Source: Pseudochrobactrum asaccharolyticum (lineage in GTDB: Bacteria; Pseudomonadota; Alphaproteobacteria; Rhizobiales; Rhizobiaceae). Taken from it: DNA of 64,000 nt. A program made the position numbers and the translations under genes. Positions 1 through 64,000 of this stretch are shown here, one piece after another (position 1 is the stretch's first letter; the number at the start of each line of letters is the position of its first letter). The stretch spans positions 310,001-374,000 of the forward strand of contig NZ_QNRH01000004.1 of the NCBI RefSeq assembly GCF_003314995.1, read 5' to 3'. The notes under the pieces are model-generated. The model searched no databases. It was given only the letters and a program-made list of their open reading frames with translations, and was not told the origin of the DNA.

Positions 1-1
1 T

Positions 2-331
2 GAAGACCGTTTCGTCGAAGAAGCAAACCAGTATTCTAACCAGAAGCTGGGTCAGGCTCGCGGTGAAGCTGCGCAGGTTCGTGAAGATGCTGCCGGTTAT
101 AAAACCCGTATGGTTCAGGAAGCAGAAGGTGAAAGCCAGCGCTTTAACTCTGTCCTGAGTATTTACAAGCAGTCTCCTGATGTTACCCGCGATCGTCTCT
201 TCATTGAGACCATGGAGCAGGTGCTGAAAGACAGCAATAAAGTGATTATCGAAGGCGGCAATAATGTTATGCCATATTTGCCCCTGACTGAGCTGATGCG
301 TCAGCAGAATAAAGCGGGAGGCAGCCAGTAA
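2..331 (+). CDS. hflK: HflK, C-terminal part (cut by window edge)
   Basis: The open frame enters from the left edge and ends at 331, giving the last 109 residues of HflK. HflK and HflC form a membrane-anchored SPFH/prohibitin complex that modulates the FtsH protease. The visible part is the charged helical tail (alternating Glu/Ala/Arg around EEANQYSNQKLGQARGEAAQ) and a Gln-rich end, as expected after the SPFH domain. The stop overlaps the start of hflC (TAATG), so the two are translationally coupled. Identity rests on this tail together with the downstream partner. Confidence 0.9.
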   Translation, partial: EDRFVEEANQYSNQKLGQARGEAAQVREDAAGYKTRMVQEAEGESQRFNSVLSIYKQSPDVTRDRLFIETMEQVLKDSNKVIIEGGNNVMPYLPLTELMRQQNKAGGSQ

Positions 332-1254
332 TGGGTCAGAATCGTTTGCCTTTTATCGTTGGTGCGCTCGCTGTTGTCGCATTTTTGGTTTACTCCTCGG
401 TTTTTGTGGTCAATGAACGCCAGCAAGCGATCGTCTCGCGCTTTGGTCAGATTGTTGATGTGAAAGCCGAGCCTGGTATTTATTTCAAGCTGCCATTTGC
501 CTTTGCTGAGGCAGATAATGTGCAGCTGATTGATGACCGTATGCTGCGCTTTGATCTGGACGATATTCGCGTTCAGGTTTCCGGCGGTAAGTTCTATGAT
601 GTGGATGCGTTCCTCGTTTACCGCATTACCAATGCCCGTAAATTCCGTGAAACTGTTTCGGCAAATACAATGCTTGCTGAACAGCGTCTGCGTACTCGTC
701 TCGATGCGGCTCTGCGTCAGGTTTACGGTCTGCGCGGCTTTGAATCGGCTCTGTCGGAAGAACGCGGCAGCATGATGCGTGAAGTGCGTGATCAGTTGCG
801 TCCGGATGCGGAATCCCTTGGTCTGACCATTGAGGATGTGCGTATTCGCCGTACTGACCTGACTGCTGAAGTTTCCCAGCAGACTTTTGATCGTATGAAG
901 GCCGAACGTCTTGCCGAAGCTGAACGTCTGCGTGCGCGTGGTCGTGAAGCAGCACAGCGTATCAAAGCTGTTGCTGATCGTCAGGTTGTGGAAATCGTTT
1001 CCGAAGCCAGCCGTGACTCTGAAGTCCTGCGCGGTGAGGGTGAAGCAGAACGTGGTCGTATTTTTGCGGAAGCCGCAAATCAGGATCCTGACTTCTATGC
1101 ATTCTACCGTTCGATGAATGCCTATCGTCAGGCCTTGCAGGCTGAAGGCACAACCATGGTTCTGTCGCCGGATTCACAGTTCTTCCGCTTCTTTAAGGAT
1201 GCAGCCGGTAAACTGACAACGCAGCCTGCGGGCGCCGGACAGACCGCTCAGTAA
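331..1254 (+). CDS. hflC: HflC, FtsH protease modulator subunit
   Basis: 307 residues. An N-terminal signal anchor (about residues 8-28) is followed by an SPFH/band-7 domain (VNERQQAIVSRFGQI onward) and a long charged helix ending near residue 240. It pairs with HflK in the periplasm-facing complex that surrounds FtsH and limits its proteolysis of membrane proteins. It overlaps hflK by one base and is followed after 15 bases by a DUF2065 gene, an order common in alphaproteobacteria; degP follows beyond a terminator. Confidence 0.95.
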   Translation: MGQNRLPFIVGALAVVAFLVYSSVFVVNERQQAIVSRFGQIVDVKAEPGIYFKLPFAFAEADNVQLIDDRMLRFDLDDIRVQVSGGKFYDVDAFLVYRITNARKFRETVSANTMLAEQRLRTRLDAALRQVYGLRGFESALSEERGSMMREVRDQLRPDAESLGLTIEDVRIRRTDLTAEVSQQTFDRMKAERLAEAERLRARGREAAQRIKAVADRQVVEIVSEASRDSEVLRGEGEAERGRIFAEAANQDPDFYAFYRSMNAYRQALQAEGTTMVLSPDSQFFRFFKDAAGKLTTQPAGAGQTAQ

Positions 1255-1269
1255 GGGTCGGATACGATT

Positions 1270-1455
1270 GTGAATGATCTGATAACAGCCATAGGATTGC
1301 TTCTCGTTTTAGAGGGGCTTCTCTATGGCGGCTTTCCGCACTTCGCCAGACGTATGGCCAGAGATGTGTCAGAAGCACCGGAAAATTATCTGCGTACAGC
1401 AGGTATGATTGCGCTGGTTCTGGGTGTCGGTGTGGTATGGCTGGTCAGAGGCTGA
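1270..1455 (+). CDS. DUF2065 small membrane protein
   Basis: 61 residues with a GTG start. It has two predicted membrane segments (residues 3-20 and 44-59) joined by a basic loop containing PHFARRMARDV. This is the family usually found directly after hflC and is thought to belong to the same envelope quality-control operon; its biochemical role is unknown. A strong terminator follows at 1473-1504, closing the hflK-hflC-DUF2065 operon. Confidence 0.85.
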   Translation: MNDLITAIGLLLVLEGLLYGGFPHFARRMARDVSEAPENYLRTAGMIALVLGVGVVWLVRG

Positions 1456-1472
1456 TCTGCCGAAATTGAACA

Positions 1473-1504
1473 AAAAAGGCGTATGGTTTTCCATACGCCT
1501 TTTT
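1473..1504 (+). terminator. Rho-independent terminator of the hfl operon
   Basis: A perfect 14-bp stem (AAAAAGGCGTATGG / CCATACGCCTTTTT) has a TTTT loop and ends in a T-rich run. The A and T flanks make it able to act in both directions, but it lies 18 bases after the last gene of the plus-strand operon. Confidence 0.9.
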
Positions 1505-1555
1505 ATTTCCGGAGTGTGTTGTCTTTCATCTGATCGCTTAGTGAAGTGAAGGTGT

Positions 1556-1584
1556 TTGACCGTGACATGCTCTGGCCTTATTTT
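1556..1584 (+). promoter_or_regulatory. Sigma-70 type promoter for degP
   Basis: A TTGACC box (1556-1561) and a TATTTT box (1579-1584) are separated by 17 bp, about 54 bases before the degP start. It lies after the hfl terminator, so degP appears to be transcribed on its own. A heat-shock sigma factor could use an overlapping site; this cannot be decided by eye. Confidence 0.5.
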
Positions 1585-1637
1585 ACTTCCAATCGGTTGT
1601 AAGCATCAAAAAATAACAGAAGCAGGCGGAGTCCCAG

Positions 1638-3215
1638 ATGGTTCGCATTCAGAATAAAAGCACGGGTTTGTTTTCTATGCGAGCGGCTCTTGCTGCCTTG
1701 TCCGTAAGCACAGTGTTGCTGAGCTCTGTCAGCGGCTATGCGCAGGATAAACCTGCTGCAGAGGCACCACAGACATCGCCGGTGATTGCGGGCAAGCTCG
1801 CGCCTCTGGGGCAGTCTGTTGCGGGGCCTGCTTCCGTTGCTGATATGGCTGAGGGCTTGCTGGATGCGGTTGTGAATATCTCGACCTCGCAGACCGTGAA
1901 GGACGAGAATGGTGAGGAAAAGGCTGAGCCAGCACCGGAAGTGCCGGACGGTTCGCCGTTTCAGGAATTCTTTGATGATTTCTTCTCTGAAGAAAATCAG
2001 AAAGACGGCGGCAGTGCCGCACGTAAAATGCAGTCGCTTGGCTCTGGTTTTGTGATTGATGCCCAGAAGGGGCTCGTTGTCACCAACAACCACGTTATTG
2101 CGGATGCTGATGAGATTGAGGTGAATTTCACCGATGGCAAGAAGCTGAAAGCTGAATTGCTCGGCACAGATACCAAAACCGATATTGCATTGCTGAAAGT
2201 CGATCCGACCAAACACAAGCTGACGGATGTCAGTTTTGGTGATTCTGAAAAATCGCGCATTGGTGACTGGGTCATGGCGATCGGTAATCCGTTTGGTTTG
2301 GGCGGCACCGTAACCCTTGGGATTATCTCTGCACGTAACCGCGATATTCAGGCGGGGCCATATGATAATTTCATTCAGACCGATGCGGCCATTAACCGTG
2401 GTAATTCCGGCGGCCCGCTGTTTGATATGCATGGCAAGGTTATTGGTATCAATACGGCGATTATTTCGCCGACCGGCGGCTCTATCGGTATCGGTTTTGC
2501 TATTCCGTCCGAGCTTGCTGTGTCAGTTATCCAGCAGCTGGAAGAATTCGGTGAAACCCGCCGTGGCTGGCTGGGTGTGCGTATTCAGCCGGTAACGGAT
2601 GATGTGGCGGAAAGCTTCGGCATGAAAGAAGCCAAAGGGGCTTTGGTTGCCGGTCTTATCGCCAATAGCGGTGTTGAGAATAAAGAGCTGATGGCCGGTG
2701 ACGTTATTCTGAAATTCGACGGTAAAGATGTCGAGAATGCCCGCGAATTGCCGCGCGTGGTGGCAGAAAGTCCGGTGGGCAAAGAAGTGAGTGTTCTGGT
2801 GCTGCGCAAAGGCAAAGAGCAGACTGTAACGATCAAGCTCGGCCGTCTGGAAGATTACGAAAACAAAGACAAAGCCGCAGAGGCTAAAGATGGCGCTAAG
2901 GCTAAAGAAGCGGCGACAGTGACTGTTCTGGGCATGACGCTTGGAAAGCTCGATGATGCCCAGCGCAAGCAATATGAAATCTCTGAGGATGTTGAAGGCG
3001 TGCTGATTAGCGCGGTTGAAGCCAAATCCACTGCTGAAGAAAAGCGGGTGAAAGCCGGTGATGTGATTGTTGAATTCGCGCAGGAAACCGTGAAAGCGCC
3101 TGCCGATCTTCAGAAGAAGATTGAAAAACTGCGCCAGCAGGGACGCAAGAATGCATTGCTGATGCTGGCAGCACCAAGTGGTGAACTGCGCTTTGTGACC
3201 CTGCGTATCGATTGA
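1638..3215 (+). CDS. degP: DegP/HtrA-type (Do family) periplasmic serine protease
   Basis: 525 residues. A signal peptide (about residues 1-36, ending near SGYAQD) is followed by a trypsin-like domain with the complete triad: His in VVTNNHVI, Asp in KTDIALLKV and Ser in GNSGGPL. Two PDZ domains follow (about 300-400 and 430-520), separated by a Lys/Glu/Ala-rich linker. It degrades misfolded periplasmic proteins. The start is supported by a GGCGGAG ribosome site six bases upstream. Placement next to hflK/hflC is typical of Brucellaceae. Confidence 0.95.
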   Translation: MVRIQNKSTGLFSMRAALAALSVSTVLLSSVSGYAQDKPAAEAPQTSPVIAGKLAPLGQSVAGPASVADMAEGLLDAVVNISTSQTVKDENGEEKAEPAPEVPDGSPFQEFFDDFFSEENQKDGGSAARKMQSLGSGFVIDAQKGLVVTNNHVIADADEIEVNFTDGKKLKAELLGTDTKTDIALLKVDPTKHKLTDVSFGDSEKSRIGDWVMAIGNPFGLGGTVTLGIISARNRDIQAGPYDNFIQTDAAINRGNSGGPLFDMHGKVIGINTAIISPTGGSIGIGFAIPSELAVSVIQQLEEFGETRRGWLGVRIQPVTDDVAESFGMKEAKGALVAGLIANSGVENKELMAGDVILKFDGKDVENARELPRVVAESPVGKEVSVLVLRKGKEQTVTIKLGRLEDYENKDKAAEAKDGAKAKEAATVTVLGMTLGKLDDAQRKQYEISEDVEGVLISAVEAKSTAEEKRVKAGDVIVEFAQETVKAPADLQKKIEKLRQQGRKNALLMLAAPSGELRFVTLRID

Positions 3216-3224
3216 TCTTACATT

Positions 3225-3330
3225 ACAGCGGTTCCAGTTAAGAATGAATCGTTGGAGCCGCTGTAACTGTTTGTTTTTTACGCATTATCCGACGCAAAAC
3301 CGCTTCGCACTTTTTCTGGAAATGCTATAA
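3225..3330 (+). repeat. Dispersed intergenic repeat, copy 1
   Basis: About 105 bp beginning with an imperfect palindrome (ACAGCGGTTCCAG ... TGGAGCCGCTGT), then a T-rich stretch, then ACCGCTTCGCACTTTTTCTG and GCTATA. It closely matches 16852-16952 in order and sequence. I recall similar elements scattered between genes in Brucella and Ochrobactrum. The first palindrome could also end degP transcription. Confidence 0.7.
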
Positions 3331-3344
3331 CAAGAATGCAGAAA

Positions 3345-3379
3345 AGGCCGGAGGATGTGCGCATCCTCCGGCCTCTTTA
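3345..3379. terminator. Bidirectional terminator between convergent degP and GNAT gene
   Basis: A perfect 13-bp GC-rich stem (AGGCCGGAGGATG / CATCCTCCGGCCT) with a TGCG tetraloop. Short T-rich tails lie on both strands (CTCTTTATTT on plus, TTTTC on minus), fitting its place between two converging genes. Confidence 0.85.
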
Positions 3380-3408
3380 TTTGTAAAAACTTGAATCAGA
3401 TGAACGGA

Positions 3409-3987
3409 TTAGGCGCCGGACTTACCATGTTGATTCAACCATTGCTGTTTGCTGATGGTATAAAGCACATGGCGTTTCAGCTGCGGATGGCTGTCCGGTA
3501 CTTTCGGGTGGTCAAAGTCGCGCTTCGGATCATTGACCATGCCAATGCGTTGCATCACTGAAGTTGAACGGTGATTATTATGGACAGCGAAGGAGACAAC
3601 CTCATCCTGTCCGCGTTCATTAAAAGCATAGGCGAGCGAGGCAAGCGCAGCCTCGGTCACATAGCCTTTGCCCCAATAACGCTTTGCCAAACGCCAGCCG
3701 ATTTCCAGCACGCCTTTTGGCATGAATGGCTCCAGATCTGTTCTCATTAAACCGGTGAAGCCGACAACATCACCGGTTGCTTTGTCTTGCAAAGCATAGA
3801 AGCCGAAGCTGTCTTCTGTAATCATGGCCACGATGCGATCCATCAGTGCATCGGATTCTTCACGGCTGCGCAAAGCCGGAAAGAACTCCATCACTTCCGG
3901 ATCCGAATTGATCTCATGGAAGAATGCACGGTCTTCTTCCTGCCAGTTGCGTAGCAGCAGGCGGGGCGTTTCAATGATGGTGCTCAT
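3409..3987 (-). CDS. GNAT N-acetyltransferase, RimJ/RimL type
   Basis: 192 residues. It opens with STIIETPRLLLRNWQEED, the usual beginning of RimJ/RimL-like acetyltransferases, and contains the acetyl-CoA loop region around residues 95-115 (GWRLAKRYWGKGYVTEA). The substrate cannot be told; family members acetylate ribosomal protein N-termini, antibiotics or small amines. Its ATG overlaps the serB stop (ATGA), so it is the second gene of a serB-GNAT operon. Confidence 0.85.
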   Translation of the reverse strand: MSTIIETPRLLLRNWQEEDRAFFHEINSDPEVMEFFPALRSREESDALMDRIVAMITEDSFGFYALQDKATGDVVGFTGLMRTDLEPFMPKGVLEIGWRLAKRYWGKGYVTEAALASLAYAFNERGQDEVVSFAVHNNHRSTSVMQRIGMVNDPKRDFDHPKVPDSHPQLKRHVLYTISKQQWLNQHGKSGA

Positions 3988-4883
3988 TTAACAAAATCCG
4001 TTTTTCTGTAACCCTGAATGTAGAGCAGTGCTGTCAGGTCGCCATGATCAATGCGGATGCGTGCCTGTGCGGCAACCGCAGGCTTAGCGTGGAGGGCAAC
4101 ACCGCTACCCGCATGTTTGATCATCGGTAGATCATTGGCACCGTCACCGACTGCCATAGCCTGCTGAGCTGTAATACCGAGCGTGGCACAGATTTCATCA
4201 AGGCTGATTTTTTTGGCATCGGCACCGAGAATTGGTTCTTCAACAAGGCCGGTAAGATGTGTGCCGTCATCCAGCAGAAGATTGGCACGGTTTTCGTCAA
4301 AGCCGAGCATGGCGGCAATACGGGAGGTAAAGCTGGTGAACCCGCCGGAAACCAGAGCCGTATAGGCACCGTTTTTCTTCATGGTGGCGATCAGTTCACG
4401 CCCGCCCGGTGTGAGGGTGATGCGGTTGGCGATTACCTGATCAACGATGCTGACCGGCAGACCTTTGAGCAGGGCGACGCGTTCGCGCAAGGCTGGTTCA
4501 AAGGCGATTTCACCATTCATTGCGCGGGCAGTGATGCCGGCAATATGCTCGCGCAGGCCGACTTCTTCGGCCAGCTCATCGATGCACTCCTGTTGGATCA
4601 TGGTGGAATCCATATCCGCAATCAGCAGTTTCTTGCGGCGGCTATCCTGTTCTTGAATAACCACATCCACAGGAGCATCACCCAGTGCCGCGCGGATATT
4701 TTCAGCCACCTGTGCGGCATCCGCACCGGTTTTCAGTGGCAGATCACAGGCAATACCGTCTGCAAGCCAGTAAAGGGCTTGCGTATCAGCAGCCTCGCAG
4801 GCTTTATGCGCCAGTTCAGGTGTCAGAACCGGATTAGCAGGATTGCAGATCAGTGTGGTAACAAGTGAGGCAGGCTGGGACAT
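3984..4883 (-). CDS. serB: Phosphoserine phosphatase SerB
   Basis: 299 residues from the ATG at 4883. This fits Brucella SerB better than an upstream extension that would cross the divergent miaA promoter. HAD phosphatase motifs are present: DMDSTMIQQE (nucleophile Asp), a Ser in ALVSGGFTSF, Lys in the middle, and GDGANDLPMI. An N-terminal regulatory ACT-like region of about 80 residues precedes the catalytic domain. It hydrolyses phosphoserine to serine, the last step of serine synthesis. It is divergent from miaA with a 38-bp gap. Confidence 0.95.
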   Translation of the reverse strand: MSQPASLVTTLICNPANPVLTPELAHKACEAADTQALYWLADGIACDLPLKTGADAAQVAENIRAALGDAPVDVVIQEQDSRRKKLLIADMDSTMIQQECIDELAEEVGLREHIAGITARAMNGEIAFEPALRERVALLKGLPVSIVDQVIANRITLTPGGRELIATMKKNGAYTALVSGGFTSFTSRIAAMLGFDENRANLLLDDGTHLTGLVEEPILGADAKKISLDEICATLGITAQQAMAVGDGANDLPMIKHAGSGVALHAKPAVAAQARIRIDHGDLTALLYIQGYRKTDFVK

Positions 4884-4921
4884 AAAACCGGTTCCGCTTT
4901 GTGCGTTTGGAGAATGTTTGA

Positions 4922-5833
4922 GTGATAGAGCAGAGAGACAGGCAAAAGGCAATTCTGATCGCGGGGCCGACTGCCAGCGGTAAATCAGCATTGGCACTGC
5001 GTCTCGCAAGGGATTGCGGCGGCTATATCATAAATAGTGATTCCATGCAGGTTTATGATGTGCTGGATCAGCTGACGGCGCGCCCGCAATCTGACGATCT
5101 GCAAATTGTTCCGCATTATCTTTACGGCCATGTTTCACCATTGCAACTTTATTCGACCGGTCGCTGGCTGGAAGAAGTAGAGGCACTGCTGGCCAGACCG
5201 GAATTGCAGGGGCGCATACCGGTTTTTACCGGTGGTACCGGTCTTTATTTCAAAGCGCTGCTCGGTGGTCTTTCAGACATGCCGCTGGTGAAAGACGAAG
5301 TGCGCGACTATTGGCGCAACCGTATGCTGGAAGAAGGCGCACCGCGCCTGCACGAGGAATTGCAACAGCGCGATCCGGCAATGGCAGAACGGCTGAAGGC
5401 GGGTGACAGTCAGCGGATTGTCCGCGCTCTGGAAGTAATCGACAGCACCGGACGCTCGCTTATCGAATGGCAGGAAGCTAAAGGTAAAGCACTGATTGAT
5501 CCGCTATATGCGGAAAAACTGGTGTTGATGCCGGACAGGGCATGGCTGCGCCAACGCATTGCACAGCGTTTTGATCTGATGATGCAGGGCAATGCTGTAC
5601 AGGAAGTGCAAGCTCTGCTTGCCCTACAGCCGGATGCGGCTTTGCCGGTGATGAAAGCCATCGGTGTACGTGAGATTGAAAGCTGGCTCAAAGGTGAAAT
5701 ATCACGCGAAAAGGCAATGGAACTGTCAGTGATCGCCACGCGCCAATATGCCAAACGGCAGATGACATGGTTCCGTAACCAGTTTGGTGACGAATGGCGG
5801 CGGCTGGAACGGGCTGAAGACTACGTCGGCTGA
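4922..5833 (+). CDS. miaA: tRNA dimethylallyltransferase MiaA
   Basis: 303 residues with a GTG start. The P-loop [10 protein letters not shown] is at residues 15-24, followed by NSDSMQVY and the substrate motifs [11 protein letters not shown] and the C-terminal [15 protein letters not shown]. It transfers a dimethylallyl group from DMAPP to A37 of tRNAs reading UNN codons. It is transcribed away from serB. Confidence 0.95.
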
Positions 5834-5923
5834 TCCTTTTGGCCCGTTAACGTGGGTGAAACACTTAAGTTTTAATCTCGGTCAGAAATCTGTTGTTTTA
5901 GGACAGTGGGTCGGCGGGGGATA

Positions 5924-6682
5924 ATGCGTTTTTTCAGAGCAGAACTGTTTTTCATCATTATGCTTGTGCTGCTGTGCGGCGCAGGCCTGATGTTGTTTAT
6001 GCAGTATCGCCTGATCCATGATCTGGGAGAGACGTATAAATCGTCCGGCTTGTCAGATGCACCGCTGGGTATTGCGCTTATGTTGCTGGTTGCTGCCGGT
6101 ATAACCGGTAGTCTGATGCTGCTGCCGCAAATCCGTATGCAGGTTAAAAACAGAGGCCAGCTGAAAATCATCACATGGATGATTTCCCGCAATACCAAAG
6201 ATCTGGAGCAGATCAGCTTTACAGATTCTCTGACAGGTTTGCAGAGCAAGGCCTATTTTGATTCAGCGCTGCATGAATATTTGCTGCAATTTGCCAAAAT
6301 CAAACATCCGGTCACGGTTGTAATGATTGGTGTTGAGCGTCTGCAGCAGCTCTGCGAGCAGCGCGGACGTGATGCGGCAGACCGTTTGCTGATGGAAGCG
6401 GCTTTATGTATCCGCAACTGTACCCGTTATCATGATGTGCTGGCGCATATGGGGGATGGAGAGTTCGCGCTGATCGTGCCGGATTTGGAAGCGGCTGATG
6501 CCAAAAAAATGTCGGCGAGAATCTGCAAGGCACTGGAAGAATGCGAATTGCGGATGGGACATGACAGTCATATCATCCGTGCAGTCTCTGCCGTGACCGA
6601 ATGGAATGGCACAGAAAAAGCACCGGTATTATATAAAAAAGCCCGAGCAGCCTTGCAGAGCGCCATCGGCACATCTGTTTAA
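5924..6682 (+). CDS. Membrane protein with degenerate GGDEF domain
   Basis: 252 residues from the ATG at 5924, which follows a G-rich ribosome site. There are two membrane helices (about 9-28 and 50-68), then a GGDEF-type domain starting at DSLTGLQSKAYFD. The signature loop reads MGDGEF instead of GGDEF, so the second Gly and the Asp are replaced. The substrate-side DSLTGL motif is kept. By family knowledge, loss of the GG(D/E)EF loop usually abolishes diguanylate cyclase activity, so I infer a non-catalytic role such as sensing or partner binding. Confidence 0.75.
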   Translation: MRFFRAELFFIIMLVLLCGAGLMLFMQYRLIHDLGETYKSSGLSDAPLGIALMLLVAAGITGSLMLLPQIRMQVKNRGQLKIITWMISRNTKDLEQISFTDSLTGLQSKAYFDSALHEYLLQFAKIKHPVTVVMIGVERLQQLCEQRGRDAADRLLMEAALCIRNCTRYHDVLAHMGDGEFALIVPDLEAADAKKMSARICKALEECELRMGHDSHIIRAVSAVTEWNGTEKAPVLYKKARAALQSAIGTSV

Positions 6683-6809
6683 TTATATTGATTTCAAGGT
6701 TTTGCTGATGTTCTCTATGAGAATGATTCATCGCGGAATGCAGTTTTTGCCTGATGATGTTTTTCGGCATAAATTTGCAAAGAAAATAACAAGATTACGT
6801 TTTTTGCCA

Positions 6810-6838
6810 TTGACGTGAAAAAAACTGCTGTTTAATCT
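6810..6838 (+). promoter_or_regulatory. Promoter for the ilv leader and ilvI
   Basis: TTGACG (6810-6815) and TAATCT (6833-6838) are separated by 17 bp. The expected transcription start, about seven bases after the -10 box, falls on or next to the ATG of the leader peptide at 6845, implying a leaderless leader mRNA. Confidence 0.6.
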
Positions 6839-6844
6839 CCCCTT

Positions 6845-6898
6845 ATGGCTAAGAAAATTATTCTCGTGGTGGGTAAGCGTATGGGCAGGATGGTGTAA
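6845..6898 (+). CDS. ilv leader peptide (branched-chain attenuator)
   Basis: A 17-residue frame, MAKKIILVVGKRMGRMV, with a run of Ile-Ile-Leu-Val-Val and a final Val. It sits about 150 bases before ilvI and is followed by a pause-type hairpin (GGATGG / CCATCC, 6887-6903, with an outer CGTATGGG / CCCATGCG pairing) and a terminator at 6931-6955. Stalling at scarce Ile, Leu or Val codons should disrupt the pause hairpin and let transcription into ilvI-ilvH. This is the classical attenuation design; the mechanism is inferred from sequence. Confidence 0.75.
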   Translation: MAKKIILVVGKRMGRMV

Positions 6899-6930
6899 CC
6901 ATCCGGCGAAAGCTCCCATGCGCGAAACAC

Positions 6931-6955
6931 AGGCTCCCTCAGGGGGCCTTTTTTA
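6931..6955 (+). terminator. Attenuator terminator of ilvI
   Basis: An 8-bp stem (AGGCTCCC / GGGGGCCT, one G-T pair) with a TCA loop is followed by TTTTTTATT. It lies 33 bases after the leader peptide stop and about 95 bases before ilvI, where an attenuator should be. Confidence 0.8.
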
Positions 6956-7050
6956 TTATCTAAACACAACGAATAAAGCTAAACAGTACGGGACTTCCGG
7001 TGAGATCAGGGAAGTAATCACCGGCACAGCAGACGGGACATCGAAAGACA

Positions 7051-8865
7051 ATGAGTACAGATACAAGTGGCGCAGCTGCCGCAGCACAAAAAGAAACCGG
7101 CAAACGGGAAATGACCGGTGCCGAAATGGTTGTACAGGCTCTGATCGATCAGGGCGTGGAGCATATTTTCGGCTATCCGGGTGGTGCTGTGCTACCGATC
7201 TATGACGAGTTGTTCCAGCAGGAAACTGTCGAGCACATTCTGGTGCGTCACGAGCAGGGCGCTGGCCATGCGGCTGAAGGCTATGCGCGTTCCACCGGCA
7301 AGGTTGGTGTAATGCTGGTAACCTCCGGTCCGGGCGCGACCAATGCGGTAACGCCGTTGCAGGATGCGCTGCTGGATTCTATTCCGCTGGTTTGCATTAC
7401 CGGTCAGGTTCCGACGTCGCTGATCGGCACCGATGCGTTTCAGGAAGCTGACACTGTCGGCATTACCCGTCCTTGCACCAAGCATAACTGGCTGGTTAAG
7501 GATGTGAATGATCTGGCGCGTATTTTGCATGAGGCTTTTCATGTTGCGCGTACCGGTCGTCCGGGCCCTGTTGTTATTGATATTCCGAAGAACATCCAGT
7601 TTGCCACCGGCATGTATACGCCACCGGCAACCAGCCCGCGTACCAGCTATAATCCGGTTCTGAACGGTGATCAGAATGCAATCCGCGCAGCAGTTGAACT
7701 GCTGGCCAATGCCAAGAAACCGGTTATCTATAGCGGTGGCGGTGTTATCAACTCCGGTCTGGAAGCCTCGAAACTGCTGCGTGAGCTGGTTGAGATCAGC
7801 GATTTCCCGATCACCTCGACACTGATGGGTTTGGGTGCTTATCCGGCATCGGGCAAAAACTGGTTGGGTATGCTGGGCATGCACGGCACGTTTGAAGCCA
7901 ATATGACCATGCATGAATGTGATGTCATGCTGTGCGTTGGCGCGCGTTTCGATGACCGTATTACCGGCCGTCTGGATGCTTTTTCGCCGAATTCCAAGAA
8001 AATCCACATTGATATTGATCCGTCTTCAATCAACAAGACTGTTCGCGTGGATGTGCCGATTATCGGTGATGTTGCCCATGTTCTGGAAGATATGGTGCGC
8101 CAGTACCGTGCATCTTCCAAGCGTCCTGAAAAGGCCGATATGGCGGCATGGTGGAACCAGATTGATAAATGGCGTGCGCGCAATTCGCTGGCCTATAAGC
8201 ACAACCGCGATGTGATTATGCCGCAATATGCGCTGGAGCGTCTGCAGGAACTGACCAAAGACCGCAAGACCTACATCACTACAGAAGTTGGTCAGCATCA
8301 GATGTGGGCTGCACAATTTATGAAATTCGAGGAGCCGCATCACTGGATGACCTCCGGTGGTCTGGGTACTATGGGTTATGGTTTGCCGGCAGCGCTGGGC
8401 GTGCAGATTGCCCATCCGGATGCATTGGTGATTGATATTGCCGGTGATGCTTCCATTCAGATGTGTATTCAGGAGATGTCGGCGGCCATTCAGCATAATG
8501 CGCCGATCAAGATTTTCATTCTGAACAACCAGTATATGGGGATGGTGCGCCAGTGGCAGCAGCTGCTGCATGGTAACCGTCTGTCGCATTCTTATACAGA
8601 AGCGATGCCGGACTTTGTTAAACTGGCTGAAGCCTATGGCGGCACAGGTATCCGTTGCTCCAAGCCGGATGAACTGGATGATGCAATCATGAAAATGATT
8701 GAAACAGACGGGCCGGTAATCTTTGACTGTCACGTTGCCAATCTGGCGAACTGCTTCCCGATGATCCCTTCAGGCAAGGCACATAATGAGATGCTGTTGC
8801 CGGATGAAGCGACTGATGAAGCTGTTGCCAATGCCATTGACGCTAAAGACCGTCACCTAGTCTAA
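7051..8865 (+). CDS. ilvI: Acetolactate synthase large (catalytic) subunit
   Basis: 604 residues. A thiamine-diphosphate enzyme with all three domains: N-terminal pyrimidine-binding region (GVEHIFGYPGGAVLPIYDEL, catalytic Glu in RHEQGAGHAAEGYAR), central domain, and C-terminal cofactor-binding region with the metal motif GDASIQMC...NNQYMGMVRQWQQ. It condenses pyruvate (or pyruvate with 2-oxobutyrate) in the first common step of Val, Leu and Ile synthesis. It is followed after 22 bases by its regulatory subunit gene and is controlled by the attenuator upstream. Confidence 0.96.
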   Translation: MSTDTSGAAAAAQKETGKREMTGAEMVVQALIDQGVEHIFGYPGGAVLPIYDELFQQETVEHILVRHEQGAGHAAEGYARSTGKVGVMLVTSGPGATNAVTPLQDALLDSIPLVCITGQVPTSLIGTDAFQEADTVGITRPCTKHNWLVKDVNDLARILHEAFHVARTGRPGPVVIDIPKNIQFATGMYTPPATSPRTSYNPVLNGDQNAIRAAVELLANAKKPVIYSGGGVINSGLEASKLLRELVEISDFPITSTLMGLGAYPASGKNWLGMLGMHGTFEANMTMHECDVMLCVGARFDDRITGRLDAFSPNSKKIHIDIDPSSINKTVRVDVPIIGDVAHVLEDMVRQYRASSKRPEKADMAAWWNQIDKWRARNSLAYKHNRDVIMPQYALERLQELTKDRKTYITTEVGQHQMWAAQFMKFEEPHHWMTSGGLGTMGYGLPAALGVQIAHPDALVIDIAGDASIQMCIQEMSAAIQHNAPIKIFILNNQYMGMVRQWQQLLHGNRLSHSYTEAMPDFVKLAEAYGGTGIRCSKPDELDDAIMKMIETDGPVIFDCHVANLANCFPMIPSGKAHNEMLLPDEATDEAVANAIDAKDRHLV

Positions 8866-8887
8866 TACCGGAACAAGGATATTCATT

Positions 8888-9460
8888 ATGAACGCACAAA
8901 ATGCAGCTTCCGGTTCAGCTTACTTTCTGACCGAAGAAACCCAGCTAACAGAAACACATACACTATCGGTACTGGTGGATAACGAGCCGGGTGTTCTTGC
9001 CCGTGTTATTGGTCTGTTTTCCGGTCGCGGTTATAATATTGAAAGTCTGACAGTTTCTGAAACCGAACACGAAAAGCATCTGTCGCGTATTACCATTGTA
9101 ACGCGCGGCACTGCCAATGTGCTGGATCAGATTCGTCACTCATTGGAACGTATTGTTCCGGTGCATCGCGTGGTTGATCTGACCTATCATGCCCAGCAGC
9201 TTGGTCATGAACGTCCGGTTGAACGTGAACTGGCGCTGATCAAAGTGGTTGGCAAAGGTGATGATCGTGCCGAAATGCTGCGTCTGGCCGATGCTTTCAA
9301 AGCCAAGGTTGTGGATGCAACAGTTGAGCATTTCATTTTTGAAATCACCGGCAAGGGTGCAAAGATTGATCAGTTCATTGCGATTATGAAGCCGCTTGGC
9401 CTGATTGAAGTGTGCCGTACCGGTGTTGCGGCTATGATCCGTGGTGCTGAAGGCATGTAA
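8888..9460 (+). CDS. ilvH: Acetolactate synthase small (regulatory) subunit
   Basis: 190 residues. An N-terminal ACT domain starts at THTLSVLVDNEPGVLARVIGLF, and the C-terminal regulatory domain contains ELALIKVVG. It binds valine and mediates feedback control of IlvI. It is in an operon with ilvI. Confidence 0.95.
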   Translation: MNAQNAASGSAYFLTEETQLTETHTLSVLVDNEPGVLARVIGLFSGRGYNIESLTVSETEHEKHLSRITIVTRGTANVLDQIRHSLERIVPVHRVVDLTYHAQQLGHERPVERELALIKVVGKGDDRAEMLRLADAFKAKVVDATVEHFIFEITGKGAKIDQFIAIMKPLGLIEVCRTGVAAMIRGAEGM

Positions 9461-9558
9461 GTCCTTTTGCAAATTGCCTAAGCAATTGCTTCAAAGTAGC
9501 ACCGCTGTTCTCAAAAGAGGCAGCGGTGTTGCTTTTTGTAAATAGATTGTTTCTTCAG

Positions 9559-10161
9559 ATGTTGCTTTCTTACGATATATTCATGGCGCTGGTGGTGTTT
9601 GCGTTTGTCACATCCATCACGCCGGGGCCAAATAATCTGATGCTGCTGGCTTCCGGAGTGAACTTTGGTTTTCGCCGGACAATCCCGCATATGCTGGGAA
9701 TTGGTGTCGGTTTTCTGACGCTGTTGCTGGGCGTGGGCTACGGGCTTGGTGCGGTTTTGGAAACAGCTCCGATGCTCTATCTGGCGCTGAAATTCGCCGG
9801 TGGTGCCTATATGCTCTATCTGGCATATAAAATTGCTACCTCAACCTCGGTCGGTTCAGTTACAGACAGCGCTGCCAAACCAATGAGCTTTATGCAGGCT
9901 TTGTTGTTTCAGTGGGTGAACCCGAAAGCTTGGGTGATGGCCGTCACTGCTATGGCGAGCTATACGGTGCATGATGCCTATACGCTTTCAGTACTGGTGA
10001 TCGGCACTGTTTTTGCGATTATTAATCTGCCGAGTGTGTCGTCATGGGCGGCATTTGGCAGTCTGCTGCGCCAATGGCTAGAAGATCCGGTGCGGCTCAA
10101 ATGGTTCAACCTGACCATGGCGCTGCTGCTGGTTGCCAGTCTGTGGCCGATGCTGAGGTGA
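9559..10161 (+). CDS. LysE/RhtB family amino acid exporter
   Basis: 200 residues from the ATG at 9559. I chose this start because homologues begin just before the YDIFMAL segment; a TTG at 9526 is the alternative. The family signature SITPGPNNLMLLASG is at residues 18-32, with about six membrane helices. Members export amino acids or their derivatives. It follows ilvH by about 100 bases, but the substrate is not shown by context. Confidence 0.85.
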   Translation: MLLSYDIFMALVVFAFVTSITPGPNNLMLLASGVNFGFRRTIPHMLGIGVGFLTLLLGVGYGLGAVLETAPMLYLALKFAGGAYMLYLAYKIATSTSVGSVTDSAAKPMSFMQALLFQWVNPKAWVMAVTAMASYTVHDAYTLSVLVIGTVFAIINLPSVSSWAAFGSLLRQWLEDPVRLKWFNLTMALLLVASLWPMLR

Positions 10162-10202
10162 TAAAACTTGCTCTTTAGGCGCGAATCCGGTCAATCAGAA
10201 CC

Positions 10203-11333
10203 ATGATGGAATTTTCACCGGAACAGGACAACGCGCTGCAAGCTGTGGCGCAATGGTTGGCAAAAGGCGGCTCCCCGATTTTCCGCCTTTTTGGCTATGC
10301 GGGAACGGGTAAGACGACGCTTGCGCGCTATTTTGCTGAGCATGTGGATGGTGAGGTGCAGTTTGCGGCCTTTACCGGTAAAGCGGCGCAGGTCTTGCGC
10401 TCCAAAGGTGCGAGCAATGCCCGCACACTGCATTCGCTGATCTACCGCCCGAAAGGCGAAGAAGCGATTGAAGATGAGACGACGGGTAAAACTTCGATCT
10501 CTCCGACTTTTTCTCTTAACCGCCAGAGCCCTGTGGCGAAAGCAGCACTGATCGTTGTCGACGAATGTTCGATGGTCGATGAGCAGCTTGGCCGCGATCT
10601 GATGACATTCGGCACGCCTATTCTGGTGCTGGGTGATCCGGGGCAGTTGCCGCCGATCAGCGGTGGCGGCTTCTTCACCGAGCAGGAGCCGGATTATCTG
10701 CTGACAGAAATTCATCGTCAGGCGCAGGATAATCCGATTATCCGATTGGCGCTGGATGTGCGCGAAGGACGGGATATCCCTTATGGCGACTATGGTGCCG
10801 CGCGGGTGATCAGCAAAGCGGAAGTAACACAGGATCTGGTGCTCGATGCCGATCAGGTGCTGGTTGGCACCAACCGCACGCGTAAGCGTTATAATCAGCG
10901 CCTGCGTGAGCTCAAAGGTTTTACTGCAGATTATCCGCAATCCGGTGACAAGCTGGTTTGTCTGCGTAATGATCCGGCCAAAGGTCTGCTCAATGGTTCG
11001 CTCTGGAAGGTGATGACATCTTCCAAGGAGACCGTGAAGCCCGGTATTAATCTGCTGATCGCACCGGAAGATGAAGAGCCGGGCCGCGGTGTTGCCAAGA
11101 TTAAACTGTTGAAGGCGCAGTTTGAAGATCCGGATGCGGAAATTCCGTGGCAGACTAAAAAGCGTTTTGACGATTTTGACTACGGCTATGCGCTGACGAC
11201 ACATAAAGCGCAGGGCTCGCAGTGGAATAATGTGGTATTATTTGATGAGAGCTATGCCTTCCGCGATACGCGTGAGCGCTGGCTCTATACAGCTATTACC
11301 CGTGCAGCAGAAAAACTAACAATCGTTCGCTAG
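10203..11333 (+). CDS. RecD-like ATP-dependent DNA helicase (AAA_30 type)
   Basis: 376 residues. Walker A is FGYAGTGKTTLAR (about 30-42), Walker B is IVVDECSM, a GDPGQLPPI motif III follows, and a C-terminal UvrD_C_2 segment contains YALTTHKAQGSQWNNVV. This short single-polypeptide superfamily 1B helicase is common in alphaproteobacteria and presumably acts in DNA repair; its exact role is not known to me. It lies between a LysE gene and pdxJ on the same strand. Confidence 0.85.
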   Translation: MMEFSPEQDNALQAVAQWLAKGGSPIFRLFGYAGTGKTTLARYFAEHVDGEVQFAAFTGKAAQVLRSKGASNARTLHSLIYRPKGEEAIEDETTGKTSISPTFSLNRQSPVAKAALIVVDECSMVDEQLGRDLMTFGTPILVLGDPGQLPPISGGGFFTEQEPDYLLTEIHRQAQDNPIIRLALDVREGRDIPYGDYGAARVISKAEVTQDLVLDADQVLVGTNRTRKRYNQRLRELKGFTADYPQSGDKLVCLRNDPAKGLLNGSLWKVMTSSKETVKPGINLLIAPEDEEPGRGVAKIKLLKAQFEDPDAEIPWQTKKRFDDFDYGYALTTHKAQGSQWNNVVLFDESYAFRDTRERWLYTAITRAAEKLTIVR

Positions 11334-11393
11334 AACGTATCCCGAAAGCGGGAGCGCTCTGGGCGGGACTAAAATGGATCAGGGAGTTTGATC

Positions 11394-12131
11394 ATGGTTG
11401 CAACCTTGTCTGTTAATCTCAACGCTGTGGCTATGTTGCGTAATCGTCGCGATTTGCCATGGCCGAGTGTGACAGGCTTGGGGCGTGTTGCGCTTGATGC
11501 AGGTGCATCCGGCCTGACCGTGCATCCGCGTCCTGATCAGCGTCATATCCGTTTCTCCGATCTCGGCGATCTTCGTGCCTTGATTGACGATGAGTTTCCG
11601 CAGGCTGAGTTTAATATTGAAGGCTATCCGTCGGAAGAGTTTCTGGCGCTGGTTGAGCAGCATGAGCCGGAGCAGGTTACACTGGTACCGGATGATCCGG
11701 CACAGAATACCTCGGATCACGGTTGGGACTTTGCCAAACATAAGAACATGCTGAGTGAGGTGACCAAGCGTCTGAAATCCCGCGGCATGCGCGTTTCCAT
11801 GTTTGCTGATCCGACACCGGATGGTCTTGAAATTGCGAAAGAGACCGGTGCTGATCGTGTGGAGTTTTTCACCGGTCCTTATGGCGGTGCCTATGCTGAT
11901 CCTAAGGCGCAGGCACATGAGCTGGCCTTGCTGGAACGCGCGGCTTTGAAAGCTGTGGAGCTTGGTCTGGGCATTAATGCAGGGCATGATCTGACGGTCG
12001 CTAATCTGCCTGCTTTGGTGAAAGTCATGCCGACATTGAGCGAAGTTTCAATCGGGCATGGCCTGACGGCAGATGCACTGGAATATGGTATGCGCCAGTC
12101 GGTACAGCGTTTTATCAAAGCACTCGGCTAA
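11394..12131 (+). CDS. pdxJ: Pyridoxine 5'-phosphate synthase PdxJ
   Basis: 245 residues from the ATG at 11394, seven bases after an AGGGAG ribosome site. Motifs are [31 protein letters not shown], the catalytic Glu in [10 protein letters not shown], and [13 protein letters not shown]. It condenses 1-deoxyxylulose 5-phosphate with 3-amino-2-oxopropyl phosphate to form vitamin B6 phosphate. Confidence 0.96.
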
Positions 12132-12204
12132 AATCGTTTTTTGTGTTTTGATTCAATTTTATTTTATAAGTTACTGATTTTAAATAATTTTTGTAATCTT
12201 CTAT

Positions 12205-12241
12205 CCTGGTGAGCCATCGCAAATACAGATGGCTCATCAGG
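12205..12241 (+). other. Long hairpin upstream of kup
   Basis: A 14-bp stem with one G-T pair (CCTGGTGAGCCATC / GATGGCTCATCAGG) and a 9-base loop lies in the AT-rich 255-bp gap between pdxJ and kup. No T run follows on either strand, so it is not a standard terminator. It may stabilise the pdxJ mRNA end or act in a kup leader. Confidence 0.55.
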
Positions 12242-12386
12242 GCAGATATGCATTTCTTTGCTATTGTCATTCAGAAAAATTGAGCATTTATATACTGCAC
12301 TCCGGCCATTTCCTTCGCTTGTTTATAAGGCTAAGATCGAAGCACAGACCGGCGTATTGATAGCATCACATAGTTATAGGTTATGT

Positions 12387-14336
12387 ATGAAGCAGTCGCA
12401 GCGTGAAGAGATTGCCCATCAGGATATTCCGGTCAGCCCCGATGAGGATCAAAATGATCCTCACAGCCATACGGGAAGCCTGAAGCTATTAATGATGGGC
12501 GCGCTTGGTGTCGTCTATGGCGATATCGGTACCAGCCCGATTTACGCTTTTCGCGAAGCGCTGCATGCCTCCGTCTCGGATGGTAATTTGCTCCGTGCTG
12601 AAATCCTTGGCGTGATCTCCCTGATTGTCTGGTCACTGGCGCTGATCGTTACCGTGAAATATGTGCTGTTCGTATTGCGTGCGGATAATAACGGCGAGGG
12701 CGGCATTCTCTCGCTCATGGCGCTGGTGCGCTCCAGCTTTGCCAACCGTCCGGATATTATTCTCGGTATCGGGATTATCGGTGCATCGCTGTTTTTCGGT
12801 GATGCGGTGATTACGCCGGCAATTTCTGTGCTTTCCGCGGTGGAAGGGCTGGAGATTGTTGCGCCGCATATGAAGCCCTATGTGGTGCCGATTACTATTA
12901 CGATTTTGCTGATACTGTTTTTTGTGCAGCGGCATGGTACGGGGCGTATGGCCAGTATTTTCGGCCCCGTGATGTTGCTGTGGTTTCTGGCATTAGGGCT
13001 AACCGGTTTTATTCATATATTTGATGATCCGGGCATCCTTGCAGGGCTTAATCCCTATTATGCCTTTGCTTTTCTCAGCGGTAATCTGACAACCTCTTTC
13101 GCAACCATTGGTGCGATTTTTCTCGCGGTCACCGGTGCAGAAGCGCTTTATGCCGACCTCGGACATTTCGGGCGTAAGCCGATTGTACGTGCATGGCTGT
13201 GGATTGTGTTTCCAAGCCTGATCCTGAATTATTTCGGGCAGGGCGCATTTATCCTGACGCATAGTGCGGCAACCGGTGAGGCGGTGCAAAATCCGTTTTT
13301 CCAGATGATGCCACAATGGGCTTTGCTGCCGATGGTTCTGCTGGCAACGATTGCCACGGTGATTGCCAGTCAGGCGGTTTTGACGGGCACCTATTCGCTG
13401 GCACGGCAGGCAGTGCAGCTGAATATTCTGCCAAGACTTGAGGTTTTGCACACATCGGAGACGCTGCACGGGCAGATTTATATGCCGCGCATTAATCTGC
13501 TACTTGGTATTACAGTGATCCTGCTGGTGGTGACTTTCCAAAAATCCAGCAATCTGGCCGCGGCCTATGGTATTGCGGTAACCGGCAATATGCTGGTGAC
13601 GACCACTTTGCTGTTTTTTGTGATGCGCCGTCTGTGGAAATGGAGCCTGCCGGTTGTGCTGGTGCCGATCATTGGATTTGCTGTGGTTGATCTGATGTTC
13701 TTCAGCGCCAATTTGGTGAAAGTCCATCAGGGCGGCTGGGCATCCATTGTGGTCGGAGCACTGGTCTTGCTGGTGATGTGGACATGGGTGCGCGGCAGCC
13801 GCCATCTGTTCGAGAAAACCCGTAAGACAGAAGTGCCGCTGGATTTGATTGTCAATCAGATGACACGCAAAGAGCCGGTGATTGTGGCAGGCACAGCGGT
13901 TTTTCTGACAGGTGATCCGGCCAGTGTGCCGACAGCGCTGATGCATAGCCTCAAGCATTATAAAGTTCTGCACGAGAACAATGTTATTCTGACTGTGGTG
14001 ACGGCGCCGCGCCCATGGGTGTCTGCGGATGATCGTGCACGCATCTCGCAATATAGCGACCGCTTCATGCAAGTGACTTTGACCTTTGGTTATATGCAGT
14101 CACCGAATATTCCGCGTGCATTGGGAATTTGCCGCAGGCTTGGCTGGAAATATGATATTATGACCACATCCTTTTTCCTCTCGCGGCGTGTGTTACGAAT
14201 ATCGCCGCGCTCGCCAATGCCGCATTGGCAGGCAAAATTATTTATTACGCTTGCCCGCAGTGCTTCGGATGCCACGGAATATTTCCAGATTCCGACTGGT
14301 CGTGTGGTGGAGATTGGCACACAGGTCAATCTCTGA
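12387..14336 (+). CDS. kup: Kup-type potassium uptake protein
   Basis: 649 residues from the ATG at 12387; an upstream in-frame extension crosses AT-rich non-coding sequence and is not used here. The Kup signature GALGVVYGDIGTSPIYAFREAL is at about residues 31-52, followed by roughly 12 membrane helices (to about residue 480) and a hydrophilic C-terminal domain ending in IPTGRVVEIGTQVNL. It imports K+ with protons. Confidence 0.93.
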   Translation: MKQSQREEIAHQDIPVSPDEDQNDPHSHTGSLKLLMMGALGVVYGDIGTSPIYAFREALHASVSDGNLLRAEILGVISLIVWSLALIVTVKYVLFVLRADNNGEGGILSLMALVRSSFANRPDIILGIGIIGASLFFGDAVITPAISVLSAVEGLEIVAPHMKPYVVPITITILLILFFVQRHGTGRMASIFGPVMLLWFLALGLTGFIHIFDDPGILAGLNPYYAFAFLSGNLTTSFATIGAIFLAVTGAEALYADLGHFGRKPIVRAWLWIVFPSLILNYFGQGAFILTHSAATGEAVQNPFFQMMPQWALLPMVLLATIATVIASQAVLTGTYSLARQAVQLNILPRLEVLHTSETLHGQIYMPRINLLLGITVILLVVTFQKSSNLAAAYGIAVTGNMLVTTTLLFFVMRRLWKWSLPVVLVPIIGFAVVDLMFFSANLVKVHQGGWASIVVGALVLLVMWTWVRGSRHLFEKTRKTEVPLDLIVNQMTRKEPVIVAGTAVFLTGDPASVPTALMHSLKHYKVLHENNVILTVVTAPRPWVSADDRARISQYSDRFMQVTLTFGYMQSPNIPRALGICRRLGWKYDIMTTSFFLSRRVLRISPRSPMPHWQAKLFITLARSASDATEYFQIPTGRVVEIGTQVNL

Positions 14337-14412
14337 TCAATTTGCTGCATAAAATTTCGCGGCGGATTAAAAATCCCTCTTGCATTGTTGAAATTGTAGC
14401 GGCATAGTCCGA

Positions 14413-14427
14413 ACCGTAACGTACGGT
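14413..14427. promoter_or_regulatory. Candidate TetR-family operator
   Basis: A perfect 6-bp inverted repeat with a 3-bp spacer (ACCGTA-ACG-TACGGT) lies about 60 bases before the TetR-type gene. Location and symmetry suggest an autoregulatory site; binding is inferred. Confidence 0.4.
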
Positions 14428-14485
14428 ACGCATGATGAGAATCTGTGAGGCACGTATGAAATAGGTTTAAAAGGAGCGTGGAAGC

Positions 14486-15145
14486 GTGCAGTTGCAGCAG
14501 CCTGATAATGTCGTGAGCAATGTCGGAAATGGCTTCGATCTGACAGATCGTCAGAAAGATGTGCTGAATGCTGCACTCGAGCTACTCGTTGAAGGCGGCG
14601 ACAGTCTGACTATGGCTGGTGTTGCGCGACGGGCAAGCTGCTCCAAGGAAACGCTCTATAAGTGGTTCAGCGATCGTGATGGTTTGCTGACTGCAACAGT
14701 GCAGTGGCAGGCGTCGAAAGTGCGCGTTGTGCCGGTGGCGAAGGAAGGGCTGGATGAAGAGTCACTCTTTACCAGTCTGGAGCATTTTGCCCGTGACTGG
14801 TTGCTGGTTCTGTCCGGCAGCACATCGATTGCGCTGAACCGTTTGGCCGTGAGCCATGCGGGTTCCGGCAAGTCGGATCTCGGTGAGATCGTGCTGAATA
14901 ATGGTCCGATCGCAATGGCGCGTCGTCTCAAGCCGGTTCTGGAAACCGGTCGCGATGCAGGCCTGCTGGACTTTGATGATATTGATGAAGCATTCGCTTC
15001 ATTCTTTGGCCTTGTGGTGCGCGATATGCAGATCCGTCTGTTGCTCGGCGATCATCATGAAGTCAGTGATGCAGAAATTATTCGCGATGCCAGAACGGCA
15101 ACGCGTCAGTTTTTTGCTCTTTACGGAAATAAAGCCGGTTCCTGA
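14486..15145 (+). CDS. TetR/AcrR family transcriptional regulator
   Basis: 219 residues with a GTG start after an AAAGGAG ribosome site. The N-terminal helix-turn-helix spans residues about 20-65 (VLNAALELLVEGGDSLTMAG and KETLYKWFSDRDGLL). The C-terminal ligand domain matches a TetR_C type common in Hyphomicrobiales. The gene sits directly before ilvC, with a weak hairpin between them, but I see no evidence that it controls ilvC. The inducer is unknown. Confidence 0.88.
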   Translation: MQLQQPDNVVSNVGNGFDLTDRQKDVLNAALELLVEGGDSLTMAGVARRASCSKETLYKWFSDRDGLLTATVQWQASKVRVVPVAKEGLDEESLFTSLEHFARDWLLVLSGSTSIALNRLAVSHAGSGKSDLGEIVLNNGPIAMARRLKPVLETGRDAGLLDFDDIDEAFASFFGLVVRDMQIRLLLGDHHEVSDAEIIRDARTATRQFFALYGNKAGS

Positions 15146-15171
15146 AAAACCGGATAAGAAACACCGGTTTT
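15146..15171 (+). terminator. Hairpin after the TetR gene
   Basis: An 8-bp stem (AAAACCGG / CCGGTTTT) with a 10-base loop begins right after the stop codon and ends in a short T run. It would separate the regulator from ilvC. Confidence 0.55.
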
Positions 15172-15175
15172 GTAA

Positions 15176-16231
<1,056 letters not shown>

Positions 16232-16282
16232 TCCGGTTGACAAAGCCCGCAAAGAAGCTGGCATTGTCTAATCGCTGAATAT

Positions 16283-16316
16283 CAGGCCCGCACAAAGTTT
16301 TGTTTGTGCGGGCCTG
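16283..16316. terminator. Strong hairpin after ilvC
   Basis: A perfect 14-bp stem (CAGGCCCGCACAAA / TTTGTGCGGGCCTG) with a 6-base loop. The T tail is weak, but the position 50 bases after ilvC fits a terminator. Confidence 0.75.
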
Positions 16317-16354
16317 ACTATTTGTGGCAGTACTGCTGACGGGAGGAATGAGAT

Positions 16355-16864
16355 ATGAGTGAAATAACGATCCGGCAGTTGAAGTCCGATGACTTTGCTA
16401 TTCTTCGGGATATTCGGTTGGAAGCGCTGCAACTGCATCCGGAAGCTTATAGTTCTGCTTATGAAGACTGGGTAAAATTCTCTGAAGCTGATTGGCGTGC
16501 AAAGTTAAATGCACCGGTTTTTGCTGCTTTCGACGGAAAGAAGGCGGTTGGTCTGATTGGTCTGTGGCCTCAGGACGGCGCACGGACATCGCATCGTGCG
16601 ATCGTAGTAATGGTCTATGTGAAAAGCGAAATGCGCGGCCGGAATATTGGCCAGAAGCTGATGCAGGCTGTTGAGGCCTATGCGCGTGATAATGGCTTCA
16701 GCCAGCTCGAACTCAGTGTACTCGCTGAAAACAAATCTGCTTTGCAGCTTTATTTACGCGAAGGTTATACGGAATTCGGACGCCGGCCGAACTGGATATC
16801 ACTGAATGGTGAAATGTATGACGAAGTGATGATGGTGCGTCCGGTTACGCTTAGAGCGGTTTGA
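16355..16864 (+). CDS. GNAT N-acetyltransferase
   Basis: 169 residues. It begins EITIRQLKSDDFAILRDIRLEAL and has the acetyl-CoA motif VYVKSEMRGRNIGQKLMQAV (about 85-104), then LELSVLAENKSALQLYLREGY. The substrate is unknown. Its last codons and stop lie inside the dispersed repeat at 16852-16952, so the C-terminal residues RAV appear to be donated by that repeat. Confidence 0.88.
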   Translation: MSEITIRQLKSDDFAILRDIRLEALQLHPEAYSSAYEDWVKFSEADWRAKLNAPVFAAFDGKKAVGLIGLWPQDGARTSHRAIVVMVYVKSEMRGRNIGQKLMQAVEAYARDNGFSQLELSVLAENKSALQLYLREGYTEFGRRPNWISLNGEMYDEVMMVRPVTLRAV

Positions 16865-16952
16865 GTTAATGTTGAATCGTTGAAACCGCTCTAGCTTTTG
16901 TTTTTACGCGTATTCCGAAAACCGCTTCGCACTTTTCGGAATGAGCTATAAT
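16852..16952 (+). repeat. Dispersed intergenic repeat, copy 2
   Basis: It opens with the palindrome AGAGCGGTTTGAG ... TGAAACCGCTCT, then TTTTGTTTTTACGCG, ACCGCTTCGCACTTTTCGGA and GCTATA, in the same order as 3225-3330. It overlaps the last 13 bases of the preceding GNAT gene. Confidence 0.7.
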
Positions 16953-17165
16953 GCATGATTATTAGTTTTTGGCGGTAATTTTTGTACGAATATGACTGAA
17001 TTTATGCCCATCTCGCAACAATGCGAATAAAAGGTCAGTATTGCTGACATATTTTACTTGTTTTGTTGTGAAATACGCATAAGGTGATACCCAAAGGCAC
17101 ACAGCTTTTGGTTAAGTTTTATGGTCTATTCGGCTGCATCTTTTTGAATTGATGAGGAACTCCCC

Positions 17166-18383
17166 ATGTTGGATTGGGAAAAAATATTCGCAACGCGCTC
17201 CTCGCGTATGAAAGCGTCTGAAATTCGTGAATTGTTGAAACTGCTTGAGCGTCCGGATATTATTTCTTTCGCTGGCGGTATTCCTGATCCGAAGCTGTTT
17301 CCGGCGGAAGAGTTTAAAGAAGCCTATGCTGACATTTTCGCATCCGGCAAATCCGATGCAGCACTGCAATATTCGGTAAGTGAAGGCTATAAGCCGCTGC
17401 GCGAATGGCTGCAGGGTGAAATGGCAAAGCTCGGTGTACCATGTGCACCGGAGAATATTTTCATCACTTCAGGCTCACAGCAGGCACTGGATTATCTGGG
17501 CAAACTGTTCCTGTCGCCAAATGATACGGCGCTGGTTGTTCGCCCGACCTATCTCGGTGCGTTACAGGCTTTCAATGCCTATGAGCCGACCTATGATGAT
17601 CTGCAGCCAAACGGCAACCGCACACCGGCTTCCTATGAAGAAGCTGCTGCCAAGGCTGGCGGCAAGGTGAAATTTGCGTATTTCTCGGCAGATTTCAGCA
17701 ATCCGACCGGCGAAACCATTGATCGTGAAGGCCGTGAAAAGCTGATTGATCTGGGCGATGAAATGGATATCGCGCTGATCGAAGATGCTGCCTATCAGTA
17801 TCTGCGTTTTGACGGTACGCCGATCCCGCCGGTTCTGGCGCTGGAAATTGAGCGTAAAGGCTCGATTGAAAATACCCGCACCATCTATTCCGGCAGTTTC
17901 TCCAAGACACTGGCGCCGGGTCTGCGCGTTGGTTATGTTGTGGCCAACAGCACAGTTATTCGCAAGCTGGTACTGATGAAGCAGGCTGCTGATCTGCACT
18001 CTTCGACCATCAATCAGCTGGCTGTGCATCATGTTGCTGCCAATGGTTTTGATGCGCAGATTGCTAAGATCAAGGCTGTATATTCCCATCGCCGCAACAA
18101 AATGCTTGAAGCGCTGGATAAATATATGCCGAAATCGGCCACATGGACCAAGCCTGAGGGCGGTATGTTCATCTGGGTAACCCTGCCGGATTACATGAAC
18201 GGCGCTGATCTGCTTGCCGCGGCTATTGAGACTGAAAAAGTCGCTTTTGTCCCGGGTAAAGCATTCCATGCTGATGGCAGCGGTGCCAATACAGTGCGTC
18301 TGGCCTATTCCTGTGCCAATGACGAGATGATTGAAGAAGGCATTAAGCGCCTTGGCAATTTGATCCGTGCGCATCAGAAATAA
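17166..18383 (+). CDS. PLP-dependent aminotransferase, MocR/2-aminoadipate type
   Basis: 405 residues. A class I/II aminotransferase fold: start DWEKIFATRSSRMKASEIRELL, cofactor-binding ITSGSQQALDY, DFSNPTGETID, Asp-Ala-Ala-Tyr (IEDAAYQYL), the Schiff-base Lys in SGSFSKTLAPGLRVGYV, and Arg in NTVRLAYSC. Close families include 2-aminoadipate and valine-pyruvate type aminotransferases; the substrate is uncertain. It is transcribed alone, with a strong terminator just after. Confidence 0.9.
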   Translation: MLDWEKIFATRSSRMKASEIRELLKLLERPDIISFAGGIPDPKLFPAEEFKEAYADIFASGKSDAALQYSVSEGYKPLREWLQGEMAKLGVPCAPENIFITSGSQQALDYLGKLFLSPNDTALVVRPTYLGALQAFNAYEPTYDDLQPNGNRTPASYEEAAAKAGGKVKFAYFSADFSNPTGETIDREGREKLIDLGDEMDIALIEDAAYQYLRFDGTPIPPVLALEIERKGSIENTRTIYSGSFSKTLAPGLRVGYVVANSTVIRKLVLMKQAADLHSSTINQLAVHHVAANGFDAQIAKIKAVYSHRRNKMLEALDKYMPKSATWTKPEGGMFIWVTLPDYMNGADLLAAAIETEKVAFVPGKAFHADGSGANTVRLAYSCANDEMIEEGIKRLGNLIRAHQK

Positions 18384-18402
18384 TAATATCTGTTGAGACT
18401 GG

Positions 18403-18432
18403 AAAAGCCGGAGCCTTGCTCCGGCTTTTTTA
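18403..18432 (+). terminator. Rho-independent terminator after the aminotransferase gene
   Basis: A perfect 12-bp stem (AAAAGCCGGAGC / GCTCCGGCTTTT) with a CTT loop ends in a T run. Confidence 0.92.
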
Positions 18433-18647
18433 TGTCTTCAGAGCAGAGTTTCAGCTCAAGTATATCGCCGTTAAATGGATGTATTTAACGGCGATATGTT
18501 TTGGCACTTAACTTGCTGAATTTACGGCTTTCTTTATAAAAGATGCTTGGATTTAGCGGGCAATCCTGTAGCTTGGATATGCAATAATTTTACAGGCTTG
18601 AGTCCGGATAATGGTGAGCGGTTCAGGCGGAGAATGAGGGGAAACTC

Positions 18648-20267
18648 ATGACTTTAATCAAAAAATACACTTTGGCGCTGGCCTGTGCATCGGTACTCGG
18701 TATGAGTGCAGGGGCTTATGCCGCAACACCGGCGAATACGCTGGTTGTGGCCATGGCCATTGACGACGTGATTTCTCTCGATCCGGCAGAAATTTTCGAA
18801 ATCACCACATCAGAGATTCTGACAAACACCTATGAGCGCCTGATCACAACCGATCCGAAAGATCCGACCAAGATCATTCCGCAGGTTGCTGAAAGCTGGA
18901 CGATCTCTGAAGACGGCAAGACCATTACATTTAAAATCAAGCAGGGTTTGAAATTTGCCTCCGGCAACCCGCTGACAGCGCATGATGCGGTTTATTCTCT
19001 GCACCGCGCGATCAAGCTTGATCTCAGCCCTGCATTCATCATCAGCCAGTTTGGTCTGAATAAAGACAATGTCGATAAGCTGGTGACCGCGCCGGATGAT
19101 TATACTGTTGTGTTTTCAACGGAAGAAACATTCGCGCCAAGTTTTGTGCTGAATGGCTTGTCTTCCAGTGTTGCCTCTATCGTTGACAGCAAGCTGGTCG
19201 AGGAACATGCGGTTAAGGTAGAGAAAACCGACGCCAAGCCTTTTGATACGGATTTCGGCTATGACTGGCTGAAGCGCAATTATGCGGGTTCGGGTGTGTA
19301 CAGCCTGAAAGAATGGCGTCCGAATGAAGTTATTCTGCTGGATCGCAATGAAAACTATAGCGGCACAAAACCGGCTGTTGAGCGTGCTATTTATCGTCAT
19401 GTGAAAGAAAGCATGTCGCAGCGTCTGCTGTTGCAGGCCGGTGATATTGATGTTGCCCGTAATCTGGAGCCGGGTGATATTGAAGAACTTGCTAAAAGCA
19501 GCGATTTCAATGTGCTAAGTGCTCCTAAAGGCCGCACCTACTATCTGACAGCCAATCAGAATGTGCCAAACCTTGCCAAGCTGGAAGTGCGTCAGGCGAT
19601 GAAATATCTCGTCGATTATGATGCGATTGAAAATACCCTGATTAAAGGTATTGGCCGCACGCATCAGTCTTTCTTGCCGCTTGGCATGTTCGGTGCGATT
19701 GATGATAAGCCGTTCAAGCTGGATGTTGATAAAGCCAAGCAATTGCTGGCTGACGCCGGTCTGCAAGATGGTTTCAGTGTGACGCTTGATGTGCGTAATA
19801 CACAGCCAGGTGTTGGTATTGCTGAAAGCATTCAGCAGACTTTTGCCAAGGCTGGCATCAAAGTTGAGCTGTTGCAGGGCGATGGCAAGCTGACCACCAC
19901 CAAAGTTCGCGCCCGTAAGCATGAGCTTTCACTGGGTATCTGGGGGCCGGATTACTGGGATCCGCATACCAATGCTTCGACATTCTCCTATAATCCCGAT
20001 AACGGCGAAGATGTTGCTATGAAAACAACAGCATGGCGCAGTTCTTGGGATATTCCGGAAATGTCCAAGGAAACCATGGACGCGGCAAAAGAAACCGACA
20101 CAGTGAAGCGCGAGCAGATGTATCACAAAATCCAGAAGGATTTTCAGGAAACCAGCCCGTTCGTCATGCTCTATCAGCAGATTGAAACCGCTGTTGCAGC
20201 TAAAAATGTGAAGAATTTCAACATGGTTGCTGATGCCAATTATATTACAGAAGTCAGCAAAGACTAA
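18648..20267 (+). CDS. ABC transporter peptide-binding protein (SBP_bac_5)
   Basis: 539 residues. A signal peptide (1-25, cut after AYA) is followed by the extracellular family 5 solute-binding fold: ISLDPAEIFEITTSEILTNTYERL, VAESWTISEDGKTITFKIKQGLKF, then a C-terminal lobe ending in MVADANYITEVSKD. Family members bind di/oligopeptides, nickel or related solutes in the periplasm. No permease or ATPase genes are adjacent, so it is either an orphan or serves a distant transporter. Confidence 0.9.
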   Translation: MTLIKKYTLALACASVLGMSAGAYAATPANTLVVAMAIDDVISLDPAEIFEITTSEILTNTYERLITTDPKDPTKIIPQVAESWTISEDGKTITFKIKQGLKFASGNPLTAHDAVYSLHRAIKLDLSPAFIISQFGLNKDNVDKLVTAPDDYTVVFSTEETFAPSFVLNGLSSSVASIVDSKLVEEHAVKVEKTDAKPFDTDFGYDWLKRNYAGSGVYSLKEWRPNEVILLDRNENYSGTKPAVERAIYRHVKESMSQRLLLQAGDIDVARNLEPGDIEELAKSSDFNVLSAPKGRTYYLTANQNVPNLAKLEVRQAMKYLVDYDAIENTLIKGIGRTHQSFLPLGMFGAIDDKPFKLDVDKAKQLLADAGLQDGFSVTLDVRNTQPGVGIAESIQQTFAKAGIKVELLQGDGKLTTTKVRARKHELSLGIWGPDYWDPHTNASTFSYNPDNGEDVAMKTTAWRSSWDIPEMSKETMDAAKETDTVKREQMYHKIQKDFQETSPFVMLYQQIETAVAAKNVKNFNMVADANYITEVSKD

Positions 20268-20295
20268 TTTTTCAGTCTCCCATTAAATGTAATAA

Positions 20296-20334
20296 CGCCC
20301 CTTCAGACATAGGTTTGAAGGGGCGCTGTTTTTT
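20296..20334. terminator. Terminator between convergent genes
   Basis: A perfect 10-bp stem (CGCCCCTTCA / TGAAGGGGCG) is followed by CTGTTTTTT. It closes the solute-binding protein gene and faces the convergent BA14K-type gene. Confidence 0.85.
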
Positions 20335-20338
20335 GCAC

Positions 20339-20767
20339 TCAAAAAGGTGAGTTGCAGGTTTTCCGCACACCGGCAAAAGGCTGATAGCTATTGTCGGAAG
20401 CGCGGTAAGAGCGATACTGATTGCTGCACCATTGCATATGGTTGCTGTTGTCACTGACAGTTGGTGAGGCATCAGAGCCTATACGTTTTGTAGCACCGCG
20501 CTGTACCAGCGGATCACGGTTCTTATAATTGAGTACACCGTCCTCGGTGTAGTAGGAGCCGCTTTCTTTACACAAAGTCGAGCCATAGCAGTTGCGGGCT
20601 GCAGGATCGGTGCGGTTGCCACCAGTAATACCACCGATAATCAATATGCCGGTCGGATTGAGTGAGGGAAGACCACCGCTGATCTGATTGCCGCCTGCAT
20701 AGGCAGAAGCGCCCGAAAACAGAGCGATGCTCAGCGTTAGAGCGGTTTTTAAAATGGATCTGGACAT
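20339..20767 (-). CDS. BA14K-like secreted protein
   Basis: 142 residues. A signal peptide (1-24, ending ASAYAG) precedes a Gly/Asn-rich region and a C-terminal motif (HMQWCSNQYRSYRASDNSYQ ... RKTC) matching the BA14K family known from Brucella and Bartonella as an immunoreactive 14-kDa lectin-like protein. Cysteines in the mature part suggest disulfides. It is a single gene. Confidence 0.75.
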   Translation of the reverse strand: MSRSILKTALTLSIALFSGASAYAGGNQISGGLPSLNPTGILIIGGITGGNRTDPAARNCYGSTLCKESGSYYTEDGVLNYKNRDPLVQRGATKRIGSDASPTVSDNSNHMQWCSNQYRSYRASDNSYQPFAGVRKTCNSPF

Positions 20768-20943
20768 GGCAATATCCGTTCATAAAGCTATAAAACTGTA
20801 TTTTAATATAACTATTAATTGCCGCCAATTTAAGGGGCGGGCACAGTGCCACAAAAATGTTACCGCTCATATCAGCGATTGCAATTCAGGCGATGCTGTT
20901 TAGGTTGGGGACAGCCGCTGATGAACGTAATGATGGTACCATA

Positions 20944-22116
20944 ATGTCTGAGATGATTTCTGCGCAGGTTGCGCCGGTAAGTGATAATACCTCATCTGAA
21001 AAGCCTGTTTTATTTACGCTGGCGACATTCAATATTGAAAACCTGATGCGGCGGTTTGATTTTACAGGTTATCGCAATGAGAACCGTCAGGATCGTTCCT
21101 TGCAGCTCTTTGAGATCGATAGCGAGGCGCAGTACCGGTTGCTTGAGCAGGCGCGTATGGTGGCACATACGGATGATACCCGTCAGCTTTCGGCTTTATC
21201 GATTGCGCAGACCCGCGCGGATATTCTCTGCTTGCAGGAGGTTGACGACCTCGAAGCACTGAATGCCTTTGAATATGGCTATTTGTTCAAAATGGTCGGG
21301 CAGGGCTACAAGCATAAATATCTGATCGACGGCAATGACAGTCGTGGCATTGATGTCAGCGTGATGATGCGCGACACCACAAAAAGCGGACATGAGATTG
21401 AACTGGTCAAGCTGGAGAGCAATGCGCATCTGACCTATCAGGATTTAGGTGTCTATGATCCGGTACTGGCCAATGTCGGTATTGAGGCGCATGAGCGTGT
21501 GTTTAAGCGCGATTGTCTGATGCTTGATCTGCGGATTGGCGGCAAGCCGCTGACACTGTTTGTGACGCATTTTAAATCCATGGGTGGCGTGCGCTACGGG
21601 CAGGACCCGAAACTGACGACCTTGCCGGTGCGCATGGCTGAAGCCCGTGCAGTACGTATGATTATCGAAAAGCGCTTTGGTCGTGAAGAAGCCGCAAATG
21701 CCCCGTGGGTGATCTGTGGTGACTTCAATGATTATTATGAAAAGATAGCGATCAGTGGTGACCAGTGGGATGGTTATCAATTTACGCCAGTGCATGAGCC
21801 GGAAAACTGTCTTAATGTCTTTCTGGAAGACGGTTTTGCTGTGAATTTGGTAGAGCGGCGGCCTGAGTTGGATCGCTGGACACTCTATCATACGCGAGGG
21901 CCGCAGGAGCGCCATCTGTGTCAGCTGGATTATATCTGGGCATCACCTGCTCTGGCGCAGCGCAATGCGCACGTGGTGCCGGAGATTATCCGCAACGGGC
22001 AGCCTTATCGTACGGTATTTCCTGAGGGGCAGGATGTGGTGCGTTTTCCGCGAATTGGCTGGGACAGACCAAAGGCAAGTGATCATTGTCCTGTTGCTGT
22101 CACACTTGAGCTGTAA
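20944..22116 (+). CDS. Endonuclease/exonuclease/phosphatase family protein
   Basis: 390 residues from the ATG at 20944. Family motifs are TLATFNIENLMRRFDF at the start, the catalytic Glu in ILCLQEVDDLEAL, CGDFNDYYE, and a C-terminal LDYIWASPALAQR ... SDHCPVAV. The His/Asp pair near the end (SDHCP) completes the metal-dependent active site. There is no signal peptide with this start. The substrate (DNA, phosphoester or sugar phosphate) cannot be told. Confidence 0.88.
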   Translation: MSEMISAQVAPVSDNTSSEKPVLFTLATFNIENLMRRFDFTGYRNENRQDRSLQLFEIDSEAQYRLLEQARMVAHTDDTRQLSALSIAQTRADILCLQEVDDLEALNAFEYGYLFKMVGQGYKHKYLIDGNDSRGIDVSVMMRDTTKSGHEIELVKLESNAHLTYQDLGVYDPVLANVGIEAHERVFKRDCLMLDLRIGGKPLTLFVTHFKSMGGVRYGQDPKLTTLPVRMAEARAVRMIIEKRFGREEAANAPWVICGDFNDYYEKIAISGDQWDGYQFTPVHEPENCLNVFLEDGFAVNLVERRPELDRWTLYHTRGPQERHLCQLDYIWASPALAQRNAHVVPEIIRNGQPYRTVFPEGQDVVRFPRIGWDRPKASDHCPVAVTLEL

Positions 22117-22146
22117 GGCAATGCGCGGTGTAACGGAGTGATAAAA

Positions 22147-22854
22147 ATGCAGGATATAGCCGAGAATAAAATTTATCCGGTGCAGGACGTCAGGGTTCTG
22201 GTTGAAGCCGGTGAGCCGGATTATGTCGTGCATAACAGGCAGAAAATTGATGAGAACTGGCAGCAGGAGGTCGCTGCTAATTCTTCGCTCTATGATGGTG
22301 AGATTTATCTGGCGACACGTGCTGAACTGCGTAATGGAATTTTGACAGCCTCTTATCAGCGCACGTCTTTCCGCAGTTTGCTTTATTGGCGCAGAGATAA
22401 AAGCGCGGATAAGCCGTTTCATATTTTTGGCAGCGGTGTGATTGTTTCATCCGACAATAAATTGCTGCTCGGACAGATGGCCTCGCATAATGCTGTGGCC
22501 GGACGCATTTATTTTCCGGCCGGTTCCAATGATGATCAGGATATCGTTGACGGACAGGTCGATTTTGCCGGCAATGCCCGCCGCGAGGTGCTGGAAGAAA
22601 CCGGCATTGATCTGGCCGATGCACAACGCACGGGCGGTTATAGTTTGGTGATGAGTGAGCGCAGTCTGGCGCTGTTTCGTTGCTATTACTTCGATCGGAC
22701 GGCGGTGCAGCTAGAGGCGCAAGTCAGACAGTTTATTGCATCACAGGAAAAACCGGAATTGTCGGGCGTGCTTATGATCGGGCAGGGCGAGGCGCTGGAT
22801 GAACGCAGCCCGCCTTATATCCGTGCGTTTACGGATTGGTATTTTACGCAATAA
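22147..22854 (+). CDS. Nudix-like hydrolase with partial Nudix box
   Basis: 235 residues from the ATG at 22147 (ACGGAG eight bases before). The Nudix helix end ARREVLEETGI is present, but the first Gly and the Glu of the 23-residue box are not at their usual spacing (DIVDGQVDFAGN precedes it). An ADP-ribose-type activity is possible but unsupported. It follows the EEP-family gene by 30 bases on the same strand, so the two may be co-transcribed. Confidence 0.75.
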   Translation: MQDIAENKIYPVQDVRVLVEAGEPDYVVHNRQKIDENWQQEVAANSSLYDGEIYLATRAELRNGILTASYQRTSFRSLLYWRRDKSADKPFHIFGSGVIVSSDNKLLLGQMASHNAVAGRIYFPAGSNDDQDIVDGQVDFAGNARREVLEETGIDLADAQRTGGYSLVMSERSLALFRCYYFDRTAVQLEAQVRQFIASQEKPELSGVLMIGQGEALDERSPPYIRAFTDWYFTQ

Positions 22855-23008
22855 TTTCAGTCTGTGTTGACTGCGATATTCTGCTTGTTGAAAAGCAGTT
22901 CATGAATCGTTTGAATGTTTTAGCAGGGAATGCAAATGTGTTGAATCAGATGCCATCTTTTTTAAAGGCGGCAGTGATCATCATAGGTCAGTGGGAAGGG
23001 CAGAGATT

Positions 23009-23950
23009 ATGAGCAGCAAACGGATGCAGGGGCGTTTCTACGAAATCTACGATGTTTTCACAGAAAAGCCACTGGCGGGAAATCCGCTCGCTGTTGTTCA
23101 TGATGCTGACGGGCTGGATGATGCCACGATGCTGGCTATTGCACGGGAGTTTAATCTCTCAGAAACCGTCTTTGTATCGCCTGCCGAGAATCCGATGCAT
23201 TCGGCATCTATCCGGATTTTTACGCCGGAATATGAGCTGAGTTTTGCCGGTCATCCTACTGTCGGGACAGCAGTTGCTCTGGCCTATAAAAACAATGACG
23301 GACAGAAGCCTCAGACTGATTTGATTATGACCTTGGAAGAAAAGGTCGGTCCTGTACGGGTTGCTGTTCATTGTAACAGCAATGAGCAGTCATCTGCTTT
23401 TGCAGAGTTCGATCTTCCGCGATTACCGGAGCGGGTGAATATCACAGTTGAAAAAGAGCAGGTTGCTGCTGCTTTGCGTTTGAATACGCATGAAATCGGC
23501 TTTGAAAACCATGTGCCATCTGTATGGAGTGGCGGTAAGCCATTTGTACTGGTGCCGGTCAAGAATATGATTGCAGCTGCAAAGGTTGTGGTTGATCCGG
23601 TTTTTGTGGAAGATCACATGCAGGCTTTTGAAGGGCGCGCGATCCCGTTTTACATTTATACCCGTGAGACGCGGTTGTTTGAGAGCAGTTATCACGCGCG
23701 TATGTTCACATCAGGCAAGCATGTTTATGAAGATCCGGCCACAGGGTCAGCCGTTGCGGCTTTTGCCGGTGCTATCCATGATTTTGACAGGCCGGTGGAC
23801 GGACTGACGCAGTTATGGATTGAGCAGGGGATACAGATGGGGCGACCATCGCGTATTCGTCTGGAGCTGGATGTCGCGGGGAAAAAGCTCACTGGCGCTC
23901 GCATTGGCGGTAGCGCGGTGAAGGTGGCAGAAGGCTATTTGCAAATTTAG
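23009..23950 (+). CDS. PhzF family isomerase/epimerase-like protein
   Basis: 313 residues from the ATG at 23009. It has the diaminopimelate-epimerase-like double fold: YDVFTEKPLAGNPLAVVHDA near the start, the Glu of FNLSETVFVSP, LSFAGHPTVGTAVAL and, near the C-terminus, YEDPATGSAVAAFAGA. PhzF proteins isomerise metabolites such as dihydro-hydroxyanthranilate; most homologues have unknown substrates. Confidence 0.9.
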   Translation: MSSKRMQGRFYEIYDVFTEKPLAGNPLAVVHDADGLDDATMLAIAREFNLSETVFVSPAENPMHSASIRIFTPEYELSFAGHPTVGTAVALAYKNNDGQKPQTDLIMTLEEKVGPVRVAVHCNSNEQSSAFAEFDLPRLPERVNITVEKEQVAAALRLNTHEIGFENHVPSVWSGGKPFVLVPVKNMIAAAKVVVDPVFVEDHMQAFEGRAIPFYIYTRETRLFESSYHARMFTSGKHVYEDPATGSAVAAFAGAIHDFDRPVDGLTQLWIEQGIQMGRPSRIRLELDVAGKKLTGARIGGSAVKVAEGYLQI

Positions 23951-24059
23951 AGAATGAAGCTACCGGAAATATTCGGTGGCTGGCCGCAGCTTTTCGACAG
24001 TCTGTATTTCGGAAATCTGGCTGTGAAACTGTTGATATCCATTGGTATTATCCGTTTGC

Positions 24060-24260
24060 TTAGTGATATGTCGGCTCTGGCTTCAGAGCCGGACATGTTT
24101 CTGCGTCCTGTTCATTCAGCAGATCCACCATTTGGTCAGTTTCAGTAATATTAAGGCCTATAACTTTGCTGCCATTATGCCTGGCTACAGTGCCGGTGAA
24201 GATGTCATAAACACACCATTGGCCATTGGGCAGTTTTTTCATATCGTAACGAATTCGCAT
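24060..24260 (-). CDS. Small conserved-looking protein, function unknown
   Basis: 66 residues, MRIRYDMKKLPNGQWCVYDI at the start, reading like a small beta-hairpin protein with an acidic C-terminal helix. I chose it over the overlapping plus-strand frame at 23954 because its composition and start look protein-like. No function can be given. Confidence 0.55.
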   Translation of the reverse strand: MRIRYDMKKLPNGQWCVYDIFTGTVARHNGSKVIGLNITETDQMVDLLNEQDAETCPALKPEPTYH

Positions 24261-24593
24261 TGCTTTATCTTCTCCAAGGATATTGCATTCACAGGTAAAT
24301 GTATTTCGACAACAAAAGTTGCAAAATTAATTATTGTTAGAAATGTGAATTTTTTATGAGGCTGAAAAGGTCATGTCGTGGCAACCGGCAAGATTAAAAA
24401 CTCAGACAAGTACTCGTAAGGTCATCATTGCTGTTAATGTCTTAAGAGATTATTCTCTTATATATCACTTTAAAATTCGGCTGTAATAGTTCGGCATAGT
24501 AAAGCGATGAGAGGGGCATTGAGCATCAGTAAGCGCTTGTTTTGAACGAATTAGGGCGCAAAATATTATTGTAAAGTATGATTGAAGAGCGAT
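24261..24593. other. Gene-free AT-rich stretch
   Basis: No convincing reading frame, RNA gene or repeat seen on either strand. It separates the small minus-strand gene from a decayed membrane-protein gene. Confidence 0.5.
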
Positions 24594-24905
24594 TTAAAAA
24601 CTTTTGGTTTTATCGATCAGCAGCAGATGCAAAAGCTGCGCTCCCACCAAAGTAATTGCAAGGATGAGTAAGGAGCGGGTTGTGATTGCTTCATGGCCGC
24701 TGATGCCGGTAAAAATAATGAATACTGCAATAAGGGCATAAAGCGCGGGGAAAAGTGCGAGCGCATAAGGTCTCGGCGCTGTCCAGTTAACTTATCCTGA
24801 AAATCCCCATTGCATAGGTAATCTTTGCAGATGCCGGAGCTTATAATTCGCGATAAGCGCGATGAGGCCTGAGATTATAAAGATGGAAATTCCGGTGGCA
24901 TACAT
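24594..24905 (-). pseudogene. Three-helix membrane protein gene broken by in-frame TAA
   Basis: From the ATG at 24905 the frame reads MYATGISIFIISGLIALIAN then ...MQWGFSG and stops at TAA (24792-24794, codon 38). In the same frame it continues VNWTAPRPYALALFPALYAL and two further hydrophobic helices to a TAA at 24594. Joined, it would be a 103-residue protein with three membrane spans. The stop is a single-codon lesion with no frameshift. The family is not recognised. Confidence 0.65.
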
Positions 24906-24932
24906 AGTATGGTTTCCATAGTGAAGCTTACT

Positions 24933-25460
24933 TTAAGGTATGTTTCTCATCGTCTTTAAATGCGCTTGGATAAAGTCAGCTTTTCCGGCCGTATATGCTT
25001 TCCGGTTATTGTAATGCAGAGCTGCTAAATTCTCTTTCAACAGCTCATAGTCTTTTCGGATATGTTCATTGGCTCTGAGAAGATTGCGCAGATTCAGATA
25101 ATCTGTCCAGTGTCGGCTGGTTAGTTCAAGAATATGGATACAATGGGTTCTTTTTCCATCGCGCAGACGTTCAAGTATCACGCCCATCTGTTCTGATCGG
25201 AAACCTAAATTGTTATAATTATTCTTACTCAGAATATCGGTGATAATCGCAATGTTACCTTTATTATCAACGCCAATGCCGATATCCAAAATTGGTTTTG
25301 ATTTTAAGTCAGGAACTGACGTACTCCCGATATGCTCTATTGTAACAGGTATGCCGTCTAATACTTGTTACAGGGCAGCTTTTTCCTGTTCAAAAAGTGC
25401 TTTCCAGTCCGGATTATAATCCTCCAGTGCGACCTGATTAAGTGCAACACCAATATTCAT
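24933..25460 (-). pseudogene. GrpB/UPF0157 family gene broken by in-frame TAA
   Basis: The full frame from the ATG at 25460 would encode 175 residues, the normal GrpB-family length. Codon 31 is TAA (25368-25370), between LFEQEKAAL and QVLDGIPVTIEHIGSTSVPD. The conserved HIGSTSVP motif and the C-terminal segment (KRTHCIHILE, LLRANEHIRKDYELLKENLA) are intact in the same frame. A shorter product from a TTG at 25289 would lack the HIGSTSVP motif, so I call this a recent pseudogene or a readthrough candidate. Confidence 0.75.
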
Positions 25461-25517
25461 ATTTCCATCCTGTACCTATGTTGGATAGTCTGAATGATTG
25501 TCGCGTAGTTCATAGCA

Positions 25518-25543
25518 AAACGACGACCCGAAGGTCGCCGTTT
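25518..25543 (-). terminator. Terminator after DUF4282 gene
   Basis: On the minus strand a GC-rich stem (GGCGACC / GGTCGTC, with one mismatch further out) with a TTCG-type loop is followed by GTTTT. It lies just after the gene at 25552-25830. Confidence 0.7.
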
Positions 25544-25551
25544 GTAAGAGC

Positions 25552-25830
25552 TTAGTTGCGTGGCAACCGGTCTCTGATTTCTGTCAGACGGTCATAAATC
25601 CGGAAGGACAGAATGATGCCTTCACAGGCAACGCGCCAGAAAATTGTACCGGCAACGAGCATGAAAAGACCGCCAATAACTTGCTTGATCCCACCACCCA
25701 TAAAGCTGAATGCTGAGAAGATAGTGATCAGCGAAGCAATGACAATTGCCGCAATGCCCAGCCAATAAACAATCTTGATCAGGGATGGCGTTAAAAATTT
25801 ATCGAAACTCGTCATATCTTGAAAGTTCAT
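25552..25830 (-). CDS. DUF4282 membrane protein
   Basis: 92 residues. Two hydrophobic helices (about 22-43 and 50-72) are followed by a basic/acidic tail IYDRLTEIRDRLPRN. The pattern FLTPSLIKIVYWLG ... GGLFMLVAGTIFWRVACE matches DUF4282. The role is unknown. Confidence 0.75.
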   Translation of the reverse strand: MNFQDMTSFDKFLTPSLIKIVYWLGIAAIVIASLITIFSAFSFMGGGIKQVIGGLFMLVAGTIFWRVACEGIILSFRIYDRLTEIRDRLPRN

Positions 25831-26102
25831 CAGGGATTTCTCTGTCTATTGGTGGTTATTGAAAGGTTTTTTATTAAAAGTATCATTCATGTCAATAAGA
25901 CTATATAACTGTATTTGAATTTAAATCTCCTGAGTATAGCGCTGGGGGCAGTTTTTGTTCAAACGTAATCACTTACTATATATCCATGATAATATTGCTG
26001 ATGCGCGTAGATGTCTTTATCAAATTATACTCTTGGTCACAGATATAGTGGTACTGAGGAGTAAATTGCGTCCAGTAAAGTAGCGCAGTTTTACCCTGAT
26101 GG

Positions 26103-26783
26103 TTATAGCGTACCTGCGGGTGTTAAGGCGGAGAAATCTATATAAAAGTCCCGTATTCCTGATGCTAAAAATTGCACAGCGATACAAGTCAGCAGGAAGC
26201 CCATGATCTTTGAAATCGCTTGTGTGCCGTGTTTTCCCAGCAGTTTTTCAATCCATTTGGATGCGGACAAAGTGATATAGGCAATTGATGCGACAATAGT
26301 GATGCCGATCAGAATATGGATATGCCCCATAATCATTTGTCCTGCCGGAATTTGTGAGCCTAAGCCCATCACCACAGCGATCGAGCCAGGGCCTGCAAGA
26401 CTTGGCATGGCAAGTGGTGAGAAAGAATAATCCATATCGGCTTTTTTGATGTCAGAAGCGGATGAATCAACCTCTGAAGACGGATCGCTGCCTGAGAAAA
26501 TCATCCGCAGCGCCAATATCAGGATGATAATACCACCAGCAACCCGAATGCCCGGCATAGAAATACCGAAGAGAGAAATAATACCTTTTCCGAGCAGCAG
26601 AAAAGTTGCGAGAATACTGAAAGCATAAACGCAGGCCTTGGCAGCTTGTTTGCGCTTATTCTCGGCAGACATACGGTTTGTTAGTGACATGTACAGCGGG
26701 ATTGTTGTCAAAGGATTCATAATAGGCAAAAGCCCGATCACTACAATCGCTGTGTATTTAAAAAAATCTGCAATATAGGTCAT
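26103..26783 (-). CDS. MarC family (UPF0056) membrane protein
   Basis: 226 residues from the ATG at 26783, six bases after AGGAAG. Six predicted membrane helices, with LLPIMNPLTTIPLYMSLT near the start and PLAMPSLAGPGSIAVVMGL in the middle, both typical of MarC. Family members were once linked to multiple antibiotic resistance, later disputed; function is unknown. It is the last chromosomal gene before the prophage. Confidence 0.9.
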   Translation of the reverse strand: MTYIADFFKYTAIVVIGLLPIMNPLTTIPLYMSLTNRMSAENKRKQAAKACVYAFSILATFLLLGKGIISLFGISMPGIRVAGGIIILILALRMIFSGSDPSSEVDSSASDIKKADMDYSFSPLAMPSLAGPGSIAVVMGLGSQIPAGQMIMGHIHILIGITIVASIAYITLSASKWIEKLLGKHGTQAISKIMGFLLTCIAVQFLASGIRDFYIDFSALTPAGTL

Positions 26784-27124
26784 TAAGCACTTCCTTTTAG
26801 AAATGCGTATGGGAAATTTCTCAACAAATGGCAAATCTTAATAATAATGCAGAGAATATATCGGTTTATTATTGGGAAGCTGATCAATTGAAGGGTTAAC
26901 AGGACAGGCCTTCGCCAGTTTGCGTGTGAAGAGGGCTTGCCGCTTCGGGCATTAGTCAGAATGTTTATACAATCTGGATGCATATTTGACCGCGTGCTCA
27001 GGAGCAAAGCGGATATCGGTGGTAGATGCTAATTAAAAAGTGATTTCTCAATGCTGGAAGCAATATTTTAAGCGCTTGTTCAATGTTGTAGTTTTGAAAA
27101 TACCACTAAGCTATTGAAAAAGCT
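26784..27124. other. Gene-free stretch before attL
   Basis: The MarC ribosome site lies at its left end. No other gene, RNA or repeat is apparent. It was the region downstream of the original tRNA-Lys 3' end before phage insertion. Confidence 0.5.
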
Positions 27125-27172
27125 TGGTGGGTGCGACAGGGATCGAACCTGTGACCCGCTGATTAAGAGTCA
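27125..27172 (-). repeat. attL: 48-bp direct repeat (tRNA-Lys 3' remnant)
   Basis: Identical over 48 bases to 62587-62634, with mismatches immediately outside both ends. It covers the CCA end, the T arm and the anticodon arm up to the first bases of its 5' stem. The 5' half of a tRNA is missing here, so this is the displaced chromosomal 3' end. Confidence 0.95.
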
Positions 27173-27277
27173 TTATGAGACTGTTATAAATCAAATACTT
27201 AGCATTTGCGATTTATCCGACTTTTTCAATTTTAGATCAATCTTTTTCATATTTTCAGCATTAAACAGCTGTAGATT

Positions 27278-27607
27278 TTATTCTTTTATTTGTCCGCCGC
27301 GAATCCAGCGTGAAACGATTTCCAGCATAATATCGGAGATCCACATAGCGCATGCTCCGACAACAAAAGCTGTGGCATTTGTTGCAGCTATCGGCTATTC
27401 AGGAAGAGGCCAGTTAATGGCGCGGAGATAATGGAGTATAGGCATTGTTAAATATGCGGCCGCCAGCGCGCCACATATAGGCGATGCGATCATTTCCTTT
27501 GCTGTATACCGGCGGCGCGATAAGCCGCGCAGGATGCCGCCAGAAAGCCCTGCAACGAATACGCCTATCTTTATGCCGGCCGCGTCCAGAAAATCATTTA
27601 CTGACAT
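27278..27607 (-). pseudogene. Holin-like gene interrupted by an in-frame TAG
   Basis: The frame starts MSVNDFLDAAGIKIGVFVAG and runs 70 codons to TAG (27395-27397). It then continues in the same frame as PIAATNATAFVVGACAMWIS ... RWIRGGQIKE to a TAA at 27278. Together this is 109 residues with three membrane helices (about 13-30, 38-62, 78-100), the size and topology of a class I phage holin. It is the last gene of the lysis cassette, ten bases after the outer spanin-like gene. Whether the truncated two-helix product works, or the amber is read through, is unknown. Confidence 0.65.
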
Positions 27608-27616
27608 CGGCCACTC

Positions 27617-27829
27617 CTACTTTCTGCAAGCGCGATCTTTTGAGCACTGGATATTATGGGCAGCGACCTCATTCGCGAATGGCCGATCATTGCTAATGAT
27701 AAAAGCACGGGTTTCCGCATTAGGGTGCAGCTTTTCGTAGCCGGCGCCGTCACTTGCACTCGTTGTTGCTGTACACCCCGTCGAGAGCATTGCACAAAGC
27801 ACGGCTATCAAACTTACGAACTTTCTCAT
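27617..27829 (-). CDS. Rz1-like outer-membrane spanin (small lipoprotein)
   Basis: 70 residues. A lipoprotein signal ends at a Cys (LCAMLSTGC, residue 19), followed by a short polar mature part with two more Cys. Its start lies 80 bases inside the preceding gene in another frame, the usual Rz/Rz1 overlap. It would fuse inner and outer membranes with its partner after cell-wall digestion. The assignment rests on architecture, not sequence similarity. Confidence 0.6.
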   Translation of the reverse strand: MRKFVSLIAVLCAMLSTGCTATTSASDGAGYEKLHPNAETRAFIISNDRPFANEVAAHNIQCSKDRACRK

Positions 27830-28010
27830 TGGTTTTTCCTCGGTTATCTGTTCGGTCGATTGTTCGCGTTTGAGAAGCGGATATTTCTCTCACACCACGA
27901 TCTGACCAACCCTTTAGGTAAATCGATCCACCGATGAGCAGAAGAAGACCAACGAACACTAACGCTGGCCCATGCTTTTTCATAAATGCGATTAACAGCA
28001 GAGCCATCAT
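27750..28010 (-). CDS. Rz-like inner-membrane spanin candidate
   Basis: 86 residues from the ATG at 28010, which overlaps the endolysin stop (GGATGATGG, with GGAG just upstream). An N-terminal membrane helix (about 13-34, GPALVFVGLLLLIGGSIYLKG) is followed by a charged periplasmic segment of about 50 residues with two Cys. It is shorter than classical Rz. The overlap with a downstream lipoprotein gene supports a spanin pair. Confidence 0.6.
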   Translation of the reverse strand: MMALLLIAFMKKHGPALVFVGLLLLIGGSIYLKGWSDRGVREISASQTRTIDRTDNRGKTNEKVRKFDSRALCNALDGVYSNNECK

Positions 28011-29083
28011 CCTTGCTCCACTGTTTGGCGAGACTTCCACCATCCATAAGCGGCATAAATTGCGAGACAGATACCGATGAAACCAGAAACAGCGAGAAGC
28101 CCGGATGAAAGATTGTCTGCAAATTTTGCCCCCATACCGGAAAGATACGAGGCGGTTTCACCAATCTGATCACGAATTGACAGGACGATAGCAATTGCAC
28201 CTCCTCCTTTGACAGCATTCTTGACCGCAGGAACTGACGAGACATCTTGCCGCCCTGGCTGTTCGCTTGGACTAAGAACGATTAGCCGCAATGCTTCTTG
28301 TGTCTTTGGGCCAACAACGCCGTCAACTTCAAGGTTTCGCTCCTGCTGGAATTCGAACACTGCCTTTTTTGTGGCTGGTCCAAAATCGCCGTCTACGGCA
28401 ACAGAGTATCCGGCGCGCTGAAGCAATGTTTGAAGTTCTCGCACGCCAGCTCCTGATGATCCTGATCGTAGCATTCCGGATGCAGGAGACGAACTCGCCT
28501 TGCCGCCATAACGAGCATACGCATTGGCCATTTTAGTGTCGTATGCGTTCGCTTTGTAGCCGGGGCCATTGTAAACACGTGCAAACCCAGCCCAATCTAG
28601 GCGTTTCAACTCGTCGATCAGGCCAGAAAATTCGATGAAGCGGACCATTACTTCGATTTGGTTTTTCAGGCTGGACATAACAAATATGCGAAAATCATCA
28701 GTGGATGAAAAACCAAGCTTCTTCCAAAGCACCCCCATCACCTGCCCAACGCCCCAGCTGCAAGACATAATGGCTGCTGCTTGATCGATATCGCACATGC
28801 GCTGAAGCATGCGATATCTGTCCAATTGGTTTTTTGGGTTTTTAACAGCGCCTACTTTTGGAGATGCGAGACCCGCATCACGGGCTTGCTTTTGCTTTTT
28901 CGCGGGAACCAGACGGTCGAAATAATGCCCTTCAATGCGGATCAGCGGGACATCGCGACCATCGACTTTTGCAAATGCGATACCATTGCTTTCGACCTCA
29001 ACTACAGCGGCAAGCGCTGGCGCAGAAATTCCGCGCAATTTCGCGATTTCGGAAATCATTAAATAGGTTTTGCTGTCAAACAT
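28007..29083 (-). CDS. Endolysin: N-acetylmuramidase with PG-binding domain and C-terminal membrane anchor
   Basis: 358 residues from the ATG at 29083, preceded at six bases by CTGGAG. The muramidase-type catalytic domain (about 10-193; likely catalytic Glu in VVEVESNG near residue 31, then MSCSWGVGQVMG and YNGPGY) resembles DUF3380. A peptidoglycan-binding repeat covers about 207-268 (LQTLLQRAGYSVAVDGDFGP). A hydrophobic helix follows at about 327-349 (LAVSGFIGICLAIYAAYGWW). It hydrolyses the cell wall at lysis. A longer start at 29116 would lie inside the hairpin and lacks a ribosome site. Confidence 0.82.
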   Translation of the reverse strand: MFDSKTYLMISEIAKLRGISAPALAAVVEVESNGIAFAKVDGRDVPLIRIEGHYFDRLVPAKKQKQARDAGLASPKVGAVKNPKNQLDRYRMLQRMCDIDQAAAIMSCSWGVGQVMGVLWKKLGFSSTDDFRIFVMSSLKNQIEVMVRFIEFSGLIDELKRLDWAGFARVYNGPGYKANAYDTKMANAYARYGGKASSSPASGMLRSGSSGAGVRELQTLLQRAGYSVAVDGDFGPATKKAVFEFQQERNLEVDGVVGPKTQEALRLIVLSPSEQPGRQDVSSVPAVKNAVKGGGAIAIVLSIRDQIGETASYLSGMGAKFADNLSSGLLAVSGFIGICLAIYAAYGWWKSRQTVEQG

Positions 29084-29116
29084 GATCGGCTCCAGATAAT
29101 TTCTGGAGCCGATCAT
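29082..29116 (-). promoter_or_regulatory. Perfect hairpin over the endolysin ribosome site and start codon
   Basis: 14-bp perfect arms (ATGATCGGCTCCAG / CTGGAGCCGATCAT) with a 7-base loop. On the mRNA the downstream arm contains the CTGGAG ribosome site and the AT of the ATG start, so folding would hide the start. It has no T run, so it is unlikely to be a simple terminator. Confidence 0.65.
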
Positions 29117-29175
29117 AAATGTGACTGCGTTCGATCAACCGTCTTGAGATACTTAAATGCAAGACATGGACATTA

Positions 29176-32100
29176 TTACCAAACTCGCGGAATGACGGGC
29201 AGCACAGCCTTGGCCATGATGCGAGAGCCGGTGTCATTCCAATGACTGCCTTCATTGGTAAAAGTTGCGCCTGCTTTTCCGCTGCCCTCGGTCGCAGCTT
29301 TCAAGTTGGCAAATATTGCAACCGCCGCATCACACCATCGCTGAGTTGCATGAATGCTGACTGAGTTTGGATGATTTGCCACAACATGATTATGCGCTTC
29401 TGCAAAGCGATCCAGTGGCGTCATCATGTGGCCGGTGTCTGAGGTGGCCTTAAATTTCAATTGGCCGTCATCATCAATGCCGTTGAAATTCCAAGAAATT
29501 GATGCTGTGAAGACAGCGATTTCCGGGAAAGGTAGGCTGAGCCGTGTGCAGCTGCCTTTCATGGAAAGTTCAAAACTCTCTTGCCAGATGAAACGCTCAG
29601 TCAGCCAAGCCCAATAACCTTCCGGATAGTCACCTGATACGCCAGCAGCGCCATCGTTATGGATCGGGTTTTCAAAAAGCATGAGATCGGGCTTAAAGCC
29701 CCAGACCTCATTATCCTGAAACCGCATCAGACCGGCAGCGGCAACGCTGGCATTATGACTGCCTCGGGCCGCATTGACGTAAGTAACCATATGCTCGCGC
29801 GGCGACCATTCCACACCCCAATACATGAAGCGAGCGCCACCACCTGTCCGACTGATGGTGATGGTACGGGCTGCCGAACGGTTAATAACTCGCATTTTAA
29901 GGCGCTTCTGATAAGTTGTATTGCCCTTGCTGGTCAGGCTTTGCGTGGCGGTTGCACCGGAAACTGTTGTTGGAACCAGAACATTACGCGCAACAGGTGC
30001 AGCCTCTGCCTGACTGAACACATAGCCATTGGCCTCAACCCAAGCTAATGCAGCCTCATCATAAACCTGCACCAAGCCATTACCGCCCGAAACTGCAACG
30101 GTTGCAGAACAACCCACACTATCTGTGCGGTAAATGAACCGTGCTGCCCACATGCCCTCAGGGATCGTGAAGGCCACAGATGCGGCGGCACCCTCACTAT
30201 AGCGTGTCAGACCATGCCTATAAGCACCATCATCCCATTCGGTCAGATTGCTCGATGTAGCCCATGTTCCTGTCTCAGTGAAGAACGCAGGAGCATCATA
30301 CCGTCGATACTGCTGGCCTTCCCAATTGAGCTTATCCCATACATGCGTTGCAAAGTTCATGCTGTGCATCAGCGGCGGGCGCAGTGATGCTTTGGGATGA
30401 TCGGTGCAATGTTCTGTTGATCGTGCCGTGAGACTTGTGCCAGTGTTGACGACAGTGAGATCAGCATTGCGCTTTAACCACTTATCGCGGAATAGCGGGA
30501 GCTTGTGCGAAAGGTCTGACCCGCCGCCGTCTGCTTCAACGAAGTTATACCAAGCATTCGCATTAAACCCGCCTGACGGAGCAGGTGTAGAACCAGTCGG
30601 TAGAAGCTCTGGCTTTATCTGCTCAATGGCATTGAAGGGCTGGTACGTAGTAGCGACCTCACCCCGTTCCATCTGGGCGTTGCCATTGAGAACAATCTTA
30701 TCAGTCGATGCAAGGTTAAGAGCCACATGCGTGATGCCAAGACCGACGGGCACCTGAAATATGCGTCCCGATCCAGAAGGAGGCGCGGCAAAAGTTATGT
30801 TATCTATAGCGTTAATCGGGCTGGTATCGCCGAAATACCCGCCTTGATAACCGGTATAAATACCTTCTCCCGATATGGTGTAGAATTCCCCTTCTTTCAC
30901 TGCGATACGACCACTTGCAACAATGGCAGTGGCGTCGGCTAAGATCATAGTCTTACTCGCGGCTGAGTACCGTCTAGTCCATTGTATGACGGACGGATCA
31001 ATCATATTGAGAGACCAGTCTTCTAGGATTTCATCCCCGCGCAGATAACCTGGTAGACGATCATCAGCAACACGTAGGAAGTACGGCGCATACTCGGTAA
31101 TCGCCAAGCCTTCTTCGACTTGAATTGTAGAGTCATAGGTTGTGTCGTCTTGTCCGCCGTTCGTAATATTTACGACCAAATAGTGATATCCTGCAGGCGC
31201 AACTCTTACGCCACCGTCTAGAATTAGATTATTAGGGTCTACCTGCAAACAAGGTGCTGTATCACTCGCGGACTGAAACCATGCCCCTGTTGGCGCTGGT
31301 GACGTTTTTGCACCAGAGATTGCATAACTCTGCCCCGGTGTGACCGGAATGAACCCAGTGCAGCGCCAAGACCAGTCTTCAATAATTGCACCTGCCGCCG
31401 GGCTATAACGCCTGCCTCGGCGTATTTCTGCGGGGTTTACTAAGTTCTTTTTCGGGGTGAGTAGGCCATTTACCTTAGCAGCACTTGGGTATCGAGCCAC
31501 CTCAACTGCCACTCCCGCATCATTGCGGTAACGAACATTATCATCACCGACCTCGATCTGAAACTGCGCGCCGGAAGCTATAGCGGCAAGACCTTCTGCA
31601 ACACTTGCATAAACATCAGCATTTATAAATGCGGCGTCTTTAGCCGTATTGGCAATTTGAGCGGCAAGTTCGGCGGCAATTCGCTCCTGCTTAGAACGTT
31701 CCGCTTCACTGGTGGAAATGCCCGCTTGTTCGACCGCAATATCTTTAGCAGTAACGGAACCCTCTTTGGCACTAACAGCAGCAGCACGCGCCGCCTCTGC
31801 TTCCTCAACTGCGACCGCGATATCACCTTCGGCGATAGGTGCGTTGATGTATCCGGTCCCATCAGAATTGCCGACAAGAGCCTTGCCGCGTTCTGGTAGA
31901 GGCAGAGGTTTGATTTTATCAACATCAAAATCAAACTTTAGAGCCCGATTTGTTTCGCGCCGCTGCTCTTGCTGAATTAATCGATTGCGATCGAATTCAT
32001 CGTCAGTAACTTTAGACGAAAAGCGGCCATCACGAACGATGGAGGATAATCGTTCAAGAATAGCCGCACCCACAATGACAATGATCTCACCAGCAGAGCG

Positions 32101-32319
32101 GCCATTATGAAACGCAATGCTGCCTCCTTGTGGATCCATCGCGCCAGAAAGAGTAAACAGCGAGCGATCAATTTCCGAATAAGCGCCATCGATAAAAAGC
32201 CGAATTGAAAGATCTTCATCCTGCTGGAAGGGGAAGGGCACTGAAAATACCTTCTGCCCTTGAGACGCTGTGTAGCGACGGAAACGCGGATCTTCTTCAA
32301 TTGGAAGTGCAATGCTCAT
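29176..32319 (-). CDS. Tail fibre/tailspike with N-terminal T7-type anchor and SGNH-like esterase region
   Basis: 1047 residues from the ATG at 32319 (AGGGGA eight bases before). The first about 160 residues (RYTASQGQKVFSVPFPFQ ... RLIQQEQRRETNRALK) resemble the tail-attachment domain of T7-like fibres. An Ala/Glu-rich coiled stretch follows (about 165-235), then beta-rich domains, and a C-terminal region with a serine-hydrolase-like VVNTGTSLTAR and a closing HWNDTGSRIMAKAV, as in SGNH/GDSL esterases. It probably binds and deacylates a host surface glycan. Encoded between a small secreted protein and the endolysin. Confidence 0.8.
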   Translation of the reverse strand: MSIALPIEEDPRFRRYTASQGQKVFSVPFPFQQDEDLSIRLFIDGAYSEIDRSLFTLSGAMDPQGGSIAFHNGRSAGEIIVIVGAAILERLSSIVRDGRFSSKVTDDEFDRNRLIQQEQRRETNRALKFDFDVDKIKPLPLPERGKALVGNSDGTGYINAPIAEGDIAVAVEEAEAARAAAVSAKEGSVTAKDIAVEQAGISTSEAERSKQERIAAELAAQIANTAKDAAFINADVYASVAEGLAAIASGAQFQIEVGDDNVRYRNDAGVAVEVARYPSAAKVNGLLTPKKNLVNPAEIRRGRRYSPAAGAIIEDWSWRCTGFIPVTPGQSYAISGAKTSPAPTGAWFQSASDTAPCLQVDPNNLILDGGVRVAPAGYHYLVVNITNGGQDDTTYDSTIQVEEGLAITEYAPYFLRVADDRLPGYLRGDEILEDWSLNMIDPSVIQWTRRYSAASKTMILADATAIVASGRIAVKEGEFYTISGEGIYTGYQGGYFGDTSPINAIDNITFAAPPSGSGRIFQVPVGLGITHVALNLASTDKIVLNGNAQMERGEVATTYQPFNAIEQIKPELLPTGSTPAPSGGFNANAWYNFVEADGGGSDLSHKLPLFRDKWLKRNADLTVVNTGTSLTARSTEHCTDHPKASLRPPLMHSMNFATHVWDKLNWEGQQYRRYDAPAFFTETGTWATSSNLTEWDDGAYRHGLTRYSEGAAASVAFTIPEGMWAARFIYRTDSVGCSATVAVSGGNGLVQVYDEAALAWVEANGYVFSQAEAAPVARNVLVPTTVSGATATQSLTSKGNTTYQKRLKMRVINRSAARTITISRTGGGARFMYWGVEWSPREHMVTYVNAARGSHNASVAAAGLMRFQDNEVWGFKPDLMLFENPIHNDGAAGVSGDYPEGYWAWLTERFIWQESFELSMKGSCTRLSLPFPEIAVFTASISWNFNGIDDDGQLKFKATSDTGHMMTPLDRFAEAHNHVVANHPNSVSIHATQRWCDAAVAIFANLKAATEGSGKAGATFTNEGSHWNDTGSRIMAKAVLPVIPRVW

Positions 32320-32402
32320 AGAATAATCCCCTGCGATTAGATCTTGCAATCATCGCAGGGGAACACTTTGGTCAACCATAAGAGTAGTGTGCGCTTGCTA
32401 AA

Positions 32403-32621
32403 TTAATTTGTTGGAGAAACCAGCACTGGCTGAACTAGATCTACTCTATTCTGCACATTCACAGGAAGGCCACTGAAGCCACTGTATTCAATATAGCAGG
32501 GATCGTGACGAGAGCCGCAGCTTTCACCAAGCGCCACAGCAGGAGTACTCATATTCTGAAAGGCAATGATCGATAGTGCTCCAGCGATAATTGTCAGAAC
32601 AAACTTTGTGTATTTATCCAT
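32403..32621 (-). CDS. Small membrane-anchored phage protein
   Basis: 72 residues from the ATG at 32621, seven bases after GAAGGG. An N-terminal hydrophobic segment (KFVLTIIAGALSIIAFQNMS) is followed by a short extracytoplasmic part with a CGSRHDPC pair. Similar short proteins occur beside tail genes of rhizobial prophages, from memory. Function unknown. Confidence 0.6.
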   Translation of the reverse strand: MDKYTKFVLTIIAGALSIIAFQNMSTPAVALGESCGSRHDPCYIEYSGFSGLPVNVQNRVDLVQPVLVSPTN

Positions 32622-32654
32622 ATTAGAACCCTTCAATAAACCAGCCGAAATTTA

Positions 32655-32927
32655 TTATGGACGCACATCGTAGCCTCGTTTACTCATGCAGCCGAACATC
32701 GCCTTCTCTGCAAGTATCGCTTCATCGAATGGGGCTCTGCCACCACCACCAAGACGTGTCTGAGCGACTTCACCTTGACACTCAGTTTTCGCAAGTTGAA
32801 ATGGGGTTAAAATTGATGGCTTGGTATCGACGCGCAACCCTGAAGATCGTTCGTAATAGAATGTTTGTGGGCCGCATCCCGCTACAATTAAACCTATTGC
32901 TATAATACCAAAAAACTTACTTGTCAT
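32655..32927 (-). CDS. Small phage lipoprotein
   Basis: 90 residues. Lipoprotein signal (IIAIGLIVAGCGP, Cys 18), then a polar domain with two more Cys and a Gly4 loop. It could be a superinfection-exclusion or lysis-related lipoprotein, but nothing in the sequence decides this. Confidence 0.65.
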   Translation of the reverse strand: MTSKFFGIIAIGLIVAGCGPQTFYYERSSGLRVDTKPSILTPFQLAKTECQGEVAQTRLGGGGRAPFDEAILAEKAMFGCMSKRGYDVRP

Positions 32928-33158
32928 TTTTCCCCCTTGACAAATGATTCATCATGACTCGACCTAATAACGCTTTGTGAAAAAGGTAAAGCCCTGAATG
33001 CAAGCGGGCTTGATACTAGGAGCGCCCAACGCGCCTTGATGGTGCGTTGTTTATGGTCGGACGTAATGGGAGGGCTGTGCTCTGCCGGTCTCCTAGCCGG
33101 TCTAGCAAACCTGTTATTGCCTGGCCACGCTCTTTCTGTTCAACATCTATCGCTTCAA

Positions 33159-36100
33159 TTATGGTAAAAGAACAGGCCTCTTCTTCCGGGGCCGCTTCAT
33201 ACCTGCGAGAGCAAGGCCGCCACCTTTAACCTCTGCTACCAGATCACCAACAAATGCAGTGGATCCATCAGCGAGTACGCGATCTTTTACTTCAGACCAG
33301 ACTGCATTGGTTGCTTCAGCAGTCCATACCTTTTTATTGGCATAAGCATCACCAAGGCGCTCAGCTATACCAGGGTTGACGGCGAACAGTTCTCGATAGA
33401 AACCGTCCTCAGACATTGCTTGACGCTGTGCCCAACCTTCAACGCCTGCTTCTTTCAGCCCATTGCGTGCTAGAGCCATGGAGAGGGAGGACAAGACATC
33501 ATCAGCAGCAGTACGCTCGGCCGGTGACACATGGATTGGCTCGCCATCATGATCGAGAAGCTTTCCAGCGGACATTTCCCTGCGAACCATGCCGATAGCC
33601 TGAATAGCGTTTCGGGCGCGGATCATGGGGTGCAGGCGTTTCGCATCAGCGTCGAGACTGGAAACTGCAACATACGCTTTTGAAACCTTATCAAGCTTCG
33701 CATAATAATCTGCAGCCCCAGCCTCATCACCGCTTTCTACCATTGCCTGCCAGCTTTTAACCTTTCCTTCGAGGGTGCCTTCACGCTGGCCGGCCATTTT
33801 CCAAAACATAGTAGATGACTGTGCTCCACGCGCCGCATCCTTAATGAAACGGCGGGAAATAGGGGCATCGTCCCAAGCAAAGCCTGGAGCATCAGGCTGG
33901 GCAAGATCATACAATGACAGAGCATTACGCCCCCATGATCCCAAGTGCGTTGTTATGAGATGATCGATGATCACCGGTGGTTCGTTGAAAATCCTACCAA
34001 GCTGTTTGGATATTGCGCTGGATCTTGATGTGTACTGCAGAAATGGCTCCATCCCCTTCAGATCATCGGGAACGATTGGTGATCCAGTGAAAAAGTTTGT
34101 ATTCGACTTCAGCTCGAAATAGCTTTTTATCAGCGGATTACTTTCAAGAAGGTTCGGCGGGACCAAAACTTCATAAAGGCTATCGCCCCAACGGCTCATT
34201 GCGCGAGGATCTTTCTGCCCCCACATATCGTAGACCGCTTCCCCTAAATTGATCATAGCTGACATTTCAAAAGGCTTAGGTACAGCAATCCATTTATCAC
34301 CGGCTTTAATCATCCAGTGCGTGGCGCGTGTCGTTTCTGAAATCTCATCATGATCTTCATGCCGACTGCTGAGAGCATATAGGGACATCGAGGCTACGGT
34401 TAACGCTGAGAGACGAGCCCAGGCTTTCCAGGCATCCGGTAAAGCACGAATGTCTTCTGCGTCCATAGCCAAACCAAGGAACTTTTTAGCTAATGGTGCA
34501 ATCATATGACGAGCCATTTTGTCAGTCCCCTGAATTGTAGCATTCAAGAATGGGATTACCCGAGCCACAGCCCCCATGCCGGACCCACGCCGGTCAAAAT
34601 CAATATAGTCCCTTGCGCGCCATGAAGCCTCGAGGAGTGCTTCATAATTATCTAATCCGCGTTTTTTGGCCTCTTCCTGGAATGTCCTGAATAGTCCGAC
34701 ACGGGTTGCAGTTTCAGAGATCTCCGCAGTTTGCATAATCCCGTGTAAAGATTTCAGGCGATTAGCCACCCATCCACGGCGGCGCAAACCATCAATGTCA
34801 CGCTTAGCCATAACTGCAGAAAGAGATGCTGTTTCTGCACCGCCAGATATTCCATACAAACGACTATATGATTTAGCGACATCGCTTCCGATAATGTCAT
34901 CGGCCGCGCCACGTATGGTCACACCGATCCTGTGGAATGGACGGCCATAATATATTGCAGCCATTGTCTGATCACGAACAAAGTTTGCGGCGATGAACTC
35001 TGGTGTCAGTGTAATACCAGCACGAAGAATACGTGCTGGTACTGCAACCATATTCACCCAGAAGTTATTCTCACTGCGGCTCATCATTGTGAGCGCACGA
35101 TACATTTCATGACCGAATTTCCCATCAGCGAGACGCAATGCTTTCAAATCACCGCCATCACGGAAAAAGACAATAGGCTCTCCCTTTTCATTTATCATAG
35201 CGGGGCGGAAGACAGCAGCCTTTTCAGAGCCAACAGCGCTTTCCACCGCGTCACGTAACACAGTGATGTCTGCATCATTAAGCCCAGCATTTTTTGCTGC
35301 AGACTGGATTGCCTCGATCGGATCCACCATATTGGCGCGAAGCTCTTTTGTCGGAACGATTTCGGCAATGGCACCTCCGCCTGGGCCGGCGTTCAGAGCT
35401 AGTCTATGAAGGGATTTGACCACATCATTACGTGCAATTGACATGCTGGTTTCATAAGCATCAGCCGCAAGGCTTTCTAGCGGATTAATGACATCGCGCT
35501 TAGAACCCTTAAAACGCTTAACAAAGCCGCCCTTCATAGAGCCACCTCGGCCAGACTTTTTTCCGGATGCCTTGACTTCACTATCAGCCGAAAAATCCCG
35601 CAGACCTGGCACGTAATCCTTGATCAGATTGCCACGCTCAAAAGTCTCGAGATCAATCAAACCGGCATCATATTTCTTTTTCCAAAGTGCACGGTTGAAT
35701 TCATGAACTTTGGCTGCAGCTGCAACAAAAGAAGGAAACTGCTTTTCAAGTTCGGCAACATTTGCTGTGTGATCTGCATGAGTGAGCTTATCTGGTGGAT
35801 TTGGAATTTCGCCATTGCGATACCGCTCCCATTCACCGAGTGCACGCCTCGACCAAAGATAGGAACCAAAATCGGCGACACGCTCATTATCCCAGCCGGA
35901 CAAAGCATTTGGCTTACCTGTTGCCTCAACAATAGCATCACGCAGGGAAGGGCTCTCAGGATTAACGCTCTTATATGGAGCTACACCATACATCACATCC
36001 ATATGTCCAGCCGAATATGCACCGCGCGACATGCGCGCGAGCTTGTAAGGATCTGACGATGTATTGATATCCAGAACCTTGCCTGTATTGGAAAGATGAA

Positions 36101-38060
36101 GGTCTTTCAAATGTGAGACAGCGCGATTAATTGGGTTGAGATCATCAAGCGAAAAAGTATACATACGCTGCAAGACATCGGCGATTGTCCCGCCAAATCC
36201 GCCTTTCTTCAGCTCTTTACGTGCAGACTTAAACCAGCCGTCTTTTTTTGAAGAAACGATAGTGGATTTAACCGCAACCGTACTTGGAGCTGTCAGAAAT
36301 GCATCCCAAGCCGCTGTTGCATCATTGATAGCCTTCGCCATTTCAGGCGCTTTTTCGTCGAGCAATTTTCCAAATTTATCAGAGATATCTGGCAAGCTTT
36401 TTTTCAAGTATTCACGATTGGTAATCCAAAGGCGAAAGAATTCAGCAAAACCTTCATAATCGCGACCGTCCGTAGGATCATAATCGAGCACAGAAAGCTC
36501 TTTAGAGTGCTGCTGGATAAAGTTTTTAATATCTGGAATATGCGCGTCAATGTGATGACCATATTCGTGAGTGAGCGTGTCAAAGTCTTCAAGCGATCGA
36601 ACACGAACAACGCTATCGCGGGTATCGAATGTACCGAGAACGCGTTTGCCACCGGTGATCCGTCCTTGCCTTGTTGCTGTAATATTCAGCGCTGTTGCAA
36701 GAGCATCAGCTGTTTCGCGAATACGCTGCACATGTGTTGCAGCACTTTGCACTTGAGCCGCCACCTCGGTCGCTCTTGTGCGTTGAGATCGCAATCCAGC
36801 TGAAGGTGTAGCCATCATAAAATCGCCGACATCTTTTGTGGCTGCAGCGATAAGCGGCATATCGTGCTTGCCGGTTACATCAGCCGCTTTATCAACACGG
36901 GGCGGGGCTATCGATGGATCATCGATTGTTTTTACCGTATCGGCAATGAGCGCTGCCTCACGGAGCGGCTCGACCTGTCGCGATGAATTGAATTTTTCAA
37001 TGCCACGTACGTCTGCCGCTTGATCAGATAGACGTTCACCGATCGTTGGCGGGACATCGGAAGAGACCTGACTAACCGTCTCGGGGCGTGCGCCACCCCC
37101 TAATTTTTCAACCTGCTCTACAGGCATTAAAAGACCGTTGCCAATGATACGCTCATCACCATTCGTATCGACCACACGGCGCATTGTCCCCGGTACGTTC
37201 TCTTGGTTTGTTGAAAGCGTTACACGCTGTCCATGGAGTTCTCCGGCAGGAAGACCATCAAGAGCACTATCATTTACAACGTATTCAATTGTAACCGGCG
37301 AAGTGGGAGAAGCTTTAGGCGCAGGAACCGGTTCAGCTGCTGGAACACTAGTCGGAGACGGGCGCGCTTCGATAATTGGGGCGACTGGATTTGGCTCTGG
37401 TGCAATTTGCGCCGCAACATTAGAAGTATCAGCAATAGGTGAGGGCGCATTATCATCAAGAGCATCGAAGAAATTCGCGCCTTTACCAGCTTCTGTTTCA
37501 GCATTTTTTGCCGCACGGCTCTGTTCGATTTTTTTACCAACACCATGCGTAATGCCGCCTGCAGCGCCACCAATACCAGCCCCGAGAAGAACGCTGATAG
37601 CATACCGCTTGGGGTCAAACTCTTCGGCATTTCCACCGGCGATATCGATCCCTTGGATGGCAGCATCTGTGACAGCGTTCACTGCGGCCGCATCAACAGC
37701 GCCGGCAAAAATTTTTGCCCACAAACCGGTGACAGCCATTTTGCTGCCGACCAGAATTTTTTCACCAAGACCGATAGGAATAAAATTTTCGATGCTGGCA
37801 GCGGTACCGGCAATCTGGCCGGCAAGTGCTGTAGACCCTTCGAGAAAGCCTTGCCATTCAGGATATGCTTCATAGTTTCGATCAAATCGCGCACGATCAG
37901 CTTGGCGCGAAGGAGTGGATGCATCATAGGTAGCACCAAGAATAGTGTTGGTGCGATTGCCAGCCTCAAAGTTTAATTTAAATCGATCGATGAGCCCAGG
38001 CTCAGCTGCCGCTGAAATTGTATCTTCAACGCCATCAAATTGGTCAAAGTAATTGGCCAT
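33159..38060 (-). CDS. Giant internal virion protein with zincin motif and LPD38-like region
   Basis: 1633 residues, the largest gene of the prophage and at the place of T7 gene 16. Regions: a hydrophobic Gly/Ala-rich stretch (about 60-175), a Pro/Ala linker (about 215-260), a zincin-type HEYGHH (residues 498-503) with a likely third ligand Glu in EGFAEFF (536-541), and a C-terminal half whose FIAANFVRDQTMAAIYYGRP is typical of large polyvalent protein domain LPD38. Such proteins are ejected with DNA into the host. The peptidase part may act on virion proteins or host targets; this is inference. Confidence 0.82.
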   Translation of the reverse strand: MANYFDQFDGVEDTISAAAEPGLIDRFKLNFEAGNRTNTILGATYDASTPSRQADRARFDRNYEAYPEWQGFLEGSTALAGQIAGTAASIENFIPIGLGEKILVGSKMAVTGLWAKIFAGAVDAAAVNAVTDAAIQGIDIAGGNAEEFDPKRYAISVLLGAGIGGAAGGITHGVGKKIEQSRAAKNAETEAGKGANFFDALDDNAPSPIADTSNVAAQIAPEPNPVAPIIEARPSPTSVPAAEPVPAPKASPTSPVTIEYVVNDSALDGLPAGELHGQRVTLSTNQENVPGTMRRVVDTNGDERIIGNGLLMPVEQVEKLGGGARPETVSQVSSDVPPTIGERLSDQAADVRGIEKFNSSRQVEPLREAALIADTVKTIDDPSIAPPRVDKAADVTGKHDMPLIAAATKDVGDFMMATPSAGLRSQRTRATEVAAQVQSAATHVQRIRETADALATALNITATRQGRITGGKRVLGTFDTRDSVVRVRSLEDFDTLTHEYGHHIDAHIPDIKNFIQQHSKELSVLDYDPTDGRDYEGFAEFFRLWITNREYLKKSLPDISDKFGKLLDEKAPEMAKAINDATAAWDAFLTAPSTVAVKSTIVSSKKDGWFKSARKELKKGGFGGTIADVLQRMYTFSLDDLNPINRAVSHLKDLHLSNTGKVLDINTSSDPYKLARMSRGAYSAGHMDVMYGVAPYKSVNPESPSLRDAIVEATGKPNALSGWDNERVADFGSYLWSRRALGEWERYRNGEIPNPPDKLTHADHTANVAELEKQFPSFVAAAAKVHEFNRALWKKKYDAGLIDLETFERGNLIKDYVPGLRDFSADSEVKASGKKSGRGGSMKGGFVKRFKGSKRDVINPLESLAADAYETSMSIARNDVVKSLHRLALNAGPGGGAIAEIVPTKELRANMVDPIEAIQSAAKNAGLNDADITVLRDAVESAVGSEKAAVFRPAMINEKGEPIVFFRDGGDLKALRLADGKFGHEMYRALTMMSRSENNFWVNMVAVPARILRAGITLTPEFIAANFVRDQTMAAIYYGRPFHRIGVTIRGAADDIIGSDVAKSYSRLYGISGGAETASLSAVMAKRDIDGLRRRGWVANRLKSLHGIMQTAEISETATRVGLFRTFQEEAKKRGLDNYEALLEASWRARDYIDFDRRGSGMGAVARVIPFLNATIQGTDKMARHMIAPLAKKFLGLAMDAEDIRALPDAWKAWARLSALTVASMSLYALSSRHEDHDEISETTRATHWMIKAGDKWIAVPKPFEMSAMINLGEAVYDMWGQKDPRAMSRWGDSLYEVLVPPNLLESNPLIKSYFELKSNTNFFTGSPIVPDDLKGMEPFLQYTSRSSAISKQLGRIFNEPPVIIDHLITTHLGSWGRNALSLYDLAQPDAPGFAWDDAPISRRFIKDAARGAQSSTMFWKMAGQREGTLEGKVKSWQAMVESGDEAGAADYYAKLDKVSKAYVAVSSLDADAKRLHPMIRARNAIQAIGMVRREMSAGKLLDHDGEPIHVSPAERTAADDVLSSLSMALARNGLKEAGVEGWAQRQAMSEDGFYRELFAVNPGIAERLGDAYANKKVWTAEATNAVWSEVKDRVLADGSTAFVGDLVAEVKGGGLALAGMKRPRKKRPVLLP

Positions 38061-38108
38061 AATTTACCTCATAAATTATGAGATAAGCCTAAGGAACTAT
38101 GCGTTAGG

Positions 38109-38291
38109 TCAACTAAACAACCGATGTGTTAAAAACACGAGTGGCCAAAACGCACCATAAAGCGCTTGCCAGCCAACATATCTGTACCATTCGAATAATG
38201 ACATTTTATCCCATGCCCAGTATGCAGCGCTTCCAACGTAGAGAAAGTAAATACTCAAATAGATTATCTGAATCCAGCGCCAAACTTTCAA
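38109..38291 (-). CDS. Small membrane protein (TTG start)
   Basis: 60 residues with a TTG start five bases after GAAGAGG. Two hydrophobic segments rich in Trp and Tyr. The frame is also open upstream without a break to the TGA of the preceding 781-residue gene, so a longer readthrough form is formally possible. Function unknown. Confidence 0.45.
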   Translation of the reverse strand: MKVWRWIQIIYLSIYFLYVGSAAYWAWDKMSLFEWYRYVGWQALYGAFWPLVFLTHRLFS

Positions 38292-38372
38292 CTTTGCCTC
38301 TTCCTTAGTAGTCGATTCTTCTAGTGGGGAGTTTGGCGCATTATTGAAACAAGAAGAAGCGAATAAGTTTTC

Positions 38373-40718
38373 TCATTCAACCCATGCCGGTTCAGTACGT
38401 CCCAGTATTCTCTGTGCAGATCCAGAGCCAAATTTTTCATCGAATTCACCAGCTTTCTCAGGCTGTGATATTAATGCCTGGCGCTGCTTATAATTTGGTA
38501 TAGGGAAAGCATCTGTAGCAATCGGAGCGCCTGAAGCATCAGCAGCATCGACCTCACTGATGACTTGTCCTTGCCGTTTATCAGATGCAGAAAAAGCCTG
38601 ACCTTTTGACAAGCGGCGAAAATATCCGGCTCCTAATCCGGCCATTTCCTTACTCACCCCCTGTGAAGCAATCATCTGCGCTACGACCTGATCTGCATAA
38701 CTGCCATAGGTTTGCTGGATCTGCTCGACAGTTGCCATCATTGCCTTGGATGCTAAAGACGGATCCGCTTGCGCAGAAATTGGCCGTGCAAGCGCTCGAG
38801 CTTCATCTGCAGTAAGCGGCGCCTGCTCAAAGTCTGAAACACCGAGCGCCTGCTGCGCCTGCAGACGAGCTGATACTAATGACTGCATTGATGAAGGATC
38901 CTGAGGATCTGCTGCATCGGCAGCAGCCTGAACGTCAGGGAAAGCCTTTTGCACGGATAAAGCAGGATCCGCAGCTCGTTCTTTAATAACAGCTGAAGCT
39001 TGTTTTTGAGCTGCGGTAAATACTTCCAGATCTTCCGCAAAACCTGGTGTGCCAGGTGTTGGTTGCATGCCTGATATTCTTGCAGCTATATCAGCGGCAG
39101 ATTGTGTGTTCATTCCGTTGGTGGCGTCAAAAACGCGGCCGGCGTAATCGCGTTTTTCTTGCCATTTTCTGAGGCCATCTTCCCCTAAATATGCCTGCAC
39201 GCGATCAGGCGTAAGGTTGGATGTACTTGGGTCTAGGCCTTTTCCTGTTGCTGAAACACTTGCAATATCATCATCAATTAGGGAACCGATTTTTGCAGCT
39301 TCCACTTTGTTTTGAGCTTGAGCTTTATTCTTTTGCTCAAGCGCATCCCGCCGCAACGTGTCGGACATCGCCTTCACTGTTGCATATGGTAAATCTGCCA
39401 AAGGGCCTTTGCTGTCCTTCCAATCGCTCAGCAACCCAAGAGAATATTGTTCTTTTTGCTCAGGAGTGGGAAGAGCATCAAATACACCTTGTATACGGCC
39501 ACGGGCAGCTGTCATCGCAATCTCAATCTTTGCTTTTTCTCCCTGCGCAGGTGTGAGCGTGCCGGCATGAATTGCACCATCAATTGCTGCTTGTGCAGCA
39601 GTCACTTGCTGCTTAATGAGTTCGTCTCCTTTGGGTGATGCACCAAGCACTTGGGCTTGTCGCTCGATGTCCCTCTGTTGTGCCTCGAGTCCTGTAGCAA
39701 AGTCAGCTTCCTGTTGACGACGCAATTTTGCTTCATACTGCGCAAAGACACTTTGACGATAAGCTTCAGTACGCTGTGAAAATGATTTATCGAAGACCTC
39801 TCGCATTTGAGGATCATCGATATCCTTTAGATACGTCTCGTGTATTTTGTTTGCAGCATCCGCAAAACCCGTGGGATCATCCTGAAATTGCTGTTGGGCA
39901 TTAAACAAGTCATTTGATAGACCTGCCTGCATACGCCACGCCCATCCGGACATAACAGCATTGTCAAAAGCCTCACTATAAACCGTACCATCACGGCGAA
40001 GCGCGAGCGGCTCCACTGAAAGCACAGGAGCCTGATAAGTATTAGCTTTGGCCTGAGCTTCAGCAGACGGAGCCTGCCCAAGCGCAGATATAAATTTTTT
40101 CCCGTACGACCCTACATCAGCGCCTAAAGCATCTGTGCGGTTGGTTTTACCAACTCCACCAGGACCTGCAAACCAAGCTTGCGCGGCTCCTTCAAGTCCA
40201 AACTGTTTAACATATCCACCAAATTTATGATCAAACACAGCATCCTGAATATCAGGCGAGCTCATAAATTCCTGAACTGAAACTTCACGGCCGAGAGCCG
40301 CTTTTGACCACGGGCCAATATTGGTTTCCATGATCTGGTATCGGCCGAGCGCACGTCCCATTTTATCATTTTTGGGACCAACAGCAGAATAATCTCCGCT
40401 GCCACGGCTTTCGATAGATGCAATTGCATCACGATAAGACGAATTGCCTTTAACAATGGACTCTCTATCCAGAGCACGAGCTTCAAGATAGCCGGTAGCC
40501 TGACGCTGAACATAAGGTTCTGCATCCTGGATAGCCTCGCGCTGACGTGCCTTATCTGCAAGTTTTGATAATGTGCCGGAAAGACTTCCGGCCGCATCAG
40601 CCAGAACACGCGATGCTTGCCCCGTATCAACAGCATAAGCCGGAAGATCGGTTGAAATTAAAGCATTACCAGAGAAGCGAGAAACTTCACCAGGGGAACG
40701 ACGCTGCCTGTTTGCCAT
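38373..40718 (-). CDS. Internal virion protein with lytic transglycosylase domain
   Basis: 781 residues. Near the N-terminus lies an SLT-type domain: catalytic Glu 103 in SIESRGSGDYSAVGP, GRYQIM (125-130) and AQAWFAGPGG (179-188). The rest is long Gln/Ala-rich helix, as in ejection proteins. It should open the peptidoglycan during DNA injection. It overlaps the next upstream gene by one base and precedes the giant internal protein, matching the T7 gp14-gp15-gp16 order. Confidence 0.85.
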   Translation of the reverse strand: MANRQRRSPGEVSRFSGNALISTDLPAYAVDTGQASRVLADAAGSLSGTLSKLADKARQREAIQDAEPYVQRQATGYLEARALDRESIVKGNSSYRDAIASIESRGSGDYSAVGPKNDKMGRALGRYQIMETNIGPWSKAALGREVSVQEFMSSPDIQDAVFDHKFGGYVKQFGLEGAAQAWFAGPGGVGKTNRTDALGADVGSYGKKFISALGQAPSAEAQAKANTYQAPVLSVEPLALRRDGTVYSEAFDNAVMSGWAWRMQAGLSNDLFNAQQQFQDDPTGFADAANKIHETYLKDIDDPQMREVFDKSFSQRTEAYRQSVFAQYEAKLRRQQEADFATGLEAQQRDIERQAQVLGASPKGDELIKQQVTAAQAAIDGAIHAGTLTPAQGEKAKIEIAMTAARGRIQGVFDALPTPEQKEQYSLGLLSDWKDSKGPLADLPYATVKAMSDTLRRDALEQKNKAQAQNKVEAAKIGSLIDDDIASVSATGKGLDPSTSNLTPDRVQAYLGEDGLRKWQEKRDYAGRVFDATNGMNTQSAADIAARISGMQPTPGTPGFAEDLEVFTAAQKQASAVIKERAADPALSVQKAFPDVQAAADAADPQDPSSMQSLVSARLQAQQALGVSDFEQAPLTADEARALARPISAQADPSLASKAMMATVEQIQQTYGSYADQVVAQMIASQGVSKEMAGLGAGYFRRLSKGQAFSASDKRQGQVISEVDAADASGAPIATDAFPIPNYKQRQALISQPEKAGEFDEKFGSGSAQRILGRTEPAWVE

Positions 40719-41278
40719 TATCCACGCTCCGCAACACTGATACCAAATTGTGCAACCGGAACAAGCGCGCCAAGAAGCGCGCCACCACGCTCAGATTTTG
40801 CGCGTTGCCTTAAACCCTGTGCTCGCATGCGATACAGTGAACGTCTGAAATCAGTATCCTGTTGATCAATAGAAATTTCTTGTGCGGCCTGCTGCTTTGC
40901 TCGTGCAGCACCATCAGCAGCAACCCCTTGTGTCAGATCAATGCCGGCCGCAGAATAAGCAACCTCATTCTGTCCGAGCACACGCGCGAGTTCTCGACGC
41001 ATTTTATTTTGTCTTTGAACGCCAGCCAGCTGCTCTTGACCACCTTCGAGCTCAGCTTGAACAGCTTGCTGTTCGGAGGCTCGAGCTGATGCTGCGCCGG
41101 CACTAAGTCCGCCTAGCACCTGAAGGGCTGTTGAAAACCCTTGAAGCGCGGTCAATGCACCAGACCCTGCGGCGGTTGCACCACCGACAGCAGTGCCGGC
41201 TGCTCCTGCCGCAGCGCCAGCTGATGACATCCCTAAACCGGCAGCGACTTTTCCAATTGCAGCAATGGCTAATTCCAA
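40718..41278 (-). CDS. Internal virion protein, T7 gp14-like
   Basis: 186 residues. An Ala/Gly-rich hydrophobic N-terminal part (about 1-65), then a helical Gln/Arg-rich region (QNKMRRELARVLGQNEVAYS, SIDQQDTDFRRSLYRMRAQG). Composition and position between the nozzle and transglycosylase genes match T7 gp14, which forms the outer-membrane part of the ejection channel. Confidence 0.72.
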   Translation of the reverse strand: MELAIAAIGKVAAGLGMSSAGAAAGAAGTAVGGATAAGSGALTALQGFSTALQVLGGLSAGAASARASEQQAVQAELEGGQEQLAGVQRQNKMRRELARVLGQNEVAYSAAGIDLTQGVAADGAARAKQQAAQEISIDQQDTDFRRSLYRMRAQGLRQRAKSERGGALLGALVPVAQFGISVAERG

Positions 41279-41287
41279 AGCGACCTC

Positions 41288-43324
41288 CTATAGTGCTGCT
41301 TCCACAGTAATCGCACGGACGTTAAGTCTACCAGGACGCAGCTGAGAGACTGTCACAAATGGCGCATCAGAATATCCGCGCAGATTGCGGATTTTGATTG
41401 TTGTGGTGACACCCTGCGAAAGCTCCGGCACATCCGCGAGTAATCCATAACGATATAAGTCAACATCTTGTAACGGATTACCATTGACAGAAATCGCGAC
41501 ACTTGTCGTATCCAATAGAGAAAGATGGATGCTGTGGATCCGAGCCTTTCTCTTTAATATTGTATTCGGCCCAATATCTCTTGGAGGTGGAAGGGTAGAG
41601 ATTACCGGTGGTTTCCATGTGCCGACCGTTGCTTTTGTGACTGCCATTGTCAGTTCAATAGTACCGCCTGAAACGCTGAATGGTCCGAATACGTTGCCAT
41701 CGCCAACGACCCAAACAGAACGACCGTTAAAGCGAGCTAAGCCTGATATGACATTTTGCGGTGATCCGAACTGGAAATCTTGAGCTTCATCCAATAGAAG
41801 GCCGGTCTCGAAGCGCTCAAAATATCTTTGCCCATTGCGCTGAATGATAAACGACAAATCATTGCGACCGTTTTTACACGTCGCCTTAAACAGGCCATCA
41901 GTGGTCATGCGAGTGAAAGCAGTAACTTCCTGCTCCCGAAGAATTGTTGCCAAGCGAGCCTGTCCATCGCTCCTAATGATCGCATGAAGATTGCCATCCA
42001 TTGAAGCATTCGAGCGACGCACAGCCATATCTGCAATGTCAGTAAATAAGTGTGATGCGAGCAGCGAGATATCAGTTGCTACAAAGTTACCTTCAACATC
42101 AGTATATCGAAGTTCACCGAGCGTAGCGCCATTTCGATGACACCAAATTGCCGCTCCTTCATTATCAACGACCGGCACACCACGCTTGATGCCGTATCTG
42201 GATGATTGGACGTGGTTCGGAGCATCAGTTTTTGAGATAGCACGTTCGGCAATCCAGTATTCTGCCTGACTGGTAAAAATCAGCAAGTTCAATGACGGTA
42301 CTATAGCTTCAATACGTTCACCGCCAGCGCTATCCATAGGCACAAGAAACGGGCCATTTGCTTCAGTGAAACGCTCGTCAAAATTAAAATAGTCAGCACT
42401 CTTGGAAGCCATCCAAGCATTAGGCAGTGATTTAAATCCACCGACTAAAAGGCGCTGATTATAAAATGTCCCGCACTGCGGCCAGCCACGGCCGGCTGAA
42501 ATAAGCGGCTCGCCTGGGGAAACACCCGGGCGTTCTTTTACAGATACGATAGCTGCATCTGCCTTATTAATAATGCGGCCAGATACAGCCCAGCCGTCAC
42601 CTTCATTTCCTGCGCCAGAGAATGTTATCTTAACAATTTTTTTGTCTGTAAACTCAGCGACGACATTAAATCCTGCACTTACATTCGGCAGGTCAGCAAT
42701 CGCAACTCTGATTGCATCTTGAAGTGTGGCTGCAGTATCAGAGAAGGTTATTGATTGTGTTTCCTGTCCTGAAACAGTCAACACAAAAATAGAAGTTCCA
42801 CTTTCCAATCCTACAAATTCAATACGCCAGATCGCCGCCACGCCATTGGTATAATTCGCGCCATAGTCATAATTTGGGATTGCTTCATAGGGTAGATCAT
42901 CTACAGCCCAGCCCGCATCCCCCAGTTTCAATCTTTTACTTTTCAAATTTTCATGAAATAGCAGCAACGTATCCAGACGCTGCGCATAGGTCATATCTGA
43001 GACTAAACCGGATATACCACTAATATTAAACGAAGCCACAGCACTTGATGCGGACCAAACCTGACAATTTTCACCTGCAAAAACCAGATCGAAAGAAGTA
43101 CCGTTCGAAGCATCAAAGGGAATAATTTTCTCTGCATTATTCGCGAGAACACCGATATGCCGGAGACCGTCACGTTGACGAAAGCCGCCTTGTGGTGCAA
43201 CAGCAATATTCTCAGCGTATTTTAATCCAGTGCTGAAGTATTTCAACGTGGTTCGCTCTTCCAGCAACGGATCATGTTCGCCGGAAGTAAAAGCTGTTTG
43301 CATTCTGCCTGGACGACCGACCAT
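41288..43324 (-). CDS. Tail tubular protein B / nozzle (T7 gp12-like)
   Basis: 678 residues, beta-rich, starting VGRPGRMQTAFTSGEHDPLL and with GGFRQRDGLRHIGVL, both typical of gp12-like nozzle proteins (the usual form is a GxxxRxGL motif). It forms the tail tip through which DNA leaves. Adjacent to the gp11-like gene with a 2-base gap. Confidence 0.85.
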   Translation of the reverse strand: MVGRPGRMQTAFTSGEHDPLLEERTTLKYFSTGLKYAENIAVAPQGGFRQRDGLRHIGVLANNAEKIIPFDASNGTSFDLVFAGENCQVWSASSAVASFNISGISGLVSDMTYAQRLDTLLLFHENLKSKRLKLGDAGWAVDDLPYEAIPNYDYGANYTNGVAAIWRIEFVGLESGTSIFVLTVSGQETQSITFSDTAATLQDAIRVAIADLPNVSAGFNVVAEFTDKKIVKITFSGAGNEGDGWAVSGRIINKADAAIVSVKERPGVSPGEPLISAGRGWPQCGTFYNQRLLVGGFKSLPNAWMASKSADYFNFDERFTEANGPFLVPMDSAGGERIEAIVPSLNLLIFTSQAEYWIAERAISKTDAPNHVQSSRYGIKRGVPVVDNEGAAIWCHRNGATLGELRYTDVEGNFVATDISLLASHLFTDIADMAVRRSNASMDGNLHAIIRSDGQARLATILREQEVTAFTRMTTDGLFKATCKNGRNDLSFIIQRNGQRYFERFETGLLLDEAQDFQFGSPQNVISGLARFNGRSVWVVGDGNVFGPFSVSGGTIELTMAVTKATVGTWKPPVISTLPPPRDIGPNTILKRKARIHSIHLSLLDTTSVAISVNGNPLQDVDLYRYGLLADVPELSQGVTTTIKIRNLRGYSDAPFVTVSQLRPGRLNVRAITVEAAL

Positions 43325-43326
43325 GA

Positions 43327-43956
43327 TTACGATCTCCAGGCACGTTCGAGCGGATTACGATGCGTCGCAATACGACGGGGCGGATTTGCAAATCCATCCT
43401 CGTGAAGTGCGGCGCGGATCTGTCCACCACGAAAATTATCAGAAACAGAACCGTAAGCTTCCTGATAAAGGCTTTCCATAGTGTTGCGATCGGATGCGAT
43501 CGCAAAAGCCATTCGCCCCGCAAGTGCTGAGATAGTGGCAGTACGGAATGTGGCCGTCCAGCGATGTGGATCCGGCCGGAATTTTACCATTGCGAATAAC
43601 GGGTCATCATCCGCATTCACCTGACCATTTGTCAGAATGAAATCGTCATATCTGCGATCGGGACTTCTCAGATCATCTGTGAGATAGACGGGTAGGCCGG
43701 TATATGGACGAGGAACATCAAATACATATTTATAACCGGTCAATGGCTCTGCGTCGGTCAGCCGTGTCAGCTGCCGGACTTCGCGTGCAAAAGCAAAACC
43801 GGAGGGCTGCAGACCAAGATTAAAATCGACAACCTCCTCATAAAGTAGTGATGCCGATTGACCGCCGTTCAAATCTTCAGTCAAACTTTCGACAGGCTCT
43901 TCGCCGATGCGAGCACATGCAACATTAACAATGTCGAGAACGGTCAGCAGCGCCAT
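43327..43956 (-). CDS. Tail tubular protein A / adaptor (T7 gp11-like)
   Basis: 209 residues. Begins LTVLDIVNVACARIGEEPVE and contains LLYEEVVDFNLGLQPSGFAF, the pattern of gp11-like adaptors that join portal and nozzle. Immediately upstream of the nozzle gene. Confidence 0.85.
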   Translation of the reverse strand: MALLTVLDIVNVACARIGEEPVESLTEDLNGGQSASLLYEEVVDFNLGLQPSGFAFAREVRQLTRLTDAEPLTGYKYVFDVPRPYTGLPVYLTDDLRSPDRRYDDFILTNGQVNADDDPLFAMVKFRPDPHRWTATFRTATISALAGRMAFAIASDRNTMESLYQEAYGSVSDNFRGGQIRAALHEDGFANPPRRIATHRNPLERAWRS

Positions 43957-44024
43957 ATCAACCTCCTAAAAGAACCCCTGCGGGTGCGTGAAAACCCGCA
44001 AGGGCTGCGCACAGATGCCAGCGA

Positions 44025-44300
44025 TTAAGCGACGTTCTGAGCAGCGATTGTAACCGCCGTGCTGGTCACGTTGGAAACAATGTAATTGCGACGGACAGGG
44101 GTGGTACCAAGAGCAAGCGTCATATCAATGTGATCGCCTTTCTTCACGCGCGTCTTGAGCGCGTTGAAATAGCCCGCTGTTTCAACCGCCGCCTGATCAT
44201 CATTGGTGACATAGCTATGCTTGCTCAGATTGGATCCGGCAGCACCACTTGGATTGAACATGAAATCGTGGGTGCGAAACCCTTTTGCATCGTAAGCCAT
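44025..44300 (-). CDS. Small head protein, probable capsid decoration
   Basis: 91 residues from the ATG at 44300, seven bases after GAGGAAA; an upstream in-frame TTG lacks support. Small, beta-rich composition (HIDMTLALGTTPVRRNYIVS). It is placed directly after the capsid gene, where head decoration or stabilising proteins are usual. Assignment by position only. Confidence 0.55.
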   Translation of the reverse strand: MAYDAKGFRTHDFMFNPSGAAGSNLSKHSYVTNDDQAAVETAGYFNALKTRVKKGDHIDMTLALGTTPVRRNYIVSNVTSTAVTIAAQNVA

Positions 44301-44362
44301 AAGGACTTTCCTCAATTGCTGTAAAACAAAAGAAGTCCGGCAGATCGCCGGACCTGCCTTGT

Positions 44363-45238
44363 TTAAACGACTGTGATTGGAGTGTTAGATGAGGTGGTAA
44401 AGCGCTTAATTCCTTTACCTTCCTGCAAAGTACTGGCAGCGCCTTTACAGGTCATGTTGACAGTCCACCAATTCTCATAGTTGTCCCACGCGGTGATGAC
44501 GCTAAGATCATCATTGTTGCACCAGCCGTTGGCGGTCTTATGCCAGATAAACAGATCCTGCTTATTCGCACTTGGTACAGGATAAAGATCCAACGGATCC
44601 TCTTCGGGGAACAAGAACCAATTTACCCCGTTCCAGAAGCGCGTGTCTGTCGCTTTCACAAATGGGATGTCGCTGCCAACATGATCAGCCGAGTTGACAA
44701 TTTTATTCGCAAGAAGCTGGTTGTATTGAAGGGGCGGAAGGCCACAATATACCTGCCCATCCCATTTAACCTTATCTTCCTGAAGCGCTGCACAAAGCAT
44801 CAATGCATTGGCTGCGGAAAATGCACCGGATGAGAAATCAAGCCCAGCATCTGCAGAAGGCTTCTTCGCTGCCATTTGAGCATAGATTTCGATGTCGGTA
44901 GCAATTCCAAGGGCGTTGGCACCACTCTGGTAGATCACTTCTTTTTCATCGACAGACATACGATCAACATCGTATTCCTCAATGGTATCAAAAGCCTTCC
45001 ACGTGGCCAACGGCACTTCGAATTTTTTACGCTCGCCATTGCCAGGCTGATTGCGTTCGCGGCGTTCAATCTTTTTGGCTTTGGTTTTACCGGCAAGCCA
45101 GAAAACGCCCTTTTCGTTATTTTCGATACGCATTGCCTGCGTAACGGTAGGGCGAAGGCGATTGCCTTCTTTCTGGTAGATGTGCATGGCACGATTGGCG
45201 TACTGAGTAGTATTCCAATTAGGAGAGTTCTGCGACAT
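44363..45238 (-). CDS. Major capsid protein
   Basis: 291 residues. Placement after the scaffold gene and a composition with many aromatic and polar residues (YANRAMHIYQKEGNRLRPTV, VYCGLPPLQYNQLLANKI) fit the capsid of T7-like temperate podoviruses with an HK97 fold. No enzymatic motif. Confidence 0.82.
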   Translation of the reverse strand: MSQNSPNWNTTQYANRAMHIYQKEGNRLRPTVTQAMRIENNEKGVFWLAGKTKAKKIERRERNQPGNGERKKFEVPLATWKAFDTIEEYDVDRMSVDEKEVIYQSGANALGIATDIEIYAQMAAKKPSADAGLDFSSGAFSAANALMLCAALQEDKVKWDGQVYCGLPPLQYNQLLANKIVNSADHVGSDIPFVKATDTRFWNGVNWFLFPEEDPLDLYPVPSANKQDLFIWHKTANGWCNNDDLSVITAWDNYENWWTVNMTCKGAASTLQEGKGIKRFTTSSNTPITVV

Positions 45239-45288
45239 TTTAATCTCCGATGTTGAAGGAAAACACCGAGGAGGAGAGGCCGCAGAGG

Positions 45289-45323
45289 CTCGCGGGTCCG
45301 GTCAAAGCCGGAGAGGCCGCGAG
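45289..45323 (-). other. GC-rich hairpin in the capsid leader
   Basis: Outer arms CTCGCGG / CCGCGAG and inner arms CCGG / CCGG with a 6-base loop, in the 142-bp gap between the scaffold gene and the capsid gene. A motif GGAGAGGCCGC appears twice nearby. It could be a weak attenuator or mRNA stabiliser that sets high capsid expression. Confidence 0.5.
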
Positions 45324-45380
45324 GTATGCAGGTCCACCCTGTGCTGATCCTGACGATAGAACAGGGTAAGTTCAGTCAAC

Positions 45381-46223
45381 TTAGCGAGATGGATATAAGC
45401 GATTATAGCCCTCATCATACCGTTTGCGAAGGCTCTCATCATAGCGCTGATTAGGATCTGTATGATCGCGGTTGCGGGGATCAATGCGCGGATCTTTATC
45501 AAGTTTTTTCAAATCTTCTGCAGTTAGGGCACCTTCAGCGCCGCCCTGACCTTCAACTCGAATACCATTTTCAGAGAGACGGCCTGAAAGAGCGCGGAGT
45601 AAAACGTTGCCGGCTGCTGTATCGGTCATCCCGAGCAGCATCGCATTCACGTCATTTTTCAATGCATCAGGAACATCTTTCAATTGGTTCATCAAACCTT
45701 TGGCAAATGTTTCTGAGGCGATAAGTGCTTCCTGAGTTGAGCGAGCATCCATGCCGGTTGCAGTTTGAAACGACTTCAATTCCGTGCCTGGATCAAAAGG
45801 CCGTGCAAGCACACCTTGCTCAACGAGGGGAGAATAAAGATCAGAAATAAAACCAGAGAATTGATCCTGGCTTAACCCGTGTTTGTGTGCGGCATTGCGA
45901 GCGGATGCGAATACGGGATCCTGACTGAGATCGCCAAAATATGGCTTCAGATTATCACCAGGCTCGAAAGCATACATATCCGCTTTCTCTGGCGCAGTCG
46001 GCAATTTTGATAGTTTTTCACGCATACCACCGAAGCGCGTGTTGAGATCATTATAACCACCAAGCAATTTACCAAGCGTTTCATCCGCATTGGAGCCGGC
46101 AAATTCAGATGGTAAACCTTGAGGGGCAGACCAGCCGTCACCACCGTCACCACCGCCACCACCGCCACCACCAAGATCAGCAGCATCGAAAACAGGCTTA
46201 TATTTCAGAAGAAAATTTTTCAT
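45381..46223 (-). CDS. Scaffolding protein
   Basis: 280 residues, acidic and helical, with an N-terminal Gly-rich linker (eight Gly in a row near residue 18) encoded by a GGT/GGC repeat. The C-terminus is basic and charged (DESLRKRYDEGYNRLYPSR), as in scaffolds that bind the capsid. It lies between the portal side and the capsid gene. Confidence 0.75.
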   Translation of the reverse strand: MKNFLLKYKPVFDAADLGGGGGGGGDGGDGWSAPQGLPSEFAGSNADETLGKLLGGYNDLNTRFGGMREKLSKLPTAPEKADMYAFEPGDNLKPYFGDLSQDPVFASARNAAHKHGLSQDQFSGFISDLYSPLVEQGVLARPFDPGTELKSFQTATGMDARSTQEALIASETFAKGLMNQLKDVPDALKNDVNAMLLGMTDTAAGNVLLRALSGRLSENGIRVEGQGGAEGALTAEDLKKLDKDPRIDPRNRDHTDPNQRYDESLRKRYDEGYNRLYPSR

Positions 46224-46237
46224 TTCACGCTTTCCCT

Positions 46238-46603
46238 TTAAGTTTCACGAGGCTGGATAGTCTCTTGGTTACCAAGCGCGATCTGCCTGGCAATCTCATA
46301 TGCAACTGCATTCTGCCCCTCACGCATGGCACCAAAAACAGCCATGGATGTCGGGTCGAGGCCTAATGCTGCGAAAAACACTGTACGGCGTAATGTAGTA
46401 TCAAAAAGCTTTTCAAGTGCCTTTCGACCGTCCGGAGTATCTGCAAAGCGTGCCCATGCTGCGGAGATAGCCTTGCTGTCCTCTGCATCTTTACTTTGGC
46501 GCACATCGAGTTTTTCACGCACAGATGGATCCATCTGCTCAAACCAGCCCCAGCCTTCTTTCGCCGCGCCTTCAACCATGCTTTGAAATGATTGTGCATT
46601 CAT
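46238..46603 (-). CDS. Conserved head-region protein, function unknown
   Basis: 121 residues, mostly helical, with GWGWFEQMDPSVREKLDV and a hydrophobic patch near residue 75. It overlaps the portal gene by one base and precedes the scaffold gene. It may be an assembly factor. Confidence 0.6.
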   Translation of the reverse strand: MNAQSFQSMVEGAAKEGWGWFEQMDPSVREKLDVRQSKDAEDSKAISAAWARFADTPDGRKALEKLFDTTLRRTVFFAALGLDPTSMAVFGAMREGQNAVAYEIARQIALGNQETIQPRET

Positions 46604-48174
46604 TATTGTGCTGCCCCCATTGCCGCGGCAGCAGCACCTGCTAATTCTGGACTGGAACCGATTGCACCGGCGGCCGCGGCCGCTGCTGCTGCCTCTCGCT
46701 CCTGTTTATCCATGGCGGTTCTTTCATCTGAGGTAACAATGTAGTTGGTCGGTACACCCAACTGGCGACCGATATCCGAAAGAGCATCTTCCAGTTTTGC
46801 AACACGGCTAGCACGCTGCTGCAGGATCATAATCACCATCTGAAGCCACTGGACAATTTTCTCTATGCGTTGGGCTTCCCGCGCCATGGCCAGTGGAGAT
46901 TTAATTTTCACACGGATAAGGAGCTGGTCGATTGGTATCTCAGACTTGATAAGGCCGCGATTATAGGCAAGCTCAATCACCCGTTTAACTGCAGGTATTG
47001 TTACCTCTTTAATCAGGCGGCCATATGCACCAAGATGATCTGAGGCTAGACGTTTCACACGTTCAAGAATTTCTGTTGCCGATCGCACCGCACCGCCATC
47101 TGGAGGCAATGACTGATCCATCATTGTGGCCTTAACAGACATTCTCATGTCCTGAAGTACCATGTTAGATAGATCTAGTCGCGGATCTGGAAAACGATTG
47201 ATAGAAGCACCAAGCGTGCCGCCATTGCGCGCAACTTTCCAGAATACACCAGGCTCAATCGGTGCAAGATCAGGATTAAAAACACCATCATCAACTGCCG
47301 TGTAAATACCAAGCATTGCTATTGCAGCAGCCTGAAGCTGAAGGCGCGCAGTGGTGTTCAGCGTTTTGATAGTCGGCATAGCGAGCATGACCGGACCACG
47401 GCCATAAGTTTCACCAGGAACACGAAAATAACGGGGGATCAGCCAAGGGCAAGTGCGGCTCTCGGTTTGATAGATGATTGTTTCCTGCTTTTGGCACCAG
47501 ACCAGCATATTCCAGCGCTTTCGTTTCCGGTCATATACTGTATCGACATAAACTTCGATTTCATTTTCTGGATGCGTTCTATGAAGCTCTTTTAGCTTCT
47601 TGCCAAAGCTGCCTTCAGCCCACGTATCAAACAGCACACGGATGGACATTTTTCGTGTCCAAAAAATTGCTGCGATTTTGTTGTTCGGCCCCTGTTCAAT
47701 GAGCAGCTCATCGATGGAAACCGAAATCGGTTCCCACATGAGCTCCGGATCATCTGTCGGGTTCATTAGAAGCGCACCGGTACCAGCTGAAAGATCAAGC
47801 GCCATTTCGTGAAACGCCATATCCCAATCACCGTCATCAAAGAAAGCCTGCGCGACTTTGCTGATTGGTTCAAGCGCGGCTTTCATCTGCTCGCGTTCTT
47901 TGGTGTCGATAACAATCGCACCTGGTTCAAGCTCGAAGTTTTCTTCACCGGCCGGCCAAAAATCCTGCTGTACTTTACCTGCAAAACGGAAGGCACTATC
48001 GATCGCGGTATGATCAAAGACCTGATCAACACGTTTTTCGCCTGTTCCGGTATCGCGTGTAGATTTTCGGAAGGGGATAGCAAACTGATAGGCTTCATCC
48101 ATAAGAGGCTGAAAGCTGTCCCGCTCTTTTTTTGCCGCATTGCGGCGGGTTTTCAGTTTGCTGGTTTCGAACAT
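46603..48174 (-). CDS. Portal (head-tail connector) protein
   Basis: 523 residues. Begins FETSKLKTRRNAAKKERDSF and contains the T7-type connector pattern (PLMDEAYQFAIPFRKSTRDT, QDFWPAGEENFELEPG, PRYFRVPGETYGRGPVMLAM). Ends in an Ala-rich tail with a poly-Ala run. It forms the dodecameric DNA entry ring. Overlaps the next gene by one base. Confidence 0.88.
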   Translation of the reverse strand: MFETSKLKTRRNAAKKERDSFQPLMDEAYQFAIPFRKSTRDTGTGEKRVDQVFDHTAIDSAFRFAGKVQQDFWPAGEENFELEPGAIVIDTKEREQMKAALEPISKVAQAFFDDGDWDMAFHEMALDLSAGTGALLMNPTDDPELMWEPISVSIDELLIEQGPNNKIAAIFWTRKMSIRVLFDTWAEGSFGKKLKELHRTHPENEIEVYVDTVYDRKRKRWNMLVWCQKQETIIYQTESRTCPWLIPRYFRVPGETYGRGPVMLAMPTIKTLNTTARLQLQAAAIAMLGIYTAVDDGVFNPDLAPIEPGVFWKVARNGGTLGASINRFPDPRLDLSNMVLQDMRMSVKATMMDQSLPPDGGAVRSATEILERVKRLASDHLGAYGRLIKEVTIPAVKRVIELAYNRGLIKSEIPIDQLLIRVKIKSPLAMAREAQRIEKIVQWLQMVIMILQQRASRVAKLEDALSDIGRQLGVPTNYIVTSDERTAMDKQEREAAAAAAAAGAIGSSPELAGAAAAAMGAAQ

Positions 48175-48386
48175 TATGCCTGCCCGAATTTAGAGTTGCC
48201 GCCAGTAGTGTCGGTTAGGAATGTCAGCATACGGCTGCCTGTTTTACGTCCGGTTTTTCCAGCTGCAGCTTGATCTGTTTCAGCTTGCTGTGCAGCAAGA
48301 TTGGCAAGCGTTTGGCGCTGCTGCGCTTCAGTTTGTTGCTTTTGCAGATCTGCTGCTTTGTTTGATCCGCCAAAAATTCCGCCCAT
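48174..48386 (-). CDS. Small Gln/Ala-rich phage protein
   Basis: 70 residues from the ATG at 48386 (GCGGAG upstream). A Gln/Ala-rich helix (KQQTEAQQRQTLANLAAQQA) and a C-terminal LTFLTDTTGGNSKFGQA. The start lies inside the preceding gene in another frame. Probably a virion or connector accessory protein; unknown. Confidence 0.65.
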   Translation of the reverse strand: MGGIFGGSNKAADLQKQQTEAQQRQTLANLAAQQAETDQAAAGKTGRKTGSRMLTFLTDTTGGNSKFGQA

Positions 48387-48756
48387 GCCATATTTCTCCG
48401 CGCTCTGTTTTTTCGATGAAACAAAAGCCCAGAAGACACGCGATGCGTTTTCCGGCTTCGGAGGTGCAGAGCACCACAATCTCAGAGTAAGAGCTCGAGG
48501 CTAGCGTCAACCGTATCTGACTGATTAGGAAATGCATGTGTTTGGCGGCATCAGGGGTTACTATAAACCACCCCTCAGCACCGGTTTCGATTGGATATAA
48601 ACCGAAAAGACCAATCAACTTATCATCAAAACGCAGTGTGAAGGTATCACCACCGGACCACATTTCCTTGACAACAGCCCAATGGAGTTGTGTTTTTGCA
48701 CCTGCCAACTCGGCCATATCAAAAATAGTTGCAGGAGATATGACTTGATATTTCAT
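48328..48756 (-). CDS. GNAT-like phage protein, T7 gp13-like
   Basis: 142 residues. The segment IGLFGLYPIETGAEGWFIVT and the later VVLCTSEAGKRIACLLGFCF read as a GNAT fold without a clear acetyl-CoA loop. T7 gene 13 protein, required for head assembly, has this type of fold. Overlaps TerL by four bases (ATGA-type). Confidence 0.6.
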   Translation of the reverse strand: MKYQVISPATIFDMAELAGAKTQLHWAVVKEMWSGGDTFTLRFDDKLIGLFGLYPIETGAEGWFIVTPDAAKHMHFLISQIRLTLASSSYSEIVVLCTSEAGKRIACLLGFCFIEKTERGEIWHGRNFWRIKQSSRSAKATN

Positions 48757-50444
48757 CGCCGGCCAACCCTATGAGGATCAAACCCACCACGAGATCCGGA
48801 ACTCCATGGCGAACCACCAGCTGATGGTTTCGAATTTGAAAATCTATTACCTTGCCGTGAGTGGTCTGCAGCACCACGAAGAACACCGGTACGCCCACGA
48901 AAACCAAGGATCAGATATTGAAGGCCATCTTGCACGTCTGACCACGGGTGCGTTTTTTCTGGCTGCTCCTCGAATTCCGTCGAGGCTGTTTCTTTTCGAC
49001 GCTTAAACCGATATTTCCCATCAAAGCCCTCAAGTAGAAAAGGACATTTTTCGGGGCAAATGATCATTTCGCTATCGGGCTCATGATAGCCACGCAATTC
49101 AGTTTTCACGGCATCCATACGCATGCCGAGCTCATTTGAGCCACCTGCAGGAATGAGAACGGGCAAACTCAGGATCATGGCAATGGTTTCCATCGCCGCG
49201 AGCTGACCACCTTCACGATCGGCGCCGTACTCAGCTGCAGGGTCACACCAAATCCGAACATTGCTGGCACTCGAATAATCAGCTTCAAGTTTTCTTAGAA
49301 GCCCTTCCGCGAAGCGTGCAGCACCAACACCATGGCCGAGATAGAGTTCATCGATAACAGAAATACGTCCAGTGCCTTTTACTTGGCCAAATACGGCAGC
49401 TGGGTTGAGCGTATTCATTGAAATATCGATACCTATACCAAGCGTTAGCTTAGGCTCGAATGTAATCCGGAAGCGAGCAACATGGATAGTGCGATTGAAT
49501 TTTTCATAGACAGGCTTGCCGTGACGAGAATAACCAAACTCGTTATCAACCATTCGTTTAACGAAATGCTCATCCTGGTTGCGGATAATACGGGAATAAT
49601 AATCAACCTCGAGGTTGAATAAATTTTCTGCCTGCTCAGACTGGCCTGAAGGCTGGCGATATAACTTTCTATCTTCGGTTACTTTTTTGACGAAATCCTT
49701 ATAGACCCAATTATCAACCGTCGGAGCATTCAGATCACCGATAACGAAGCGCTGGCGCTGACCTGAAAACACCTTATGCCCGAGCTGTTTACTAAGGTCT
49801 TCGAGCTCCTTAACTGTTAGCAAAATATTAGCCGAGGGATAACGGCCGACGCGCTGCTCGAGGTCGTCTAGAGCTCCCTCAGAATGCGTATCTGCTTCAT
49901 TAAGCCAGCCACCGGAATATTCACGGCCTTTCATCAAAGTTTCGATCGAGTTTTCACCAAGGCCAGCAAATTCGGTAATAACCTCGATGCGGATCCCGTC
50001 CGATCCCATGAAGCGGAGCGTGTGTGTTACCGGTCGATCATTGCCCCCCGCCCATTTACAGCCTGGGAATGTTTTAGGAAACCATTGCTTCCAGCTCTCC
50101 AGAACTGTCTTTTCTGCTGATCGAAAGGTATCGCGGAGAACAATCCACCGGCACATGCGCGTTGGCTTACCATCTTCCGGATGCCAAGCTACAGGCGCAA
50201 GAGTAGCTGCGAGAATACGTCTGAACGCGCAAAGGGTCGTCTTTCCTCCACCCAATGGCCCCATAATGAAGGCGGTTAGAAACGTGGAGTTTAAGAATTC
50301 CTCACCTATGGGACCAGGCGGAGTGTAATTAAACGGATCGAAGTCACCAAAGATTTCAAGCTTAGAAACCAGTTCGCGGACTTCATCTTCGCTAAAAATT
50401 TTAATGTCGTCGCGACTGACAATATTGGCGATGTGATGTGACAT
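48753..50444 (-). CDS. Terminase large subunit
   Basis: 563 residues. ATPase domain with Walker A GPLGGGKTT (62-70) and a following hydrophobic strand, then an RNase H-like nuclease region starting near LTLGIGIDIS. It cuts and pumps DNA into the head. Its start overlaps the stop of the upstream frame (TGATG). Confidence 0.92.
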   Translation of the reverse strand: MSHHIANIVSRDDIKIFSEDEVRELVSKLEIFGDFDPFNYTPPGPIGEEFLNSTFLTAFIMGPLGGGKTTLCAFRRILAATLAPVAWHPEDGKPTRMCRWIVLRDTFRSAEKTVLESWKQWFPKTFPGCKWAGGNDRPVTHTLRFMGSDGIRIEVITEFAGLGENSIETLMKGREYSGGWLNEADTHSEGALDDLEQRVGRYPSANILLTVKELEDLSKQLGHKVFSGQRQRFVIGDLNAPTVDNWVYKDFVKKVTEDRKLYRQPSGQSEQAENLFNLEVDYYSRIIRNQDEHFVKRMVDNEFGYSRHGKPVYEKFNRTIHVARFRITFEPKLTLGIGIDISMNTLNPAAVFGQVKGTGRISVIDELYLGHGVGAARFAEGLLRKLEADYSSASNVRIWCDPAAEYGADREGGQLAAMETIAMILSLPVLIPAGGSNELGMRMDAVKTELRGYHEPDSEMIICPEKCPFLLEGFDGKYRFKRRKETASTEFEEQPEKTHPWSDVQDGLQYLILGFRGRTGVLRGAADHSRQGNRFSNSKPSAGGSPWSSGSRGGFDPHRVGRR

Positions 50445-50940
50445 CAGGAGACCTCACCAGATATGGCGCTGATCGGCGCGCGCGATAGCGCATGCGCGCC
50501 GAATAAAAATAAGCCGCTAAGCAGCAGAAGCCGAAGGCGATTGCTGCGCAGCGTCCGCTTTTCATTCCATTCCTCTAAAAATCGAAAAGACTTTTCCCCG
50601 ACCCCTGGGGAGGCGAGAACGGGCGCGGTGCACCCATAACGCCACCCCCGAACCCCAAGGCGAGGCAAAACGCTCCCGGCGAAATTGTTAACCTTTAGTC
50701 TGAATTGCGAAAATAGGGATCGGTGCGCGTAAGCATACCCCTGATAGGGGGGGAGGGGGCCATCTTCGGGAAGGCCATGGCCGGAGGCCATGGCACTGCT
50801 GCCGGTGACGGCCGCCTGCTCAGTGCTGGCGTCGCACTGGGAAGAAAGGTCGATCGGTCGAAAATGGCCGGTCCCCTCAAAACACATGGTGTTATACAAA
50901 TGATATTGTGTCATCTGCTTTTTATTGCATGTGATTGATT
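50445..50940. other. GC-rich structured gap between terS and terL
   Basis: An open minus-strand frame of 166 codons spans it and ends in TGATG on terL, but its composition (many Arg/Leu/Pro, no family likeness) and dense inverted repeats make me doubt it is a gene. Notable elements are an 8-bp perfect palindrome pair (CCATGGCC-GGA-GGCCATGG, 50775-50793), a 7-G run next to a 5-G run (50747-50759) and CCCC/GGGG pairings near 50600. It could hold the packaging start site. A short frame from an ATG near 50562 with AGAGG before it is also possible. Confidence 0.4.
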
Positions 50941-51534
50941 TCATTTGCTTTTACCTTCCGTCCGACTTCCTGCTGTCCGACTTTGATTTTCATCGTTAGC
51001 TAAGTCATTGATTTTATTGGAAGTCAGTTCAACGATAGGCCGACCGACAGTCAGTCCCTTTTGCGCTGCAATTTGCTTTGCCTGGTCGATCTGGTTGGTG
51101 CCGGAATTGATCACCAGCATTGGCAGACGCTCATCTTCAACCACAATGCGCACCGGTGCTTTGCCATGCAGGTATGGTGCCAGATCACGAGCGCAGGACA
51201 TCTGCTCTTTCACGATATCGATCAGCGCTGGCACCGCGAGGCCAAATTTCTTCCCAATCGCTTTCTGTGTCCGCTCATGCTCGATGAAGAAGGCTTGAAG
51301 CGCCACAGGATCGGAAGACATGAATTCAGCCTGCAATTCCAGCGGATCCTTGAAGCCCTGCGCGTCATACCAAGCCTGAAAGTCTTTGGTTTTCTTATTT
51401 GTTGCGCCCTTTGGCCTGCCACGTCCACGCAGCGCAGCCTTCGCCGGATCTTCGCGCTCCAGCGACGAGGCCGCATCGGAGCGCCAATCATGCCCCGTAT
51501 TCTGATCATTATCGATTATTTTATTCTCTGCCAT
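50941..51534 (-). CDS. Terminase small subunit
   Basis: 197 residues. A basic AT-hook-like RGRGRPKGATNKKTKDF (about 37-53) is followed by helices (LELQAEFMSSDPVALQAFFI, KKFGLAVPALIDIVKEQMSC), as in podovirus small terminases that recognise the packaging site. It lies before terL in the transcription order. The repeat cluster at 51544 sits 9 bases before its ATG, where the ribosome site should be. Confidence 0.8.
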   Translation of the reverse strand: MAENKIIDNDQNTGHDWRSDAASSLEREDPAKAALRGRGRPKGATNKKTKDFQAWYDAQGFKDPLELQAEFMSSDPVALQAFFIEHERTQKAIGKKFGLAVPALIDIVKEQMSCARDLAPYLHGKAPVRIVVEDERLPMLVINSGTNQIDQAKQIAAQKGLTVGRPIVELTSNKINDLANDENQSRTAGSRTEGKSK

Positions 51535-51542
51535 TGTTCACG

Positions 51543-51774
51543 CTGTCTAATGACTGTCTAGTGATTGTCTAATGGTGATTGTTTAATTAAATCAGTTACT
51601 TACTTTTATATTTAGACACTTAGACAATTAGACATATTAATAATCTCATACGTATGCGTATGTACGTGTGTTATGAGAGATAACGCTGTCTGATTGTCTA
51701 AGTGTCTAATTTTATGACTAACTGTCTGTAATATTTGAATAATGTCCGTTAGACACTCATTAGACAGTTAGACA
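51543..51774. repeat. Iteron-like array of TGTCTAA/TTAGACA in nested inverted repeats
   Basis: Thirteen copies of TGTCTAA (or one-base variants) in four clusters: forward at 51544, 51555, 51566 (11-bp period); reverse at 51612, 51620, 51628 (8-bp); forward at 51687, 51695, 51703, 51723 (8-bp, then 20); reverse at 51749, 51760, 51768. The outer clusters form a 19-bp inverted repeat with two mismatches (51543-51561 / 51749-51767). The inner ones form a perfect 17-bp inverted repeat (51612-51628 / 51693-51709). A TCTCATA / TATGAGA palindrome (51644-51650 / 51672-51678) sits in the middle. See findings for possible roles. Confidence 0.85.
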
Positions 51775-51928
51775 GTTTATTGCGGCTCACCACTCGTTAT
51801 GCGTTAGGCTACAACAGGTCGAAAACTGTCAACCGCGAAGTTTTCAGCATGCAAAAGGGTTAGGGTCGGGCTTTCACCCTGAAAAATCGGACAAAATGGC
51901 GGGTCTATACCGCCATAGGTTGCATTCA

Positions 51929-53773
51929 TCATCTACTTTGCCATCGCTCGAACTCATAAAGGGAAATGAAGGTGCACCGCACCTGACGGCCGGCGACAGT
52001 CACACGATTGTCCATGCGACCTCCACCAACATCGATTTTCTGTTTCACAACGGTTGGCTCACCGCGCTTGAATGCAAAGTTCCAGCTGCCCTGTGTTCCG
52101 CTCGAGAATGGCGTACCAGTCAGCGCTCGTGCGAGAATGCGGCTTTGGTTAGGAATAGCCAACATCGGCTGTCTTGCTGTCCCCATAAGACCGAGATCAA
52201 TGGCCGCGAGTTTTTCTTTGGTGTCACTAAAACCCTGCGTTTCTTTACGTAATAGCTCGAGCTCCTGCGCTACAGTCTTGCGCTGACCACCGGTAAAGCC
52301 ATCGATGACAGATGTGAGAATATATCCGAGACATTGCTCCCAAGTGGCGGCTTTGCCTTCCAGCTCAGGCAGATTGTCTGCTGCCAGCCATTCACCCCAT
52401 TGTGAGAGATCACGATCAGGTAGGCCAAGTTCACGCATGCCTACATCACCAAGCATAGTGTGCGCAACAGCGAGGAATGTGCCAAAAGTTTTTTGACCAC
52501 GGCTATCGTGACCATGCTCGCGCAATACATTGCTGTAATCATCCAGTCGATATTGGAGCTCGTCCCATCCATCTGTTAATACACGTAAAAGGCGAGGCCC
52601 TACGGTCTCAGCCGCAGGCAGCACCGGCGCTTTTGTACTGGTGGATTTGAGCGGTAGCAGCTGAATGATTGCGAGACGTGTTAATGAGGCAGGCGGCAGA
52701 GGCGGAGGATTAATACCTGAAAAGAAAAAGGTCGATTGCGCTTGGAATTCAACGCCTTTGTGATTTTGACCGCCGCGAATACGTACGGAGCCACTGGCAG
52801 CATCACGCGCCATTTTGATTACACGCTGCGCTTGCTCCTGCCCTTCATCACCTTCCATTTCGTCGATCGCGATCGGAACACTGTCATGCCCGACAAGCTG
52901 ATATAGACCAGCCTCAGATGCGTTCGTTGTCGAGACCATCATCCGGCCGAGAATTGTTTTCAGCACACCGAATTTACCGGTGAGTTCAGATTTACCGGTG
53001 CCAGCATCACCAACAATAAAGAGGGAAGGCCGCCAATCCAAAGCGCCGCCAAGCATGGCAACGCCGATACTGCCAAGCAGCAGGATTGCATCAACGTCAC
53101 CGCGATCCATATTCCACGTTCTGAGAATTTTCACGACAGATGCTGCCGGATTATCTTCTGGCGCTACCGGATCTGCCCATGGGGACATCGATCGTGGCCG
53201 CCGCACATAAAGATGATCACCATATTCACCGGTGTCTTCGATCGCGCCATCGATCCACATATGATCGCCGCAATGCAAAATCAGTTTGCCTTGGCCATCG
53301 CGCCATGCACCACGTCCGCGAACCATATCGGTTGAAGACCACGCGCCTCGCTCACGACATGCCGCAAACATTGCGCGTCTGACCATCTCGGACTTAAAAC
53401 CGGTTACACGGCCGCCTTTATCATAGGCGGGGAAAGCCCAATCCAGCCACTCTTCATGGCCGGCAAACAGCTTTTGCAGGCGCTCAACACCAAGAGCGCC
53501 GTCACCTGTGTTAAAAACCTGCCCCATAGTATCGATGAAATAAAAGTGCTCGCCGTCATATCCGAGCGGACGCACAGGGCAGTTATATGGCAGATAGCCG
53601 GTAGTATCGACAAAACCATCATCGATCCAGCCACCAGGCTTAATACCATCAAGATCTTTGCCACGTTCCGGATACGCAGCAGTTTTTCGTTTTTCTGCGA
53701 GCTTCACACGGTTGACGGCTCCGCCTATCAATCCGCCTGTTTTCCGGATGCCCGCCTCGTTTTCCTGTTGCAT
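51929..53773 (-). CDS. Phage replication helicase/ATPase (DUF927-like)
   Basis: 614 residues from the ATG at 53773. Walker A GDAGTGKS (about 255-262), a Walker B-like VPIAIDEMEGD (about 304), and a sensor-type SGINPPPLPPASLTRLA, as in DUF927/superfamily 3-like phage helicases. Its partner is the Toprim primase two genes upstream. It is the last early gene before the repeat array. Confidence 0.8.
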   Translation of the reverse strand: MQQENEAGIRKTGGLIGGAVNRVKLAEKRKTAAYPERGKDLDGIKPGGWIDDGFVDTTGYLPYNCPVRPLGYDGEHFYFIDTMGQVFNTGDGALGVERLQKLFAGHEEWLDWAFPAYDKGGRVTGFKSEMVRRAMFAACRERGAWSSTDMVRGRGAWRDGQGKLILHCGDHMWIDGAIEDTGEYGDHLYVRRPRSMSPWADPVAPEDNPAASVVKILRTWNMDRGDVDAILLLGSIGVAMLGGALDWRPSLFIVGDAGTGKSELTGKFGVLKTILGRMMVSTTNASEAGLYQLVGHDSVPIAIDEMEGDEGQEQAQRVIKMARDAASGSVRIRGGQNHKGVEFQAQSTFFFSGINPPPLPPASLTRLAIIQLLPLKSTSTKAPVLPAAETVGPRLLRVLTDGWDELQYRLDDYSNVLREHGHDSRGQKTFGTFLAVAHTMLGDVGMRELGLPDRDLSQWGEWLAADNLPELEGKAATWEQCLGYILTSVIDGFTGGQRKTVAQELELLRKETQGFSDTKEKLAAIDLGLMGTARQPMLAIPNQSRILARALTGTPFSSGTQGSWNFAFKRGEPTVVKQKIDVGGGRMDNRVTVAGRQVRCTFISLYEFERWQSR

Positions 53774-53794
53774 CAAAAATATTTTTCCCCAGCT

Positions 53795-53824
53795 CCGGAA
53801 AACGGGTCAAAACCCGCCTTCCGG
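53795..53824 (-). other. Hairpin between the acidic-protein gene and the helicase gene
   Basis: Outer arms CCGGAA / TTCCGG and inner arms CGGGT / ACCCG, in the 72-bp gap before the helicase. It lies in the helicase leader and could tune its expression; there is no T run. Confidence 0.45.
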
Positions 53825-53845
53825 TTGACTTTTGACCGGACAGTT

Positions 53846-54775
53846 TCAGTTTTGCTTTTTGCCTTTTGATGATTTTTCAGCCGTCTGGCTGTCATCAGCA
53901 GTCAGTTCGGCTTTGGCAGCATCTGTTTCTGCTCCACCTGCAGCATCGTTTTCGCCAGCCGCTTCGGAAGCTTCATTTGCCACCGCCGGTGCCAGTTCAG
54001 CAGAATTCTCACCCGCTCCTGGAGCGGCCGGTGAAAGTTCTTCGCCCCTTCCGCCGTCTGCTGTAGCGTCCAGTTCAGGTGCTTCACCCTGTGCATTTGT
54101 ATCTGCTGACGGCGTGCCGCCAACTTCCGATCCGTTTTCTGAAGCTGTTTTCGCATTGATTTCATCCTGATCGATTTTGCCTAAAGATAGGGAGCCAGAT
54201 GCTACTGGCAGCGTGAAGCCAACAGGCTCCGCAGGCGGAATTACAGCTGCAGCTTGGCGCTTGGCAGCGTCCGCCTGATCTTTCAGAAATTGCTTTTGAT
54301 AGTCATGCTGATCATTGAGCGAGGCTTCCGGCTCAAAAATACTATCCTCGAGGGCGAGGGGCGCAGGATCAGCCCGATTAGCTTCCCGCTCAGCCTTTTC
54401 AGCTGCCAGCTGCGCCTTGCGCATTTCCAATTCGGCACCGAGGCACGTACTGGTAAATGTGTTGAAGGCCACCTGATGCGCAAAAGTAAGCTGATCAAAT
54501 TGCAGTTGCTTCAGTTCATCCTGCACGATCAGGCCAGCAATAATGCCATAGCGCCAAAGCTGCTCACCGATCGCGCCGGTATTCGCGGTATATTCCGCAA
54601 GCGCCATTACTTCGGTTTCCTCAGCCTCCGGATCTTGACTGCCGCCATACCAGTCAAAGCTGCTGCCATGCAGATCGGCATTGCCTTCAGTCAGAATTTC
54701 AAAGGCACGAAATGCCGCGACATGTGCAACAGCACCGCCATATTCCACGGCATTGATTTTGAGAATATCGGCCAT
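53846..54775 (-). CDS. Phage protein with acidic Ala/Glu/Gly-rich tail, function unknown
   Basis: 309 residues from the ATG at 54775, which overlaps the primase stop (TAATG, AAGGAG upstream). The N-terminal half is helical and contains many hydrophobic residues (QLWRYGIIAGLIVQDELKQL). The second half (about 190-300) is a low-complexity Ala/Glu/Gly/Asp tail ending in Lys. Placement between primase and helicase suggests a replication accessory, such as a DNA-mimic or single-strand-binding function; this is inference only. Confidence 0.65.
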   Translation of the reverse strand: MADILKINAVEYGGAVAHVAAFRAFEILTEGNADLHGSSFDWYGGSQDPEAEETEVMALAEYTANTGAIGEQLWRYGIIAGLIVQDELKQLQFDQLTFAHQVAFNTFTSTCLGAELEMRKAQLAAEKAEREANRADPAPLALEDSIFEPEASLNDQHDYQKQFLKDQADAAKRQAAAVIPPAEPVGFTLPVASGSLSLGKIDQDEINAKTASENGSEVGGTPSADTNAQGEAPELDATADGGRGEELSPAAPGAGENSAELAPAVANEASEAAGENDAAGGAETDAAKAELTADDSQTAEKSSKGKKQN

Positions 54776-55851
54776 TACCAGCCACTCCTTATTGCATCGT
54801 TGACGTCTTTTCCCCATTCAGCCGGCATCGAGATAACCTCGACCGGCTTCCTGAAGCTTTTGATGCGCGCGACTGCTCGTTCGAACAGCGCTTGCGCTTG
54901 GGGTTTTCCCCAATCGTTGTCTTTGAAAATGATCCAGCTCGAGACGGCCGGATGATCCGGAACGGTCAAAAGACCGGACAAACTACCTGCTGACCACATG
55001 CGCAGCTCTGGCTCTGAGATCGCGACAGATGCGCCATCCTCAATGCCCTCGACAATTCCGCATATGCCTTTAACGCCTTGTTCTGCAGCATCTTCGGCCG
55101 ACAATCCGCTCGCGCCATTGGTCAGCCGAATGACAAGGCCGGAAGTTTCCGGAAACATGAGTTTGGACTTCTCCACATCAGCCTTGCCGGATCCGTCATT
55201 GCGCAAAAATGTATAATGGCAGGCACCAATCCGGCCGCCGCTATCAACCATTGCCGATATGAGGGCAGGGATATGAGGTCGCTGCGGATCCATCCAATAT
55301 TCACAATCTGGGCGGTAGCGCAGTGACCGGCCGAGATTTGGAACCTTAGAAATATCAATGTTGCGGGACTTGAAATATGTCTCGACCGGTGTGTTCAGGA
55401 TCTGACTACTGCAGCTGAAGAAGAACTTGCGAGCGCGAGATATGGAGGCTTCACGGCGCTTTGCTTCTTTTGCATCCGCTGCTTTTCTCCGAGTTGCAGC
55501 CTCCGCTGCCAGCTGCTCACGCCGATCGGCAGACATGCTTTTCAGGCCATACCGGTCTTCAACCCATTCAACAGCTGCAATGCGTGTTTCATCTGTCACT
55601 GCACCGGTCAGGCCGAAGGCCACCAGATCGATCGCATCGCCCTTGTCACCAGATACAAAGTCTTTCCATGCACCGCGACGATTGCCCTGCAGCCATACAG
55701 CCATCTGGTCAGGCTTGGATTTTGCGCGATATGGATTAGCAACATTCCAGAGGCCGGAGCGTCTATGCTTACGGTTGGCGCGCAAAAGCTGCTCGATAAT
55801 ATTCTCGAGATCATCCAGAACACGGTCTTTGGCGACAGAAAAACGGCTCAT
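54775..55851 (-). CDS. Toprim-domain DNA primase
   Basis: 358 residues. An N-terminal region (WNVANPYRAKSKPDQMAVWL) is followed by a Toprim core with Glu in GIVEGIEDGASVAI and an Asp pair in IIFKDNDWGKPQAQAL. It lacks the four-Cys zinc finger of DnaG, like many short phage primases. It makes primers for phage replication with the helicase downstream. Confidence 0.82.
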   Translation of the reverse strand: MSRFSVAKDRVLDDLENIIEQLLRANRKHRRSGLWNVANPYRAKSKPDQMAVWLQGNRRGAWKDFVSGDKGDAIDLVAFGLTGAVTDETRIAAVEWVEDRYGLKSMSADRREQLAAEAATRRKAADAKEAKRREASISRARKFFFSCSSQILNTPVETYFKSRNIDISKVPNLGRSLRYRPDCEYWMDPQRPHIPALISAMVDSGGRIGACHYTFLRNDGSGKADVEKSKLMFPETSGLVIRLTNGASGLSAEDAAEQGVKGICGIVEGIEDGASVAISEPELRMWSAGSLSGLLTVPDHPAVSSWIIFKDNDWGKPQAQALFERAVARIKSFRKPVEVISMPAEWGKDVNDAIRSGW

Positions 55852-55905
55852 ATTAAAGCTTTCCTGCGCTTACGCGGTTTTGATCTAATGATATTAGGCA
55901 GATGA

Positions 55906-56169
55906 TTAGAGACGACATAACTTTGCCCCCCCCCCATCAGCTTCAGAGAACAGATCGTCCTTCTGAGACACAAGAATTCCGAGGCCAATCAGTTGGCGCG
56001 CAACATCAGCGCGTACAGCACGGCAATCAGGGTGTGAGAAATAGACATATCCACCTTGCTTCACAGCTACTGCTGTTTCAGAGGTTTGTCTGATAAGGAT
56101 AAGGCTTTTTCCGATCATGCGATCGAGTAGAGCAAGAGCAATCTTGCCGAGTTTAATGCCGTCGCTCAT
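55906..56169 (-). CDS. Small phage protein with 10-bp poly-G tract in its 3' end
   Basis: 87 residues from the ATG at 56169 (AAGGAG seven bases before). Helical N-terminal part (KLGKIALALLDRMIGKSLIL), then VARQLIGLGILVSQKDDLF. Near the 3' end is an uninterrupted run of ten G on the coding strand (55926-55935), encoding Gly-Gly-Gly. Slippage there would change only the last residues. Function unknown. Confidence 0.6.
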   Translation of the reverse strand: MSDGIKLGKIALALLDRMIGKSLILIRQTSETAVAVKQGGYVYFSHPDCRAVRADVARQLIGLGILVSQKDDLFSEADGGGAKLCRL

Positions 56170-56170
56170 A

Positions 56171-56452
56171 TCAAACTCCTTCTGTGAAAAAATATTCAAG
56201 ATCAGAAAGTGCAGCTTCAAAGGTTTGATCATCGCGACGGTCTTCCACCGCCCGCAGCAGCTTCGAAACGTTCTGCTTTGTGCAGCCGCACACATCGGCC
56301 GTCAGTGGCTGGCTTATGCCGCAGACAGTCACCAGCAGATAAATCTCGACAGAACGCCGATCGGTAGGACGAACCTTGCTCGCAGAAAGGGCGAAGCGGA
56401 TCCCTTTAAGAGCAACGCCGGCTGCGCGGCGAATTGCGCGCATCTCAGACAT
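56171..56452 (-). CDS. Small phage regulator-like protein
   Basis: 93 residues from the ATG at 56452. A likely helix-turn-helix, ISQPLTADVCGCTKQNVSKLL, occupies about 45-66. It overlaps the upstream gene by 8 bases and is one base from the next gene, so all three are co-translated. Probably an early regulatory or replication-control protein. Confidence 0.6.
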   Translation of the reverse strand: MSEMRAIRRAAGVALKGIRFALSASKVRPTDRRSVEIYLLVTVCGISQPLTADVCGCTKQNVSKLLRAVEDRRDDQTFEAALSDLEYFFTEGV

Positions 56453-56702
56453 CAGCAATCTCACTAAACATTTGCTCAGCAGCACGGCGCCGTTGATCAA
56501 TAGTACGAAGAGCAAAGCGCAGAGCCCTGATATGGCGGTCAAAGCCGCGACCACTCGTGCACATGCGCCGATAGGTGCGGGTTGACAAATCAGCGGAAAG
56601 ACAAAGATCAGAACGAGTTATGCCCATCTTAATGCGAGCACTTTCGATACGCTGCAAAGCAAGCCGCTGATCCGGTCTGTAAGGCGTCCGTTTCTTTTCC
56701 AT
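56445..56702 (-). CDS. Small DNA-binding-like phage protein
   Basis: 85 residues, very basic (MEKKRTPYRPDQRLALQRIE), with a helix-turn-helix candidate MGITRSDLCLSADLSTRTYR (about 26-45). It begins the operon running to the primase and helicase. Target unknown. Confidence 0.6.
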   Translation of the reverse strand: MEKKRTPYRPDQRLALQRIESARIKMGITRSDLCLSADLSTRTYRRMCTSGRGFDRHIRALRFALRTIDQRRRAAEQMFSEIADV

Positions 56703-56775
56703 GGCAGTCTTTCAAATTTTCGGTAGAGATTGACGCGCCGGTACTACGGACAAATCCGGCGCTTATGCCTTATTT

Positions 56776-57075
56776 TCAGGCGAGTTTTTCCCGCAAGGCG
56801 TAGCCTTCGAGCGGCCAGAGCTGGCGGATACAGTCTTCACGTGCAAATTTTCGGCCAAGTTCAGGATCAAAATTTTCTGGATCTGCAGGCGCGCTTTTGC
56901 CCACAAGAACAAAGCCATTTTTCATTTTCATTACACAAATGGTCATCGATGGAAGACATTCAGGGCTGATGTAATCTTCGCTTTCAATCTTTTCGATCAT
57001 ACTATCCAGCGTCACACGATTAGCCGTTTTTTGAACCCCTGCAGCAAGTTCATCACCTACTCTTAAACTTTCCAT
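56776..57075 (-). CDS. N4 gp49/Sf6 gp66-like family protein
   Basis: 99 residues from the ATG at 57075 (GGAGAG before). The motif GFVLVGKSAPADPENFDPEL followed by FAREDCIRQLWPLEGYAL matches the Gp49/Gp66 family (PF13876), which is common in phages and of unknown function. Confidence 0.8.
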   Translation of the reverse strand: MESLRVGDELAAGVQKTANRVTLDSMIEKIESEDYISPECLPSMTICVMKMKNGFVLVGKSAPADPENFDPELGRKFAREDCIRQLWPLEGYALREKLA

Positions 57076-57129
57076 TTCACTCTCCTCATTGCCTGCCAAC
57101 CATTTGGTAGGAGCTATTCCGCATCCAAT

Positions 57130-57402
57130 TCAAGAGGCTGGTTGCGTTAATTCTTCTTCGTGAAGTTTTTGATTGTCTCGATATGCACGCAGATCATCGA
57201 TCGTTGCTGGCATGACACCTGCAATCACTGAGATCCCGATAATGCCGCCTGTTACACGGTAGCAATCAATGGCTGATCCAGCCCATCCATGGGCTTGAGC
57301 TTCAGCATTGAGTTCATCCAGCAACATTTTATGGATTGCCGTGTTGTCTGAGATATTGTCCGGCCGTCTGGCGGCTGTGCTTAATGACAGGATGGTGCTC
57401 AT
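57130..57402 (-). CDS. Early phage protein, function unknown
   Basis: 90 residues. A hydrophobic stretch (VTGGIIGISVIAGVMPAT) is too short and too polar at its ends to call a membrane span with confidence. It overlaps the upstream Cro-like gene by four bases (ATGA). Confidence 0.6.
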   Translation of the reverse strand: MSTILSLSTAARRPDNISDNTAIHKMLLDELNAEAQAHGWAGSAIDCYRVTGGIIGISVIAGVMPATIDDLRAYRDNQKLHEEELTQPAS

Positions 57403-57632
57403 TGATCTGCGCCTTCCTTACGATCATCACCTATGACTGTGACACCACGCGCAAAGGCAATTTGATCTAACGCGCGGAGTAACTTCCTGCGAATACGAGG
57501 CGAAAGCTCTCGTTGGCTGGATCTCGCCTTTGAAATCGTACTCTCTGAGACATCAGCTGCACGGCACATCTCTGCTTGAGCAATGCCAAGGCGATTACGC
57601 AACTGATCAATCTCTATGAATGATTTTTCCAT
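57399..57632 (-). CDS. Cro-like helix-turn-helix repressor
   Basis: 77 residues from the ATG at 57632 (an ATG at 57647 is the alternative; neither has a clear ribosome site). The helix-turn-helix is RLGIAQAEMCRAADVSESTI (about 14-33), with a SQRELSPRIRRKLL third helix. It is divergent from the LexA-like repressor gene, the cI/cro arrangement, and should drive the lytic choice. Confidence 0.75.
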   Translation of the reverse strand: MEKSFIEIDQLRNRLGIAQAEMCRAADVSESTISKARSSQRELSPRIRRKLLRALDQIAFARGVTVIGDDRKEGADQ

Positions 57633-57669
57633 TATGACGCAGACCATTTTTTCACATAGGACTTGAATT

Positions 57670-57679
57670 TTCATATGAA
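57670..57679. promoter_or_regulatory. Candidate repressor operator, TTCATATGAA
   Basis: A perfect 10-bp palindrome between the divergent repressor and Cro-like genes. It overlaps the place of the -10 box of a promoter whose perfect -35 box TTGACA is at 57699-57704 on the minus strand. A half-match, TTCACATAGG, lies at 57651. A related palindrome occurs at 58571-58584. Confidence 0.5.
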
Positions 57680-57719
57680 CATGTGATTTGCTGCACATTG
57701 TCAAGCGGAGTATTGCGTT

Positions 57720-58367
57720 TTGAATGTGCTTGAGATGGCTGGTCTAATTGCGCCTATGAGTGATTTACGCGCACAACAGCTGGCATGGTTGGACAACATT
57801 ATTTCGTCCAGCGGCTTAACATTGACTGATATTGCTAGGCGTGCCGGTTTAAACCCGTCCACGTTGTCGCGATTTCATGCCAATGATGATAGCGGCCACA
57901 CACTTACCTCACGCTCAGTGAAGAAGATTGAAGATGCTACAGGTGTCCCTGCTTATGAGCAGCGCATACGCCCGAGCATGGCCTTCTTTAGTGAGGAAGA
58001 GGGGGAGCCTTATATTTTCAATGATAAGGCGCAGGACATCATGATACATGCTCTGCGTGCCGTGGCAGATCGCTCAAAAGCCGTTGAATTATGGACTTTA
58101 AAGACAACAGCTTTATCAGCTGCAGGCTTCGATCGTGGTGATGTGGTAGTTGTTGATAGAGATGAAAAAGTTCGCCCGGGCGATGCTGTCTGTGCTTTGA
58201 AGTTTGATCATCGGCGCGGGATTTCTGAGACTGTATTTAGGGTTTACAGGACGCCATATCTTTTAACTGCGCTGGCAGATGGGCAGCCTGGTCTGCCTGA
58301 TATTGTTGATAATGAGAATGTTGTTATCAAGGGCGTTGTTGTAGGCGGCTGCCGATTACGTGGCTAG
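57720..58367 (+). CDS. CI-like repressor with LexA/S24 fold
   Basis: 215 residues with a TTG start nine bases after CGGAG. An N-terminal helix-turn-helix (LTLTDIARRAGLNPSTLSRF, about 33-52) and a C-terminal S24-type domain (GFDRGDVVVVDRDEKVRPGD, about 136-155). By eye, the positions of the catalytic Ser and Lys of LexA are Ala 131 and Phe 173, so autocleavage looks lost. It maintains lysogeny. A terminator follows directly. Confidence 0.82.
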   Translation: MNVLEMAGLIAPMSDLRAQQLAWLDNIISSSGLTLTDIARRAGLNPSTLSRFHANDDSGHTLTSRSVKKIEDATGVPAYEQRIRPSMAFFSEEEGEPYIFNDKAQDIMIHALRAVADRSKAVELWTLKTTALSAAGFDRGDVVVVDRDEKVRPGDAVCALKFDHRRGISETVFRVYRTPYLLTALADGQPGLPDIVDNENVVIKGVVVGGCRLRG

Positions 58368-58390
58368 TTATTGCTAATATCATACGAAGA

Positions 58391-58417
58391 AAGCGCCCTA
58401 TATGGGCGCTTTTTATT
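58391..58417 (+). terminator. Terminator after the CI-like gene
   Basis: A perfect 8-bp stem (AAGCGCCC / GGGCGCTT) with a TATAT loop and a T-rich tail, 24 bases after the stop. Confidence 0.9.
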
Positions 58418-58570
58418 TGTCTCTAATTTGCGTAAATCGTCAAAATTCAAACGAATTTGCATATTGTTCGTCATAAATTTTCAAAGTTATTCACAGATTT
58501 TAATCATATTTGAATTCCTGTTTTCATCTAAAAATCTTCTCAAATTCACTTTTTTCATATTTTCATTTGA

Positions 58571-58584
58571 TTTTCACATGAAAA
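58571..58584. promoter_or_regulatory. Candidate second operator, TTTTCACATGAAAA
   Basis: A near-palindrome related to 57670-57679, located 43 bases before the Xis-like gene and within an AT-rich stretch that repeats TTTTCAT several times (58520-58590). It could let the repressor control the xis-int operon. Confidence 0.45.
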
Positions 58585-58626
58585 TTCATCAATGTTAGGC
58601 AACTGATTTGCAGTAGGAGGCAGGAA

Positions 58627-58926
58627 ATGTCTTTAGCAGATAGAGTTGTCGGGATAAGCGAGCTCGCGCTTGCTCTCGGACGATCTGAACAATGGATAAA
58701 ACGTCAATGGCTTAATCTTCATATGGAGGAAGGCATGCCTCGAAAGCTGCCTACCAACTGGGTTTGGCCGCGTAAGGCAATGGAAAACTGGATTGAACAG
58801 CAGGGCGCTGTGTTCTCGCAAGAAAGTATTGAGCACGTCACACCTCTCAATCCGGATCTAAAGATTATTACACTTACTGAAAATCAGATGCTGCGCGATC
58901 GGTACTCGAAAGCGAGGGCGGTATGA
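58627..58926 (+). CDS. Excisionase-like / DNA-binding protein
   Basis: 99 residues, GGAGG ribosome site six bases upstream. A winged-helix-like start (GISELALALGRSEQWIKRQW) with WPRKAMENWIEQQ fits small phage excisionases or MerR-like proteins. It opens the operon that runs to int. Confidence 0.65.
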   Translation: MSLADRVVGISELALALGRSEQWIKRQWLNLHMEEGMPRKLPTNWVWPRKAMENWIEQQGAVFSQESIEHVTPLNPDLKIITLTENQMLRDRYSKARAV

Positions 58927-59195
58927 TTTCCATATGTGAAAATCCGGCTGTTTTAAATCCAGTCAAGAATTTGCCACGCTCACAGCGGGAGGCGCTTAAG
59001 GCGATCGCCAGTTATAAGCGTCAAAATCGCATTACGTCCGGCTGCTGGCTGATTGGCTCGCAACGCTTTGAAGATAAAACAATCCGTAATCTCATGGCGG
59101 CCGAGCTGGTACGTGAAAGCAGGGCAGGGCTACAACTTACCGTTGGCGGCCAGCTCGCACGAGATAAGCTAATCGGAGGCAATCATGGATCATGA
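58923..59195 (+). CDS. Small winged-helix-like phage protein
   Basis: 90 residues, overlapping the upstream gene by four bases. The pattern LPRSQREALKAIASYKRQNR ... RNLMAAELVRESRAGLQLTV reads like a winged helix. Function unknown; perhaps a regulator of integration. Confidence 0.6.
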   Translation: MISICENPAVLNPVKNLPRSQREALKAIASYKRQNRITSGCWLIGSQRFEDKTIRNLMAAELVRESRAGLQLTVGGQLARDKLIGGNHGS

Positions 59196-59373
59196 TGATT
59201 TAATCAGAAGCTTGATTGCGAACTCAGATCCGGATGATCCGCTATCTGCCGCGCTCATTGATAATATTCGTGAACGTAAACGGATCTTCCGCGACATGCT
59301 CGGTAACTCCCGCTTTTTAAAAAATAACCGCCACTCATCAAATGATGAGACCGGATCCGGAGTGCTGCAATAA
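59185..59373 (+). CDS. Small acidic phage protein
   Basis: 62 residues, overlapping the upstream gene by 11 bases. Begins MDHDDLIRSLIANSDPDDPL. No domain seen. Its stop overlaps the next ATG (TAATG). Confidence 0.55.
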   Translation: MDHDDLIRSLIANSDPDDPLSAALIDNIRERKRIFRDMLGNSRFLKNNRHSSNDETGSGVLQ

Positions 59374-59471
59374 TGCTGGAAGGCATTCTCATTGGAATAA
59401 TCGCCTGCTGCATATTTGCAGGCATTGGCGGCTTGATGCTTTGTGCATTCATTATGCCACCAACCAAGTAA
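59373..59471 (+). CDS. Very small membrane protein (32 residues)
   Basis: Sequence begins MLEGILIGIIACCIFAGIGG and is one hydrophobic helix ending in MPPTK. Its ATG overlaps the preceding stop (TAATG), so it should be translated by coupling. Too short for standard gene calling. Function unknown. Confidence 0.5.
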   Translation: MLEGILIGIIACCIFAGIGGLMLCAFIMPPTK

Positions 59472-59600
59472 TTCTGCGCTGAAAATCCCCCTTTTGCCTC
59501 AGCGTATGCACGCCCGTGTTTTCCCCCGAAGCCGGGTTATTTGATCCGGCGGTCTTTAGTATTGAGTGGCCGCCGGATCCTTTTCACAGGGATTTTAGTA

Positions 59601-60788
59601 ATGAGTATCAAAATAAAACACATCGCCTGGCGCGATGGACGCCCCCGCTTTGAGCCTGGGCCAGCTTTGCGGCAACTTGGTTATAAGGGGCAGGATCTGC
59701 GCCATTCGGATGGCCAGTGGTTTACAGCTGGCGAAGCCTTGGATTGGTCGCAGAATTTCAGCAAGGAACGCGATCTTGAGGCCGCACGGCAGCGCATGGA
59801 GGCCAGAACGGAAAGAACGGAGCCAACAATAATAGCTCCGCTTAAACCTAAAGGCACATATCCCATATCGCGATTGATTGAGGATTGGCTTGCCAGTCCG
59901 CGTGTGCAGACGAAGCGACCGGCCACGATCAGAGACTACCGACAAAAATCACATACCATTGAAAACCACGATCCGGATTTATGGGCGGCAGAAGTCGCCT
60001 CACTGGATCAGACTATCTGCTATGGCCTGTATGAAGATCTATGGGAAAACCGAGGCGTAGCCACAGCGCGCGGTGTGCTGGTTGTGCTTGGCATGGCAAT
60101 CAAATGGGGCATGCGTTCAGGGAAGGTGCGGGGGCTGAAATATAATCCTGCGCGTGATCTGGATATGCAGTCACCAAAGCCGCGTGCTCGCTTCCTTACG
60201 CGCCAAGAATTTGAAGCGCTCATTAATGCGGCAGAAGCTGCAGGTCGGGTTGATCTGGCCGATATGCTTTATTGCGGCGTGTGGACGGGGCAACGGCAGA
60301 CTGATCGACTTGCTCTGCAGAACAGCGCACTGCGCAATGGCCGCTTTGCGCTCAAGCAGTCAAAGACCGGCATGGTGGTTAATCCGCCGATCGCATCCGC
60401 CTATCAGGAACGTTTGAACGCGGCCGCACGTCGGCGCGAGGCAAAAGAGATTGAAAGCCCGTTTGTTCATTTGAATGAAAACACATGGGAGCCATGGAAC
60501 CAATGGACATACCGTAATGAGTTTTCAGCCGTGCGAGCTGCTGCAGCAAAGAAACTGCCAAGCGTTGCCACGGTCATGGAAAAGGACATGCGTGCAACCG
60601 CTATCACATGGATGGCACTGGCTGGAAACACGCTGCCGCAGATCTGCGCTGTGTCCGGCCACTCGCTCCAGGGCGCGCATCAAATCCTAAAGCATTACCT
60701 CGCTCTCCATCCAGACATGGCCGACACCGCGATCGGTAATCTCGTGTCTTGGTTTGATAGTGGGGCGAGTACCGAAATGGCAATTTAG
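59601..60788 (+). CDS. Tyrosine-family integrase
   Basis: 395 residues from the ATG at 59601 (AGGGA before). An N-terminal arm/core-binding region (about 85-190) and a catalytic domain with Arg 232 (TGQRQTDRL), Arg 331 (KDMRATAITW), His 354 (SGHSLQ) and the nucleophile Tyr 366 (ILKHYLAL). The His of the HxxR box is Lys 328. It inserts the phage into tRNA-Lys. It does not lie next to attR: five small genes intervene. Confidence 0.92.
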   Translation: MSIKIKHIAWRDGRPRFEPGPALRQLGYKGQDLRHSDGQWFTAGEALDWSQNFSKERDLEAARQRMEARTERTEPTIIAPLKPKGTYPISRLIEDWLASPRVQTKRPATIRDYRQKSHTIENHDPDLWAAEVASLDQTICYGLYEDLWENRGVATARGVLVVLGMAIKWGMRSGKVRGLKYNPARDLDMQSPKPRARFLTRQEFEALINAAEAAGRVDLADMLYCGVWTGQRQTDRLALQNSALRNGRFALKQSKTGMVVNPPIASAYQERLNAAARRREAKEIESPFVHLNENTWEPWNQWTYRNEFSAVRAAAAKKLPSVATVMEKDMRATAITWMALAGNTLPQICAVSGHSLQGAHQILKHYLALHPDMADTAIGNLVSWFDSGASTEMAI

Positions 60789-60808
60789 CAATATCTTGGA
60801 GATTGAGG

Positions 60809-61408
60809 ATGATAACCGATAAGGCCGTAAGAGCATTCAAGGACGTTTTCCATGGCGAACGCCCTATGAGTTATGATGAAATTATCAGGACAGGACTTGC
60901 AGCCGCCCTTCAGGCTCATTCCCCTGCTGAACCAGCACAACACGCTGACGATACGGCGGTCGATAACTTTGCGAGAACGATGAAAGCCAAACTTGCGCAG
61001 AAGCGAAAGGAAGGCCGCAGCGGGTGGCAAAGTATGAACGCGGACGATTTGACTGTTATTCTCCGCCAACACGTCGAAAAGGGCGACCCTGTAGACGTTG
61101 CAAACCTTTGTATGATGCTCTCTGAAAACGGCCAGCGTATTGCACCTGCTGAACCGGCACAGGGCGAGCAGTGGCAGTCTATTGAGTTAGTTGGCGATAA
61201 AGAGCGCTTAATTATCATCGGCAGCTATAACACTAAAGGTTTGTGGTGTGCAGAAGTGTGGCACACGCAGTATTTGCGTGACCAGCAAGCAAAATCTGCT
61301 GATGGCTTCTTTATGAATGCTCCGCACTTAGAATGGGTTCCGACGCATTTCATGGAACTCCCAACCGCCCCGACCACGGGGCAGGCAAATGAAGCTGACA
61401 CGCAATGA
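60809..61408 (+). CDS. Phage cargo protein with DUF551-like C-terminal part
   Basis: 199 residues from the ATG at 60809 (GGAG seven bases before; a TTG at 60803 is possible). Segment GWQSMNADDLTVILRQHVEK recurs in phage early proteins, and the C-terminal WQSIELVGDKERLIIIGSYN to HLEWVPTHFMELP resembles DUF551. Role unknown. Confidence 0.6.
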   Translation: MITDKAVRAFKDVFHGERPMSYDEIIRTGLAAALQAHSPAEPAQHADDTAVDNFARTMKAKLAQKRKEGRSGWQSMNADDLTVILRQHVEKGDPVDVANLCMMLSENGQRIAPAEPAQGEQWQSIELVGDKERLIIIGSYNTKGLWCAEVWHTQYLRDQQAKSADGFFMNAPHLEWVPTHFMELPTAPTTGQANEADTQ

Positions 61409-61583
61409 ACGAACATTCTTATCTATTATCGAGCGCGGAGACGAACGCAACAATTACAGCATTATAGAACTCTATGACTTAGCAAAGCGCGGTCTTGTGA
61501 AAATACATGAATGCGCAGACGGAGATTACGTCACCGTTACAGACGCAGGCCGCGCAGCCTTGGCGCAAGGAGGTAGGCAATGA
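61389..61583 (+). CDS. Small winged-helix-like protein
   Basis: 64 residues, MKLTRNERTFLSIIERGDER and LYDLAKRGLVKIHECADGDY, a winged-helix pattern. Overlaps both neighbours. Confidence 0.6.
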   Translation: MKLTRNERTFLSIIERGDERNNYSIIELYDLAKRGLVKIHECADGDYVTVTDAGRAALAQGGRQ

Positions 61584-61780
61584 ACAATGAAACCGAAAGG
61601 TGCCCTGTCTGCCAAGGGCGCGGATATATCCATTGTGAATGCTGGCCAGCGGATTGCATTTGCGGATGGGGCAACGAGGACTGCGAATACTGCCATGGAC
61701 ATGGAGAGGTTGAAACTTGCAGCCATGACGAGTGGTTCGAGGTCGATGAATCCCTGAAAGGACAGCAGCATGACAAGTGA
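61580..61780 (+). CDS. Small Cys-rich, DnaJ-like zinc protein
   Basis: 66 residues with a CxxCxGxG-type motif (CPVCQGRGYIHCEC) and further CxxC pairs (CEYCHGHGEVETC), likely two zinc sites. Overlaps the upstream gene by four bases and the next by 11. Confidence 0.65.
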   Translation: MNNETERCPVCQGRGYIHCECWPADCICGWGNEDCEYCHGHGEVETCSHDEWFEVDESLKGQQHDK

Positions 61781-61985
61781 ATTGACATGGTTCCGCCGTC
61801 TGAGGCGCGTTTTAAGTGACATGCCCGACACCGTTGAAGTGACTGTTCGCGCAACTGGAATGGTGTGCCTGCATGAACGCGGCGCAACGGACAGGTATTT
61901 TGAAGGCAAAGGTGACACCGATAATGTCCCTGAAATTTCGGCCTTCCGGATTAATAATATTCGCGGAGAGGAAGCGTCAATATGA
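61770..61985 (+). CDS. Small phage protein, function unknown
   Basis: 71 residues. MTSELTWFRRLRRVLSDMPD at the start; no domain seen. It shares its first residues (MTSEL) with the next gene, and the DNA around both starts is alike (atatgacaagtgaattg versus gcatgacaagtgaattg), suggesting duplication of the start region. Confidence 0.6.
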   Translation: MTSELTWFRRLRRVLSDMPDTVEVTVRATGMVCLHERGATDRYFEGKGDTDNVPEISAFRINNIRGEEASI

Positions 61986-62506
61986 CAAGTGAATTGAAGC
62001 CGTGTCCGTTTTGTGGAGCGAATGCTGAAGCGCATGAATTCCAAGCGGGGGAATATGAAGTGTCTTGCTCGACAGAGGGCTGTGCGGTTAGGCCACGGAC
62101 AACGCTAACTGACATGGAAACTGCGATTGCCGACTGGAACACCCGCGCCGTGCCAGACGTGCCGGAATTGGTGCGGTATAGACTTCACTGGTCTGATTTC
62201 GATACCGCACACATGGAAGTCGACAGCATGGAAGGCGAATATGTCCTTTATTCGCAAGCCGCTGAAATCATCGCAGCCAGTCACGCAGAAGCCCCTTGGC
62301 GTAATATGAAAAGTGCTCCAATCGATGGCACCATTATTAATGTGCTCGCACGATACCCTGAGGCTACAGCAGGCTATCCGCGTTATGCAGGGTTTAATAG
62401 CGATCGTGGTGTGTGGCTTGAATATAGTCGCTACGAACCAACTGAGGTTATCCCATGGGCATGGCGCCCACGTTTAAATTGGCCGAGTGAAGGATCGATA
62501 AAATAA
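61982..62506 (+). CDS. Lar-like (restriction alleviation) protein with DUF551-like tail
   Basis: 174 residues. The Lar-type zinc ribbon at the N-terminus (LKPCPFCGANAEAHEF ... VSCSTEGCAV) ends in the typical AIADWNTR (about 47-54). The C-terminal half (APWRNMKSAPIDGTIINVLA, WRPRLNWP) resembles DUF551. Lar of Rac lowers host type I restriction; the role here is by analogy. Last gene before attR. Confidence 0.72.
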   Translation: MTSELKPCPFCGANAEAHEFQAGEYEVSCSTEGCAVRPRTTLTDMETAIADWNTRAVPDVPELVRYRLHWSDFDTAHMEVDSMEGEYVLYSQAAEIIAASHAEAPWRNMKSAPIDGTIINVLARYPEATAGYPRYAGFNSDRGVWLEYSRYEPTEVIPWAWRPRLNWPSEGSIK

Positions 62507-62510
62507 TGCT

Positions 62511-62550
62511 ATCCGATCTGTCCGACTTTATGCTGTCGGAAAAATCGGAT
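62511..62550. terminator. Nested inverted repeat before attR
   Basis: Outer arms ATCCGAT / ATCGGAT and inner arms TCCGAC / GTCGGA, each separated by three bases, with an 8-base loop; ATCGGAC follows again at 62555. It could stop cargo transcription before the tRNA gene, or be integrase arm-binding sites. A TCCGACTTT sequence also lies inside attL at 27216-27224. Confidence 0.55.
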
Positions 62551-62586
62551 AAAAATCGGACGAAATTTGCTAAGTATTTGATTTTA

Positions 62587-62662
<76 letters not shown>

Positions 62663-62696
62663 ACTTTTCTGAATTGTCATTCAGTAAGTGAGCGGT

Positions 62697-62725
62697 TCTA
62701 TAAAGTGGTGCTGCTGCTCTGTCTA
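62697..62725 (-). promoter_or_regulatory. Promoter of tRNA-Lys
   Basis: On the minus strand TAGACA (62720-62725) and TATAGA (62697-62702) are 17 bp apart, giving a start about 28 bases before the tRNA. It lies in chromosomal DNA outside attR, so expression of the tRNA is kept. Confidence 0.55.
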
Positions 62726-63186
62726 GTCATGAAATTATTTTTTTACAAAAAAATATGAAGCCGGCTGATTTTTATTCGTAAAATTTATCAGCCAACCACC
62801 CGTTTATGGAGTGTTTTCCCTGCACTAATAAAACTCGTTCTCCTTCTGATTTGTCCGGCAGTGCAGGGTGCATAATCTTGATGTGTGATAATCAACTGCA
62901 CATATATCTTGCATTATGGCTATACGGGTATATCAGACTGCACAAAGAGTGCACTGTGGATCTGATTGTTAATAATATAAGCGGTATAAACAGACGGTAC
63001 GTGTGATGCGTGATGTTTTTGTCATCAGAGTTTTATCTTTGCGCCATAATTCGGCACGGAAAAAGTGACATAGCGTCTGCTGTGATATTGGTTAAACAGT
63101 CTGTTAGGCAGTATTAATCTTTTAAGAAATTGATGGTGAAGCATTCTTGAGAGAAATCTTTGTGTTTCGCATGATCAGAGGGTTCA
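62726..63186. other. Gene-free stretch upstream of the DedA gene
   Basis: No convincing gene. It contains several TGCAC/GTGCA pairs (for example GTGCAGGGTGCA at 62862 and TGCACAAAGAGTGCA at 62939) that might be regulator sites. The DedA ribosome site GAGGG is at the right end. Confidence 0.4.
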
Positions 63187-63864
63187 ATGGACGGTTTTAT
63201 CGGTGATCTCGGACAGTTTATTTCGGCTAATCAGGCTTGGGCCGGACCGATTGTCGGATTGATAGCATTCGGTGAATCGCTGGCTGTTGTCGGTATGCTG
63301 ATTCCTGCAACGCCTATTATGCTGGCAATCGGCGGTTTGGTCGGGGCCGGTATTATTGATCCGATCCCTGTGATGATTGGTGCCGTTATCGGTGCTGTTA
63401 TCGGCGATATTATTTCTTATTTTCTTGGCTGGTGGCTTGGTCGCCGTGTTATTCACCAATGGCCGCTCAATAAATATCGTTCTCATATTGCGCAGGCGCG
63501 TTTGCTGTTCCGCAAATATGGTTTTGCTGCTGTGTTCTTTGGTCGTTTCTTCGGACCTGTTCGGTGTACCGTGCCGCTTGTCGCCGGTATGATGTCGATG
63601 GATCAGAAGCGCTTCCAGACAGCGAACGTGACCTCCGCGCTGGTATGGGCGCCGGTCATGATTTTGCCGGGCTGGCTTGCCGGTAAAGGTGCAGGGATTT
63701 TTTCCCGTCTTGACGGTAGTGACTGGGTCTGGATGGCGGTTGCCATGACTGTTGTGGCAACGCTTGCCAGTATTATCGGTGTGCGCTTCATGCGCGCTCG
63801 TCCGAAACATGAGCGCAAACGCGGTGTAAAGAAGAACAAAGTTTCTGCCACACCTGCAGAATGA
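63187..63864 (+). CDS. DedA family membrane protein
   Basis: 225 residues. About five hydrophobic segments; conserved FGESLAVVGMLIPATPIMLA near residues 30-49 and FGRFFGPVRCTVPLVAGMMS (about 118-137), typical of DedA/VTT proteins. Members help lipid carrier flipping and membrane homeostasis. Basic C-terminal tail. Confidence 0.9.
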   Translation: MDGFIGDLGQFISANQAWAGPIVGLIAFGESLAVVGMLIPATPIMLAIGGLVGAGIIDPIPVMIGAVIGAVIGDIISYFLGWWLGRRVIHQWPLNKYRSHIAQARLLFRKYGFAAVFFGRFFGPVRCTVPLVAGMMSMDQKRFQTANVTSALVWAPVMILPGWLAGKGAGIFSRLDGSDWVWMAVAMTVVATLASIIGVRFMRARPKHERKRGVKKNKVSATPAE

Positions 63865-64000
63865 GCTGTTTTTAAACTGTAAACCGGCGGAAAATTGACT
63901 GTTTCGACGCTGCTCATTTCATAGTGTCCGTGATATATGAAATATTTGCCGGAATATCTTGATTAGAATTGCATTTATACTCATTATAAAGGCAATTGAT

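Follow-up and report, generated by a model that had tools for sequence, protein, structure and literature searches.

A heptamer array beside a D5/MCM-type helicase gene is a probable replication origin of a Pseudochrobactrum asaccharolyticum prophage

In a prophage of Pseudochrobactrum asaccharolyticum, short repeats form an ordered array, arranged around a dyad, between the gene for a D5/MCM-type helicase and a TerS-like gene. The present analysis, which covers a 64-kb stretch of DNA (the window), suggests that this array (51543–51774) is very probably the replication origin of the prophage, and that it is bound by the neighboring helicase via the C-terminal region of that protein. Judged by sequence comparison, many phages and small plasmids have an array of the same design but spell it with other words. 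The literature searched, of which coverage was partial, contained no report of this array.

Results

Layout of the Array

The array, which spans about 230 bp and has no strand of its own, sits in the 394-bp gap that separates the helicase gene (51929–53776) from the TerS-like gene (50941–51534), both on the minus strand, and it starts ~155 bp beyond the helicase stop codon. A scan of 51540–51779 yields 14 heptamers of the TGTCTAA type, 10 of them exact and four carrying a single-base change (TGTCTAG at 51555, TGTTTAA at 51580, TGTCTGA at 51687, and TGACTAA at 51715). They are grouped into four clusters with alternating orientations (+, −, +, −) about a dyad at ~51661. Cluster A (51544–51586, plus strand) has exact copies at 51544 and 51566 together with the variants at 51555 and 51580, the first three heptamers following an 11-bp period. 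Cluster B (51612–51634, minus strand) consists of three exact copies, at 51612, 51620, and 51628, with an 8-bp period, which returns in cluster C (51687–51721, plus strand), where the variant at 51687 is followed by exact copies at 51695 and 51703 and by the variant at 51715. Cluster D (51749–51774, minus strand) contains exact copies at 51749, 51760, and 51768. Between clusters A and B lies a spacer without strand (51587–51611) that is 84% AT and is a candidate unwinding stretch. Inverted repeats span the dyad: a perfect 17-bp inner pair (51612–51628/51693–51709), an outer 18-bp pair with one mismatch (51543–51560/51750–51767), and a TCTCATA/TATGAGA pair (51644–51650/51672–51678) centered on 51661. 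An earlier note on this DNA had described 13 copies in four alternating clusters with 11-bp or 8-bp periods; the clusters and periods stand, and the count is corrected to 14. Its inner repeat and its palindrome at the shared center can be read directly in the sequence, whereas its outer repeat, reported as 19 bp with two mismatches, is present at the shorter length and better match given here.

The occurrence of such heptamers in four alternating clusters is far beyond chance. In 2,000 dinucleotide shuffles, exact TGTCTAA appeared 0.09 times on average and at most twice, compared with the 10 copies observed, and the commonest heptamer of any kind reached no more than seven copies; elsewhere in the 64 kb the exact word is found once, at 16265. 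A search of the genome with the gap sequence found no second copy of the helicase–terS gap, and a nucleotide search of a phage collection with the array region returned zero matches. GC skew shows no switch around the array and supports neither side.

The Helicase and Its Neighbors

The prophage genes in the window include those for a terminase large subunit (48753–50444, minus strand, matched by tblastn to annotated phage TerL proteins), a head–tail connector, a major head protein, tail, a primase, and an integrase. Because the element has terminase, connector, head, and tail families of its own, it is not classed as a PICI or satellite. The primase (54775–55851, minus strand) has matches to the DUF7146 and Toprim_3 domains and belongs to the same module as the helicase. 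The TerS-like protein is named by position only; it belongs to phrog_15261, a family of unknown function, and a comparison with phages gave zero matches. Its start codon lies 9 nt past the array. The earlier note had placed one cluster over the probable terS ribosome site; no clear Shine-Dalgarno sequence was seen in the 9 bases from cluster A to the putative ATG. The TerS-like gene is in turn separated from terL by a gap of ~500 bp (50444–50944), similar in size in several relatives, which contains an overlapping 166-aa reading frame.

A structure model of the helicase, a protein of 615 aa and the putative reader of the array, has a mean pLDDT of 83.3. By Z-score, its best structural match is SCCmec Cch (Z 16.0, 341 aligned, 5.3 Å); SaPI5 PriRep scores Z 13.5 (327 aligned, 5.5 Å), and many MCM proteins, at Z about 13–14, come nearly as high as Cch. 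Foldseek matches the model to D5/E5, AsfvPrimPol, and NrS-1, and a sequence search with the helicase profile against solved structures gave 18 weak matches, nearly all at the ATP-binding-loop stretch. The C-terminal region (residues 478–615; 51932–52345, minus strand) is the putative iteron-binding region. Modeled alone (mean pLDDT 91.5), it has three helices and a strand pair, which we read from the model as winged-helix-like, followed by a small domain that ends in a hairpin. Foldseek found no significant match for this region among solved structures (best E 0.67). The best VIA-align scores, Z 4.4 with an accessory protein of the pCW3 relaxosome and Z 4.3 with the C-terminal part of SaPIbov1 Rep (97 aligned, 4.5 Å), are too weak to name a fold, and P4 alpha is not among the matches listed, an absence that excludes nothing. 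Two viral proteins in BFVD match the region, with E values of 9e-5 and 5e-4.

Conservation of the Array and Change of Its Words

In IMG/VR, the helicase is found in five loci, one with 100% and four with 71–75% identity; two of the latter (L036 and L037) have the same sequence across their shared part. All four of these 71–75% relatives carry the same four clusters, and most heptamer columns are invariant in a wider alignment, while the gene order helicase–array–TerS–TerL is seen in many further phages found via TGTCTAA itself. With the same or other words, the layout is kept at helicase identities down to 30–45%; a prophage of Stappia sp. BW2 (L091) has the word of the window. An unbiased heptamer scan of distant relatives recovered, at comparable positions, GTGTCCC, GTGTACC, CTGTCTC, TGTAACC, TGTTCCA, and others, and TGTTACC is a further word among the relatives. 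The words differ within one bacterial order and even within one family, f42 (CTGTCTC in L166, TGTAACC in L168), and for this reason a host protein is unlikely to be the reader. When related prophages were checked for the heptamer layout, the array proved to be ordered, and neither absent nor scattered, where the flanking genes are conserved; the symmetric layered design, at first considered unusual, is thus a recurrent one.

Association with the helicase is directional. Among nonredundant relatives from a protein search, 31 of 68 have an array in the 1.5 kb downstream of the helicase gene, compared with 3 of 65 that have one upstream. The count began with 89 loci, lost five whose helicase match did not reach the cut-off and 16 that were copies, too short, or truncated, and leaves out the window's own locus and the loci found by heptamer pattern. 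Two of the three upstream arrays are GC-rich CGATCGC; the third, in Acinetobacter phage Acjo_20, is taken as real. Under the strict criterion, the other 37 of the 68 relatives yielded no array; they include 16 of the 17 records from the phage collection, where 14 of 17 proteins are 840–970 aa long, vs. about 600 aa for proteins like that of the window. In Acjo_20 and in Bdellovibrio phage phi1422 the array is next to the replicase, in the latter at 7.5 kb from TerL. Ten genome loci (among the fetched L160–L179) have both TerS and an array, which is directly upstream of TerS in all 10; in these and in the window, the distance to the TerS-like gene is about 10–270 bp. In L171, a 6.3-kb insert with genes for a type III restriction-modification methyltransferase (E 8e-171) and its partner restriction enzyme (E 2.7e-12) parts the helicase from the array, which stays with TerS.

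Arsenophonus Plasmids as a Natural Experiment

The sequences that argue most strongly for the helicase as reader are those of four plasmids of Arsenophonus nasoniae (according to their records, three linear and one circular), in which 11–13 exact copies stand right behind the helicase gene. The cluster order >>>> << >> <<<< is exact in two of them and nearly so in the other two. Plasmid paNv_CH14, of 8,190 bp, has the helicase and the array; no terminase is among its five annotated CDS, and tblastn with TerS found nothing significant on it. Where TerS is annotated on these plasmids it lies 3–6 kb from the array, which is followed by no head or terminase gene. TerS is 93–96% identical among three plasmids with three different words, and the helix-turn-helix (HTH) protein is 93–99% identical in three of the four, again with three different words. 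The Rpn protein is 87–93% identical among plasmids whose words all differ, and a small gene that precedes the helicase gene shows 94% identity between two plasmids with different words. Near-constant beside changing words, these proteins are poor candidates for word readers: on these plasmids TerS can hardly be what reads the iterons, and the small HTH protein comes close to being excluded as well. Protelomerase, 69–88% identical among the plasmids, is not reached by this argument from high identity, but it has no annotation on the fourth. The helicases of paPv13 (L185) and paNv_CAN17 (L186), whose words differ, are 98% identical over alignment columns 50–450, 75% over columns 451–600, and 37% over the last 24.

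These plasmids have further features of note. On paPv13, paNv_CAN17, and paPv15 (L187), terS occurs without an annotated terminase large subunit, which is reminiscent of phage satellites, and two of the three also carry an annotated protelomerase. Genes annotated as acyl-homoserine-lactone synthase and LuxR-type are present on paNv_CAN17 and also on the Phaeobacter plasmid pP11_f (L189; 37131–37718 and 36445–37056), which has phage structural genes and, following its helicase, inverted GTTAC-type repeats that fall below threshold.

Covariation of Word and Helicase C Terminus

Suggestive covariation links the word to the helicase C terminus, most of all in the hairpin at residues 588–605 (51962–52015, minus strand), which contains Q598. 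The set comprised 47 nonredundant loci with arrays, of which nine were left unclassed by judgment for an odd word or a poorly matching C terminus (L065, L155, L179, L180, L184, L192, L202, L203, and L204); with L185 added, 39 classed loci gave 20 representatives. With similarity taken relative to the helicase core, pairs that share a word resemble each other more closely at residues 576–612 than pairs with different words do (p = 0.008), whereas seven of eight other segments of the protein have p > 0.19 and the eighth, 201–260, has p = 0.022. A simpler count, with pairs binned by core identity, points the same way in all but one of the six bins; in the 60–75% bin, which has only six different-word pairs, same-word pairs are not more alike at the C terminus (44.4 vs. 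46.3). The association is strongest at residues 588–605, where none of 500 permutations attained the value observed. Position 598 is occupied by Q in all six representatives whose word is of the TGTCTA, TGTCTC, or TGTACC type and in none of the 14 others, and its column has the highest raw information of the columns listed, columns 182 and 255 being higher after normalization. Both Q598 and the segment 588–605 were picked post hoc, after inspection, and their link to the word is to be taken as suggestive.

A Purine–Pyrimidine Tract at the Dyad

At the dyad (51644–51678, no strand), the TCTCATA and TATGAGA arms flank a run of 25 bp (51647–51671) in which purines and pyrimidines alternate. Tracts of this type favor Z-DNA. 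No other run of this kind in the 64 kb matches its length: when the 64 kb were tiled with 1,100 overlapping segments, four contained a run of at least 25 bp, about what this single run yields, and none contained a longer one. In a hand-picked, nonrandom set of 25 arrays from helicase relatives, the longest alternating run has p ≤ 0.02 in 19 (300 shuffles each) and is positioned at 0.45–0.58 of the array length in 23. The p-values are ~0.03 for L185, ~0.04 for L035, and ~0.06 for L187, L167, and L056, and phi1422 (L157) has no central tract (p 0.42). Central runs of at least 12 bp occur in 24 of 24 TGTCTAA arrays in the window's helicase family vs. 8 of 22 other, hand-picked TGTCTAA arrays; the tract is therefore not general, but a feature that recurs in most of the examined relatives of this helicase family.

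A Wider Class of Arrays

Pattern searches show that arrays extend beyond these relatives. Six or more copies were present in 39 of 52 viral loci for TGTCTAA and in at least 46 among the 80 fetched for TGTTACC, but in none of the 15 viral loci found with a scrambled control, TCTGATA, in the same pattern. In genome contigs, 16 of 64 TGTCTAA loci reach six copies on both strands; L106 and L114, among the genome loci, look like unrelated tandem repeats. The helicase profile matched a positive control and none of 15 records reached through array loci, which indicates that TGTCTAA is also used beside other replicases, a sharing of the word for which we have no explanation beyond its use in the search. 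At 72 array loci the fetched stretch holds no helicase relative, and 47 of these have a reading frame of at least 300 aa within 1.5 kb. The largest such neighbor matches DUF5906 in 15 of the 47 and is VapE-like in 10, two groups that may overlap; fewer match Prim-Pol, DUF3987, DUF927, or terminase. The controls were 53 proteins, 12 from beside scrambled-word matches and 41 of 43 distant ones from array loci, and DUF5906 and VapE each account for at most one of them.

Individual loci show other arrangements. In Symplocastrum torsivum (L136, 4250–4529), 13 exact TGTCTAA copies are situated inside a 1,118-aa DUF3987/PriCT_2 reading frame, so that the array lies within a replicase gene and its copies encode LDKLDK and LSNLSN repeats. 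In phage BcepC6B (L182), the interval from gp46, the polymerase/primase gene, to gp01 falls at the ends of the record as deposited and contains two GGGACGATA repeats together with two copies in inverted orientation, possibly a two-cluster origin.

Discussion

The association of the array with the helicase gene, its presence on plasmids, and the covariation of word and protein support one of the three roles put forward in the earlier note, that of an origin for the adjacent primase and helicase. In the model we favor, the phage helicase, encoded just upstream of the array in transcription order, would use its C-terminal region to bind the TGTCTAA iterons, probably in the form of two hexamers, one on each half of the dyad. 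It would then open the duplex close to the AT-rich spacers and to the alternating purine–pyrimidine center and load itself, after which the Toprim primase of the same module would prime synthesis. We infer the physical binding, the hexamers, the melting, the direction of replication, and the role of the central tract from the arrangement of genes and repeats.

The two other roles considered in that note, a packaging site read by TerS and a late-gene switch, lose ground as the main function, given that the array stands beside the helicase on plasmids that have no neighboring TerS and that near-identical TerS proteins accompany different words. A packaging initiation site (pac/cos), at which the iterons would be TerS sites and cutting would take place near the dyad, would account for the short distance by which the array precedes the TerS-like gene, in the window as in 10 genome loci, and for the array remaining with TerS in L171 after the insertion; cut sites near terS, with dyad symmetry, are common in phages. 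On the Arsenophonus plasmids, however, where TerS is kilobases away or was not found, the word does not change with TerS, and in phi1422 and Acjo_20 it is the replicase that the array accompanies, which together make packaging a very unlikely main role. An operator covered by a phage regulator, or by the helicase itself, to hold back terS and the head genes would fit the end of cluster A 9 nt before the terS start, and a bound hexamer could block transcription arriving from the helicase gene. Against this, a scan for promoters and terminators at the array found none above shuffled sequence (promoter-like matches, 2 vs. a shuffle mean of 1.0), no head genes follow the array on the Arsenophonus plasmids, and the HTH protein there hardly varies across three words. 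We consider a dedicated switch extremely unlikely, although an effect on late genes may arise as a side effect of an origin. Inverted iteron clusters occur in centromeres too, but no partition gene is annotated on paNv_CH14, whose gene table may be incomplete, and the variety of words among prophages of a single order and family is hard to reconcile with a host protein; the array is almost certainly neither a partition centromere nor a host-protein site.

If the array is the origin read by the helicase, its signature, consisting of alternating heptamer clusters and a purine–pyrimidine dyad near a D5-type helicase gene, may help to locate origins in many uncultured phages; to our knowledge, the replication origins of most temperate phages are unmapped. 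The natural word swaps provide material for solving the recognition code of the helicase, and a Z-DNA-prone tract that recurs at the dyad of the putative origin makes the old question of Z-DNA function testable. A broader proposal, which we advance tentatively and hold to be somewhat less probable than its opposite, is that helicases of the D5/VapE/DUF5906 type use their C-terminal region to read, by a decipherable code, a heptamer that varies and often starts with TGT; that such origins form a widespread, unnamed class among phages and plasmids; and that, in the helicase family of the window at least, the Z-DNA-prone sequence at the dyad takes a functional part in opening the origin.

The helicase shares its fold, as detected by Foldseek, with NrS-1 polymerase and the D5/E5 viral helicases, and in L131 an NrS-1-like gene adjoins a TGTCTAA array. 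The winged helix of phage P4 alpha is C-terminal, a possible likeness to the window's helicase, but P4 alpha is a single fused protein and its iterons are different from those of the window. It is reported to be a helicase–initiator with a winged-helix origin-binding domain (PMC10516667). SCCmec offers a closer parallel: Cch is the best structural match of the helicase, and Cch2 is reported to bind repeats downstream of its own gene with its C-terminal domain in vitro (PMC7581432). That binding site, unlike the window's array, has only three short iterons (AAGTG), and the primase there is CCPol-MP (PMC7581432). Similarly, SaPI Rep is reported to use its C-terminal domain to read iterons located just 3′ of its own gene (PMC7581432, PMC6092414). 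The window resembles such SaPI/PICI rep–ori modules in the position of the array 3′ of the initiator helicase gene, shared with many of its relatives, in short iterons arranged in sets, and in a similar helicase fold by structure comparison. SaPI/PICI origins are described as having two iteron sets around an AT-rich stretch, whereas the window has four alternating clusters with AT-rich spacers between them and a Z-DNA-prone dyad; unlike these elements, moreover, its phage carries its own virion genes and integrase and a separate Toprim primase. These likenesses suggest that phages equipped with virion genes of their own, as well as protelomerase plasmids, make use of a satellite-type rep–ori, and, by analogy, we infer that the array works like the SaPI and Cch2 origins, but in a phage that builds its own virion and with a layout of its own.
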